Shown in pieces: positions 1 to 40,587 of a stretch of 40,587 nt of DNA. The position numbers were made by a program, and so were the translations under genes. This DNA is from SAR324 cluster bacterium (lineage in GTDB: Bacteria > SAR324 > XYD2-FULL-50-16). The stretch is from positions 1 through 40,587 of the forward strand of contig JANQLH010000122.1 of the NCBI GenBank assembly GCA_028280735.1. Reading direction: 5' to 3'. The notes beneath the pieces are model-generated. The model did not search any database, was not told the origin of the DNA, and saw only the letters and a program-made list of their open reading frames with translations. Positions within the stretch are counted from its first letter, which is position 1, and each line of letters opens with the position of its first letter.

Positions 1-536
1 TGGACATGATGTCTACTTGGGAAAGAGGACATGCGATTGGATGTCAACCGATTGGGTGTTGCAGAAATTCGACAACAAGAAAAGCCAGGCAAGAAAGGAA
101 TATCATCGATTTGTTGCGGGTGGAATGGATCTATCAAAAGGAATTTCATGCAGGAAACAAGGGAGGCAATGTTTTGGGAGATGAGGAATTTATCGTAAAA
201 CTGCCCGAATTCGGTAAATCTAGCCATTTACTTAACAAACCCTCTGCTGACATACCCACGATTAGCCGGCAGGTATGCAACTATTTCCGGGTGTCAGAAG
301 AACAGTTGATGACCAAATCGCGTTCCCTGCGGGCATCAAAACTACGTTCGATAGTGGCATTCCTATTCACCGAGCACTCCGGGAAGATCTGCCAAGTCGC
401 GGATTACTTCGGCAAAGATTTATCAACGTTAAGCAGGCAGTTGACAAATTTACATAAGAATATTGCTAACGACCTATCTTTGCAGAGAGAAATCGACCAA
501 CTGAAAAACCACCTGAACGCAAGAACGCAAGCCTGA
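1..536 (+). pseudogene. REP-associated tyrosine transposase (RAYT, IS200/IS605-like), 5'-truncated by the window and frameshifted
   Basis: RAYTs are single-copy relatives of IS200 transposases that mobilise REP-type palindromes. From base 2 to about 150 the frame starting at base 2 reads a typical RAYT stretch (VYLGKR..., then STDWVLQKFDNKKSQARKEY) and then stops. The family continues in another frame from about 148 with GGNVLGDEEF and runs to the stop at 536. The C-terminal part (about 270-500) carries the DnaA-like helix-turn-helix usual in RAYTs (LRASKLRSIVAFL, VADYFGKDLSTLSRQ). The two halves lie in different frames, so at least one indel separates them. The intervening bases encode non-family residues, so this is most likely a dead copy. 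The 5' end lies outside the window. An ATG at 9 gives an open frame to 536, but its first 45 or so residues are out of frame with the family and should not be taken as a real N-terminus. Confidence 0.8.
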
Positions 537-551
537 CCCCAAATTGAGAAT

Positions 552-977
552 ATGGAAACCATCAATACTATTGAACTAGCCGATGAAAACACTTTTCCGG
601 ATGAAAGTGTTTTAAAAAAGATACTTGGAAGATCATACAATGCATATTTGGAATTGCTGAAATTGTATGACGACAATGATATGATTTATGAATGGCGGTA
701 TTATAAGGACGGTAAAGCATGGTTATGCAAAGTTCAAAAAAAGAAAAGAACCATTGTATGGATGTCTGCTTGGAAAGGATTCATGCAGGCAACAGTTTAT
801 TTCCCGGAAAAATACCTGGATGAAGTATTCAAGCTTTCCATTGCCGAAGAAACAAAAAACAAAATAATGAAAACAAAAAATGTTGGTAAATCAAAACCAT
901 GCATATTTGAAGTAAAAAATAAAAAGGCCCTTAAAGATTTAGAAAAAGTAATGAAATTCAAAATACTAGCAAAATGA
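552..977 (+). CDS. DUF3788 family protein
   Basis: A 141-aa soluble protein that I place in DUF3788, a family of unknown function. The match rests on the layout: an acidic N-terminus, an ILGRSYNAYLELL helix, the aromatic strand EWRYYKDGKAWLCKV (about 48-62), a lysine-rich turn, then TIVWMSAWKGFMQATVYF (about 68-86), followed by a lysine-rich helical C-terminus that in the family often resembles the YdhG/DUF1801 fold. No membrane segment or signal peptide is visible. It starts 15 bp after the transposase remnant. A weak GAG lies 4 bases before the ATG. The gene is lysine-rich and more AT-rich than its neighbours, which together with the adjacent transposase suggests recent acquisition (inference). 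Its function is unknown. Confidence 0.75.
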   Translation: METINTIELADENTFPDESVLKKILGRSYNAYLELLKLYDDNDMIYEWRYYKDGKAWLCKVQKKKRTIVWMSAWKGFMQATVYFPEKYLDEVFKLSIAEETKNKIMKTKNVGKSKPCIFEVKNKKALKDLEKVMKFKILAK

Positions 978-1384
978 GTATAAAAAGCCTGTAACAAGGT
1001 TTTTTAGGATAAAAGCAGATAGATCCCAATTATTGAATTGTGCCGCGATGCGCAAAATACCAGGGCACCTGCAAAAATGATTGTGAGCCATTGAATAACA
1101 ATGAGTCGGAAAGGAGCACTTTCGAGAGACCAGGGATGTCTTGAAAGTAAAGAAAAACTGAAAGACCGGTCGGTGAAATAAAGAAAGAGTTTCACAAAGT
1201 TCTTTCCGAAGACGGCAATGATCACATTGAATTAACCGATGCATAAGTGCAAAAAAGAATTTAAAAGAAACTCGAATAAAATCCCATTTTGACATTTTAT
1301 CTCACACCATGTTGCTGATCCGGATGTAGGGTATTATAATCCTTAAAACCATTTAAAACCGGAAATACAAATGCAGGAGGCTTT
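978..1384. other. Intergenic stretch, no convincing gene
   Basis: About 400 bases. Open frames exist on the minus strand (for example 966-1295 and 1004-1225), and one includes a hydrophobic run. They are cysteine- and phenylalanine-rich in an irregular way, have no ribosome binding site and match no family I recognise, so I leave them out. It may be decayed coding DNA next to the transposase remnant. The right end holds a good promoter for the next gene. Confidence 0.5.
1312..1340 (+). promoter_or_regulatory. Sigma-70-type promoter for the GFA-family gene
   Basis: TTGCTG at 1312-1317, a 17-base spacer and a perfect TATAAT at 1335-1340, 45 bases upstream of the ATG at 1385. A second TTGACA at 1289-1294 has no matching -10 at the right distance. 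Confidence 0.6.
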
Positions 1385-1807
1385 ATGAGTGACACAAAGG
1401 TAGGTAAAGGCAGTTGTTTGTGTGGTGCTGTTAAAGTTACGGCAAATTCTGTGGATCAGGGATTAGGGGCTTGTCATTGCAGCATGTGCAGAAAATGGAC
1501 AGGTGGACCGCTGATGTCTGTTTTCTGCGGTTCCGATGTGACTTTCGAAGGTGAAGAATCGATTGGAATCTACAGTTCATCCGACTGGGCTGAACGCGGA
1601 TTTTGTAAACAATGCGGTAGCGGCTTGTACTATAAGATCAAAAGCAATCAACAATATCACATGCCGGCGGGCCTATTTGAAAATCTTGATGATTTGACTT
1701 TTAATGTCCAGGTTTTTATCGATAAAAAACCCGAATTTTACAATTTTGCCGAAGAGACGAAAAAGATGACGGAAGCCGAGGTTTTTGCGATGTATGGAGG
1801 CTCCTAG
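1385..1807 (+). CDS. GFA/CENP-V family zinc protein (glutathione-dependent formaldehyde-activating-like)
   Basis: A 140-aa protein of the GFA fold. The zinc-binding cysteines are all visible: CLC at 11-13, CHCSMC at 30-35 and CKQC at 74-77. These match the structural and catalytic zinc ligands of the family; the canonical signature GSCLCGAVKV lies at 9-18. Gfa itself was described as condensing formaldehyde with glutathione, but most family members have no proven substrate, so only the family should be transferred. AGGAGG at 1376-1381 and the promoter at 1312-1340 fix the ATG at 1385. The gene appears to be a single unit, with about 280 non-coding bases before the next gene. Confidence 0.88.
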   Translation: MSDTKVGKGSCLCGAVKVTANSVDQGLGACHCSMCRKWTGGPLMSVFCGSDVTFEGEESIGIYSSSDWAERGFCKQCGSGLYYKIKSNQQYHMPAGLFENLDDLTFNVQVFIDKKPEFYNFAEETKKMTEAEVFAMYGGS

Positions 1808-2086
1808 CTACCGGCGTTTAACTTCCTATTCTGCTTTGACATGTAGCGTTTCAAAAACAATGGTATCAGGATATTTTAACTCTTCCCTGCCTTACAGCTT
1901 TTAAGTCAAGGCAGTCTCATTATCTCCCAAATAAACTCCTTTTTTTTGCTCACAAAATCATTCAGCTCTTATTTGAGTTTTATCAGAGAAGTCATGTGGC
2001 ATACTGTTGACAAGCGTTTGGCAGCGGCTGTAAGTTTGGTCTTTATCACTTGTTTTTGATAAAGAAATCACAACCATACCATAACT

Positions 2087-3100
2087 ATGATCGATTTAAG
2101 AAGTGACACCGTTACCAAACCTTGCCGGGACATGCGTGAAGCTATGTCACGTGCTGATGTCGGGGATGACGTTTATGGCAATGATCCCACGGTGAATCGG
2201 CTACAAGAATTGACGGCAGATATGCTGGGCAAGGAAGCGGCATTATTTTGCAGCAGCGGAACCCAAAGCAATTTGCTGGCTTTGTTGAGTCATTGTGAAC
2301 GTGGCGATGAATATATCGTTGGGCAAAATGCGCACACATTTAAATATGAAGGAGGGGGTGCCGCGGTATTTGGTAGTATTCAGCCTCAGCCCGTTGAAAA
2401 TAAAGATGATGGTCGTTTGAATCTTGAAACAGTCCAATCACTCATTAAACCGGATGATTTCCATTTTGCCCGCACCAAACTGTTGTGCCTGGAAAATACC
2501 TATTCCGGCAGAGTTTTGCCCTTAGCTTACCAGGCAGCTGCTAAAGAGCTTGCAGTCAAGAATCAGCTTGGAATCCATTTGGATGGTGCGCGTGTATTTA
2601 ACGCGGCCGTAAAGCTGGAGCTTGAAGTGAAAGAGATTTCACAGTATTTCGACACTGTGTCTGTTTGCCTTTCCAAGGGATTGGGAGCACCTGTCGGATC
2701 GGTGTTATGCGGCAGCGCGGATAAGATCAAAAAGGCACTTCGCTGGCGGAAGGTTTTAGGGGGTGGCATGAGACAAGCCGGTATAATTGCTGCTGGTGGA
2801 ATATATGCTTTGACAAACAATATTGCCAGACTAGCGGAAGATCATTATAACGCCGGCTATTTAGCTTCCGCACTAGACGATATTGCTGAAGTCACTGTGG
2901 TTCCTAATTCTACGGAAACCAATATGGTATTTGCATCGGTGGAATCTTCCGTTTTGAGCGATCTTGCTTCCTATCTAAATGAAAGGGAGATATTAATCAA
3001 CGCCAGAAACCCGATACGCTTTGTGACACACCTGGATGTAAACCAGACTGATATTAAAAGGCTGGTGGACACCATTAAGGATTTCTTCAGCAGGCGGTGA
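2087..3100 (+). CDS. ltaE: Low-specificity L-threonine aldolase (PLP-dependent)
   Basis: A 337-aa fold-type I PLP enzyme that cleaves L-threonine/allo-threonine to glycine and acetaldehyde. The N-terminal signature IDLRSDTVTKP is followed by DVGDDVYGNDPTVNRLQ (about 24-40). LHLDGAR-like IHLDGARVFNA (about 163-173) supplies the Asp that holds the PLP ring nitrogen. The Schiff-base lysine is K197 in CLSKGLGAPVGS. RRKVLGGGMRQAG-type sequence occurs at about 220-232. Length is normal for the family. No strong ribosome binding site precedes the ATG, but the conserved N-terminus leaves no room for another start. In the 279-base upstream gap there is a TTGACA at 2007-2012 without a good -10 partner. 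It converges with the crotonase-family gene. Confidence 0.93.
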   Translation: MIDLRSDTVTKPCRDMREAMSRADVGDDVYGNDPTVNRLQELTADMLGKEAALFCSSGTQSNLLALLSHCERGDEYIVGQNAHTFKYEGGGAAVFGSIQPQPVENKDDGRLNLETVQSLIKPDDFHFARTKLLCLENTYSGRVLPLAYQAAAKELAVKNQLGIHLDGARVFNAAVKLELEVKEISQYFDTVSVCLSKGLGAPVGSVLCGSADKIKKALRWRKVLGGGMRQAGIIAAGGIYALTNNIARLAEDHYNAGYLASALDDIAEVTVVPNSTETNMVFASVESSVLSDLASYLNEREILINARNPIRFVTHLDVNQTDIKRLVDTIKDFFSRR

Positions 3101-3116
3101 TTTTTCGGGAGAACTA

Positions 3117-3138
3117 TTGTTTAGAGCCCCTTAAACAA
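3117..3138. terminator. Weak hairpin between convergent genes
   Basis: TTGTTTA (3117-3123) and TAAACAA (3132-3138) form a perfect 7-bp stem with an 8-base loop in the 74-base gap between the convergent ltaE and crotonase-fold genes. The stem is AT-rich and there is no strong T tract, so its role as a bidirectional terminator is only suggested by position. Confidence 0.3.
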
Positions 3139-3174
3139 GTGGTATGCATGTTAAAGATGAAATGGAGCAAAGCT

Positions 3175-3975
3175 TTAATCACCCTTAAATTCGGGTTTAC
3201 GTTTTTCTAAAAACGCCTGGATCCCTTCCTCAAAGTCCTTACCGGATGTAGCATATAAGAACTGATCGGAATCCATATGCATTATTGCCCTGTCCAGGGC
3301 TGAACTTATGGCATTGACACTGCGTTTAACCATTTGGGCTGCCAGAGGTGCTTGCCGGGCACATCTCTTTGCCAGTTTTAGGGCGCTATCCAATAATATC
3401 TCATTTGGCACAACGTCATCCAGAAAGCCCCAATCTTTCATGGCAGCCGAATCAAATGTTTCGCCCAAGATTACCATTTGTTTTGCTTTCACAGGTCCGA
3501 CCAAATGAACAAGTAGCGGTAATGATGTCCAGCTTAGATTCATTGCCAAGTTCACCTCCGGATAGCCGATTTTTGAGTTGGTTTCACCTACCCTGAAATC
3601 ACAAGCGGCGGCAATACATGCACCACCGCCGATCGCAGCTCCATTTATCGCTGCAATGGTTATCTGATCAATTTCAAACAAGCGTCGAATCATTTCAGGG
3701 CCGATCTTCATATGCCTCAGCTTCATCAATCGACTATCATTTTCGTATTGATCGACTCGATGCTTATCCGTCAGATCCATCCCGCTGCAAAAATGCTCTC
3801 CTTCACCGGTAAAAACGACCACCCTGGTGACATCATCCTCATTCAATTTAATGGAAAAATCACTGATTTCATTCATCATCTCAATATTCAAAGCATTGAG
3901 TTGATTCGGTCTGTTAAAGGTGACAGTTTTAATTCTGCCTTCGTTTTTAACTTTAAGGTGTTTATAGCTTTGCAT
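3175..3975 (-). CDS. Enoyl-CoA hydratase/isomerase (crotonase) family protein, one catalytic Glu replaced
   Basis: A 266-aa crotonase-fold protein. Visible signatures are FNRPNQLNALN (about 20-30), the oxyanion-hole strand HFCSGMDL (61-68) and AAINGAAIGGGACIAAACDF (108-127). In classical hydratases two glutamates act (rat Glu144 and Glu164). Here the first position, just after GGG, is filled by AC (Cys120), while the second is kept as Glu140 in YPEV. By family knowledge a single-Glu enzyme is more likely an isomerase or another CoA-ester reaction than a water-adding hydratase. The substrate cannot be named. It is the last gene of the ftsY - radical SAM - crotonase run, 14 bp after the radical SAM gene. 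Confidence 0.88.
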   Translation of the reverse strand: MQSYKHLKVKNEGRIKTVTFNRPNQLNALNIEMMNEISDFSIKLNEDDVTRVVVFTGEGEHFCSGMDLTDKHRVDQYENDSRLMKLRHMKIGPEMIRRLFEIDQITIAAINGAAIGGGACIAAACDFRVGETNSKIGYPEVNLAMNLSWTSLPLLVHLVGPVKAKQMVILGETFDSAAMKDWGFLDDVVPNEILLDSALKLAKRCARQAPLAAQMVKRSVNAISSALDRAIMHMDSDQFLYATSGKDFEEGIQAFLEKRKPEFKGD

Positions 3976-3989
3976 GATTGTATTATCGA

Positions 3990-4865
3990 TTACTGATTCC
4001 CAATAAAAAAAGGCCTGAAGTCCGTTTCCGGATTTTTCAGGGCTTCTTCAATTTGTTTCAGAATATTATTTTTTTCAAGCGGCAGTCGTCCCCGGACATT
4101 GATATAATTGGTGTAGTGATCGCTTGTCAGGAAAGAATGGGCTGTAAGCTTTGAAACCAGTTGACGGGTCTCTTTCAGCACCTCATGCGGTCCGAGCATT
4201 TCAAATTTACCGGATTTTACATCATCCAGCAGAGCAGTATTGACTTTAGGAACAAAGGTACGCAAACGAATAAAGTGGGGTTGAACCTGGTTAAGTGCCT
4301 CCGCCGTTGCCAGGGCATGGTTCTGTGAACCGGTTGTGCCGCCTATTCCCAAAATTACATACATACTTAATTCGATTCCGGCTTGCATCACCCACAGTCC
4401 TGCCTTAATTTGTGTCTTACTGAGGCATCCTTTTTTTATTTTCCGGAGGATTGTGTCGTCACCCGACTCCAGGCCGACATGTATACGCGAAAGACCGGCT
4501 TCCCTCAAAATCTTAAGATCTTCAGGTCCTTTTTTATAAATGTATTGGGAAGATCCATAAACGGTGATTCGTTGCAGATTAGGGAACCGTGTTTTAGCAT
4601 GCCGACAAATAGCTGCCAACTTGTTGGTCTCCATCGCAATCGTATTTCCCGAGGGGAAGAAAATAGTCTGAATATGGTGCCCGTAATCCCCGGCTGCCTC
4701 ATCAATCTCCGCTTTAAGTTCGGTAACGCTTCGTTCCCTGTACTCCGGACCATTTTTATAGACCAGGCAAAAGGTGCAGCGGTTGTGGGGACAACCAATA
4801 GTCGCTTGAATCAACAGCGAGTTCGCTTCGCTTGGGGGGCGATAAATCGGACCTTCGTACTTCAT
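3990..4865 (-). CDS. Radical SAM protein with a CX4CX2C cluster motif
   Basis: A 291-aa radical SAM enzyme. The [4Fe-4S]/SAM motif is GCPHNRCTFC with cysteines at 25, 30 and 33, a CX4CX2C spacing instead of the usual CX3CX2C. This variant is known from a subgroup of uncharacterised radical SAM proteins that share a CxHNxCTFC signature. Further family signs are an Elp3-like GLSRIHVGLESGDDTIL (about 128-145) and a GIGGTTG glycine strand. No cobalamin-binding or extra cluster domain is visible, and the substrate is unknown. It follows ftsY by 12 bp and precedes the crotonase-fold gene by 14 bp, so the three are probably co-transcribed, although no functional link is evident. Confidence 0.85.
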   Translation of the reverse strand: MKYEGPIYRPPSEANSLLIQATIGCPHNRCTFCLVYKNGPEYRERSVTELKAEIDEAAGDYGHHIQTIFFPSGNTIAMETNKLAAICRHAKTRFPNLQRITVYGSSQYIYKKGPEDLKILREAGLSRIHVGLESGDDTILRKIKKGCLSKTQIKAGLWVMQAGIELSMYVILGIGGTTGSQNHALATAEALNQVQPHFIRLRTFVPKVNTALLDDVKSGKFEMLGPHEVLKETRQLVSKLTAHSFLTSDHYTNYINVRGRLPLEKNNILKQIEEALKNPETDFRPFFIGNQ

Positions 4866-4877
4866 CTAGACCTGCTT

Positions 4878-5963
4878 TCACTCGAATAGAGAGTTTGCAA
4901 ACACACGTGCGGAGAACGGCTGAAGATCGTGGATACCTTCACCAACGCCTATGTAGAATACCGGAATTTCAAACTCGTTCACTATGCCGATTATGACCCC
5001 ACCTTTGGCAGTACCGTCCAGCTTCGTAACAATCAGGCCATCCAATCCAATTTGTTCTGAAAATTCCTTGGTTTGCATAATCGCATTTTGACCGGTATTG
5101 GCATCCAAAACCAATAATGATGAATGGGGGGCTTCAGGAATGATTTTTTTCAGGACTTTTTGCATTTTATACAACTCATCCATCAAGTTCTTTTTGGTAT
5201 GGAGCCGACCTGAAGTGTCGCAAAGCAGTACATCATATTTTTCCTCAACTGCTTTTGATACGGCTTCATACATGGTTGCAGACGGATCGGAATTGATATC
5301 CTTTTTCACGATATCGACACCGGCTCGGTCGCACCATTCTGCCAATTGTTCTATGGCGGCAGCTCTAAAGGTATCTCCTGCTGCGACCAGCACCTTCTTA
5401 CCTTCGGCTTTATGTTGAGCGGCTATCTTTCCGATCGATGTTGTTTTTCCAACACCGTTGACACCAACAAACAGGTAGACTGTGGGACCTGAGTCCGCAA
5501 CGGGTAAATGCTGACCGCCCTGATCCAGGATATTGATGATGGTTGATTTAACAACTTCCACTGCCTCCGATTGGGTTTTCAATTCCTTGTCATCGATCTT
5601 TTTTTCAATAATATCAAGAATTTTGCTGGTGGTGTTGATTCCAAGATCTGCTGCCAGCAAGCTGTCTTCCAAGTCTTCCAGAAAATCGTCATCGATGGGG
5701 TCATCGACTGAAAGGTCCATCAAACCATCAACCAGCATCCTTTTGGTTTTAGAGATTCCGCTTTTGATTTTCTCGAAAAATCCTTTTGTTTCCTCCTCAC
5801 CGGGTGGAGCTTGAATCTCTTTCGTTAATACGGGTTGTTTTATCTTTAGATCTTGTTCGGCGGTTTCCAGTTGTTCTGATATTTCGCGTGATTTTTCTTC
5901 GAATTTTTTTTTCTTTTCTTTAAGCTCTTTTTTTTCGGCCTTTTTTTTCTTATCGAACAGCAT
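4878..5963 (-). CDS. ftsY: Signal recognition particle receptor FtsY
   Basis: A 361-aa SRP-GTPase that docks ribosome/SRP complexes at the inner membrane. The N-terminus (1-60) is a highly charged Lys/Glu segment, the poorly conserved membrane-associated A domain. The N domain helical bundle covers about 60-150. The G domain shows G1 GVNGVGKTTS (167-176), the I-box region DTFRAAA (197-203), G3 DTSGRL (249-254), G4 TKLD (313-316) and the closing DLQPFSARVFANSLF, which is diagnostic for FtsY rather than Ffh. No other translocation gene is adjacent. The gene appears to lead the ftsY - radical SAM - crotonase operon and is divergent from the sigma-54 activator. Confidence 0.97.
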   Translation of the reverse strand: MLFDKKKKAEKKELKEKKKKFEEKSREISEQLETAEQDLKIKQPVLTKEIQAPPGEEETKGFFEKIKSGISKTKRMLVDGLMDLSVDDPIDDDFLEDLEDSLLAADLGINTTSKILDIIEKKIDDKELKTQSEAVEVVKSTIINILDQGGQHLPVADSGPTVYLFVGVNGVGKTTSIGKIAAQHKAEGKKVLVAAGDTFRAAAIEQLAEWCDRAGVDIVKKDINSDPSATMYEAVSKAVEEKYDVLLCDTSGRLHTKKNLMDELYKMQKVLKKIIPEAPHSSLLVLDANTGQNAIMQTKEFSEQIGLDGLIVTKLDGTAKGGVIIGIVNEFEIPVFYIGVGEGIHDLQPFSARVFANSLFE

Positions 5964-6358
5964 TTAATGGTTGATCCAGTAGGTGTTGATTAATTCAGAT
6001 CACAAAAACTTGCGATGATGGTCTCGGGTGTATCACTTTCTTATACCGGCATATCAGGAAGTCACCACTTACACAATGGCAACACCCGGGATTTTTATTT
6101 TGAAACACCAAAAATGTCTCCAAATAATTGACTGTTATTATAAACAAAAACAGGCTGATTTTTCGTTTTTTTCTTGATCGATTGTCATTCAAAAACAGAT
6201 TTAATAATACTGTATGATTTACCGGATATAAACCGCCGATAGCTGGCAAAAGGGCTCTTGCATTTACAAACTTGGAAAATACTATTAGTTTGACTGATAG
6301 CCACTCAAACAGACACGAATAGATTCTCGAGGCTTAAATCTTCATTTTCCCACTTTTG
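5964..6358. other. Divergent intergenic region between ftsY and the sigma-54 activator
   Basis: About 395 bases. No gene is supported; a minus-strand open frame at 5995-6249 has no ribosome binding site or recognisable family. I found no sigma-54 -24/-12 element with correct spacing and no strong sigma-70 promoter in either direction. The best + candidate is TTGCAT 6258-6263 with TACTAT 6280-6285, which is weak. It contains the inverted repeat at 6023-6090. Confidence 0.4.
6023..6090. repeat. Long-loop inverted repeat in the ftsY upstream region
   Basis: CTCGGGTGT (6023-6031) can pair with ACACCCGGG (6082-6090): nine base pairs including one wobble, around a loop of 50 bases. An A+T run (ATTTTTATTTT) follows on the + strand, so in that direction it looks like a long-loop terminator. 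On the minus strand it would sit in the ftsY leader. It could also be a decayed REP-like palindrome. Function is not established. Confidence 0.3.
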
Positions 6359-7870
6359 ATGTACTTAAACCTGATCAACCAAATTTGCCGGCTTCTGAAT
6401 TCTGATGGCGACCTGATGCGTAACATGAACATGGTATTGATCATGCTTCAGGAGTATTTACCTTTGCGGAATCCTTGCCTGTTGATTCGGGATAACATTA
6501 TAAATAAGTATTTTATCGATCTGGCGCCAGAGATATCGGAAAGTGAGAAAAATCGATGGAACAGGCAGACAACCAAGCTGTCCGAGTCTCCAGCTTTAAA
6601 ACTGCAGCATGAAATGATTCTGTATCCGGATGAACCGGATTTTCTTGAGCTCCCTTGCCCGGAATTGGGAGAAGACCGTCACATTGCCACGATTATCCAA
6701 CCGGTGACATATCAACAACAGCACCTGCCGTTGTGTATTCTCAGCACAATGGTAACAAAACCTGATGATATCAATGACATTGCACGTATTATAAAGTTTA
6801 TAGGGGATATGTTAGCCGTCAGTATGATAGCCAGGGGATTTCCGGTTATCGAAATACAGGATTCCTTTCAACAACGGCAATCCACTCCCAAGATTATTGA
6901 TGATATTGTCGGCCAAAGTGAGAAGCTCAAACAGGTTGCAAATATTATCAAAAGAATTGCAGCAAGCAAAACCAATGTGTTGATTTATGGGGAAAGTGGA
7001 ACAGGGAAAGAACTGATTGCGAGGGCCATCCACAACAACAGTTTGCATCGAAAAGCCCCGTTTATCGGGGTGAATTGCGCGGCGTTGTCTGAAAATCTTT
7101 TGGAAAGTGAGTTGTTCGGTCATGAAAAAGGTGCTTTTACGGGAGCCGCAACCACCAGAAAAGGCCGGTTTGAACTTGCTGACGGCGGTACTTTGTTCCT
7201 GGACGAAATTGGGGATACTTCGATTGGTTTTCAGGCAAAAATTTTAAGGGTTATCCAGGAAGGCCAGTTTGAACGTATGGGTGGCACACGAACGATTCAT
7301 GTAGATGTCCGAATTGTTTGTGCAACCAATGTTTTACTGGAAGATGCTGTGCGGAACGGCACTTTTAGAGAAGATCTATATTATCGCTTGAACGTGATAA
7401 GGCTGGAGATCCCTCCTTTAAGAGAACGAAGGGAGGATATTCCTTTGTTGATCAATCATTTCTTGGAAAACTTGAATCAGCAATCGCACAAAAACGTTCG
7501 GATTCGCCCCAGGGATATGGAAATGCTTTCAGAGCAAGATTGGCCGGGTAATATAAGAGAACTGGAAAACACCGTACACTCCGCATTTTTGATGGAGCAA
7601 AACAATTATGTGACCTTCAGTCAGAAATCGCGTCCCCTGATACCGATACGAAATGACTCTGCGGAGATACATTCAGCAGCTGAACAAGGACAATCCGAGA
7701 TAAAGAGTCAGATTGAACTTGAAGAAGTAGAGGCCATTGAGAATGCTTTAAAGCGAACGAAAGGAGTGCAGATTAAAGCTGCAGAAATGTTGGGTATCAG
7801 CCTGAGGCAACTTCGCTACCGCATTCGAAAATATAATATTATTGTACGAAAAATTAATCTCATGGATTAA
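6359..7870 (+). CDS. Sigma-54-dependent transcriptional activator, GAF-like sensor + AAA+ + Fis HTH
   Basis: A 503-aa bacterial enhancer-binding protein. Residues about 1-160 form an N-terminal sensory region that resembles a NifA-type GAF domain. The AAA+ domain carries the Walker A GESGTGKE (about 210-217), the sigma-54-contacting GAFTGA loop (about 258-263), Walker [11 protein letters not shown] and the R-finger region [12 protein letters not shown]. The C-terminus (about 460-495) has a Fis-type helix-turn-helix, [19 protein letters not shown]. There is no receiver domain, so control by a small ligand or partner is more likely than by phosphorylation. I chose ATG 6359 over TTG 6356; neither has a clear ribosome binding site. 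It lies 29 bp upstream of recN on the same strand. No sigma-54 promoter was found in the window, so its targets probably lie elsewhere. Confidence 0.93.
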
Positions 7871-7899
7871 CCCAAAAGTAAGGACTCGAATCCTCAACC

Positions 7900-9585
7900 A
7901 TGCTAAAACGATTATTTATTCAAAATCTGGCGACCATTGAAAAACAGATAGTGGAGTTCAATACCGGTTTCACAGCATTGACTGGTGAAACCGGAGCAGG
8001 AAAATCGGTATTGATTAAGGCTTTGAGACTGATCCTCGGAGAAAAGTGTCCAAAAGATTTGATTCGAACAGGTACGGAGTTTTTATCAGTAGAGGCAGAG
8101 TTTCTGATCGACACCATCCCCCCGGTTATTTCGTTGCTTGGAGAGATGGATATCGAGCATGAAGGAGAGCTGATTGTGAGACGCAAGGTCCATGTTTCAG
8201 GCAAAAACTCGATCTATCTCAACGACCACACCACCAACCTGAACAAATTGGTTTTATTTGCGGAACATCTTGTAGATCTTCACGGTCAGCACTCTCAACA
8301 ATCGCTGTTAATGCCTGGCCTTCATATCCGTTTTCTTGATGAGTTTGCAGGATTGCAGGATCGTGTCGGCAAGTTCACTCAAGATGCGGGTGAGTTAGCC
8401 CTTAAGCGAAAGGAACATATCGATTTACAGCAGAACGCTGCTGACAGAAATCGTGAAATTGATTTCCTGCGCTTTCAGGTTTCTGAAATTGAAGAAGCGG
8501 GATTCACCACGGATGAAGAATCCAAATTATACGAAGATGCCAGGTTGCTTGCTCATGGAGAGCAACTGATAAACTCACTGACACCTATTGCTGACTGGAA
8601 TAACCATGAGCATTCACCACTGGCAGTTATTTCTTCTGCTTTAGGCGGTTTGCAGCAGTCTCTCAAGTTGGATGAAAAACTGGAACCAGTTTCCAAAGAG
8701 ATTCAATCCGGTCTTATCTCATTGGAAGAAGCATCCAATGAAATAGCAGCTTATGTATCCAAGCTGGAAGTTAACCCACAGCGGCTGGAGCAGGTAAATG
8801 CACGTTTGTCGGAACTGGATGCATTAAAGCGAAAATATGGCAACACACTGGACGATATTTATCAGTACAAAAACGATCAACAGCAAAAGCTGAATAAACT
8901 TGACAACCAGGAACTCAGCTCCGGAGAACTGGAACAGGAAATTGAACATCAATCCAAGATACTTCTGGAAGAAGCCAAATCAATCTCAAAACAGAGGTTA
9001 TCCGTTAAGGCAGAATTTGAAAAAACAATCCTTTCCACCTTGAAAGAGTTGGGAATGGAACAAAGTTCCTTTGAAATCAATCTAACGCCTTTTACTCCCA
9101 AATCCGCCGATGAACTGCCGTTTAACGGCAGAGGAGTGGACCTGGCCGAGTTTTTAATAGCCACCAATCCGGGGACACCGTTAAAACCGTTATCCAAAAT
9201 TGCGTCCGGGGGTGAGCTGTCGAGGATCATGCTGGCTATAAAGACAGCTCTTAATTACGACATCTCTTTCGGTTCGATGGTGTTTGATGAAGTGGATTCG
9301 GGAATCAGCGGCAGAGTGGCCGAAACAGTCGGAGAGAAGCTGACAAAACTGGGAGAATCAAGGCAAATTATCTGTATTACTCATTCTCCACAGATTGCTG
9401 CTAAAGCAATAGATCATCTAAAAGTAGAAAAGGTGGTTGAAAACAACTCCAGCAAGACCTTAATTCACAGGTTGGAGCCAAATGATCGTATTGAGGAAAT
9501 AGCACTGTTCCTGGCAGGAAACGCAATATCCGACAAAACACGTGCTGTTGCTTCCGATATGCTTTCGCAGGAGAGTAGAACTTAA
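7900..9585 (+). CDS. recN: DNA repair ATPase RecN
   Basis: A 561-aa SMC-like protein that acts at double-strand breaks. The ATPase head is split, as expected: Walker A GETGAGKS (29-36) lies near the N-terminus, and the ABC signature SGGELSRIM (about 434-443) and Walker B MVFDEVDSGISGR (about 457-470) lie near the C-terminus. The start MLKRLFIQNLATIEK and the internal LVDLHGQHSQQSLL are typical RecN markers. Residues about 150-370 form the shorter coiled-coil arm that sets RecN apart from SMC proteins. It follows the sigma-54 activator and its stop codon overlaps the start of the next gene (TAATG). No SOS box was recognised upstream. Confidence 0.97.
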   Translation: MLKRLFIQNLATIEKQIVEFNTGFTALTGETGAGKSVLIKALRLILGEKCPKDLIRTGTEFLSVEAEFLIDTIPPVISLLGEMDIEHEGELIVRRKVHVSGKNSIYLNDHTTNLNKLVLFAEHLVDLHGQHSQQSLLMPGLHIRFLDEFAGLQDRVGKFTQDAGELALKRKEHIDLQQNAADRNREIDFLRFQVSEIEEAGFTTDEESKLYEDARLLAHGEQLINSLTPIADWNNHEHSPLAVISSALGGLQQSLKLDEKLEPVSKEIQSGLISLEEASNEIAAYVSKLEVNPQRLEQVNARLSELDALKRKYGNTLDDIYQYKNDQQQKLNKLDNQELSSGELEQEIEHQSKILLEEAKSISKQRLSVKAEFEKTILSTLKELGMEQSSFEINLTPFTPKSADELPFNGRGVDLAEFLIATNPGTPLKPLSKIASGGELSRIMLAIKTALNYDISFGSMVFDEVDSGISGRVAETVGEKLTKLGESRQIICITHSPQIAAKAIDHLKVEKVVENNSSKTLIHRLEPNDRIEEIALFLAGNAISDKTRAVASDMLSQESRT

Positions 9586-10079
9586 TGGAAATATTTTCTC
9601 TGAAGTTCCTGGCTATATTGGCGGCAGCTGTGTTGATCCTCACCCTGAGAGCCAGGCAAAAACGTAAAGGACCGACTATCGTCAGAGGTAAGCAAATCTC
9701 GATCAGCGGACAGAAGCTCGCTACACCCATCAACAAGAATACGCCACTGGTCTGCTTGCTTGATGAGGGCAAGTCTTTTGGAGAGGATTTTAAAGAAAAA
9801 ACGCCCCCGGGGTTACCTCACAATGAAAATTGCAGGTGTGAATTAGTTCCAACACTACACCGTAGTCACGACTGGTTCAATCAAAAGAATAAACCGGTAG
9901 AAACCTTTCAAACGGATCTCGGTGAACTAACCAGAAACGAATACAGGTATTACAAGTATTCGTTGATCATCCATCATCCGGATGCTGATGAAGAGTTGCG
10001 GGCTGATTACAGGGAACTGGCGGAAGGAATTACAGTCAGTGCGGATATCAAGGAAATGCTACGATTGCACTTCACTTGA
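9585..10079 (+). CDS. Small membrane-anchored protein, translationally coupled to recN, with a phage head-protein-like Cys motif
   Basis: A 164-aa protein of unrecognised family. Residues 5-21 form one membrane helix followed by a basic run (RARQKRKGP), so the rest probably faces the cytoplasm. Residues 54-88 hold C57-LLDEGKSF, then PPGLPHNENCRC with His79, Cys83 and Cys85. This resembles the C-x-x-C...GK...P.LH.NCRC zinc-like signature at the end of Mu gpF/SPP1 gp7 minor head proteins, but the first cysteine of the family pair is absent. The C-terminal 45 residues are helical and acidic. Its ATG shares the A of the recN stop codon (TAATG), which implies coupled translation. Function is unknown; the motif resemblance is by eye only. 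Confidence 0.7.
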   Translation: MEIFSLKFLAILAAAVLILTLRARQKRKGPTIVRGKQISISGQKLATPINKNTPLVCLLDEGKSFGEDFKEKTPPGLPHNENCRCELVPTLHRSHDWFNQKNKPVETFQTDLGELTRNEYRYYKYSLIIHHPDADEELRADYRELAEGITVSADIKEMLRLHFT

Positions 10080-10110
10080 CGGGAAGCCTGAAAAAAACTA
10101 GCCGGATTAG

Positions 10111-11013
10111 TCACTCGTTCAAATACTTGACAGGATTTTGGGGTACCTCATTAAACAACACTTCATAATACAGCCTGGGGCCTGTCGTTCGACCTGTATT
10201 ACCTACCTGGGCAATAGCACTTCCTTTAATCACTATATCTCCTACTTCGACTTCATATTCTCCAACATGACCGTAACGGGTTTTAAATCCGTTTCCATGA
10301 TCTACCACCAGGACGTTGCCCATGTCCTCATCTTCCTTGATTTCCATGATAATACCATCAGCAGGTGCAATTATTGGAATATCCAAACGAGAGGCAATGC
10401 CGATTCCGTTTTGCGGTCTAACTTGTCCCGTATACGGATCTGTATGCATACCGAATTCATCTATCAAATAACCATTAACCGGTAAGCCACTGGGAATTCT
10501 TTCAAACGGGTTTTTACGGCTCTTGAAGAAAGCAATTAAATTTGTAAAACGGATCTCTCTTTCATACTGCAGGTCAGAATCCACTTCTGAACTATCGGTT
10601 GCAATTATATCTAAAACGCTTGTTTTTCTTGCTGTTTCAAGTTTTTCCTGGAGGGATTTGTTTTTATTTTCCCGGGAACGTGATTTCCGTTCAGAGTCTA
10701 TACTGGTAACCACCATCGATTTCAATTTATCATTCAGAGAATTCAAGTGATTATAATGGACTTGCAGTTCACGATACTGGTCATTGAAATCCGCTATTTT
10801 TTTAGCTTGCTGGTCTTTGGTTTTCTTTAGTTCCTCTATCCGTGCTACTTGAGATTTCAAGTTATAGTAATCAAATCCTATATACGCCATGCCTGAAACT
10901 ATACTGACAACCAGCAACCCCGCAATCCAAAAGACAAAAACCGGAATTTTGATTTTCTTTACATTGGATGTTTTACGGGGAATGATGACGATGGAAAAAT
11001 ACTTTTCGAACAA
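10111..11013 (-). CDS. Degenerate LytM/M23-domain envelope protein with coiled coil (EnvC/NlpD-like logic)
   Basis: A 300-aa protein with a cytoplasmic N-terminus, one membrane helix (about 25-47), a periplasmic coiled coil (about 50-130) and a C-terminal M23 (LytM) domain (about 175-298). Compared with active M23 enzymes, the first zinc motif H-x-G-x-D is replaced by QNGIG (201-205) and the final HLH is replaced by RLY (280-282). Only the catalytic-type His249 in TRYGH remains. All three zinc ligands are therefore missing, so it should not cleave peptidoglycan. By analogy with EnvC and NlpD it may activate an amidase or act as a scaffold (inference). The start is TTG 11013, supported by GGAG six bases upstream; no other start exists before the membrane helix. 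Confidence 0.87.
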   Translation of the reverse strand: MFEKYFSIVIIPRKTSNVKKIKIPVFVFWIAGLLVVSIVSGMAYIGFDYYNLKSQVARIEELKKTKDQQAKKIADFNDQYRELQVHYNHLNSLNDKLKSMVVTSIDSERKSRSRENKNKSLQEKLETARKTSVLDIIATDSSEVDSDLQYEREIRFTNLIAFFKSRKNPFERIPSGLPVNGYLIDEFGMHTDPYTGQVRPQNGIGIASRLDIPIIAPADGIIMEIKEDEDMGNVLVVDHGNGFKTRYGHVGEYEVEVGDIVIKGSAIAQVGNTGRTTGPRLYYEVLFNEVPQNPVKYLNE

Positions 11014-11144
11014 GAGTAACTCCGGTTTGATTTTCAGGAAAACTTCTATGCTACACAGGTAATAATTTAGCTGGATTTACATTGCTTATCAATCCCTATT
11101 GCTTGGCCAGACTGTTTGAGCAGGTGTTTGTTTCAGCGATAATA

Positions 11145-11339
11145 TTAGACGATCGTCCCGGTTGCCAGTTTAATAAATAGAATCACCAGCCCGATAATGC
11201 CTTCCACAACAGCCAAAAGCTTCACATTCATCTTGGGAAACTGGGAATGCAGTAAGGATTCAAATTTGGTTATATTCAACAAGGCAATGGCTGCATCAGA
11301 AACCATCAACACTGCCACGATAGTGATTATAAGATTCAT
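11145..11339 (-). CDS. Small membrane protein with two helices, hypothetical
   Basis: A 64-aa, very hydrophobic protein. The first helix is about residues 2-22 and the second about 42-62, separated by a short polar loop with the motif FPKMNVKLLAVVEGIIG. The pattern (short loop, KLLA, then a Glu at the start of the last helix) is seen in small bacterial membrane proteins of unknown function. No clear ribosome binding site precedes the ATG. It lies 80 bp downstream of the phosphorylase pair and upstream of the degenerate LytM gene, all on the minus strand, so it could be co-transcribed with either. Confidence 0.55.
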   Translation of the reverse strand: MNLIITIVAVLMVSDAAIALLNITKFESLLHSQFPKMNVKLLAVVEGIIGLVILFIKLATGTIV

Positions 11340-11419
11340 TAAATATTAATAAAATCTATTAACAGTTTATCTTAACAAAGCAATCGACAATCCCAGCAAA
11401 TCTTAGTTTCCTGACTTTG

Positions 11420-13891
11420 TCAATCCACCGGGCATGATTCAACATTCCAGATATCTTCCGCATACTGCTGAATAGTCCTGTCTGTCGAGAATTTCCCCAT
11501 TCCGGCAACGTTTAACACAGCTGTTTTATGCCACTGCACCTGGTTTTTGAATAGTTCAGAAACCCTGGCCTGGCAAGATACATATGCGGCATAGTCTGCC
11601 AATACAAAATAAGGTGCCGATTGAACCAGAAGGTTGTCATAAATCGAATGAAAGAGTGTCGGATCATCGGGTGAGAAAAATCCGCTTTTAATCTGACTGA
11701 TAACCTTTGCCAAACTTGGATTTTGCTCGACGTATTCTGAAGGCGAATAGCCTTTGTTCCGGATCTCTATCAGTTCTTCGGCCGTGTGACCAAAAATAAA
11801 GATGTTCTCCTCACCAACCTCCTCAAGGATTTCGATATTGGCTCCATCCAAGGTACCTATAGTTAATGCTCCGTTCAGCGCAAATTTCATATTCCCTGTC
11901 CCGGAGGCTTCCATACCTGCAGTGGAAATCTGTTCCGAGAGATCAGTTCCCGGAATAATCAGCTCGGCTTGGGAAACCCCATAATTGGGAAGAAATACGA
12001 CCTTTAACAGGTCTGAAATGCTACGATCTCGGTTAACCAGGTTGGCAACAGCGTTAATCAGATGAATAATCTTTTTGGCGGTTTGATACCCCGGTGCTGC
12101 CTTTCCCCCAAAAATTACCGTCCTGGGAACAAAACCTTCCTGATCACCCGATTTGATTTGGTTGTATAGAGTAATAACATGTAAAACATTTAACAACTGC
12201 CTTTTGTACTCGTGTATTCGTTTTACCTGAACATCGAAAATGGAATCCGGATTGACATCAACGTGACAACGTCTTTTAATCTCCTGTGCCAAAGCCAGTT
12301 TGTTTGCACGTTTTATTCGACTCCAGTCATGGATAAACTCTTCATCATGAACAACGTCTTCCAGCTTCTTCAACTGGTTCAGATTCTTAATCCAACCATC
12401 CCCGATTTTATCGGAAATAAGGTTCGCCATGGACGGATTGGCCTTCCTTACCCATCGTCGCGGTGTAACACCATTGGTTTTGTTGTTAAACTTTTCGGGA
12501 AACAGTTCATAGAATTCTTTAAAAATCCCCTGTTTCAAAAGGCTGGAATGCAACTCTGCGACCCCATTCACAGAGAAGCTACCGACTATAGCCAAATGAG
12601 CCATCCGGACATTTTGCGGTTCACCTTCTTCAATAATGGACATACGACTTCGGCGTTCAAACTCTCCAGGAAAGATTGCCGCTACAAGATCCAGAAAACG
12701 TTGATTGATTTCAAAAATTATTTGCAAATGACGCGGTAAGACTTTTTCTACCAGGGGTACGGGCCATTTCTCAAGGGCTTCCGGCAGCACCGTATGGTTT
12801 GTGTAGGCAAATGTTCGCGTCGTGATATCCCAGGCCTGATCCCAATCCATTTTCGCTTCATCCAACAAAATTCTCATTAATTCCGGAATGGCAATGGAAG
12901 GGTGCGTATCATTTAGCTGAATGGCTGCTTTCTCTGGCAATTCGCTGATTTCATTTCCACATTTAACCAGCCTGAACAATATGTCCTGTAAAGAGGCAGA
13001 CACCATGAAGTATTGCTGTTTTAGACGCAGCTCCTTTCCTTCATAATTGTTGTCATTGGGATAAAGTACCTTGGAAATGGTTTCCGATTGTGCCTTGTTA
13101 AAAATAGCTCCTACGTAATCCCCGGCGTTAAATGTCTCCAAGTTGAATTCACGTGTTGATGAAGCTGTCCATAATTTAAGCGTGTTAACCGTGTTGGTTC
13201 GATAGCCCGGAATTAGTATGTCATAGGCTAAGGCTATTACCTGCTCTGTATCCACCCATTCACAATGTTGAACATTGTTGCGATCCAGGTAGTTATTTAT
13301 TCTCCCCATAAAATGCACCCTATAGTGATTCGCGGTCCTGCCAATCTCCCAGGGGTTGCCGTAGCGAAGCCAGTTATCCGGATATTCCTGCTGTTGCAGC
13401 TTTTCAATTTTTTGCCGAAACATACCAAACTCGTAACGAATTCCATAGCCGTACGCCGGTAGTTCCAATGTTGCCATGGAATCCAAAAAGCAAGCCGCGA
13501 GTCTTCCCAGGCCTCCGTTGCCCAATCCTGCATCCCATTCTATTTTTGCCAGTTCTTCCATGGAGATGCTTAATCGATCCAGCGATTGTTTGACTGAATC
13601 CTCCAAATCAAGATTTATCAAGGCGTTTCCCAAGGTTCGACCAATAAGAAATTCCAGTGAAAGGTAATAGATGCGTTTGGGGTTTTTCTCGTAATATGTT
13701 TTTTGTGTTTTTAGCCATTTCGCGATTAGCTCGTCGCGAACGGCAAAGGCCAGGGCACGATATTGATCCAGCTTGCTGGTATATGAGAGATCCTGGCCTA
13801 TGGAAAGAGCCAGTCTTTGTTCGAAGGATTCTTTAAAGCGTTCAATTCTTTCTTCATTCGATGTGAGATGATTTTGAGTGAGGTTTTCCAT
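11420..13891 (-). CDS. glgP: Glycogen/starch alpha-glucan phosphorylase (downstream copy)
   Basis: An 823-aa GT35 enzyme that releases glucose-1-phosphate from alpha-1,4-glucans using PLP. Visible family blocks are LEFLIGRTLGNALINL (about 79-94), the glycine-rich WDAGLGNGGLGRLAACFLDS (about 119-138), AIQLNDTHPSIAIPELMR, DVQVKRIHEYKRQLLN and the PLP site EASGTGNMKFALNG with Lys669. Length is normal. The gene starts 6 bp after the stop of a second phosphorylase gene that shares the same order of motifs and the same distance from the PLP lysine to the end (apart from a short tail). The pair is thus a tandem duplication transcribed together. No obvious ribosome binding site precedes the ATG, which suggests coupling to the upstream copy. 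Confidence 0.96.
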   Translation of the reverse strand: MENLTQNHLTSNEERIERFKESFEQRLALSIGQDLSYTSKLDQYRALAFAVRDELIAKWLKTQKTYYEKNPKRIYYLSLEFLIGRTLGNALINLDLEDSVKQSLDRLSISMEELAKIEWDAGLGNGGLGRLAACFLDSMATLELPAYGYGIRYEFGMFRQKIEKLQQQEYPDNWLRYGNPWEIGRTANHYRVHFMGRINNYLDRNNVQHCEWVDTEQVIALAYDILIPGYRTNTVNTLKLWTASSTREFNLETFNAGDYVGAIFNKAQSETISKVLYPNDNNYEGKELRLKQQYFMVSASLQDILFRLVKCGNEISELPEKAAIQLNDTHPSIAIPELMRILLDEAKMDWDQAWDITTRTFAYTNHTVLPEALEKWPVPLVEKVLPRHLQIIFEINQRFLDLVAAIFPGEFERRSRMSIIEEGEPQNVRMAHLAIVGSFSVNGVAELHSSLLKQGIFKEFYELFPEKFNNKTNGVTPRRWVRKANPSMANLISDKIGDGWIKNLNQLKKLEDVVHDEEFIHDWSRIKRANKLALAQEIKRRCHVDVNPDSIFDVQVKRIHEYKRQLLNVLHVITLYNQIKSGDQEGFVPRTVIFGGKAAPGYQTAKKIIHLINAVANLVNRDRSISDLLKVVFLPNYGVSQAELIIPGTDLSEQISTAGMEASGTGNMKFALNGALTIGTLDGANIEILEEVGEENIFIFGHTAEELIEIRNKGYSPSEYVEQNPSLAKVISQIKSGFFSPDDPTLFHSIYDNLLVQSAPYFVLADYAAYVSCQARVSELFKNQVQWHKTAVLNVAGMGKFSTDRTIQQYAEDIWNVESCPVD

Positions 13892-13897
13892 ATAGTA

Positions 13898-16387
13898 TCA
13901 TTTGTGTTCAAAAGAATTCAAAACCGGACAGGGATCCACATTCCAAATTTCATTTGCATATTGACGAATAACACGATCAGAAGAAAATTTTCCCATACGG
14001 GCGACATTAAGCACTGCCCTTTTATGCCATTTTTCCTGATCCTTGTAGAGATCTGAGACGGCTTTTTGACAATCCACATAGGATCTGTAATCAGCCAGAT
14101 TATAATAATGGTCCCCTTGATGAACCAACGAATTAAACAGATTGCAAAACAGGTTCGGATCGGATGATGAAAACACGCCATCACGGATCTGATTCAACAC
14201 CCTCTGAAGTTCCCGGTCCTGATCATAATATAACTTAGGATCGTAACCTTGCAGCCTCATTTGAGATATCTGCTCCTCGGTTTTGCCGAAAATAAAGATA
14301 TTGTCTTTTCCAACCTCTTCCATGATTTCGATGTTCGCGCCATCCAAGGTGCCTATGGTCAGCGCTCCGTTGAGTGAAAACTTCATATTGCCGGTGCCGG
14401 ATGCTTCCATTCCGGCGGTTGAGATCTGTTCCGAAAGGTCAGCTCCCGGAAATATCTTTTCTGCCAGGGAAACGCCGTAATTAGGCAAAAACACCACTTT
14501 TAGCCTGCCTTCTATTGTCGGATCGCGGTTGATAAGGCCGGCGACAAGGTTAATCAGATGGATGATTTCTTTCGCCCTTTGATATCCGGGAGCGGCCTTG
14601 CCGGCGAATATAACGGTCCTGGGCACTTCGTTTTCAGCCTGCCCGTCTTTGATCCTGTTGTAAAAGGTTATGACGTGCAACAAATTTAACAATTGGCGTT
14701 TATACTCATGAATGCGTTTTACCTGAACATCAAAGAGGGTGTCAGGATCAGTTTCAATACCGCACAATTGTTTGATGACGCGACATAATCTTCGTTTGTT
14801 GTTTATTTTAACCTGTTTCCAGGCATCCACAAAAGCACTATCGTTGGAGAAGGATTCCAATTTCTTTAACTCACTAAGATCTTTGATCCAATTGGTTCCG
14901 ATTGATTCGGTAATCAGATTGGAAAGGCCAGGATTTGCTTTTTTCAGCCAACGACGAGGAGTCACACCATTCGTTTTGTTATTGAACTTTCCCGCTTGCA
15001 TTTCATAAAAGTCCTTGAAAATACCGTTTTTCAGGAGCCGAGAATGAAGCTCCGCCACCCCGTTTACTGAAAAGCTGCCAACAATTGCCAGAAATGACAT
15101 TCTCACAAATTTCGTTTCACCCTCCTCAATGAACGACATGCGCTGTCTTCTATTCAAATCACCGGGAAACGCAACATTAACCTCATCCAAAAAGCGCTGA
15201 TTGATTTCATAGATAATTTGCATATGGCGCGGCAAGACTTTTTCCATTAGTGACACGGGCCATTTTTCAAGAGCCTCCGGCAAGACGGTGTGATTGGTAT
15301 AGGCAAAGGTTCGGGTTGTTATACTCCAAGCGTCTTCCCAGGTATAATTATTAAGGTCGACTAATATGCGCATCAATTCGGGTATGGCAATTGCGGGATG
15401 GGTATCATTTAGTTGAATAACCACCTTGTCCGGCAGATTATCAAATGGATCTCCACATCGTTCCAATCGCATCAGGATGTTTCGTAAGGAAGCTGAAACC
15501 ATGAAATATTGCTGTTTAAGACGCAGTTCCTTCCCCTGGTAGGAGGTATCATTTGGATAAAGCACCTTGGAGAGAATTTCCGATTGATGTTTGTCTACAA
15601 TCGCACCGATGTAATCTCCAACATTGAAGCTTTCCAGGTCAAACTCACGGGACGATGCTGCGGCCCACAGTTTCAGGGAATTAACCGTATTGGTCCGATA
15701 CCCCGGAATCGGGACATCGTAAGCCAATGCAACAACGTTTTCCGTATCCAGCCAACGATTTTTCAGGATTCCCTTTCCATCAAAATAGCTGTGTACCCGA
15801 CCATAAAATTGCACTATTTCTATGTCCTCGGCACGGATAAACTCCCAGGGATAACCATATCTCAACCAATTATCCGGATTTTCCTTTTGTTGATTGTCAA
15901 CCATGGTTTGTTTAAACATTCCGTATTCGTAGCGAATACCAAATCCATATGCCGGCAGTTCAAGGGTCGCCATGGAATCCAGAAAACAGGCTGCCAACCT
16001 GCCTAATCCTCCGTTTCCGAGTCCTGCATCCCACTCAATTTCTTCCAGATTCTCATGTGAATATCCCAGATCTTCCAAGGCTTCCCGAACAACACCATCG
16101 ATATCCAGGTTCATTATTGCATTTCCCAGGGCTCTGCCCATAAGAAATTCCAGTGAGAAATAATAAACTCGCTTGGGATTTTGCCGGTAATAGCTGTCCT
16201 GGGTAGCGATCCATTTGGTTATAACCTTGTCTCGTACCGCATAAGCCAGTGATTGATACTTGTCCAGCCTTGTCGAATTATCCAGATCATGTGCAATGGT
16301 TTGTTGCATGTGGCGTTTGAAAGCTTGTTTGAAGCTTTCCAAGCTGCTTTTGTCATTTTGATTTGTCTTAAGGTTTTCAGCTTCCAT
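13898..16387 (-). CDS. glgP: Glycogen/starch alpha-glucan phosphorylase (upstream copy)
   Basis: An 829-aa GT35 phosphorylase, paralogue of the downstream neighbour. It has LEFLMGRALGNAIMNLDI, the WDAGLGNGGLGRLAACFLDS block, VIQLNDTHPAIAIPELMR, DVQVKRIHEYKRQLLN and the PLP lysine in EASGTGNMKFSLNG (Lys669). A GTG at 16414 would add nine residues. I prefer ATG 16387 because GGAGAG lies just upstream and because MEAENLKTNQ then lines up with the paralogue's start MENLTQNHL. It is the first gene of the pair, opposite the response-regulator gene across a 328-base region. Two copies may differ in regulation or in preferred glucan length (inference). Confidence 0.96.
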   Translation of the reverse strand: MEAENLKTNQNDKSSLESFKQAFKRHMQQTIAHDLDNSTRLDKYQSLAYAVRDKVITKWIATQDSYYRQNPKRVYYFSLEFLMGRALGNAIMNLDIDGVVREALEDLGYSHENLEEIEWDAGLGNGGLGRLAACFLDSMATLELPAYGFGIRYEYGMFKQTMVDNQQKENPDNWLRYGYPWEFIRAEDIEIVQFYGRVHSYFDGKGILKNRWLDTENVVALAYDVPIPGYRTNTVNSLKLWAAASSREFDLESFNVGDYIGAIVDKHQSEILSKVLYPNDTSYQGKELRLKQQYFMVSASLRNILMRLERCGDPFDNLPDKVVIQLNDTHPAIAIPELMRILVDLNNYTWEDAWSITTRTFAYTNHTVLPEALEKWPVSLMEKVLPRHMQIIYEINQRFLDEVNVAFPGDLNRRQRMSFIEEGETKFVRMSFLAIVGSFSVNGVAELHSRLLKNGIFKDFYEMQAGKFNNKTNGVTPRRWLKKANPGLSNLITESIGTNWIKDLSELKKLESFSNDSAFVDAWKQVKINNKRRLCRVIKQLCGIETDPDTLFDVQVKRIHEYKRQLLNLLHVITFYNRIKDGQAENEVPRTVIFAGKAAPGYQRAKEIIHLINLVAGLINRDPTIEGRLKVVFLPNYGVSLAEKIFPGADLSEQISTAGMEASGTGNMKFSLNGALTIGTLDGANIEIMEEVGKDNIFIFGKTEEQISQMRLQGYDPKLYYDQDRELQRVLNQIRDGVFSSSDPNLFCNLFNSLVHQGDHYYNLADYRSYVDCQKAVSDLYKDQEKWHKRAVLNVARMGKFSSDRVIRQYANEIWNVDPCPVLNSFEHK

Positions 16388-16715
16388 GGCTCTCCGGAGG
16401 ACATCTTCAAACACAATTCTTGGGGATTGTTGGAATAAAAATCACTCCCTTAGTTTATTAGAGAGGGCTTTAATTTACAAGTAATTCCGAAAATCGAATC
16501 GAGCTAATCCACGACTTTGATCATTCAGGTTTGCCTTGTCTCAGCCCAATAAGTTACTTGTCATATAATGTATCTATTTATTATCTTATGGATCTATTTA
16601 GTTTTATGTGGTAACTTGTTACAAATGTTCTTAGATTTCAATTTATAATTGATTGTCGGTTCATAAATTCCGCCAACAATTATTTTAATTATTTGAGATT
16701 GATAGGTTCAAGACT
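16388..16715. other. AT-rich divergent control region between glgP pair and response regulator
   Basis: About 330 bases without a gene. It holds a TATAAT at 16564-16569 on the + strand without a well-spaced -35. Two identical 9-mers, ATCTATTTA at 16572-16580 and 16592-16600, lie exactly 20 bases apart (two helical turns), an arrangement typical of tandem regulator sites. Nothing else is recognised. Confidence 0.4.
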
Positions 16716-17099
16716 ATGCGTTCAGATTACAAAATATTAATAGTAGATGATGACCCAATGAATATTGACATCCTGATGGACGATCTGGAGGACCTTTACA
16801 CACTCAGATCCGCTGAATCAGGTGAGGAGGCATTGCAAATAATCCCGGATTTCCATCCGGACTTGATCTTGTTGGATATAATGATGTCCGGCATTGACGG
16901 ATATGAAGTTTGCCGGAGGATAAGGGCTGACGAGAAATACAACGCCATCAAAATTATTTTAATCTCCGGCAGGGCCATGGAAAACGAACGTCAAAAAGGC
17001 TATGCCGTGGGTGCTGATGATTATGTAACCAAACCTTTTGAAGTGGAAGAACTGGTAGAAAAGATCCGTAAACTCGACGACATCAAGAACGGGGATTAA
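16716..17099 (+). CDS. Single-domain response regulator (CheY-like receiver)
   Basis: A 127-aa stand-alone receiver. The acidic pocket is DDD at 11-13, the phospho-acceptor is Asp54 in LILLDIM, the conserved Ser84 is in LISGRA and Lys106 is in VTKPF. There is no output domain, so the signal must pass by protein contact or phosphotransfer. It is closely similar to the receiver at 38002-38382: both share ERQKGY, GADDY and TKPF with identical spacing, so they are recent paralogues. It stands alone, followed by a terminator, and the nearest kinase in the window is 22 kb away. Confidence 0.93.
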   Translation: MRSDYKILIVDDDPMNIDILMDDLEDLYTLRSAESGEEALQIIPDFHPDLILLDIMMSGIDGYEVCRRIRADEKYNAIKIILISGRAMENERQKGYAVGADDYVTKPFEVEELVEKIRKLDDIKNGD

Positions 17100-17125
17100 T
17101 TTATCTTTCAAACACCTCCGATAAT

Positions 17126-17167
17126 GTGGTTGAGATGACGACGCAACCACTTTTCAGATTCTTTTCC
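17126..17167 (+). terminator. Rho-independent terminator after the response regulator
   Basis: GTGGTTG (17126-17132) pairs perfectly with CAACCAC (17144-17150) around an 11-base loop. TTTT and a T-rich run (to 17167) follow directly. It lies 27 bases past the stop of the receiver gene. Confidence 0.6.
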
Positions 17168-17250
17168 TTATTCCCCTGAATCAAATCAATCAACAATACC
17201 TAAACAATCCCAAGCCTCATGACTGACTAAAATCGTTGTTAGTGACAGGG

Positions 17251-17277
17251 TTGACAAATAACGCTCAAGGCGATAAT
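17251..17277 (+). promoter_or_regulatory. Possible sigma-70 promoter of the serine dehydratase gene
   Basis: A consensus TTGACA at 17251-17256 and GATAAT at 17272-17277 with a 15-base spacer, about 85 bases before the ATG. The spacer is shorter than ideal, so this is a candidate only. Confidence 0.4.
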
Positions 17278-17361
17278 CACAATCTGCACAAGACATCAAG
17301 TTAAAGATCCGTTGATATTGAACCGCCACTTTACGATCACATATCCCTATTGGAGCCTGAA

Positions 17362-18576
17362 ATGAAATCAATCAAAGATCTTTATGTTGTAGGTTTCGGT
17401 CCTTCCAGCAGCCACACCATGGGACCGCAAAAGGCCGCGGCCAGGTTTATAGATAAACATCCCCGGGCAAACTCTTATCGGGTTACACTCTATGGAAGCC
17501 TGGCAGCGACAGGCAAGGGACATTTGACAGATAAAGTGATTATTGACGCCTTTAAACCTAAAAAGGTTGATATCACCTGGGAACCGGAGACTGTACTTCC
17601 TTTTCATCCCAATGCCTTGAAATTTGAGGCGTTCAACACGGTTAACAAACTCAGCAGCAGCCGGGTGTTTTACAGCATAGGCGGAGGAACTATTGTAGAA
17701 GAAGGAGAGCAGGAAACTTCTCCGGATATCTACCAGGAAAAAAACATGCTTGAAATACTGGACTGCCTGAATAAATCGGGAAAGCGATTTTGGGAGTACG
17801 TATTCGATAATGAGCCTGAAGATATTGAGGATTACCTGAAACATATCTGGCAAACAATGAAAGAATCCGTGGAGAGAGGATTGGAAAACGAACGGGTGCT
17901 GCCGGGGAAGCTTCACCTGGCGAGAAAAGCGTCGTCTATTTTCGCAAAATCACTTAATGTTTCCGGTCCTATTAAAGATCGCAATCAGATCTTTTCCTTT
18001 GCTTTGGCTGTGGCAGAGGAGAACGCTTCCGGCGGAGTTATAGTTACCGCTCCTACTTGTGGCTCTGCAGGAGTTCTGCCTTCTGTTTTGTATCATTTAC
18101 AGCAGACCTATGGACTTGCTGAAGCCCGAATTATAAAAGCACTGGCCACAGCGGGACTAGTCGGCATGTTGATTAAAACAAACGCCTCAATTTCCGGTGC
18201 CGAAGTGGGTTGCCAGGGAGAAATCGGAACGGCATGTTCCATGGCCTCGGCTGCCGCTACTCAGCTTCTGGGGGGTACGCCTTCTCAAATCGAATACGCA
18301 GCGGAAATGGGAATGGAACATCACTTGGGGTTAACCTGTGATCCGGTGATGGGTTTGGTACAAATTCCATGCATTGAGCGAAATGCCATGGCTGCGGCCA
18401 GGGCACAGGATTGTGCCGCTTATGCACTACTTTCCGATGGAAAACACAGCATAACGTTTGATCAAGTTGTGGAAACCATGTTTCAAACAGGAAAAGATTT
18501 AATGGCTTCCTACCGTGAAACCGGAAAGGGCGGTCTGGCAAGAATACATGAACTGCAGGATAAAAGGGATCAATAA
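17362..18576 (+). CDS. L-serine ammonia-lyase (iron-sulfur L-serine dehydratase), single-chain
   Basis: A 404-aa enzyme that converts L-serine to pyruvate and ammonia with a [4Fe-4S] cluster. The beta-domain start GFGPSSSHTMGPQKAA (about 11-26) and the alpha-domain signatures TAPTCGSAGVLPS, GAEVGCQGEIGTACSM and LTCDPVMGLVQIPCIERN are all present; the conserved cysteines in these blocks supply the cluster. The alpha and beta parts are fused in one chain, as in E. coli SdaA, not split as in Bacillus. ATG 17362 is chosen over TTG 17350 because GGAG lies six bases upstream. Its last 7 bases overlap the end of dsbD on the other strand. Confidence 0.96.
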   Translation: MKSIKDLYVVGFGPSSSHTMGPQKAAARFIDKHPRANSYRVTLYGSLAATGKGHLTDKVIIDAFKPKKVDITWEPETVLPFHPNALKFEAFNTVNKLSSSRVFYSIGGGTIVEEGEQETSPDIYQEKNMLEILDCLNKSGKRFWEYVFDNEPEDIEDYLKHIWQTMKESVERGLENERVLPGKLHLARKASSIFAKSLNVSGPIKDRNQIFSFALAVAEENASGGVIVTAPTCGSAGVLPSVLYHLQQTYGLAEARIIKALATAGLVGMLIKTNASISGAEVGCQGEIGTACSMASAAATQLLGGTPSQIEYAAEMGMEHHLGLTCDPVMGLVQIPCIERNAMAAARAQDCAAYALLSDGKHSITFDQVVETMFQTGKDLMASYRETGKGGLARIHELQDKRDQ

Positions 18577-20483
18577 TTGAGAAAATCCAAAAACTCCTTT
18601 GGTTTAAGGGAAATCCCGCTAAAAGCACTTTTGACCGAACTATCCTTGTCCAGCTTTACATAATAAGGAAGCGCAACCGTGTTAAACTTGTCAATTTGAA
18701 AATTAAGATTTTTCTTAGCATCGTCCCCGCCGTCAGTGAAGAGTCTGACAAGGATGAAATCGTTTTTTAACAGCTCGTGAACCGACTTCAACGCCAATAC
18801 ATTTTGCTCCATCCAGCGACAATTAATGCAGGTATAGCCCGTAAACTCCAACAGAATCGGTTTATTTTCTTCAGCAGCAAGTTTTTGTGCTTCATCCATA
18901 TTATCCAGCCAGACCACTTGTTTCGCTTCCTCTTCCGACACGAAATCATCAGAGATGAGATGAAAACCGCTGGGTGGCGGCAAAACAGCATCAATCAAGC
19001 CTCCGAGGGATTTATCATTCCAACCCCTGGAAAGCAGGATCATCATTCCTCCGAATATCAAGACGGTTCCCCATTGCCAGGGAGATTTGTTCACTGTTGG
19101 TCTGATTCCCGTCCAAATCAAATAAACGACAATAAGTGCAACCAACCCTACCCAGATTAATATAGCCGTGTTTCTGGAAATCAGATTGGTTTGCCATACC
19201 AGATCAGCATTGGACAGGAATTTTACCGAAGCCATCAATTCCAGGACACCCAAAACGAATTTGCTGCGACCCAGCCATTCACCGGATTTGCCTTGCATTC
19301 TCCCAATTAAGCTAGGCGCTACTGCCAAAAGAAAAAACGGGAAGGCAAAAACCGCTGAAAACACCAACATTCCCAGCACCGGCCACATCCACTCGCCTTG
19401 TGCAGCAGCTATCAGCATGGTACCGACAAACTGAACCGTGCAGGTAAAGGCTGTCAATGTGAAGGTAAACCCCATCAGCAATACCCCCAGGGCCCCACCC
19501 AATGTTCGTGATTTTTGATCAAAATAGCTTTGAATTCCGCTTGGCAGGTTGATGTCAAATGCCCCCATCAAACTGAAAGCGAATACTATGAATACCAGTG
19601 CAATTGCGAGATTAATATATGGATTGGCTGCCAGGGACAGGGCACTGCCGGCACCGAACACCGCAGACATAATTAAACCAAACCCTGTGTAGCTTCCGAT
19701 GATCCCGGCCACAAACAGCAATGCCAATTTAATCACCCGGGACTGACTTCCTTCCGCCTGTTTGGAGAAAAACGAGACGGTGATAGGAATCATGGGGAAG
19801 ACACACGGTGTCATTAAAGATACCAATCCCATTAATGCAGCCAGACCAAGAAACGCCCAGATCCCGCCGGACAAGAGTCCTGTCAACCCTATCACGGCTG
19901 TTTGTTCAGGCAGTGGATTAATGCTGCGATCTGCAACTTGGAATTCCGGCCTGACCGACCCGGCTTCTACGGCAAAGTCAATATGCAGGGTCCGCGTTTC
20001 AGTAGGAAGGCAAATTACATCCGTGCAAAGCTGGTAAATCACTTCTACTTCCGAACTGTGCTTCCCTGGCTTTAGTTCGCTCGTAAGAAGCAGGTTCTGG
20101 TATAATTCGGCGTGATCTTTATGATAAAAAATGGAATAGTTTAAAACATCGACGAAGTCTTCAACAGGTCTGGTCTCATAGAGTGGTCCTTCCACCCGGA
20201 ATAAACCCTCCTTTAACCTGATTTTTGTTGGTCTTGGTGCATCCACCGGTTCCAATGGTATTACAGAATAAATATGCCATCCGGGCTGCAAATCCACATC
20301 GATAATCAACCTGATCTGCTCGCCGGTGCGAAAGGGAGATGGGTTCATCCTGACAGAAAAATCAACCAGTTCCTTTGTCGATTCAGGCAGCTGGATGTTT
20401 TGAGCGGATAAATTACGATGGGAAAAAAACAATACAGACAAAACGATAAGCAGGATTGCGTACTTATCAATCTGATTTTTCAT
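18570..20483 (-). CDS. dsbD: Thiol:disulfide interchange protein DsbD (cytochrome c biogenesis-type)
   Basis: A 637-aa inner-membrane protein that carries electrons from cytoplasmic thioredoxin to the periplasm. A signal peptide covers 1-27 (LLIVLSVLFF, cleavage near SAQ). The N-terminal DsbD-alpha domain has a Cys pair, C153 and C158, in LCTDVICLP. The central CcdA-like domain has eight predicted helices with the redox cysteines C227 (LMTPCVFPM) and C348 (FTCTVQF). The C-terminal thioredoxin-like domain holds C552-x-x-C555 in GYTCINCRWME. All three redox pairs are therefore intact. It is the last gene of the prepilin peptidase - ilvE - LysE - yacG - dsbD run. It ends within the serine dehydratase gene, with no room for a terminator. 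Confidence 0.95.
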   Translation of the reverse strand: MKNQIDKYAILLIVLSVLFFSHRNLSAQNIQLPESTKELVDFSVRMNPSPFRTGEQIRLIIDVDLQPGWHIYSVIPLEPVDAPRPTKIRLKEGLFRVEGPLYETRPVEDFVDVLNYSIFYHKDHAELYQNLLLTSELKPGKHSSEVEVIYQLCTDVICLPTETRTLHIDFAVEAGSVRPEFQVADRSINPLPEQTAVIGLTGLLSGGIWAFLGLAALMGLVSLMTPCVFPMIPITVSFFSKQAEGSQSRVIKLALLFVAGIIGSYTGFGLIMSAVFGAGSALSLAANPYINLAIALVFIVFAFSLMGAFDINLPSGIQSYFDQKSRTLGGALGVLLMGFTFTLTAFTCTVQFVGTMLIAAAQGEWMWPVLGMLVFSAVFAFPFFLLAVAPSLIGRMQGKSGEWLGRSKFVLGVLELMASVKFLSNADLVWQTNLISRNTAILIWVGLVALIVVYLIWTGIRPTVNKSPWQWGTVLIFGGMMILLSRGWNDKSLGGLIDAVLPPPSGFHLISDDFVSEEEAKQVVWLDNMDEAQKLAAEENKPILLEFTGYTCINCRWMEQNVLALKSVHELLKNDFILVRLFTDGGDDAKKNLNFQIDKFNTVALPYYVKLDKDSSVKSAFSGISLKPKEFLDFLNY

Positions 20484-20507
20484 GGTTTGTCAGGTGGTCA
20501 AGTTGAG

Positions 20508-20693
20508 TTATTCCGTTTCTTCAAAATCAGGTGGGGTCTCGGCTTCCAGGGAATAACTTCCATCAGCCCATGCTCCCAAATCAATAGTGCGACATCGTTC
20601 GCTGCAGAAAGGTCGGTGGGGATTATCCTTCCATTTTGTTTCCTTTTTGCAGGTCGGGCATTTAACCTTCAGCTTTTTCTTTTTATTATTCAT
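20508..20693 (-). CDS. yacG: DNA gyrase inhibitor YacG (zinc-binding)
   Basis: A 61-aa protein. The four zinc-ligand cysteines are C12 and C15 (KCPTCKK) and C30 and C34 ([15 protein letters not shown]), the exact YacG signature. The basic N-terminus and acidic C-terminal tail fit the family; in E. coli YacG binds GyrB and blocks DNA binding. Its ATG shares a base with the TGA of the LysE gene (TGATG), so the two are coupled. It is followed by dsbD 24 bp downstream. Confidence 0.93.
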
Positions 20694-21328
20694 CAGGTGA
20701 AAATCTTCTGCCAGCCCGAATATCCGAAATATCCGGCAAATATTACTAAAAAGCAGGCACAGGCTCCAATCAACCCGCGGTACATTGAATCACTAAAAAG
20801 TTTTCTACCCTTGGATACTGAGTAAGTGACTATTGAATACCAGACCAGATCCGCCAAGATATGACCGGTAAAGAAAAACAGGACTCCGGTCAGACCGAAA
20901 GTTTGTGAATGCAGGATATAGCCTAATCCGATCGTTGCCCACCAGATTGACCAATAGGGGTTTGCCAGACTCAAAAAGATACCCGAAAGTACAAGGTGAC
21001 TTCCCTTGGTTTGCCTGGCTTCAAGGTTTATGGACAGCTGCGGTAAGGACCGAAACATGCCAAACGCCATCCATAATAAAATAACAGCACCGGAAAATGC
21101 TATCGCACCAAAAACAGTCTTCTGATTCAGGATTGGGGCTAAACCTGCCAATAAGGCAACTACCAATGCTAATTCCAGGATTGCATGACCAAGAATCAGC
21201 AACGGACCTACCCAGAATCCTTTTCTCGTACTTTCTCCGATAGCGACCGTCAGCAACGGACCCGGCATGAGAGCACCCGATAAGGCTATAACAAATGAAG
21301 AAGTAAGTATTCCGAGTAATGGTACCAT
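20693..21328 (-). CDS. LysE/RhtB family amino-acid exporter
   Basis: A 211-aa inner-membrane protein with about six helices. The N-terminal block [20 protein letters not shown] (about 13-32) with its conserved PGP motif is the LysE/RhtB family signature, and WIATIGLGY-like sequence follows near 130. Family members export amino acids such as lysine, homoserine or threonine; the substrate cannot be told from sequence. It lies 17 bp after ilvE and overlaps yacG by one base, so export of an amino acid made or recycled by the aminotransferase is possible (inference). Confidence 0.88.
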
Positions 21329-21345
21329 TATTTTACATCAGCTTC

Positions 21346-22398
21346 TTAGTCGAACGCAACCGGCTTGGTCCATCCGTATGGATCATCCCGCTCACCTTTC
21401 TGTATTTGGGTTAACATGTCATATAGTTTGAGCATGACAGGACCGACCTTCTCACCTGCCCCGTAAAAAGAATGCCATTGATCCTTAAACCAGATTTTAC
21501 CTACCGGAGAGATGACAGCGGCCGTTCCGCAGGCAGCCATTTCTTCGATATCTTTCAATTCTTTTTCCAGTTCAACGGGTCTGCTTTCTGTTTGCAGTCC
21601 CAGTTCATCCTTGGCTAAGTCCATGATAGCTCTTCTGGTAACACTGGGAAGGATAGCCTTGGAATCGGGAGTTACAAAACGATTTCCTTTCATAGCCAAC
21701 AAGATATTGGCAGATCCTGCTTCATCCAGGTATTTACGTTCTGCAGCGTCCAAATACAGTGCCTCATTAGCACCCAGATCCTGCGCGGATTTGGTAGAAA
21801 GCAAACCGCCGGCGTAGTTCGCACCCGCTTTGACATGTCCGGTTCCCAGGGGGGCTGCTCGATCGTAGTTTGTCACGGCCAGCTTAATCACAGAAAGTCC
21901 GCCACCCTTGTAGTACGGACCAACCGGAGATACAAACACTCTGAATTCATATTGTGTCGCCGGTCTCAATCCCAGGTTTTCTCCTGTTCCAATCAACAAA
22001 GGTCTTATGTAGAGTGCTGCTCCTGATCCGTAAGGAGGAATCCAGGAATAGTTCATGCGTACTGCTTCGTCAACGCCTTTCATGAACAATGCTTCGGGCA
22101 CCTCGGGCATCATCAGCCGTCTTGCTGTTTCATTCATTCGCCGAGAGTTCAACTCAGGTCTGAACAGCAGTACGGAACCGTCCTTGGTCGTTTGAGCTTT
22201 CATACCTTCAAAACACTGCTGGGCATAATGCAAAGAAGGTGAGCCTTCGTGGATTGCCATCACTTCCCCGGTTATATTTTCACCTTCCGACCAGGCACCA
22301 TCTTTCCAGGAAGCGACAAATCTATAGTCTGTTTTTTGATAGGTAAATCCCAGGTTTCCCCAATCCAAATCTTGTTTTTTACGGTTTATCGAATTCAT
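21346..22398 (-). CDS. ilvE: Branched-chain-amino-acid aminotransferase (long, eukaryote-like BCAT type)
   Basis: A 350-aa fold-type IV PLP enzyme that transfers amino groups between glutamate and leucine, isoleucine or valine. Typical blocks are SLHYAQQCFEGMKA (about 55-68), RPELNSRRMN (80-89), ALYIRPLLIGTG (128-139), the PLP lysine K190 in GHVKAGANYAGG and EMAACGTAAVISPVG near the C-terminus. Length and motifs fit the longer BCAT group rather than the 309-aa E. coli type. An unusually G-rich ribosome binding site (GGGGGGAG, 22402-22409) sits three bases before the ATG. A TTGACC at 22465-22470 on the minus strand could be part of an internal promoter, but its -10 is poor. Confidence 0.95.
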   Translation of the reverse strand: MNSINRKKQDLDWGNLGFTYQKTDYRFVASWKDGAWSEGENITGEVMAIHEGSPSLHYAQQCFEGMKAQTTKDGSVLLFRPELNSRRMNETARRLMMPEVPEALFMKGVDEAVRMNYSWIPPYGSGAALYIRPLLIGTGENLGLRPATQYEFRVFVSPVGPYYKGGGLSVIKLAVTNYDRAAPLGTGHVKAGANYAGGLLSTKSAQDLGANEALYLDAAERKYLDEAGSANILLAMKGNRFVTPDSKAILPSVTRRAIMDLAKDELGLQTESRPVELEKELKDIEEMAACGTAAVISPVGKIWFKDQWHSFYGAGEKVGPVMLKLYDMLTQIQKGERDDPYGWTKPVAFD

Positions 22399-22450
22399 GA
22401 TCTCCCCCCTATGTAAAAATACATTTCATCAATGATATATAATAGTGGTA

Positions 22451-23233
22451 TTAAAAATGTGAAAGGTCAATTCCTGAAAGCCACAATGGCAACTCCTGTA
22501 TTTGTTCGGAAAACCGCCATGTAATAAAAGCCGAAAGCGACAGCCAGGGACCAAAGGCTATTTCTTTGCCAAAAGGCTGCCTGTTTATCAGAAGTATTAG
22601 GGTACCTCCTATAATTCCCAGAATTGACGCCAGGAATATCACGGCAAACAGAGATTTCCAACCTAAAACGAAACCGATCAATCCTAATAATGTTGCATCA
22701 CCGGAGCCTAATCCCTCTTTCTTTCGAATAAAAACATACAGGTAGGAGACCCAGTGAAAAATCCCCGCACCAATAAACAGTCCGATAATACCATTTAACA
22801 GGGCCGGATTTTCAAAGGTTAATAACCAGAAGGTTTGAACCAGCAACCCTAACACGACAGGCTGGGGAAAGATCAGGTGGGTACGAAAATCGATGATGGC
22901 GATTAAAAGGAATAACTCAAAAAGAATTAATTTATGTAAAAAAGCCGCTTCAATTCCCGTCTTGCTGAAAATTGACCAGACTAGAGCCGCATTGAGCAAT
23001 TCCACCAATGGGTATATGGACGATATTTTTTCCCTGCAATGGGAACATTTACCTTGCTGTATCAGATAGCCGATAACCGGGATTAGACCTGTAATACTAA
23101 CTTTGGCCGAGCAGGATTCGCAATGGGATCGAACAAGCAATGATCTGCCATCCTGCAATCGCATTGCCACGGTCAGTATGAACGAACCTAACACCAGCCC
23201 CAATGTGATTGCAAAGATGTGAAAAGCAAGCAT
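22451..23233 (-). CDS. Prepilin peptidase / N-methyltransferase (PilD/GspO family)
   Basis: A 260-aa polytopic membrane aspartic protease that cleaves and methylates type IV prepilins and type II secretion pseudopilins. The N-terminal part has LGLVLGSFILTV and the two cytoplasmic zinc-type CxxC pairs, C38-C41 and C63-C66. The catalytic aspartates are D115 in IIDFRTHLI and D179 in GLGSGDATLL; the family GxGDxK lysine is Thr here. No pilus or secretion genes are in the window, so its substrates lie elsewhere. AGGTAGGA upstream supports the ATG. It heads the ilvE - LysE - yacG - dsbD run. Confidence 0.93.
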   Translation of the reverse strand: MLAFHIFAITLGLVLGSFILTVAMRLQDGRSLLVRSHCESCSAKVSITGLIPVIGYLIQQGKCSHCREKISSIYPLVELLNAALVWSIFSKTGIEAAFLHKLILFELFLLIAIIDFRTHLIFPQPVVLGLLVQTFWLLTFENPALLNGIIGLFIGAGIFHWVSYLYVFIRKKEGLGSGDATLLGLIGFVLGWKSLFAVIFLASILGIIGGTLILLINRQPFGKEIAFGPWLSLSAFITWRFSEQIQELPLWLSGIDLSHF

Positions 23234-23265
23234 GGCGAATCCTACCTGAAAACCGAGCTATCGAT

Positions 23266-23295
23266 ACTATAAAAATGGTAAAACCACTTTTACAA
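23266..23295 (-). promoter_or_regulatory. Promoter with an operator-like palindrome, upstream of the prepilin peptidase
   Basis: On the minus strand TTGTAA (23295-23290), an 18-base spacer and TATAGT (23271-23266) form a plausible sigma-70 promoter 33 bases before the ATG. The inverted repeat GTAAAA-N4-TTTTAC (23278-23293) lies almost wholly inside the spacer, a position where a bound repressor would block polymerase. Confidence 0.5.
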
Positions 23296-23392
23296 AACAA
23301 CGAATTTCGTGAATGTTTAGTATTACTGTGATAGCTGGTTTGTTTCAATCGTGCAATAGATTCTCACAGTGACGAATTCGCTTCTCGTCGAC

Positions 23393-23617
23393 TCAGCCTT
23401 TTCTCAAATCTTCAAAGATCTCTTCCATTCTATCACGCCCGGCGAGTTTTACTCGCTTCAGCTCTTTCAGCTTTTTGCTCTCTTCGGGACTTCTGATTTT
23501 AATCGCCTGTAATGCCTCAATTTCAGTCTCAAGACGAATATGCTCCTTATGCAGTCGATCCAGCTCATTGTTATCGACTGCATATTTTTCAATTAACTCC
23601 AAGTCACTCTTTTCCAA
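23393..23617 (-). CDS. Small coiled-coil protein, YdcH/DUF465-like
   Basis: A 74-aa all-helical, highly charged protein. The pattern DRLHKEHIRLETEIEALQ followed by a short break and KKLKELKRVKLAGRDRMEEI matches the two-helix hairpin of the DUF465/YdcH family (eH-x-l-d-x-x-I ... LKkeKL-x-lKD). Function is unknown. The start is TTG 23617: GGAGG lies immediately upstream (23625-23630 region) and the only nearby ATG runs into a stop. It lies between the phosphohexomutase and prepilin peptidase genes on the same strand. Confidence 0.75.
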   Translation of the reverse strand: MEKSDLELIEKYAVDNNELDRLHKEHIRLETEIEALQAIKIRSPEESKKLKELKRVKLAGRDRMEEIFEDLRKG

Positions 23618-23683
23618 AATACCTCCTATTGCCGCATAAGTACTGATTTAAAATGTATTTTTTGAACGTTAAAGATCAAGTCA

Positions 23684-23705
23684 GGATTCAGTAAAGCGTG
23701 AATCC
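23684..23705 (-). terminator. Hairpin after the phosphohexomutase gene
   Basis: GGATTCA (23684-23690) and TGAATCC (23699-23705) form a perfect 7-bp stem with an 8-base loop, 22 bases past the stop of the minus-strand hexomutase gene. The following bases are only mildly T-rich, so termination efficiency is uncertain. Confidence 0.4.
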
Positions 23706-23727
23706 AGTTTGTGGATAAATACCAGGC

Positions 23728-25464
23728 TTACACCCGGTCAATAATAGCTGCAAAATCTTTTTCAAAGGATGCCTTCTTTTCCGACAAAGCTTTCTCCTCA
23801 CTCCCCGTTAAATTAAAATAAAACTTAATTTTTGGCTCTGTCCCGGAAGGACGGGCGGTAATTCGACTGCCGTCATCCATGTAAAATGCCAACACATTGG
23901 AAGCCGGTTGTTCGGTTTGGCCGGATATTTTGCCACTTTTTCGATCGAAAATCGTTTGTTCCTGATAATCCTTTACAGTTGCAACCTTAACTCCGGCGAT
24001 GGCTTCCGGCGGATGGCTTCTCAGGAAACTCATAATATCCCTGATTTTTTGTGCTCCGGTTATCCCCTTAATCACCTTGTTCACCAGTGAATCGATGTGG
24101 TAGCCATGTTCCTGATGAATGATATCCAATTGATCCAAGGCTGTTTTGCCTTCATGAGCAAGCTCTGCACACATTTCCGAAAACAAGGTTGCGGCCATCA
24201 CGCCATCTTTATCCCTTACAAAATCACCTAACAAATACCCGTGGCTTTCTTCGGTTCCAAAAATAAACTGGCCACTGTTATCCGTTTCAATCTCCCGGAT
24301 GATCGAACCAATATATTTAAAGCCGGTCAAGGTTTCAATGGTACGAACACCATATTTTTTTGCTATTAGTTCACCAAGCCCGGATGTGACTATAGTTGTG
24401 ACAAATACGGCATCGTCCGGAATGGCATCCTTTTCGGATTGTTTTTGAAGGAAATAATCAAGCAGTAATTGTCCGATTTGATTACCATTGATTTTATGCC
24501 ATTCACCCTGATGCTTAACCATCACCCCAAGCCTGTCCGCATCAGGATCAGTACCGATTATTAACTGGTCATTCGGCCCGGCGGATTCCTGCGCAATTTT
24601 AAGGGCGGATGGTTCCTCCGGATTTGGGGAGGTAACTGTGGGAAAATTGCCGTCTGCCTTTTCCTGCGAAGCGACGATATGTACCCTGGTAAATCCCCTG
24701 CGTTTTAACATTTCCCGTATGGGGAAATTACCTGCACCGTGAAGCGGCGTGAAAACGACACCAAACTCCTTATTATAATCCACTACTCCCGGCAGCAACG
24801 CATCGACCTTATCAAAATAAATCTGCTCAAGAGAATCGGGAATCATTTGAATCAATCCTTGTTCCAAGCCTTTGTGGAAATCGATCAGTTTTACCTTGGA
24901 AAGGTCTTTGAGCGCATTCACCCGGTCGATGATTCCTTGATCGTGGGGTGATATGATCTGGCATCCATCGGACCAATACACTTTATAACCGTTGTATTCC
25001 GGAGGATTGTGGCTTGCAGTGATGACTATTCCCGCGGTTGCCCCTAGTTGTCTGACAGCAAATGAAAGCATGGGAACCGGTCGCAATTCGGAATACAGAT
25101 GCACTTTAATACCATTACCGGCAAGAACTGAAGCTGCTTCCTTGCTGAATTCATCCGATTTAATCCTGCTGTCATAGGCAATTGCAACTTCCGGTTGTTT
25201 TGCACCGGAACCTGAAACACTGATGATATAATCCGCCAACCCCTGGGTTGCTTTTCGAATCGTGTAGGTATTCATGCGATTGGAGCCGGCACCCAGCACT
25301 CCTCTTAATCCGCCCGTACCAAATTCCAGATCCTTGTAAAATCGGTCCGTCAATTCATTTTCATCCTGATTCGCAATCAGCGTGGCTATTTCCTCGCGAA
25401 AGTCAGCATCAAAATACTCATTTTCGGACCACATTCGAGCTTTTTTTAGAATTTCTTCATCCAT
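23728..25464 (-). CDS. Alpha-D-phosphohexomutase (phosphoglucomutase, PGM2-like)
   Basis: A 578-aa enzyme that interconverts glucose-1-phosphate and glucose-6-phosphate (or mannose forms). Counting from the TTG at 25488: the phosphoserine loop TASHNPPEYNGYK has Ser159, the Mg loop GTDPDADRLG has Asp314, 316 and 318, the sugar-binding loop GTEESHGYLLGD is at 411-422 and the phosphate-binding RPSGTEPKIK is near 556. The size fits the PGM2/PgcA group. I prefer ATG 25464 because the family usually begins close to DEEILKKA and no ribosome binding site stands near the TTG. With the two phosphorylases it completes entry of glycogen-derived sugar into glycolysis (inference). Confidence 0.93.
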   Translation of the reverse strand: MDEEILKKARMWSENEYFDADFREEIATLIANQDENELTDRFYKDLEFGTGGLRGVLGAGSNRMNTYTIRKATQGLADYIISVSGSGAKQPEVAIAYDSRIKSDEFSKEAASVLAGNGIKVHLYSELRPVPMLSFAVRQLGATAGIVITASHNPPEYNGYKVYWSDGCQIISPHDQGIIDRVNALKDLSKVKLIDFHKGLEQGLIQMIPDSLEQIYFDKVDALLPGVVDYNKEFGVVFTPLHGAGNFPIREMLKRRGFTRVHIVASQEKADGNFPTVTSPNPEEPSALKIAQESAGPNDQLIIGTDPDADRLGVMVKHQGEWHKINGNQIGQLLLDYFLQKQSEKDAIPDDAVFVTTIVTSGLGELIAKKYGVRTIETLTGFKYIGSIIREIETDNSGQFIFGTEESHGYLLGDFVRDKDGVMAATLFSEMCAELAHEGKTALDQLDIIHQEHGYHIDSLVNKVIKGITGAQKIRDIMSFLRSHPPEAIAGVKVATVKDYQEQTIFDRKSGKISGQTEQPASNVLAFYMDDGSRITARPSGTEPKIKFYFNLTGSEEKALSEKKASFEKDFAAIIDRV

Positions 25465-25592
25465 TAGATTATCCAAAGATTGGTTCAAAGGTTGATTTTA
25501 TCAACTCCTTTTAAAGACCGATATCAGCTTCTTGCATGCTGACCAGGTATTCCCACGCAACGAAATCAATTCTACATTTTAAGGCATTTATC

Positions 25593-25695
25593 GTCAATTT
25601 GACACTTATTTGTAAACTAAATCGCGGAACAGCTTCACCTGTTCAATTTTAAAATTGACAATCCCTTGTTCGCGAAAATTGAATGGATCAATTTT
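25593..25695. repeat. Cluster of AT-rich palindromes sharing TCAATTTT/AAAATTGA
   Basis: Several inverted repeats lie in about 100 bases: GTCAA-T-TTGAC (25593-25603); GAACAG-N6-CTGTTC (25627-25644); the perfect 16-bp palindrome TCAATTTTAAAATTGA (25643-25658); and AAAATTGA-N5-TCAATTTT (25675-25695). TCGCG/AACA (25622-25631) can also pair with TGTT/CGCGA (25667-25675), with one bulged G, around the 16-bp palindrome. The same TCAATT/AATTGA arms recur at 25921-25939. It may be operator sites for a repressor of the efflux operon, or a structured leader. Confidence 0.5.
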
Positions 25696-25771
25696 GAGGT
25701 GAGCTTAATAGTTTTTTTACATTTGACAAAAAATTTCTTTATATCCTTCAGATAACTTATTTCATTAAATA

Positions 25772-25855
25772 ATAGTTCAAAGGTTCGCGCTGAAAGCTTT
25801 TTCAGCCAGTTGAAAGACCTTAAAGGCTCCGTAAAGCCTTACTACATTGAACTAT
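25772..25855 (+). ncRNA. Candidate structured RNA (three-way-junction-like) upstream of the efflux operon
   Basis: A closing stem of 9 perfect pairs, ATAGTTCAA (25772-25780) with TTGAACTAT (25847-25855), encloses two hairpin arms. Arm one: AGGT (25781-25784) with ACCT (25817-25820), holding an inner hairpin GCTGAAA (25789-25795) / TTTCAGC (25800-25806) with a GCTT loop. Arm two: AAGGCT (25823-25828) / AGCCTT (25835-25840) with a six-base loop. I compared it by memory with c-di-GMP (GEMM) riboswitches, which also have three-way junctions, and the conserved bases do not match. It ends about 166 bases before tolC. No expression evidence exists; it could instead be a DNA repeat or a decayed mobile element. 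Confidence 0.4.
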
Positions 25856-26021
25856 GTGGGGGCAATTCCAGCCATAATAAGCTTATCACTCATAATAGTC
25901 GATTTGTCACCTCAAACCTATCAATTGGTTGTTAATTGACCATAATATATTTAGACTTGATCCATTAATCTAAAAAGATATTGATTTTTAAATACAAATT
26001 TAGCATAGCGGGGAGTAGGGA

Positions 26022-27650
26022 ATGGTTATAAAAAGACGATTCAGTGTTCTATTGGCAATTGTTTTGATGACATCGTTTTCAAATAAACTGGTTTACGGTA
26101 TTGATGCCGACAATATTGCCATTATGCAACAACTTCAACAGGAAGAACCGGAGCTGTTTGAGCGTGTTGAACTGGTAACGGAAAATAATAGGGATCTTTT
26201 GAAAGTCACCCTGAGTGATGTGTTACTAATGGTCTTAAAACGCAGCAACACTATCGAAGCTCAGCGTTTGGGAGAAAAGGCAGCCCGATCCGGTGTTGAA
26301 GCCTCAAGGGCTATCTACCAGACTAGTTTGGAAACGTCGGCAACCCAGAGCAAGACTGCCGGACTATCATCTACTGACTTGGATGACAATGACCCTCCCA
26401 GTGCAACATCCTATTTAGCGACAACTTCCACCGATGCAACCGCATTATCTGCCACAGTCAGCAAAAAAACCTCCTTGGGAATTTCATTCTCTTCCACGCT
26501 ATCTTCATCAAAATCACAGACTGACCGTTTTAGTATGGAAGAAAAAGGGGATGATTTAACAAAGACCGGAACGGGTGAAGAAGTGGATTCCTCCTCTCTC
26601 AGCGCAACCGTTTCCATTCCCCTCTTTCAGGATTGGGGAGAGATTAACGATCTGCCTATCAAGAGAAGCCGGATTCTGCTGGATCAAGCCAAGACTACCA
26701 CTTATTCCACCGGTGTTGGTCTGCTGGAATCCGTTGCCAATGAGTATTGGAATTTAGTCGGAGTACAGGAGAATATCAAGACGTTGAAGGAAGCAGTAAA
26801 CCTTTCAGAAAAACTGGTGAGGGAGACCAGGGCGAGAGTGCAGGTTGGAGTGTTGAATCCGACCGATCTGAAAGAAACCCAGACTCAACTGGCCAATAAT
26901 CGAAAAGACTTACTGACAAAACAAATTGAAGAACAGGAAACAGAGGATAAAATCAGAGTAGCCCTTGATTTAGGGACAATTCCCTTCGGTTTTAAACCAG
27001 CCGATCTGCCGAGAATTCACGGAGAGGACTTTGATTTTCAGGAACTACTGAAAAAGGCTTATGAGAACAGCACTGATTTAAAGACATTGATGTTAAGTCT
27101 GACATCAAATCAATACGATCTGGACGATGCCTACAACGATGACAAAACAAACCTGGATCTTAGCTTAACCTACACACTAAACGGTTATGGCGACTCACCT
27201 TCCGAAACCACCCAGTACTATGCCAATGATGAGTACCAAGGCTATTCCGCGAAATTAACCTGGAGTGTTCCGTTGTTTGACGATTCCGCCTCGGAAGCAA
27301 TTATGCAACGGAAGATCGAACGCAACAAACTTGAGTTACAGGTTAAGGATGCCAAGGCAGAAATTTATGTCACCCTGCAGACAATCCTCAGAAATCTCAA
27401 ATTCGGAATTGAAGAAGAGAAAGCGGCCCAGTTGTCCGTAAACCTGGCAAAGGATCTGTTGGATAAGGAAGTGGAAAAATTAAAAATTGGAAAAAGTACC
27501 AGTTTTAATGTCTCCCAGGCTCAAAAGAACTATACCGAAGCAAAACTCGGTGAAACTCTCGTCAAGGTGGGAAATGAGAGGAATTTTGTTAAGTTGTTGG
27601 TCTTAACGGGAGATATTTTTTCCTATTACAAGCTGCCAAAATCCATATAA
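26022..27650 (+). CDS. TolC-family outer-membrane efflux protein
   Basis: A 542-aa outer-membrane channel subunit. A signal peptide covers about 1-26 (FSVLLAIVLMTSF, then VYG). The mature part has the two long TolC-type helical repeats: the first around 65-330, with long coiled-coil stretches near SVANEYWNLVG and KETQTQLANNRKDL, and the second around 340-530, ending with KDLLDKEVEKLKIGKST and the FNVSQAQKNYTEAK helix that is typical of the family. Beta-strand segments (about 95-200) are Ser/Thr-rich. AGGG lies just before the ATG. It is the first gene of a three-gene export operon with the adaptor and RND pump. Confidence 0.92.
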   Translation: MVIKRRFSVLLAIVLMTSFSNKLVYGIDADNIAIMQQLQQEEPELFERVELVTENNRDLLKVTLSDVLLMVLKRSNTIEAQRLGEKAARSGVEASRAIYQTSLETSATQSKTAGLSSTDLDDNDPPSATSYLATTSTDATALSATVSKKTSLGISFSSTLSSSKSQTDRFSMEEKGDDLTKTGTGEEVDSSSLSATVSIPLFQDWGEINDLPIKRSRILLDQAKTTTYSTGVGLLESVANEYWNLVGVQENIKTLKEAVNLSEKLVRETRARVQVGVLNPTDLKETQTQLANNRKDLLTKQIEEQETEDKIRVALDLGTIPFGFKPADLPRIHGEDFDFQELLKKAYENSTDLKTLMLSLTSNQYDLDDAYNDDKTNLDLSLTYTLNGYGDSPSETTQYYANDEYQGYSAKLTWSVPLFDDSASEAIMQRKIERNKLELQVKDAKAEIYVTLQTILRNLKFGIEEEKAAQLSVNLAKDLLDKEVEKLKIGKSTSFNVSQAQKNYTEAKLGETLVKVGNERNFVKLLVLTGDIFSYYKLPKSI

Positions 27651-27724
27651 CATAATAATAAGGCGTATCAAGCAGGCAGAAACGGCTTCAATCCCGTCCT
27701 GGTAATAATTAAGAGGGTATTTCT

Positions 27725-29095
27725 ATGTCTGAAAAACGAAAAAAGCTACAACGCATACTGTTCTTAACCGTCCCGGTAGTGTTCGGGATTCTGATTTTCA
27801 TGGTACTGCTTAAGGTCAAACCGAACCCACCCCATAAGGAACAGATCGACAATAAACGCAAGGTACGTATTATAGAGGCAGAGAAGACCGATGTGATTCC
27901 AATAGCCTTAGGATATGGTACAGCGAGGCCGACAAACGTATGGCAAGCGGTAGCCGAAGTTAGTGGAAAAGCTATTTATGTAAGTCCCTCTTTAAAAAAA
28001 GGGAGCCGAATATCCAAAGGAACATTGCTGGTAGAGATAGATCCCACTGAATATAAACTGACCGTTGCGGAAGCGAAAACCAATCTGCAAAGCATTGATG
28101 CCCAAGTTAAACAATCAATAGACAAGGAGATCAGTAACAAGGAGCTGCTGAAACTTGAGTTGAATACACTGGATCTCAAACAGAAGGAGCTTGACCGACA
28201 GAAAAAATTACTGGGCAACAATATTGCCAGTAAGTCTGATTTCGAGCAGGCTGAAGCGGCTTTTCTCGCTCAAAAATATAAGGTACAAACCATTCAAAAC
28301 ACCTTGAACTCCCTGGGTTCGGAACGTGAGTTGTTAAAAGCACAGGAGGAGCAGGCAAAACTTTCACAGCAATCCGCAAACTTACAATTACAATATACAA
28401 AAATCAGGGCTCCGTTTGACAGTATTGTATCAAACGTTAATGTAGAGAAGCTGCAGTTTGTACAAAAGGGACAGAATATTGCCGAAGCCGAAGGTGTTGA
28501 TTCTATTGAGATTGAAGCCCAACTGGCAAACGGGCTTTATGTGTTCCGTCCTGAAGCGAATGAAGAAGCGCGTTCTCGTCTGATAGAAGGTAACGGATCT
28601 GTCGGCGATGCGCTGGGAATAACTGCTATAGTCAGGTTTAATTTCGGCAAGATATCGTCGGAGTGGAAGGGAAATGTAATGAGATTTAATGCCCAGATCG
28701 ATACCAAAACCAGAACCCCGGGGGTCATCGTGCAGGTGGATGATCCTTTCGGTCTTAAATTGGAAACACCCAAGAGACCGCTGATCAAGGGCATGTATTG
28801 CGAAGTTGAGTTTTACGGCAGGCCTTTTAAAAACATCATAATAATTCCCAGAACAGCCCTCCACAATAAGAACACCGTTTATGTTGCAGATGAAAATAAC
28901 AGACTTCGAATTCGCAGAGTTAAGACAGGCTTTACCCAGGACAGCTTCACCATGATTCGAGAGGGATTGGAACCGGGTGAAAAAATTATTGTTACTGATG
29001 TTATACCCGCAGTGGAAGGGATGAGTGTCATACCGATTTTAGATATTGAGCTGGCTTCGAAAATCAAGTCCGATGCGATGGGAGGTCGAAAATGA
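27725..29095 (+). CDS. RND efflux periplasmic adaptor (MFP/HlyD family)
   Basis: A 456-aa membrane fusion protein linking pump and outer-membrane channel. One N-terminal helix (about 12-30) acts as signal anchor. Then comes the first lipoyl half (about 70-110, SPSLKKGSRISKGTLLVEIDP), a long helical hairpin (about 110-220, Lys/Glu/Gln-rich), the second lipoyl half (LQLQYTKIRAPFDSIVSNVNV, near 220-240), a beta-barrel (about 255-370) and a membrane-proximal domain ending VTDVIPAVEGM. No lipobox Cys is visible. It lies 74 bp after tolC and overlaps the pump gene by 4 bp (ATGA), so the two are translationally coupled. Confidence 0.93.
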   Translation: MSEKRKKLQRILFLTVPVVFGILIFMVLLKVKPNPPHKEQIDNKRKVRIIEAEKTDVIPIALGYGTARPTNVWQAVAEVSGKAIYVSPSLKKGSRISKGTLLVEIDPTEYKLTVAEAKTNLQSIDAQVKQSIDKEISNKELLKLELNTLDLKQKELDRQKKLLGNNIASKSDFEQAEAAFLAQKYKVQTIQNTLNSLGSERELLKAQEEQAKLSQQSANLQLQYTKIRAPFDSIVSNVNVEKLQFVQKGQNIAEAEGVDSIEIEAQLANGLYVFRPEANEEARSRLIEGNGSVGDALGITAIVRFNFGKISSEWKGNVMRFNAQIDTKTRTPGVIVQVDDPFGLKLETPKRPLIKGMYCEVEFYGRPFKNIIIIPRTALHNKNTVYVADENNRLRIRRVKTGFTQDSFTMIREGLEPGEKIIVTDVIPAVEGMSVIPILDIELASKIKSDAMGGRK

Positions 29096-32000
29096 TACGT
29101 TTTTTTTCCACACATCCCACGGCTGCAAATTTGTTGATGCTGATTATAATTGTAACCGGCTTTATTGGGTTACCTGCCTTAAAAAGGGACACCTTTCCGG
29201 AATTTGAAGCCAATAAAGTAAGGGTCAGCGTCAGTTATACGGGAGCTTCAGCTGAAGAGATGGAAGAAGCGGTTGGCCAGCCCATCGAAGATGCCCTGAG
29301 CAGTATCAACTATGTCCAGGAAATCGTAGCTGAATCGAAAGAAGGTATTACGAATGTGACTGTGGAGATGAAGGAAGAGGGAGACCTTGCTGAATTTTAC
29401 AATGATATTCGAACAGAAGTGGAAGCAATAGACAACTTCCCTGAAGACGCAAATGATCCGGTTATTACGGAAATGGGCAGAACAAGTCATGTGGTCGCCA
29501 TCGCTGTTTCCGGTCCCATGTCGGTTCAACACCTAAAAGAGTATTGCGAATATTTAAAACGAAAGCTAAAACAACACCCGAACATTTCCATTGTTGAAAT
29601 CAGCGGATTTTCAGACAGACAAATTCAAATAAAGGTTCAAGCCAATAAGCTGTTGCAATACGGCATCAGTATCACTGACATTGCCAATACTATCGCTAAT
29701 CAAAGTCTGGATACACCGGTTGGTTCCATCGATTCAAGTGATCAGGAAATGCTGATTCGCTTCGCTGACAAACGAAGAGAGGTTCAGGAATTTGAAAACA
29801 TTGTAATTATTGGCGGAAGTACCGGGGCTGAAATAAAACTGGGTGAAATTGCAACCATCACCGATGCTTTTGAATTGGAAGAAAGCAAAATTGAATTTAA
29901 CGGTGAAAGGGCAGCTTATATCTCCATTGTCAAATCCAAGGCTGAAGATGCGTTAACTATCTACGATGCCGTGACGGAGTTTGTTGAACGCGAAGAGCAG
30001 TTAGCACCGGATGGAGTTTCGCTGACACTCACCAACGATATGGCATCACTGATTCGCGATCGATTGGGCCTGGTAGCGAAAAACGGTTGGCAGGGATTGA
30101 TGCTGGTTTTTATAGCCATGTTCATCTTCTTCAACTTTCGGACAGCCTTTTGGGTGGTTGTTGGTCTTCCCATTTCTTTTATGGGAGCATTTTTCCTGAT
30201 GTATCAAATTGGATACACATTAAATATGATGACCAGCCTGGCTTTATTGCTTTCCATTGGAATACTAATGGATGATGCCATCGTGATCGCAGAAAACATT
30301 GCTGTACAATTGAAAAAAGGGAACAACGCGATAGAAGCAGCCATCATCGGCACCAAACAGGTGCAAAACGGGGTTATAGCTTCCTTTTTGACAACCGCCT
30401 GTGTATTTTTGCCTTTGTCGTTTATTGAAGGACAAATCGGTAAGGTACTGCTTGTTGTTCCGGTGGTATTGCTATTTGTTCTGGCTGTCAGTTTGCTGGA
30501 AGCGTTTTTTATCCTTCCGCATCATTTGGGACACTCATTCAAAGGCAAGGAAAACATTTCGGAGGGCAAATTCAGAAGCAAGGTTTCGGCATGCATTGAG
30601 TTCGCCCGGGAAAAGGTCCTGGGTCGGGTTGTTGATAGCGCTGTAAATCGTCGTTATCTTACCGTGGGATTGGTTTTCATGTTTCTTATCATATCATTTG
30701 CAATGCTGGCCGGCGGACAGTTAAAATTCATCGGATTTCCCAGTGTTGAAGGTGACGTTATCGAAGCGAAAATACTCTTACCGCAAGGTTCCCCGCTAAC
30801 CAAAACAGAATCTGTCGTAAAGTCGGTCATCGAAGGACTTGATACCGTTGACAAAGAGCTGACTCCAATGCAGGAAGACGGAAAAAAGCTGGTGCTGAAT
30901 ACCAGGGTTTCCTATGGGAAAAACATGGATTCCAATGAGTCGGGACCGCACCTTGCTACTGTTGCCGTCGATTTGCTGGAAAATGAATATCGCCTGCACA
31001 CCACCACCGACATCATTTCCCATTGGAGAGAGGAAGTAGGTACCATTGCAGATGTCATAACAATCAACTATGGAGAGAGCGGCCTGGGACCAGCAGGTAA
31101 AGCCATAAAAATACAGTTTCAGGCAGATAGTCTTGAGGTCCTAAAGCAGTCGTCCCTTGAGTTGATGGAATGGCTGGAGCAGTTCGATGGCGTATATAAC
31201 GTTTACGATGACATGAGACCCGGAAAACCGGAATTAGTCATGAAGTTAAAACAAGGTGCTACCATCCTGGGTGTTACGGCGAATTCAATCGCCGGCCAAA
31301 TCAGATCTGCCTTTCTTGGTAGAACGGTTAATGAGATTCAAGTTGGTCAGGAATCCTATGAAGTGTCAGTTCAACTGGCTGATGAAGACAAGGATAATTT
31401 GAGAGATCTGGAATCCTTTCGTGTTTACAGTGCCGATGGAACCGGTATTCCTGTGACAAGCGTTGTTGAATTCGAAAATAAAAGAGGTTACGCCAGAATT
31501 TTACGAATTGATGGTATGCGGACATTGACCCTGGAAGGAGATGTAAACTTGTCCATAACCAATACCAGTGAAGTCATCAACAAAATCAGAACTGATTTCA
31601 TCCCTGAGTTCAACAAACGTCATCCGGACGTTCTGGTTAGGATTCGTGGTGAGGCCGAAAGGACTTCAAAGACCTCCGGATCGATGGTGATGTTATTCCT
31701 GATTGGAATTGTCGGTGTCTATGTTCTGCTCAGTTACCAGTTCAAAAGTTACAGTGAACCCCTGGTTGTAATGGTGGCGATTCCCTTTGCCTTGATCGGT
31801 GTGATATGGGGCCATTTGTTGATGGGGATCTCATTGTCCCTTCCGAGCATATTGGGATTTATTTCGCTTTCGGGGATTGTTGTAAACGATTCGATCCTTT
31901 TAGTGGAATTCGTAAAATTTCGCAGAGCGGAGGGGAAAAGTGCCGTGGAAGCGGCAAAACTGGCAAGTAGAGAGCGATTTAGGGCAGTGTTGCTGACAAC

Positions 32001-32208
32001 CATCACAACTGTTGCCGGTTTAATGCCGCTACTGTCAGAAACGAGTCTGCAGGCACAAGTGTTGATTCCTATTGCCGTAAGTATTTCATTCGGCTTAATG
32101 GCCTCTACACTGATGATTCTTATCGTCATCCCCTGTTTTTATTCCATTGCGGATGACTTCGGATTAACCGCACCCATTGAAAAGCAGCCGACCGAATTGG
32201 TTACCTAG
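29092..32208 (+). CDS. RND-family (AcrB-like) inner-membrane efflux permease
   Basis: A 1038-aa proton-driven pump of the HAE/AcrB class. The start RFFSTHPTAANLLMLIIIVTG is the first membrane helix. The proton-relay aspartates of TM4 are present in GILMDDAIVIAENI (about 393-394). Family blocks include ASAEEMEEAVGQPIEDAL, the second-half helices near 865-1020 with GIVVNDSILLVEF, and two large periplasmic loops. The sequence is closer to the uncharacterised HAE-type branch found in many marine and sediment bacteria than to AcrB itself. The drug or lipid substrate cannot be told. It is the last gene of the operon and is followed by a strong terminator-like hairpin. Confidence 0.94.
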   Translation: MIRFFSTHPTAANLLMLIIIVTGFIGLPALKRDTFPEFEANKVRVSVSYTGASAEEMEEAVGQPIEDALSSINYVQEIVAESKEGITNVTVEMKEEGDLAEFYNDIRTEVEAIDNFPEDANDPVITEMGRTSHVVAIAVSGPMSVQHLKEYCEYLKRKLKQHPNISIVEISGFSDRQIQIKVQANKLLQYGISITDIANTIANQSLDTPVGSIDSSDQEMLIRFADKRREVQEFENIVIIGGSTGAEIKLGEIATITDAFELEESKIEFNGERAAYISIVKSKAEDALTIYDAVTEFVEREEQLAPDGVSLTLTNDMASLIRDRLGLVAKNGWQGLMLVFIAMFIFFNFRTAFWVVVGLPISFMGAFFLMYQIGYTLNMMTSLALLLSIGILMDDAIVIAENIAVQLKKGNNAIEAAIIGTKQVQNGVIASFLTTACVFLPLSFIEGQIGKVLLVVPVVLLFVLAVSLLEAFFILPHHLGHSFKGKENISEGKFRSKVSACIEFAREKVLGRVVDSAVNRRYLTVGLVFMFLIISFAMLAGGQLKFIGFPSVEGDVIEAKILLPQGSPLTKTESVVKSVIEGLDTVDKELTPMQEDGKKLVLNTRVSYGKNMDSNESGPHLATVAVDLLENEYRLHTTTDIISHWREEVGTIADVITINYGESGLGPAGKAIKIQFQADSLEVLKQSSLELMEWLEQFDGVYNVYDDMRPGKPELVMKLKQGATILGVTANSIAGQIRSAFLGRTVNEIQVGQESYEVSVQLADEDKDNLRDLESFRVYSADGTGIPVTSVVEFENKRGYARILRIDGMRTLTLEGDVNLSITNTSEVINKIRTDFIPEFNKRHPDVLVRIRGEAERTSKTSGSMVMLFLIGIVGVYVLLSYQFKSYSEPLVVMVAIPFALIGVIWGHLLMGISLSLPSILGFISLSGIVVNDSILLVEFVKFRRAEGKSAVEAAKLASRERFRAVLLTTITTVAGLMPLLSETSLQAQVLIPIAVSISFGLMASTLMILIVIPCFYSIADDFGLTAPIEKQPTELVT

Positions 32209-32219
32209 GATTGCCCCAA

Positions 32220-32290
32220 GAGAGTGAAGCGACCTACTACCCCAAAAGTCATCATTGCCGGGTCGCTTCGCTCTCGTCTTTTCTATTTTT
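32220..32290 (+). terminator. Long-loop hairpin terminator after the efflux operon, REP-like
   Basis: GAGAGTGAAGCGACC (32220-32234) pairs with GGTCGCTTCGCTCTC (32261-32275): 15 bp with one G-U wobble around a 26-base loop, followed by a T-rich run (32276-32290). It lies 11 bases after the pump stop codon, so it can serve as a terminator. Its arms and the ATTGCC in the loop resemble the dispersed GTCATTGCGAG...GAAGCGA type of intergenic palindrome, so it may be a repeat that was co-opted (from memory, not searched). Confidence 0.6.
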
Positions 32291-32402
32291 AAATACCCGG
32301 GCGTAAAATATCAAACTCTGAATTGCAGTCCCACCTCAAAGTTACTAAGATTCATTATATTCGCCGTTTCAAAACATTTCATGGTAAGTGGGGACTTCCG
32401 GC

Positions 32403-35400
32403 ATGCAATTCCTGACCTATGAACAAAAAAAATATATAGTTTTAGCCCGAGCAACTCCCGGGAATTGCGGATACGTGGATATTTTTAAAAAAACCCCAAA
32501 CGGATCTTACGAACACTATTGGTCTTTAATGCCGGAGCCGGGATACCCCATCATCTCTTTGGCGCAAGCAATTAATGACAAAAAGCTTTATATCGTTAAT
32601 AAAACAGGCGAATTTAGGCTCTATAACCTCAAGGAGAAAAAGGAGATTGCCAGTGCCAAAATAGGGGCGAGTAGCTTGTTTGGTGCAGGAATTTACCCTT
32701 CCCAATCAAAAGGATACATTGTCACTAAAAATCTGGAATCAAACGGCATCGATATATTTGAGATTTGCCTTGATTCATTGAAAGCATCTTTCGTACAGAC
32801 TATTCGGGGAGTTTTTCAAATTGATCATATTACTGTTCTGGATGAAAACCAATTAGCGGGTTACATACCGATTGGCTCTGTGGAAGGTCTTAAGTCATCT
32901 GATGGCTTTTTGATTATCAATACCCAAGAGCAAACTCACAAACTGAATTATCTAAGACCTTCTCCAAGCGGGTTATTCCCGAAACCTCCGGTTGCATTTG
33001 ACCCGAGAACAAAAACAGGAATTCGCCCTTCATACGATCCTATTGAAATAATAGAAAGTGATACTGATAAAAAGTATCTTGCCAAGGTGTTATTGTTTGA
33101 TCTCAACAGTGGTAAAAGAATCGATACCATCGTTGTCAGGGAGTTTACAGCTTCCGAGATGTTTGAAGATGATGATCCGAAATTTGCGTTATCATGCCTT
33201 GAACTCCCCACTTATTCGGATGATTATCGAGATATTAAAGAGGAGTTTCTGGAAAGGTTTGAAGCTCTGCAATATTGTCACTTGGAGGATGCTTTCTGGG
33301 TCACCTTTCAACATGGTTTTTTGAGGAAGGTTTATCTGGATGGAAAAAGGCTGTCCCCTTTGATTGCACATCCCGGTGATTCCATTTTGGCCGACCGTCC
33401 GACGCTGTCACATACCAATTTTGATACACCGCTGCGGTTAAGCCCGGATGACCGCTTTCTGGCCTTCGGGCAACCTGAAATCTGTTTTGCGACAAAAATC
33501 CTGGTAAATGCCCCGCCAGACAATGTCTTTTTGATCACAGGTGAACAGGTTGTTGAATCCGGTTGTGAAACAAGTTCACTAAACACCGAAACTTTCAGTT
33601 GGATCAATCTTGATTTAACGGGCAGCAGCAAGAGGAGTTCAGATCTAGACTTTTTGGATTTACTGCTCAAAAAGACAAAAGACCTTGAAAATCTTAAGGA
33701 CGGACCTTTCCTACGATTCCAATTTGTCACCTCAAAGCGAACGGTGAAAGAAGAAGAGTTTGTTCAAAGCCTTTCCTGGAACAACGAGCAGATAGATACA
33801 GCCGGAGAAATAATCTCTTTATACAATTCCAAAGGTCAAGGGCTTTGGTATGATGATTCCACCCCTTCGTTTTTTTATTTATTGAGAAGATTGGTGTTGG
33901 AGAGCACTGATGCCCTTGGACTGTTTATAGAATACCTGCGGCTTTATGGTGACTGCAAAGAGGATAGTGACCGACTGGCTGAACTGGTTGACGATATCAT
34001 CAACAAAATGGGTTGGTGCAGGGAAAGCGTTGACATGATTTTGACCAGGGCTTACTTTCAACCCGAACGTGGGCTTGAGCAGTTGGAATATTATCTAAAG
34101 CAACCCGACTTTGAACTATATCTCGGCAAATTTGATAACAGGAATTATTTTAGAAATCACACTCTTTACAAAACTCTGGTTGAAGACTATTTCTCACTGT
34201 TTTTTCCCAACGAAGATCAACTGTTTTCTGCCATTGAAGCAGAGGATAACGGGAAGGTGGAGTCTCTTTTAAGGTTGCCCTTGGAGCTTAATGAAATTCA
34301 TCCAGAATACAAGCTAAATCCGCTTGATACAGCCATTGAAACCGGAAACCAACAGATTATTAGTTTATTAAGAGAAGCCGGGGCAAAATCCCTGAACTTT
34401 GGAACGGAGCGTAAATCCGGTGAGAACGGCACCACAATCGATCAGGACATTTCTGTTGATAAGGCAATGCGAACCTTGTTGTCGAATCTTCATCGTCAAC
34501 AGGAGACCATCCAAAAAGAGATTTATGACATACAATTCAGTCATATGTTAAATTTCTCCTTATCTGAAGAACAATCTGCATTGCTTGAGAGTAAAAACAA
34601 AGAATTGAAAGATATTCAATCCCAGATTAAATATGCCAACCTGGGATTGATCTCACTTGAAGATATTTCAGAATCCGACGAATTTACCGACATATCATTG
34701 GATCATCAACAAAACCTATCGGAAGGAGCAGACAGTTTTGATTCGAGTAAGAGCCACGTATATGCTGATCCGGCCTCGACTGTCATTGAAATCGAGGATC
34801 TGAAGGAAAACTCCCAGGTATCTGCTTTTAAGAAAATGAAGTCATTGTTACATGACTCGGAGAGCATTATTTTTAATCGAATTCTCAGATTTAACTATAG
34901 GGTTGCGAAAAACTTCATTTCTGAAAAACTATTTTTTGAAAAGATTCAACTGACAACCGACTCAGCCCGGGTACCGTCAGACCTTATCCGCTCCCTTTCA
35001 GGTTCTGTTCGCCAACCCGTCTGGTATGAGGACGAGTTTCCAGCTATGTTTTTCGCACTGCAAAAGCTGGTAATGTATCATGAGCGATACCTTAAAGATT
35101 TAGATCTCTATCTGAAAAGTGACATTATAGGGAAAGAGGAACCTGTCTGTGTTACCGAGTTCATTTTTGATGTTTATGAGCACTATGGGTGGAATTTAAT
35201 CACTCTTTCACTTGCGGTTTCCAGGCTTAGCCAGGAATCAAACAGGAATGGATTAGCCGAGTTTAGAATTCAATGGAAAAAAGGTGGTTTGGAAAGTTAT
35301 ATTCGACAACCTGAAATCAAAGAAGAATTTATTCGTCTACTAGATATGTATTGCGGTGAGGATAGAATTGAATGGTTCTATCAATTTATAAAAAAAGGAG

Positions 35401-35405
35401 AATAA
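32403..35405 (+). CDS. Large multi-domain protein of unrecognised family: propeller-like N-terminus, duplicated WY module, ankyrin repeats, coiled coil
   Basis: A 1000-aa protein with no signal peptide and no membrane helix, so probably cytoplasmic. Residues about 1-400 read as repeated beta-strand blades (for example YIVLARATPGNCGYVDIF, KLYIVNKTGEFRLYNLKEKK), as in a beta-propeller. Residues 437-580 and 828-980 are two copies of one helical module: each starts with LRF, has WY[DE]D-x2-3-P-x-x-FF about 45 residues later (W482 and W874), and continues to a GW about 55 residues further. Between them lie two ankyrin-like repeats (605-663, ending NPLDTAIETGNQQIISLL) and an acidic, coiled-coil-prone linker (685-755). 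ATG 32403 has GGGGA eight bases upstream; GTG 32388 would add five residues. It precedes exbB by 152 bp. No function is assigned. Confidence 0.85.
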   Translation: MQFLTYEQKKYIVLARATPGNCGYVDIFKKTPNGSYEHYWSLMPEPGYPIISLAQAINDKKLYIVNKTGEFRLYNLKEKKEIASAKIGASSLFGAGIYPSQSKGYIVTKNLESNGIDIFEICLDSLKASFVQTIRGVFQIDHITVLDENQLAGYIPIGSVEGLKSSDGFLIINTQEQTHKLNYLRPSPSGLFPKPPVAFDPRTKTGIRPSYDPIEIIESDTDKKYLAKVLLFDLNSGKRIDTIVVREFTASEMFEDDDPKFALSCLELPTYSDDYRDIKEEFLERFEALQYCHLEDAFWVTFQHGFLRKVYLDGKRLSPLIAHPGDSILADRPTLSHTNFDTPLRLSPDDRFLAFGQPEICFATKILVNAPPDNVFLITGEQVVESGCETSSLNTETFSWINLDLTGSSKRSSDLDFLDLLLKKTKDLENLKDGPFLRFQFVTSKRTVKEEEFVQSLSWNNEQIDTAGEIISLYNSKGQGLWYDDSTPSFFYLLRRLVLESTDALGLFIEYLRLYGDCKEDSDRLAELVDDIINKMGWCRESVDMILTRAYFQPERGLEQLEYYLKQPDFELYLGKFDNRNYFRNHTLYKTLVEDYFSLFFPNEDQLFSAIEAEDNGKVESLLRLPLELNEIHPEYKLNPLDTAIETGNQQIISLLREAGAKSLNFGTERKSGENGTTIDQDISVDKAMRTLLSNLHRQQETIQKEIYDIQFSHMLNFSLSEEQSALLESKNKELKDIQSQIKYANLGLISLEDISESDEFTDISLDHQQNLSEGADSFDSSKSHVYADPASTVIEIEDLKENSQVSAFKKMKSLLHDSESIIFNRILRFNYRVAKNFISEKLFFEKIQLTTDSARVPSDLIRSLSGSVRQPVWYEDEFPAMFFALQKLVMYHERYLKDLDLYLKSDIIGKEEPVCVTEFIFDVYEHYGWNLITLSLAVSRLSQESNRNGLAEFRIQWKKGGLESYIRQPEIKEEFIRLLDMYCGEDRIEWFYQFIKKGE

Positions 35406-35580
35406 AGATCCGTGGTATCGGTCTCCATTAGAAAGACTGTTTTTTGAAATTTTTGAATCAGCTCATTTACAAGTCCGGACTAACCTTTTACCCCATATTA
35501 AAAGCACACCAAGCTTATCCAATCTTATTCAACATTTAATCCGATTACATATATCCAATGACAACATCTATACCTCCTGA
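35389..35580 (+). other. Open +1 frame continuing the large protein past its stop codon
   Basis: In the +1 frame relative to the large protein, the DNA from 35389 is open for 63 codons to a TGA at 35578-35580, overlapping the exbB start. From 35404 it reads KDPWYRSPLERLFF and then an amphipathic helical stretch ending LIQHLIRLHISND. There is no start codon at its head, so it is not an independent gene. It begins with a WY...P...FF pattern like the modules of the large protein. The junction carries a seven-A run (35390-35396) six bases before the TAA. Explanations are a sequencing or assembly error, a real disabling indel, or programmed frameshifting. Confidence 0.45.
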
Positions 35581-36220
35581 ACCTGTCCAATTGCAGCTGC
35601 TTGATCAGGTTCAGGTTATCTTCTCAAAAGGTGGTATCATGATGATTCCGCTTGCAGCTTGTTCTTTTATTGTACTTTTGGTGATTATTGAACGACTGCT
35701 GGTTTTGAGATCCGGCAGATTGACCTCTCTGAAGGCCATGGCAGCCTGGGATACCTGGTTTGCAAATAATCTTGATGAGGACAAGAAACCCAAACCGGTT
35801 TTAAGCTCCGTTCCGGTATCGATCTTAAGCTCACTGGTGGATTATTTTCCTTTGAGCCGCTCCAGATTGGAAGAAAGAATCACAGACTTGGGAAGAATGG
35901 AGAAACACAGATTAGAAAGAGGATTGGTCTTTTTAGATACCATAGCGGGCATCGCCCCTTTGTTTGGGTTGTTGGGAACCGCTCTCGGCATGGTTGAGGT
36001 GTTTTCAAGGCTTTCTGTGGCGGGAGAGGCGAAAATGAGTGCTCTTTCTTCGGGAATATCACAAGCGTTGTTTACAACTGTCACCGGCTTATGTATTGGA
36101 ATTCCGGCATTGATAGCCTTTAATCTGTTTTCCCGTCATATTGAGAAGATCCTGATCCAGACTGAAGATCAGATCAACCGTTTTATTGACCGTCATGCTC
36201 CCAAAATCATTAAAGAATAA
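35558..36220 (+). CDS. exbB: MotA/TolQ/ExbB proton channel protein
   Basis: A 220-aa inner-membrane protein with three helices: about 23-48 (GGIMMIPLAACSFIVLLVII), about 125-150 (LDTIAGIAPLFGLLGTALGM) and about 168-192 (ALFTTVTGLCIGIPALIAF). The last two are the diagnostic ExbB/TolQ segment with conserved Pro, Gly and Thr residues lining the proton path. The cytoplasmic loop is charged. With the next two genes it forms a TonB-type energy-transducing set (exbB - exbD - tonB, spaced 14 bp and overlapping 14 bp). TolQ cannot be excluded, but no tolA, tolB or pal is present. No good ribosome binding site is seen. Confidence 0.9.
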   Translation: MTTSIPPEPVQLQLLDQVQVIFSKGGIMMIPLAACSFIVLLVIIERLLVLRSGRLTSLKAMAAWDTWFANNLDEDKKPKPVLSSVPVSILSSLVDYFPLSRSRLEERITDLGRMEKHRLERGLVFLDTIAGIAPLFGLLGTALGMVEVFSRLSVAGEAKMSALSSGISQALFTTVTGLCIGIPALIAFNLFSRHIEKILIQTEDQINRFIDRHAPKIIKE

Positions 36221-36234
36221 CCAATCAACCTTTC

Positions 36235-36636
36235 ATGAAGCTATTTAACACCACAAAGCGGAAAACCGGTATCAATTTGACTGCCCTGGTTGATGTGCTG
36301 TTTTTGTTGATAATCTTTTTTTCGGTTTCTACAAGGTTTACCAACCAGCAAGCCATTCAAGTGGATCTGCCCCAGACTGAAAATTCAAACACCATTTCGA
36401 CTACTGAAAAGTTGATCATTATTATGCGTGATGAAAATGAGGTTTTTATTAACGGTGCATTATTCAATTGGAAGGTTGTAAATTCGGAAATTGAAAAATC
36501 CAAATATGACAGAACACAAAGAGTCATACTCAATATCGATAAAAAGATTACCCACGGCAAAGTAGTAGGGCTTCTCGATTTGCTTAAGACCCATCAATAC
36601 AAAACAGTAGTCTTTGGTACTTATGGCGATTCGTAA
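36235..36636 (+). CDS. exbD: ExbD/TolR biopolymer transport protein
   Basis: A 133-aa protein with a short basic cytoplasmic N-terminus (KLFNTTKRKTGIN), one membrane helix (about 15-32) and a periplasmic domain. The essential helix aspartate is Asp20 in LTALVDVLFLLIIFF. The periplasmic part has the ExbD pattern VDLPQTENS, then LIIIMRDENEVFINGALF and the end of the fold ILNIDKKITHGKVVGLLDLLK. It works with ExbB to convert the proton gradient into movement of TonB. It starts 14 bp after exbB and its end overlaps the tonB-like gene by 14 bp. Confidence 0.92.
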   Translation: MKLFNTTKRKTGINLTALVDVLFLLIIFFSVSTRFTNQQAIQVDLPQTENSNTISTTEKLIIIMRDENEVFINGALFNWKVVNSEIEKSKYDRTQRVILNIDKKITHGKVVGLLDLLKTHQYKTVVFGTYGDS

Positions 36637-37501
36637 CCACACTTTTTTCCTGACAGCACTACTACTGACTACACTTATCCATCTGCTTACCATAGGTCCG
36701 CTTTCCCAATGGCTAAACAGGGAGATCCTCCCTGCTTTATCTGATGAAAGCATGATCATTGATCTTTCAGAAATCAAGGATCAAAAAAACAATGCCGTTG
36801 ATCAACCGATTATTGAGGACCGAAGTCATGAAAAATCCAATCCGCTTTTAGAAGAGAAACCTCAATCGAAGAAGAACCGCCTTCACATCCCCCGTACTAA
36901 AAAACACCTTGACCCCACATTAAGCGAAGATAAAATAGCTTCAAACGAACATAATCCTCCCCAAAAAACTATTCCAGCGAAACCGCCTGAGACAACGCAA
37001 CAAGAAACCAACACATCACAGTCTCCATTGTTTATCCGCAAACCTGAATTAAAACCCGAGATTCCGACAGAGCAGGCCAAGGAAAAAGCCATTCCGGATG
37101 AAATAAAAGATACCTTCAGGGACGGCAAGCCGGAAAAAACCGACGATGAAAACATGGAGTATTCCATGAACTCTTATAAATGGACATTTAATCGCTATAT
37201 TGGCAACTGGGCGGTTGATATTCGAAGATGGTGGAAAGCGCCATTGGATTACGCAATGGGAAATGTTCCGGAAGGAGGAGATTTGTGGATCACCGTTAGA
37301 ATCGCTAAATCCGGGAGAATGGAGGGATACACGGTTAAAGGTTCGAATGTTACGGCAGAAATGGAATGGAGAGTGATCCAGGCATTGATTGGTTCTTTTG
37401 ACAGACCTCCGTTACCTGAATCATTTCCCGAAGAATCATTGCTGATCAACTGGCGGTTCATCTACCCTCCAGTTCGACCACAACTAAGAATGCGAAGATA
37501 G
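36623..37501 (+). CDS. TonB-like energy-transducer protein
   Basis: A 292-aa protein with a cytoplasmic stub, one membrane helix (about 8-27, TFFLTALLLTTLIHLLTIG), a long flexible Pro/Lys/Glu-rich periplasmic linker (about 45-165) and a C-terminal domain (about 180-285) resembling the TonB fold (WITVRIAKSGRMEGYTVKGS, then FDRPPLPESFPEE and NWRFIYP). The linker is of TonB type rather than the helical TolA type. ATG 36623 lies inside exbD (14-bp overlap); TTG 36614 would add three residues and is less likely. No TonB-dependent receptor is in the window, so its client is unknown. It converges with the receiver at 37513, leaving 11 bases between the stop codons. Confidence 0.82.
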   Translation: MAIRNHTFFLTALLLTTLIHLLTIGPLSQWLNREILPALSDESMIIDLSEIKDQKNNAVDQPIIEDRSHEKSNPLLEEKPQSKKNRLHIPRTKKHLDPTLSEDKIASNEHNPPQKTIPAKPPETTQQETNTSQSPLFIRKPELKPEIPTEQAKEKAIPDEIKDTFRDGKPEKTDDENMEYSMNSYKWTFNRYIGNWAVDIRRWWKAPLDYAMGNVPEGGDLWITVRIAKSGRMEGYTVKGSNVTAEMEWRVIQALIGSFDRPPLPESFPEESLLINWRFIYPPVRPQLRMRR

Positions 37502-37512
37502 CTTACAAACGA

Positions 37513-37908
37513 TCAAGTGCTAAATCCCATTTCTTCCAGTAGTTCAAAAAGCTTTTTTTGTTGAAATGGTTTCACCAGGTAATACTCGCAGCCCTCATGA
37601 AATGCGGATAAGATGTTCTGTTTGTCACCAAGTGCTGTCACCATAACCACTTTCACACCGGCTCCAATATAGATACCGTTTTCCTCTTCAATCTTTCTAA
37701 TTCTCTTCAGCGTCTCGTGGCCATCCATCACCGGCATTTTAATATCCAGAAAAATAACATCATAGAAATCTTTCTCTTTAAGGCTTAATTGAAAATACTC
37801 TACTGCCTCTTTGCCGTTTACCGCAATATCGCAATGACCCGTATCCTCGAGCATGGTATGCAATAGCTTTCTGTTGGTCAGGTCGTCGTCAACAATTAAG
37901 AACTTCAT
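37513..37908 (-). CDS. Single-domain response regulator (CheY-like receiver)
   Basis: A 131-aa stand-alone receiver. The acidic residues are DDD at 7-9, the phospho-acceptor is Asp55 in VIFLDIKMPVMDGHE, and Lys113 lies in LVKPF. The KMPVMDG motif and the longer loop with NGIYIGAGVKVVMVTALG fit receivers used inside phosphorelays. AGGGGA lies just before the ATG. It is the last of three signalling genes on the minus strand (kinase, receiver, this receiver), and is less similar to the two paralogous receivers than they are to each other. Confidence 0.92.
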   Translation of the reverse strand: MKFLIVDDDLTNRKLLHTMLEDTGHCDIAVNGKEAVEYFQLSLKEKDFYDVIFLDIKMPVMDGHETLKRIRKIEEENGIYIGAGVKVVMVTALGDKQNILSAFHEGCEYYLVKPFQQKKLFELLEEMGFST

Positions 37909-38001
37909 ATTCCCCTTTTTTGCTATGTTCGTTTTTTAAAGAGTATGGAGTTGGTTTTATCTTATTTAAACCGGAAAACAATCCATTTCCATGGTCCTAA
38001 A

Positions 38002-38382
38002 TCAACCAGTTACTTGTTCCAAAATGGATTGAACCTTTAATAGTAATTCTTCATGATCAAACGGTTTGGTGATATAGTCATCAGCTCCAGCTTCGTATCC
38101 TTTCTGCCGTTCGTTGATCATTGCTTTTGCTGAAATCAGGATGATCTTCACTTGTGATAGTTTTTCATCCTGCCGGATTTTTTCACACACCTCATAACCA
38201 CTTACACCCGGAAGCATAATATCAAGCAATACGATTTTAGGATTGAACTCGTGGATAGTACTGAGAGCTTCTTCCCCGGTATCAACCGTTAACAGGTGAT
38301 ACTCGTCGTCTAATATTTCTCTTAAGAATTTTAAATTCGTTTGGTCATCATCAACCACAAGAATTTTGTGACCTTTTTGCAT
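38002..38382 (-). CDS. Single-domain response regulator (CheY-like receiver), paralogue of the one at 16716
   Basis: A 126-aa stand-alone receiver with DDD at 11-13, phospho-acceptor Asp54 in VLLDIMLPG, Ser84 in LISAKA and Lys106 in ITKPF. An upstream ATG at 38469 would add 29 residues that match no receiver and lack a ribosome binding site. ATG 38382 has AGGA seven bases upstream and gives the same length and residue numbering as the paralogue at 16716-17099. The shared block ERQKGY...GADDY.TKPF makes the relationship clear. It lies between the kinase and the third receiver on the same strand. Confidence 0.92.
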   Translation of the reverse strand: MQKGHKILVVDDDQTNLKFLREILDDEYHLLTVDTGEEALSTIHEFNPKIVLLDIMLPGVSGYEVCEKIRQDEKLSQVKIILISAKAMINERQKGYEAGADDYITKPFDHEELLLKVQSILEQVTG

Positions 38383-38730
38383 GAGATATCCTGGTGACTT
38401 TAATTTTCGCAATTGGTTTATTGATCCTGTCCTAACTGATTTAATGGGGTTATTATATTCGGATCTCATCGCAAATGTCTAACTCAATTATTTTTTTTAC
38501 CTTTGATTTCTTGATGGATACCTCATATCGGACACTTTGTAATAGTTTCTTTTAATTGAAAAATTTAGAGCTATTATCAAAAATCTGCGATAAACAGCGA
38601 AGCCTAGTCGGCACTATAACACAAGTTGTCTCTAATTCAAAGTAACTTGATGAATTGATTTTTTTTCCAAATCCGCAGCTACTCTAATTAAACACATTTG
38701 TTGAAACGCTCGGATACAAACCGATAAACA

Positions 38731-40098
38731 TCATTCTTCAGCGTGCTGCTTTTTAAGTTCCATGGCAAGCTGTTCTTTTGTCAGGTATCCATTTTCTACT
38801 AGTATCTGCCCCAAGAGTTTTCTCCGCCGTTTTTGATTTTTGGGGATGATACAATTAATGATCGTGCCTCCGTTTGGATTCACCTCAGCCCAAATTCTAC
38901 CTTTATGTCCGGTTATGATCATATTTGATACAAACAGCCCCAGTCCGGCACCACTTGATAACGCCCTGGTTTTGCTGCTTTTACCAAATTTGTCAAAAAC
39001 ACTGACCAATTCATCTTCCGGAATTCCAATTCCCGAGTCAATTATTGAAATCTGAAAGCTGTTTTTTTTCTCCTTGATTTGAATTGTTATTGAAGATCCA
39101 AATTCAGAGAAATCAAAGGCATTATTAAAAAGATTTCTTAGTACCTGTTTAAATTTACTTTGATCCACTGCGATCAGATCTGTTTTCTGTTGAAAATCCA
39201 GTCGAACTTCAATGTTTTCGTCAGCAGCTTTTTTACTGAATTCTCCAACAATGTCTCTTATTAATTCTGACAAACTCAGATCCTGAAAATCAAAAACCAC
39301 CTCGTTTGCTTCCAGCTTTGACAGATCCAACAGGTTGTTTTGCAAAACTCGCATCCGTTGACTGCTGGTATATGCCTCCTGAAAGAATTCTAATAATTTT
39401 TCACGTTCTTCCTTGTAGATCCGGTCGATACCCATTTTGGTATATCCCAAGATCTGGTGGAGTGGTGTTCTTAACTCATGACTTATGCTGGCCAAAAACT
39501 CAGATTTTGCCTTAGTGGCTTCTTCCGCCTCCTGCCTGGCTTCAATTAAAGCCTTGGTTCTTTCCTCAATCAGCTCTTCCAAATGTTCTTGATGTTTCCT
39601 CAGCTCTACTTGGCTGATATTTAATTCGTTTTGAATAGCCTGACTTTTTCCAATAGCACCTTCCAATGCTGAGTTTTTAGTTTGCAGTTCTTTGTTTTTT
39701 TCACTTAAAAGCTTTTTTTGATCCCATAAATCACAAAATACTCGAACTTTGTTCAAAAGCAGCACCGAATCATAAGGTTTTACAATATAATCAAAGGCAC
39801 CAATTTCAAAGCCCTTTATAATATCTTGTTGTTCCTTGAGTATTGCTGAAAGGAAAATTACCGGCAGGTTTTTATTTAATTCTATAGATTTGATCCTTCT
39901 GGCGGTTTCCATGCCATCCATGTCCGGCATTACAATATCAATTAACCCCAAGGCAAATTCATGTTTGGAAGCCAGTTCTATAGCCTCTTTTCCTGAAAGC
40001 GCCTTGCTGACTTTATAGTTGTTTTTGTGAAGTATGTTTTCCAGTAGCTTTAGGTTGGAATCAACATCATCTACAATCAGTATGTGGTATTTCTCCAT
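38731..40098 (-). CDS. Receiver-histidine kinase hybrid with a half MshEN/GspE-N-type C-terminal tail
   Basis: A 455-aa soluble kinase. A receiver domain (1-120) has DD at 10-11, Asp54 and Lys107. A long coiled coil (about 125-200) leads to the HisKA domain with the H-box SHELRTPLH (His207). The HATPase domain has the N-box RNLFNNAFDFS (321-331), G1 with Asp354 in IIDSGIGIP and G2 GAGLGL (383-388). After residue 424 comes RRKLLGQILVENGYLTKEQL, ending LKKQ, which matches one half of the MshEN/T2SSE-N helical motif known to bind c-di-GMP in pairs. With no membrane segment or sensory domain, input is probably by phosphotransfer to the N-terminal receiver or by the tail. Confidence 0.93.
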   Translation of the reverse strand: MEKYHILIVDDVDSNLKLLENILHKNNYKVSKALSGKEAIELASKHEFALGLIDIVMPDMDGMETARRIKSIELNKNLPVIFLSAILKEQQDIIKGFEIGAFDYIVKPYDSVLLLNKVRVFCDLWDQKKLLSEKNKELQTKNSALEGAIGKSQAIQNELNISQVELRKHQEHLEELIEERTKALIEARQEAEEATKAKSEFLASISHELRTPLHQILGYTKMGIDRIYKEEREKLLEFFQEAYTSSQRMRVLQNNLLDLSKLEANEVVFDFQDLSLSELIRDIVGEFSKKAADENIEVRLDFQQKTDLIAVDQSKFKQVLRNLFNNAFDFSEFGSSITIQIKEKKNSFQISIIDSGIGIPEDELVSVFDKFGKSSKTRALSSGAGLGLFVSNMIITGHKGRIWAEVNPNGGTIINCIIPKNQKRRRKLLGQILVENGYLTKEQLAMELKKQHAEE

Positions 40099-40587
40099 AA
40101 TACAATCCGGATTGGCCCCGGAACCAGTTGAACGCCTATTGCTATTTACGAAAGTAACCGGTCCTTATTTAACACACATTTTAGGGTCTGTCTCAGCTTT
40201 GCTTTGCCTACCAGTATGACTTTTATTCCGGTTATCCTTAGGTCATCAATTATCGGGTATCAGCTGTCAGTTCGCGGATCAGTTACTCAAGCCCGGAAAG
40301 GAGTTGAAAAGTAATCGAGCTATTCAAGAGCAACATGTATCCTTTTAATTTGTTGCTAAAACGGAAAACGAAGCTTTCACCAATGACCGATGCCGGATAA
40401 CCGTAAACTGACTACCATGCCATGCGAGCTTTGATATATGTAGTAATTACCAGGAAGCTGCACATGTCAAGAAAACCCCACGATGTGTGTTTTACCTGAA
40501 AATAAATAAAACTGAAAGATTGGCCGTAATATGTTGAAGGTGATGCCCGAAATTTAAATAATCATACCTGTATCAAGATGATTTTTC
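40099..40587. other. Non-coding end of the window
   Basis: About 490 bases with no supported gene, RNA or repeat. The only open frame of note is a 61-codon + frame at 40034-40219 with no ribosome binding site or family likeness. An AGGAG at 40300-40304 is not followed by a useful frame. Confidence 0.4.

Follow-up and report, generated by a model that had tools for sequence, protein, structure and literature searches.

The analyzed stretch of DNA (40,587 bp, hereafter the window) is a contig of a SAR324 cluster bacterium. The gene under study is located at 32403–35405 on the forward strand, and its reading frame is uninterrupted over 1000 residues counted from an ATG codon. A GTG codon lies 15 bp upstream of this ATG, but it is the ATG that aligns with the first methionine in all three full-length orthologues (L016, L017 and L018). 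The encoded protein is acidic (pI 4.9) with a maximum 19-residue hydropathy of 1.2, and neither a membrane segment nor a signal peptide-like start was found by hydropathy analysis in any of the four orthologues. Judging by sequence, the protein is most likely soluble and cytoplasmic. The earlier note on this DNA called it giant, which overstates a length of 1000 aa.

The gene is flanked by two groups of genes of the same orientation. The upstream group is an OEP / HlyD / RND operon (26022–32208, +), whose last gene (29092–32208, +) encodes an RND efflux pump of the AcrB family (Pfam ACR_tran, E 9e-169). The operon is closed by a terminator-like hairpin followed by a T-tract (32220–32290, +), with an RNA folding energy of -28.9 kcal/mol and a z-score of -6.3. 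Because this hairpin ends the upstream operon, the 1000-aa gene is probably a transcription unit of its own. A hairpin was also found at the equivalent place in L016 (z -2.9), which belongs to the same genus, and in a genome of this genus without the gene, G002 (z -5.8). The downstream group (35558–37501, +) consists of exbB, exbD and a probable TonB-like gene. ExbB/TolQ (35558–36220, +) was assigned by Pfam MotA_ExbB (E 6e-28) and ExbD/TolR, encoded 3' of exbB, by its Pfam match (E 8e-22); Pfam gave no match for the third protein, which is probably TonB-like by its position and sequence.

The position of the gene between the RND efflux gene and exbB is the same in the window and in L016. In G002 (locus L061), a third genome of the genus, the RND (73% identity) and ExbB (62%) genes are only 224 bp apart, and no copy of the gene was found either at this site or elsewhere in the assembly. 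This empty site fits gain and loss of the gene alike, and these genomes do not allow a choice between the two. In other genera the gene is located next to a peptidase gene or next to genes for MTHFR and a pseudouridine synthase. As the neighbours differ between genera, the partner of the protein is presumably not encoded beside it.

A search of related genomes revealed the three full-length orthologues within the same family, with 36, 32 and 27% identity. L016 originates from the MAG OS_PC_MetaG.mb.69, while L017 and L018 originate from MAGs titled Deltaproteobacteria bacterium. A scan of 84,980 species genomes with the single protein gave no match, and a profile built from the four orthologues detected the same three loci only. 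The gene is present in four of the ten genomes of the family, including the window's own, and no orthologues outside the family were found among the 52 genomes of the class. Searches of plasmids and of viral contigs yielded no match. The module alignment proved too variable for a pattern search. One module match in genome G042 (E 0.007, 42 columns) was rejected, since it fell in a frame with a stop codon.

The most characteristic feature of the protein is a duplicated module. The earlier note had described two regions sharing the motifs LRF, WY[DE]D and GW, and these were found where it had placed them, at residues 437 and 828, 482 and 874, and 537 and 929, respectively. The combined LRF-WY-P-FF-GW pattern covers residues 437–538 and 828–930 and was matched in none of 20,000 shuffles of the protein. 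The motif string as a whole is present in both modules, but the spacing after WY[DE]D had to be corrected from P-x-x-FF to P-x(1-2)-FF; moreover, both the P and the FF vary within the family. Only five positions are invariant across the eight module copies of the four orthologues, namely the R and F of LRF, the E of SE-x-x-FF, the L of LV and the Y of YL. They are mostly hydrophobic or structural, and no catalytic-looking set is recognizable among them. The module length of about 150 residues was an underestimate: each copy comprises about 190–205 residues, beginning with a helix about 20 residues ahead of LRF and extending 55–65 residues beyond GW. Module 1 (33615–34202, +; from residue ~405/411 to 600) was delimited with hhalign and an eight-row structural model; it consists of a helix and an LRF beta-hairpin followed by alpha-helices bearing WYDD and GW. 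Module 2 (34779–35402, +; residues 793 to ~998/1000) is a diverged second copy with WYED, GW and an invariant KKGGL.

Single-sequence BLASTP of the protein against itself did not report this internal repeat, so reading the sequence by eye had revealed more than a plain search does. Profile–profile comparison with hhalign, using a profile of the four orthologues, aligned residues 418–600 with residues 808–985 over 164 columns with a probability of 99.8%, an E-value of 3e-29 and a score of 179.6. The alignment was in register, and the score for 100 column-shuffled versions was at most 30.5. The propeller and ankyrin segments of the protein, used as controls, gave no match. The full-length AlphaFold2 model was made without aligning the two modules to one another, and in it 166 of the 193 aligned residues (86%) share their secondary-structure state; agreement drops to 73% when one segment is shifted by two residues, and larger shifts bring it down to about 48%. 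The order of helices and strands is equal in both segments, with no sign of the different folds that would have spoken against the repeat. A tree of the eight copies placed all first modules in one clade and all second modules in another (support 99/98), which indicates an ancient duplication that predates the split of these genera. The two modules are thus confirmed as homologous copies of one domain.

Modeling of the full-length protein with AlphaFold2 was based on a four-row alignment and led to a model with a pLDDT of 72.7 and a pTM of 0.43, in which the relative placement of the domains is unreliable. Module 1 modeled with the eight copies as its alignment reached a much better pLDDT of 85.8 and pTM of 0.82. 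Such an improvement is expected if the two copies are truly homologous, although the alignment itself presupposes homology. A Foldseek comparison of the module model with the PDB revealed nothing significant (best E 0.4), the TM-score normalized by the query being at most 0.36 among the matches listed, and no structural match was found among viral proteins. The nearest PDB folds are TPR and 14-3-3-like helical proteins, which have a mostly helical core in common with the module at this non-significant level; the module differs from them in its conserved LRF beta-hairpin and WY[DE]D loop. Pfam and NCBIfam contain no family for the module or the propeller at curated cut-offs, and a search of Pfam, NCBIfam, PHROGs and PDB sequence families covered the protein over the ankyrin stretch only. 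The suggestion that no family has this domain order therefore held in the profile searches, which did not place the protein in any known single-domain family, and nothing specific on a protein with this order was found in the literature. That the module is a protein–protein interaction unit, as proposed earlier, appears consistent with its all-helical core, its very few invariant polar residues and its context of ankyrin repeats and a propeller.

A profile search for the module in other genomes revealed one distant relative. Among 291 genomes of another phylum, a protein of 260 aa (L066:1315-2094, reverse strand) was detected with an E-value of 4e-9, calculated per one genome. It was matched over positions 7–181 of the 216 profile positions and keeps the N-terminal helix and, in unchanged order, the motifs E-x-x-FF, YHDE, LV and WG-x-C. 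Comparison of the module profile with this protein by hhalign gave a probability of 96%, an E-value of 2e-9 and a score of 64.9, against at most 19.5 in 100 shuffles. Profiles of module 1 only and of module 2 only each found it independently, with E-values of 1e-7 and 1e-4, respectively, against a set of 2000 shuffles. The L066 protein, which has no match in Pfam or NCBIfam, shares the module with the 1000-aa protein but contains it alone, as a single copy without the propeller, ankyrin repeats or coiled coil. This standalone copy was not part of the earlier note and is new here. Since it occurs in another phylum, the module is a portable and rare domain; searches of the phyla to which G054, G056 and G057 belong yielded no copy.

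Two further observations concern the standalone protein. Equal neighbours surround L077:1468-1974 in G392 and L075:9078-9860 in G391, two genomes of one genus, with a frame of 168 aa in the former and the 260-aa standalone module protein in the latter. The 168-aa frame retains only the first ~45 residues of the standalone protein, so the module core has been lost or replaced. In G555, a hit to the standalone protein lies inside an NTPase-TPR-like regulator of more than 1000 aa and was therefore rejected as a general helical-repeat match.

The N-terminal part of the 1000-aa protein (32403–33617, +; residues 1–405) was predicted with AlphaFold2 and Foldseek to be a WD40-like beta-propeller with a helical insert at residues 250–283. 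Its pLDDT in the full-length model is mostly 67–89 over residues 20–320, and the strand order suggests about seven blades. Foldseek matched it to WD40 propellers of the PDB with a TM-score to the target of 0.54–0.57. Sequence searches revealed no WD40 or other propeller family at curated cut-offs, and a weak match to the EMC1 propeller (E 0.001) was obtained for one orthologue only. The propeller-like N-terminus of the earlier note is therefore borne out by the predicted fold and not by sequence. The predicted fold is shared with WD40-type propellers such as G-beta, the ATG16L1 C-terminal domain and the UTP proteins of the small-subunit processome, but the propeller of this protein lacks a sequence family match and has the helical insert and its own invariant motifs FEDDDP, FQHG and HPGD, which adjoin the insert. 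The invariant polar residues of the propeller are R208, R246, E255, D256, E281, R285, H304, R308, H323, D326 and D341. In residues 206–347 (window 33018–33443), invariant charged residues and histidines are dense in the sequence, beyond what is expected of a plain binding propeller. The first 200 residues of the protein are poorly conserved.

Between the modules, two ankyrin-like repeats (34212–34406, +; residues 604–668) join onto the module 1 helices without a break. They had been noticed from the sequence and were confirmed here by comparing the four-orthologue profile with PDB ankyrin proteins (E 2.8e-11). Pfam Ank_2 matched two of the orthologues (best E 1e-5), while the window protein by itself gave no ankyrin match in Pfam. 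The only further matches of the orthologue profile in the class fall on this stretch. Like ankyrin repeat proteins, the protein contains ankyrin-like repeats, but only two of them, within 1000 aa and fused directly to the helices of another domain. The acidic coiled-coil linker of the earlier note corresponds in the model to two elements: a coiled-coil-like helical hairpin of low conservation (34437–34640, +; residues 679–746), with helices predicted by AlphaFold2 at 679–717 and 722–746, and after it a separate acidic linker (34641–34778, +; residues 747–792). The linker is probably disordered (pLDDT 23–35 over residues 751–790).

The best explanation of these features is that the protein is a soluble cytoplasmic scaffold or adaptor, a reading for which we consider the chances about even. 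Propeller and ankyrin folds are mostly protein-binding. Their presence in a soluble protein, together with a duplicated helical domain with few invariant polar residues, allows us to assume such a role, and a portable binding domain would be expected to occur on its own, as the module does. The conserved part of the propeller (blades 4–6 and the helical insert, with FEDDDP, FQHG and HPGD) would bind one partner, and the modules, spaced by the coiled coil and the flexible linker, would hold either two similar partners or a single partner in two copies; alternatively, the two modules might pair with each other. The protein would in this way bring its bound partners together. The structure models behind this proposal are based on four and eight sequences, and the unusually many invariant polar residues of the propeller count against it, since they could mean a ligand-binding or catalytic site. 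The main rival is accordingly a propeller acting as a ligand-binding or catalytic domain, like propeller hydrolases or lactonases, with the modules, the ankyrin pair and the coiled coil serving in regulation or oligomerization. The clustering of invariant charged residues and histidines at 206–347 in the sequence, against the poorly conserved first 200 residues, is what makes it so. However, no enzyme family was matched by sequence, and at the level of fold the best hits are binding propellers of the WD40 type and not enzymes, so we regard this alternative as rather unlikely.

The patchy presence of the gene even within the genus, its varied genomic sites, its fast divergence and its ankyrin repeats would also fit an accessory conflict gene, either for defence or encoding an ankyrin effector acting in another cell. 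This is improbable: no nuclease, NTPase, protease or secretion signal was found, defence genes do not adjoin it in the neighbourhoods scanned, and it was absent from the plasmids and viral contigs searched. The sole PADLOC match, to PDC-M72A (E 2.5e-5), was obtained for two orthologues and is suspected to be caused by the ankyrin stretch. In the window and in L016, the location of the gene between the RND operon and exbBD might suggest that its product belongs to the RND efflux or ExbBD-TonB machinery or regulates it, which we consider very unlikely. A link to efflux was rejected on the empty site of G002, where RND and ExbB occur without the gene, and on the unrelated neighbours in two other genera; together with the terminator-like hairpin that separates the gene from the RND gene, they leave the efflux context incidental as far as the evidence goes. 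Finally, membrane-coat-like (protocoatomer-type) proteins of Planctomycetes have an N-terminal propeller followed by stacked helix pairs (PMC2799638). The coarse order is alike, with a propeller predicted N-terminally and an alpha-helical part after it, and clathrin and IFT-A chains were among the Foldseek matches. Their global TM-scores were 0.08–0.20, however, too low for matches over the whole chain. No solenoid was matched significantly by the module, and no C-terminal alpha-solenoid was found: a duplicated unique domain, interrupted by the ankyrin pair, the coiled coil and the disordered linker, stands in place of a continuous stack of helix pairs. Nothing points to internal membranes or to a membrane role of the protein. 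A protein of this type is thus highly improbable here.

The scaffold or adaptor reading aside, the protein represents a lineage-restricted new architecture with an unnamed domain; on present evidence it is a solid new family and not a new kind of system. The domain family is small, comprising eight copies in four orthologues and one standalone relative, with no name and no solved structure, and the domain order was found in no library searched. A wider interpretation can be put forward only tentatively: the module would be a new domain family with a fold absent from solved structures. In one phylum it would stand alone; in another, its ancient tandem pair would be fused to the propeller and the ankyrin repeats to form a bacterial assembly platform of an undescribed kind. 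Until a partner or phenotype is found, the finding carries only limited biological weight. Being small, soluble and confidently modeled, the module offers a direct handle for determining its structure and binding partner, and the separately clading duplicate copies and the standalone homologue make this handle a clean one.

Another duplication was observed elsewhere in the window, where two adjacent carbohydrate (glycogen) phosphorylase genes on the reverse strand (11420–13891 and 13898–16414) are 65% identical and represent a tandem duplication.
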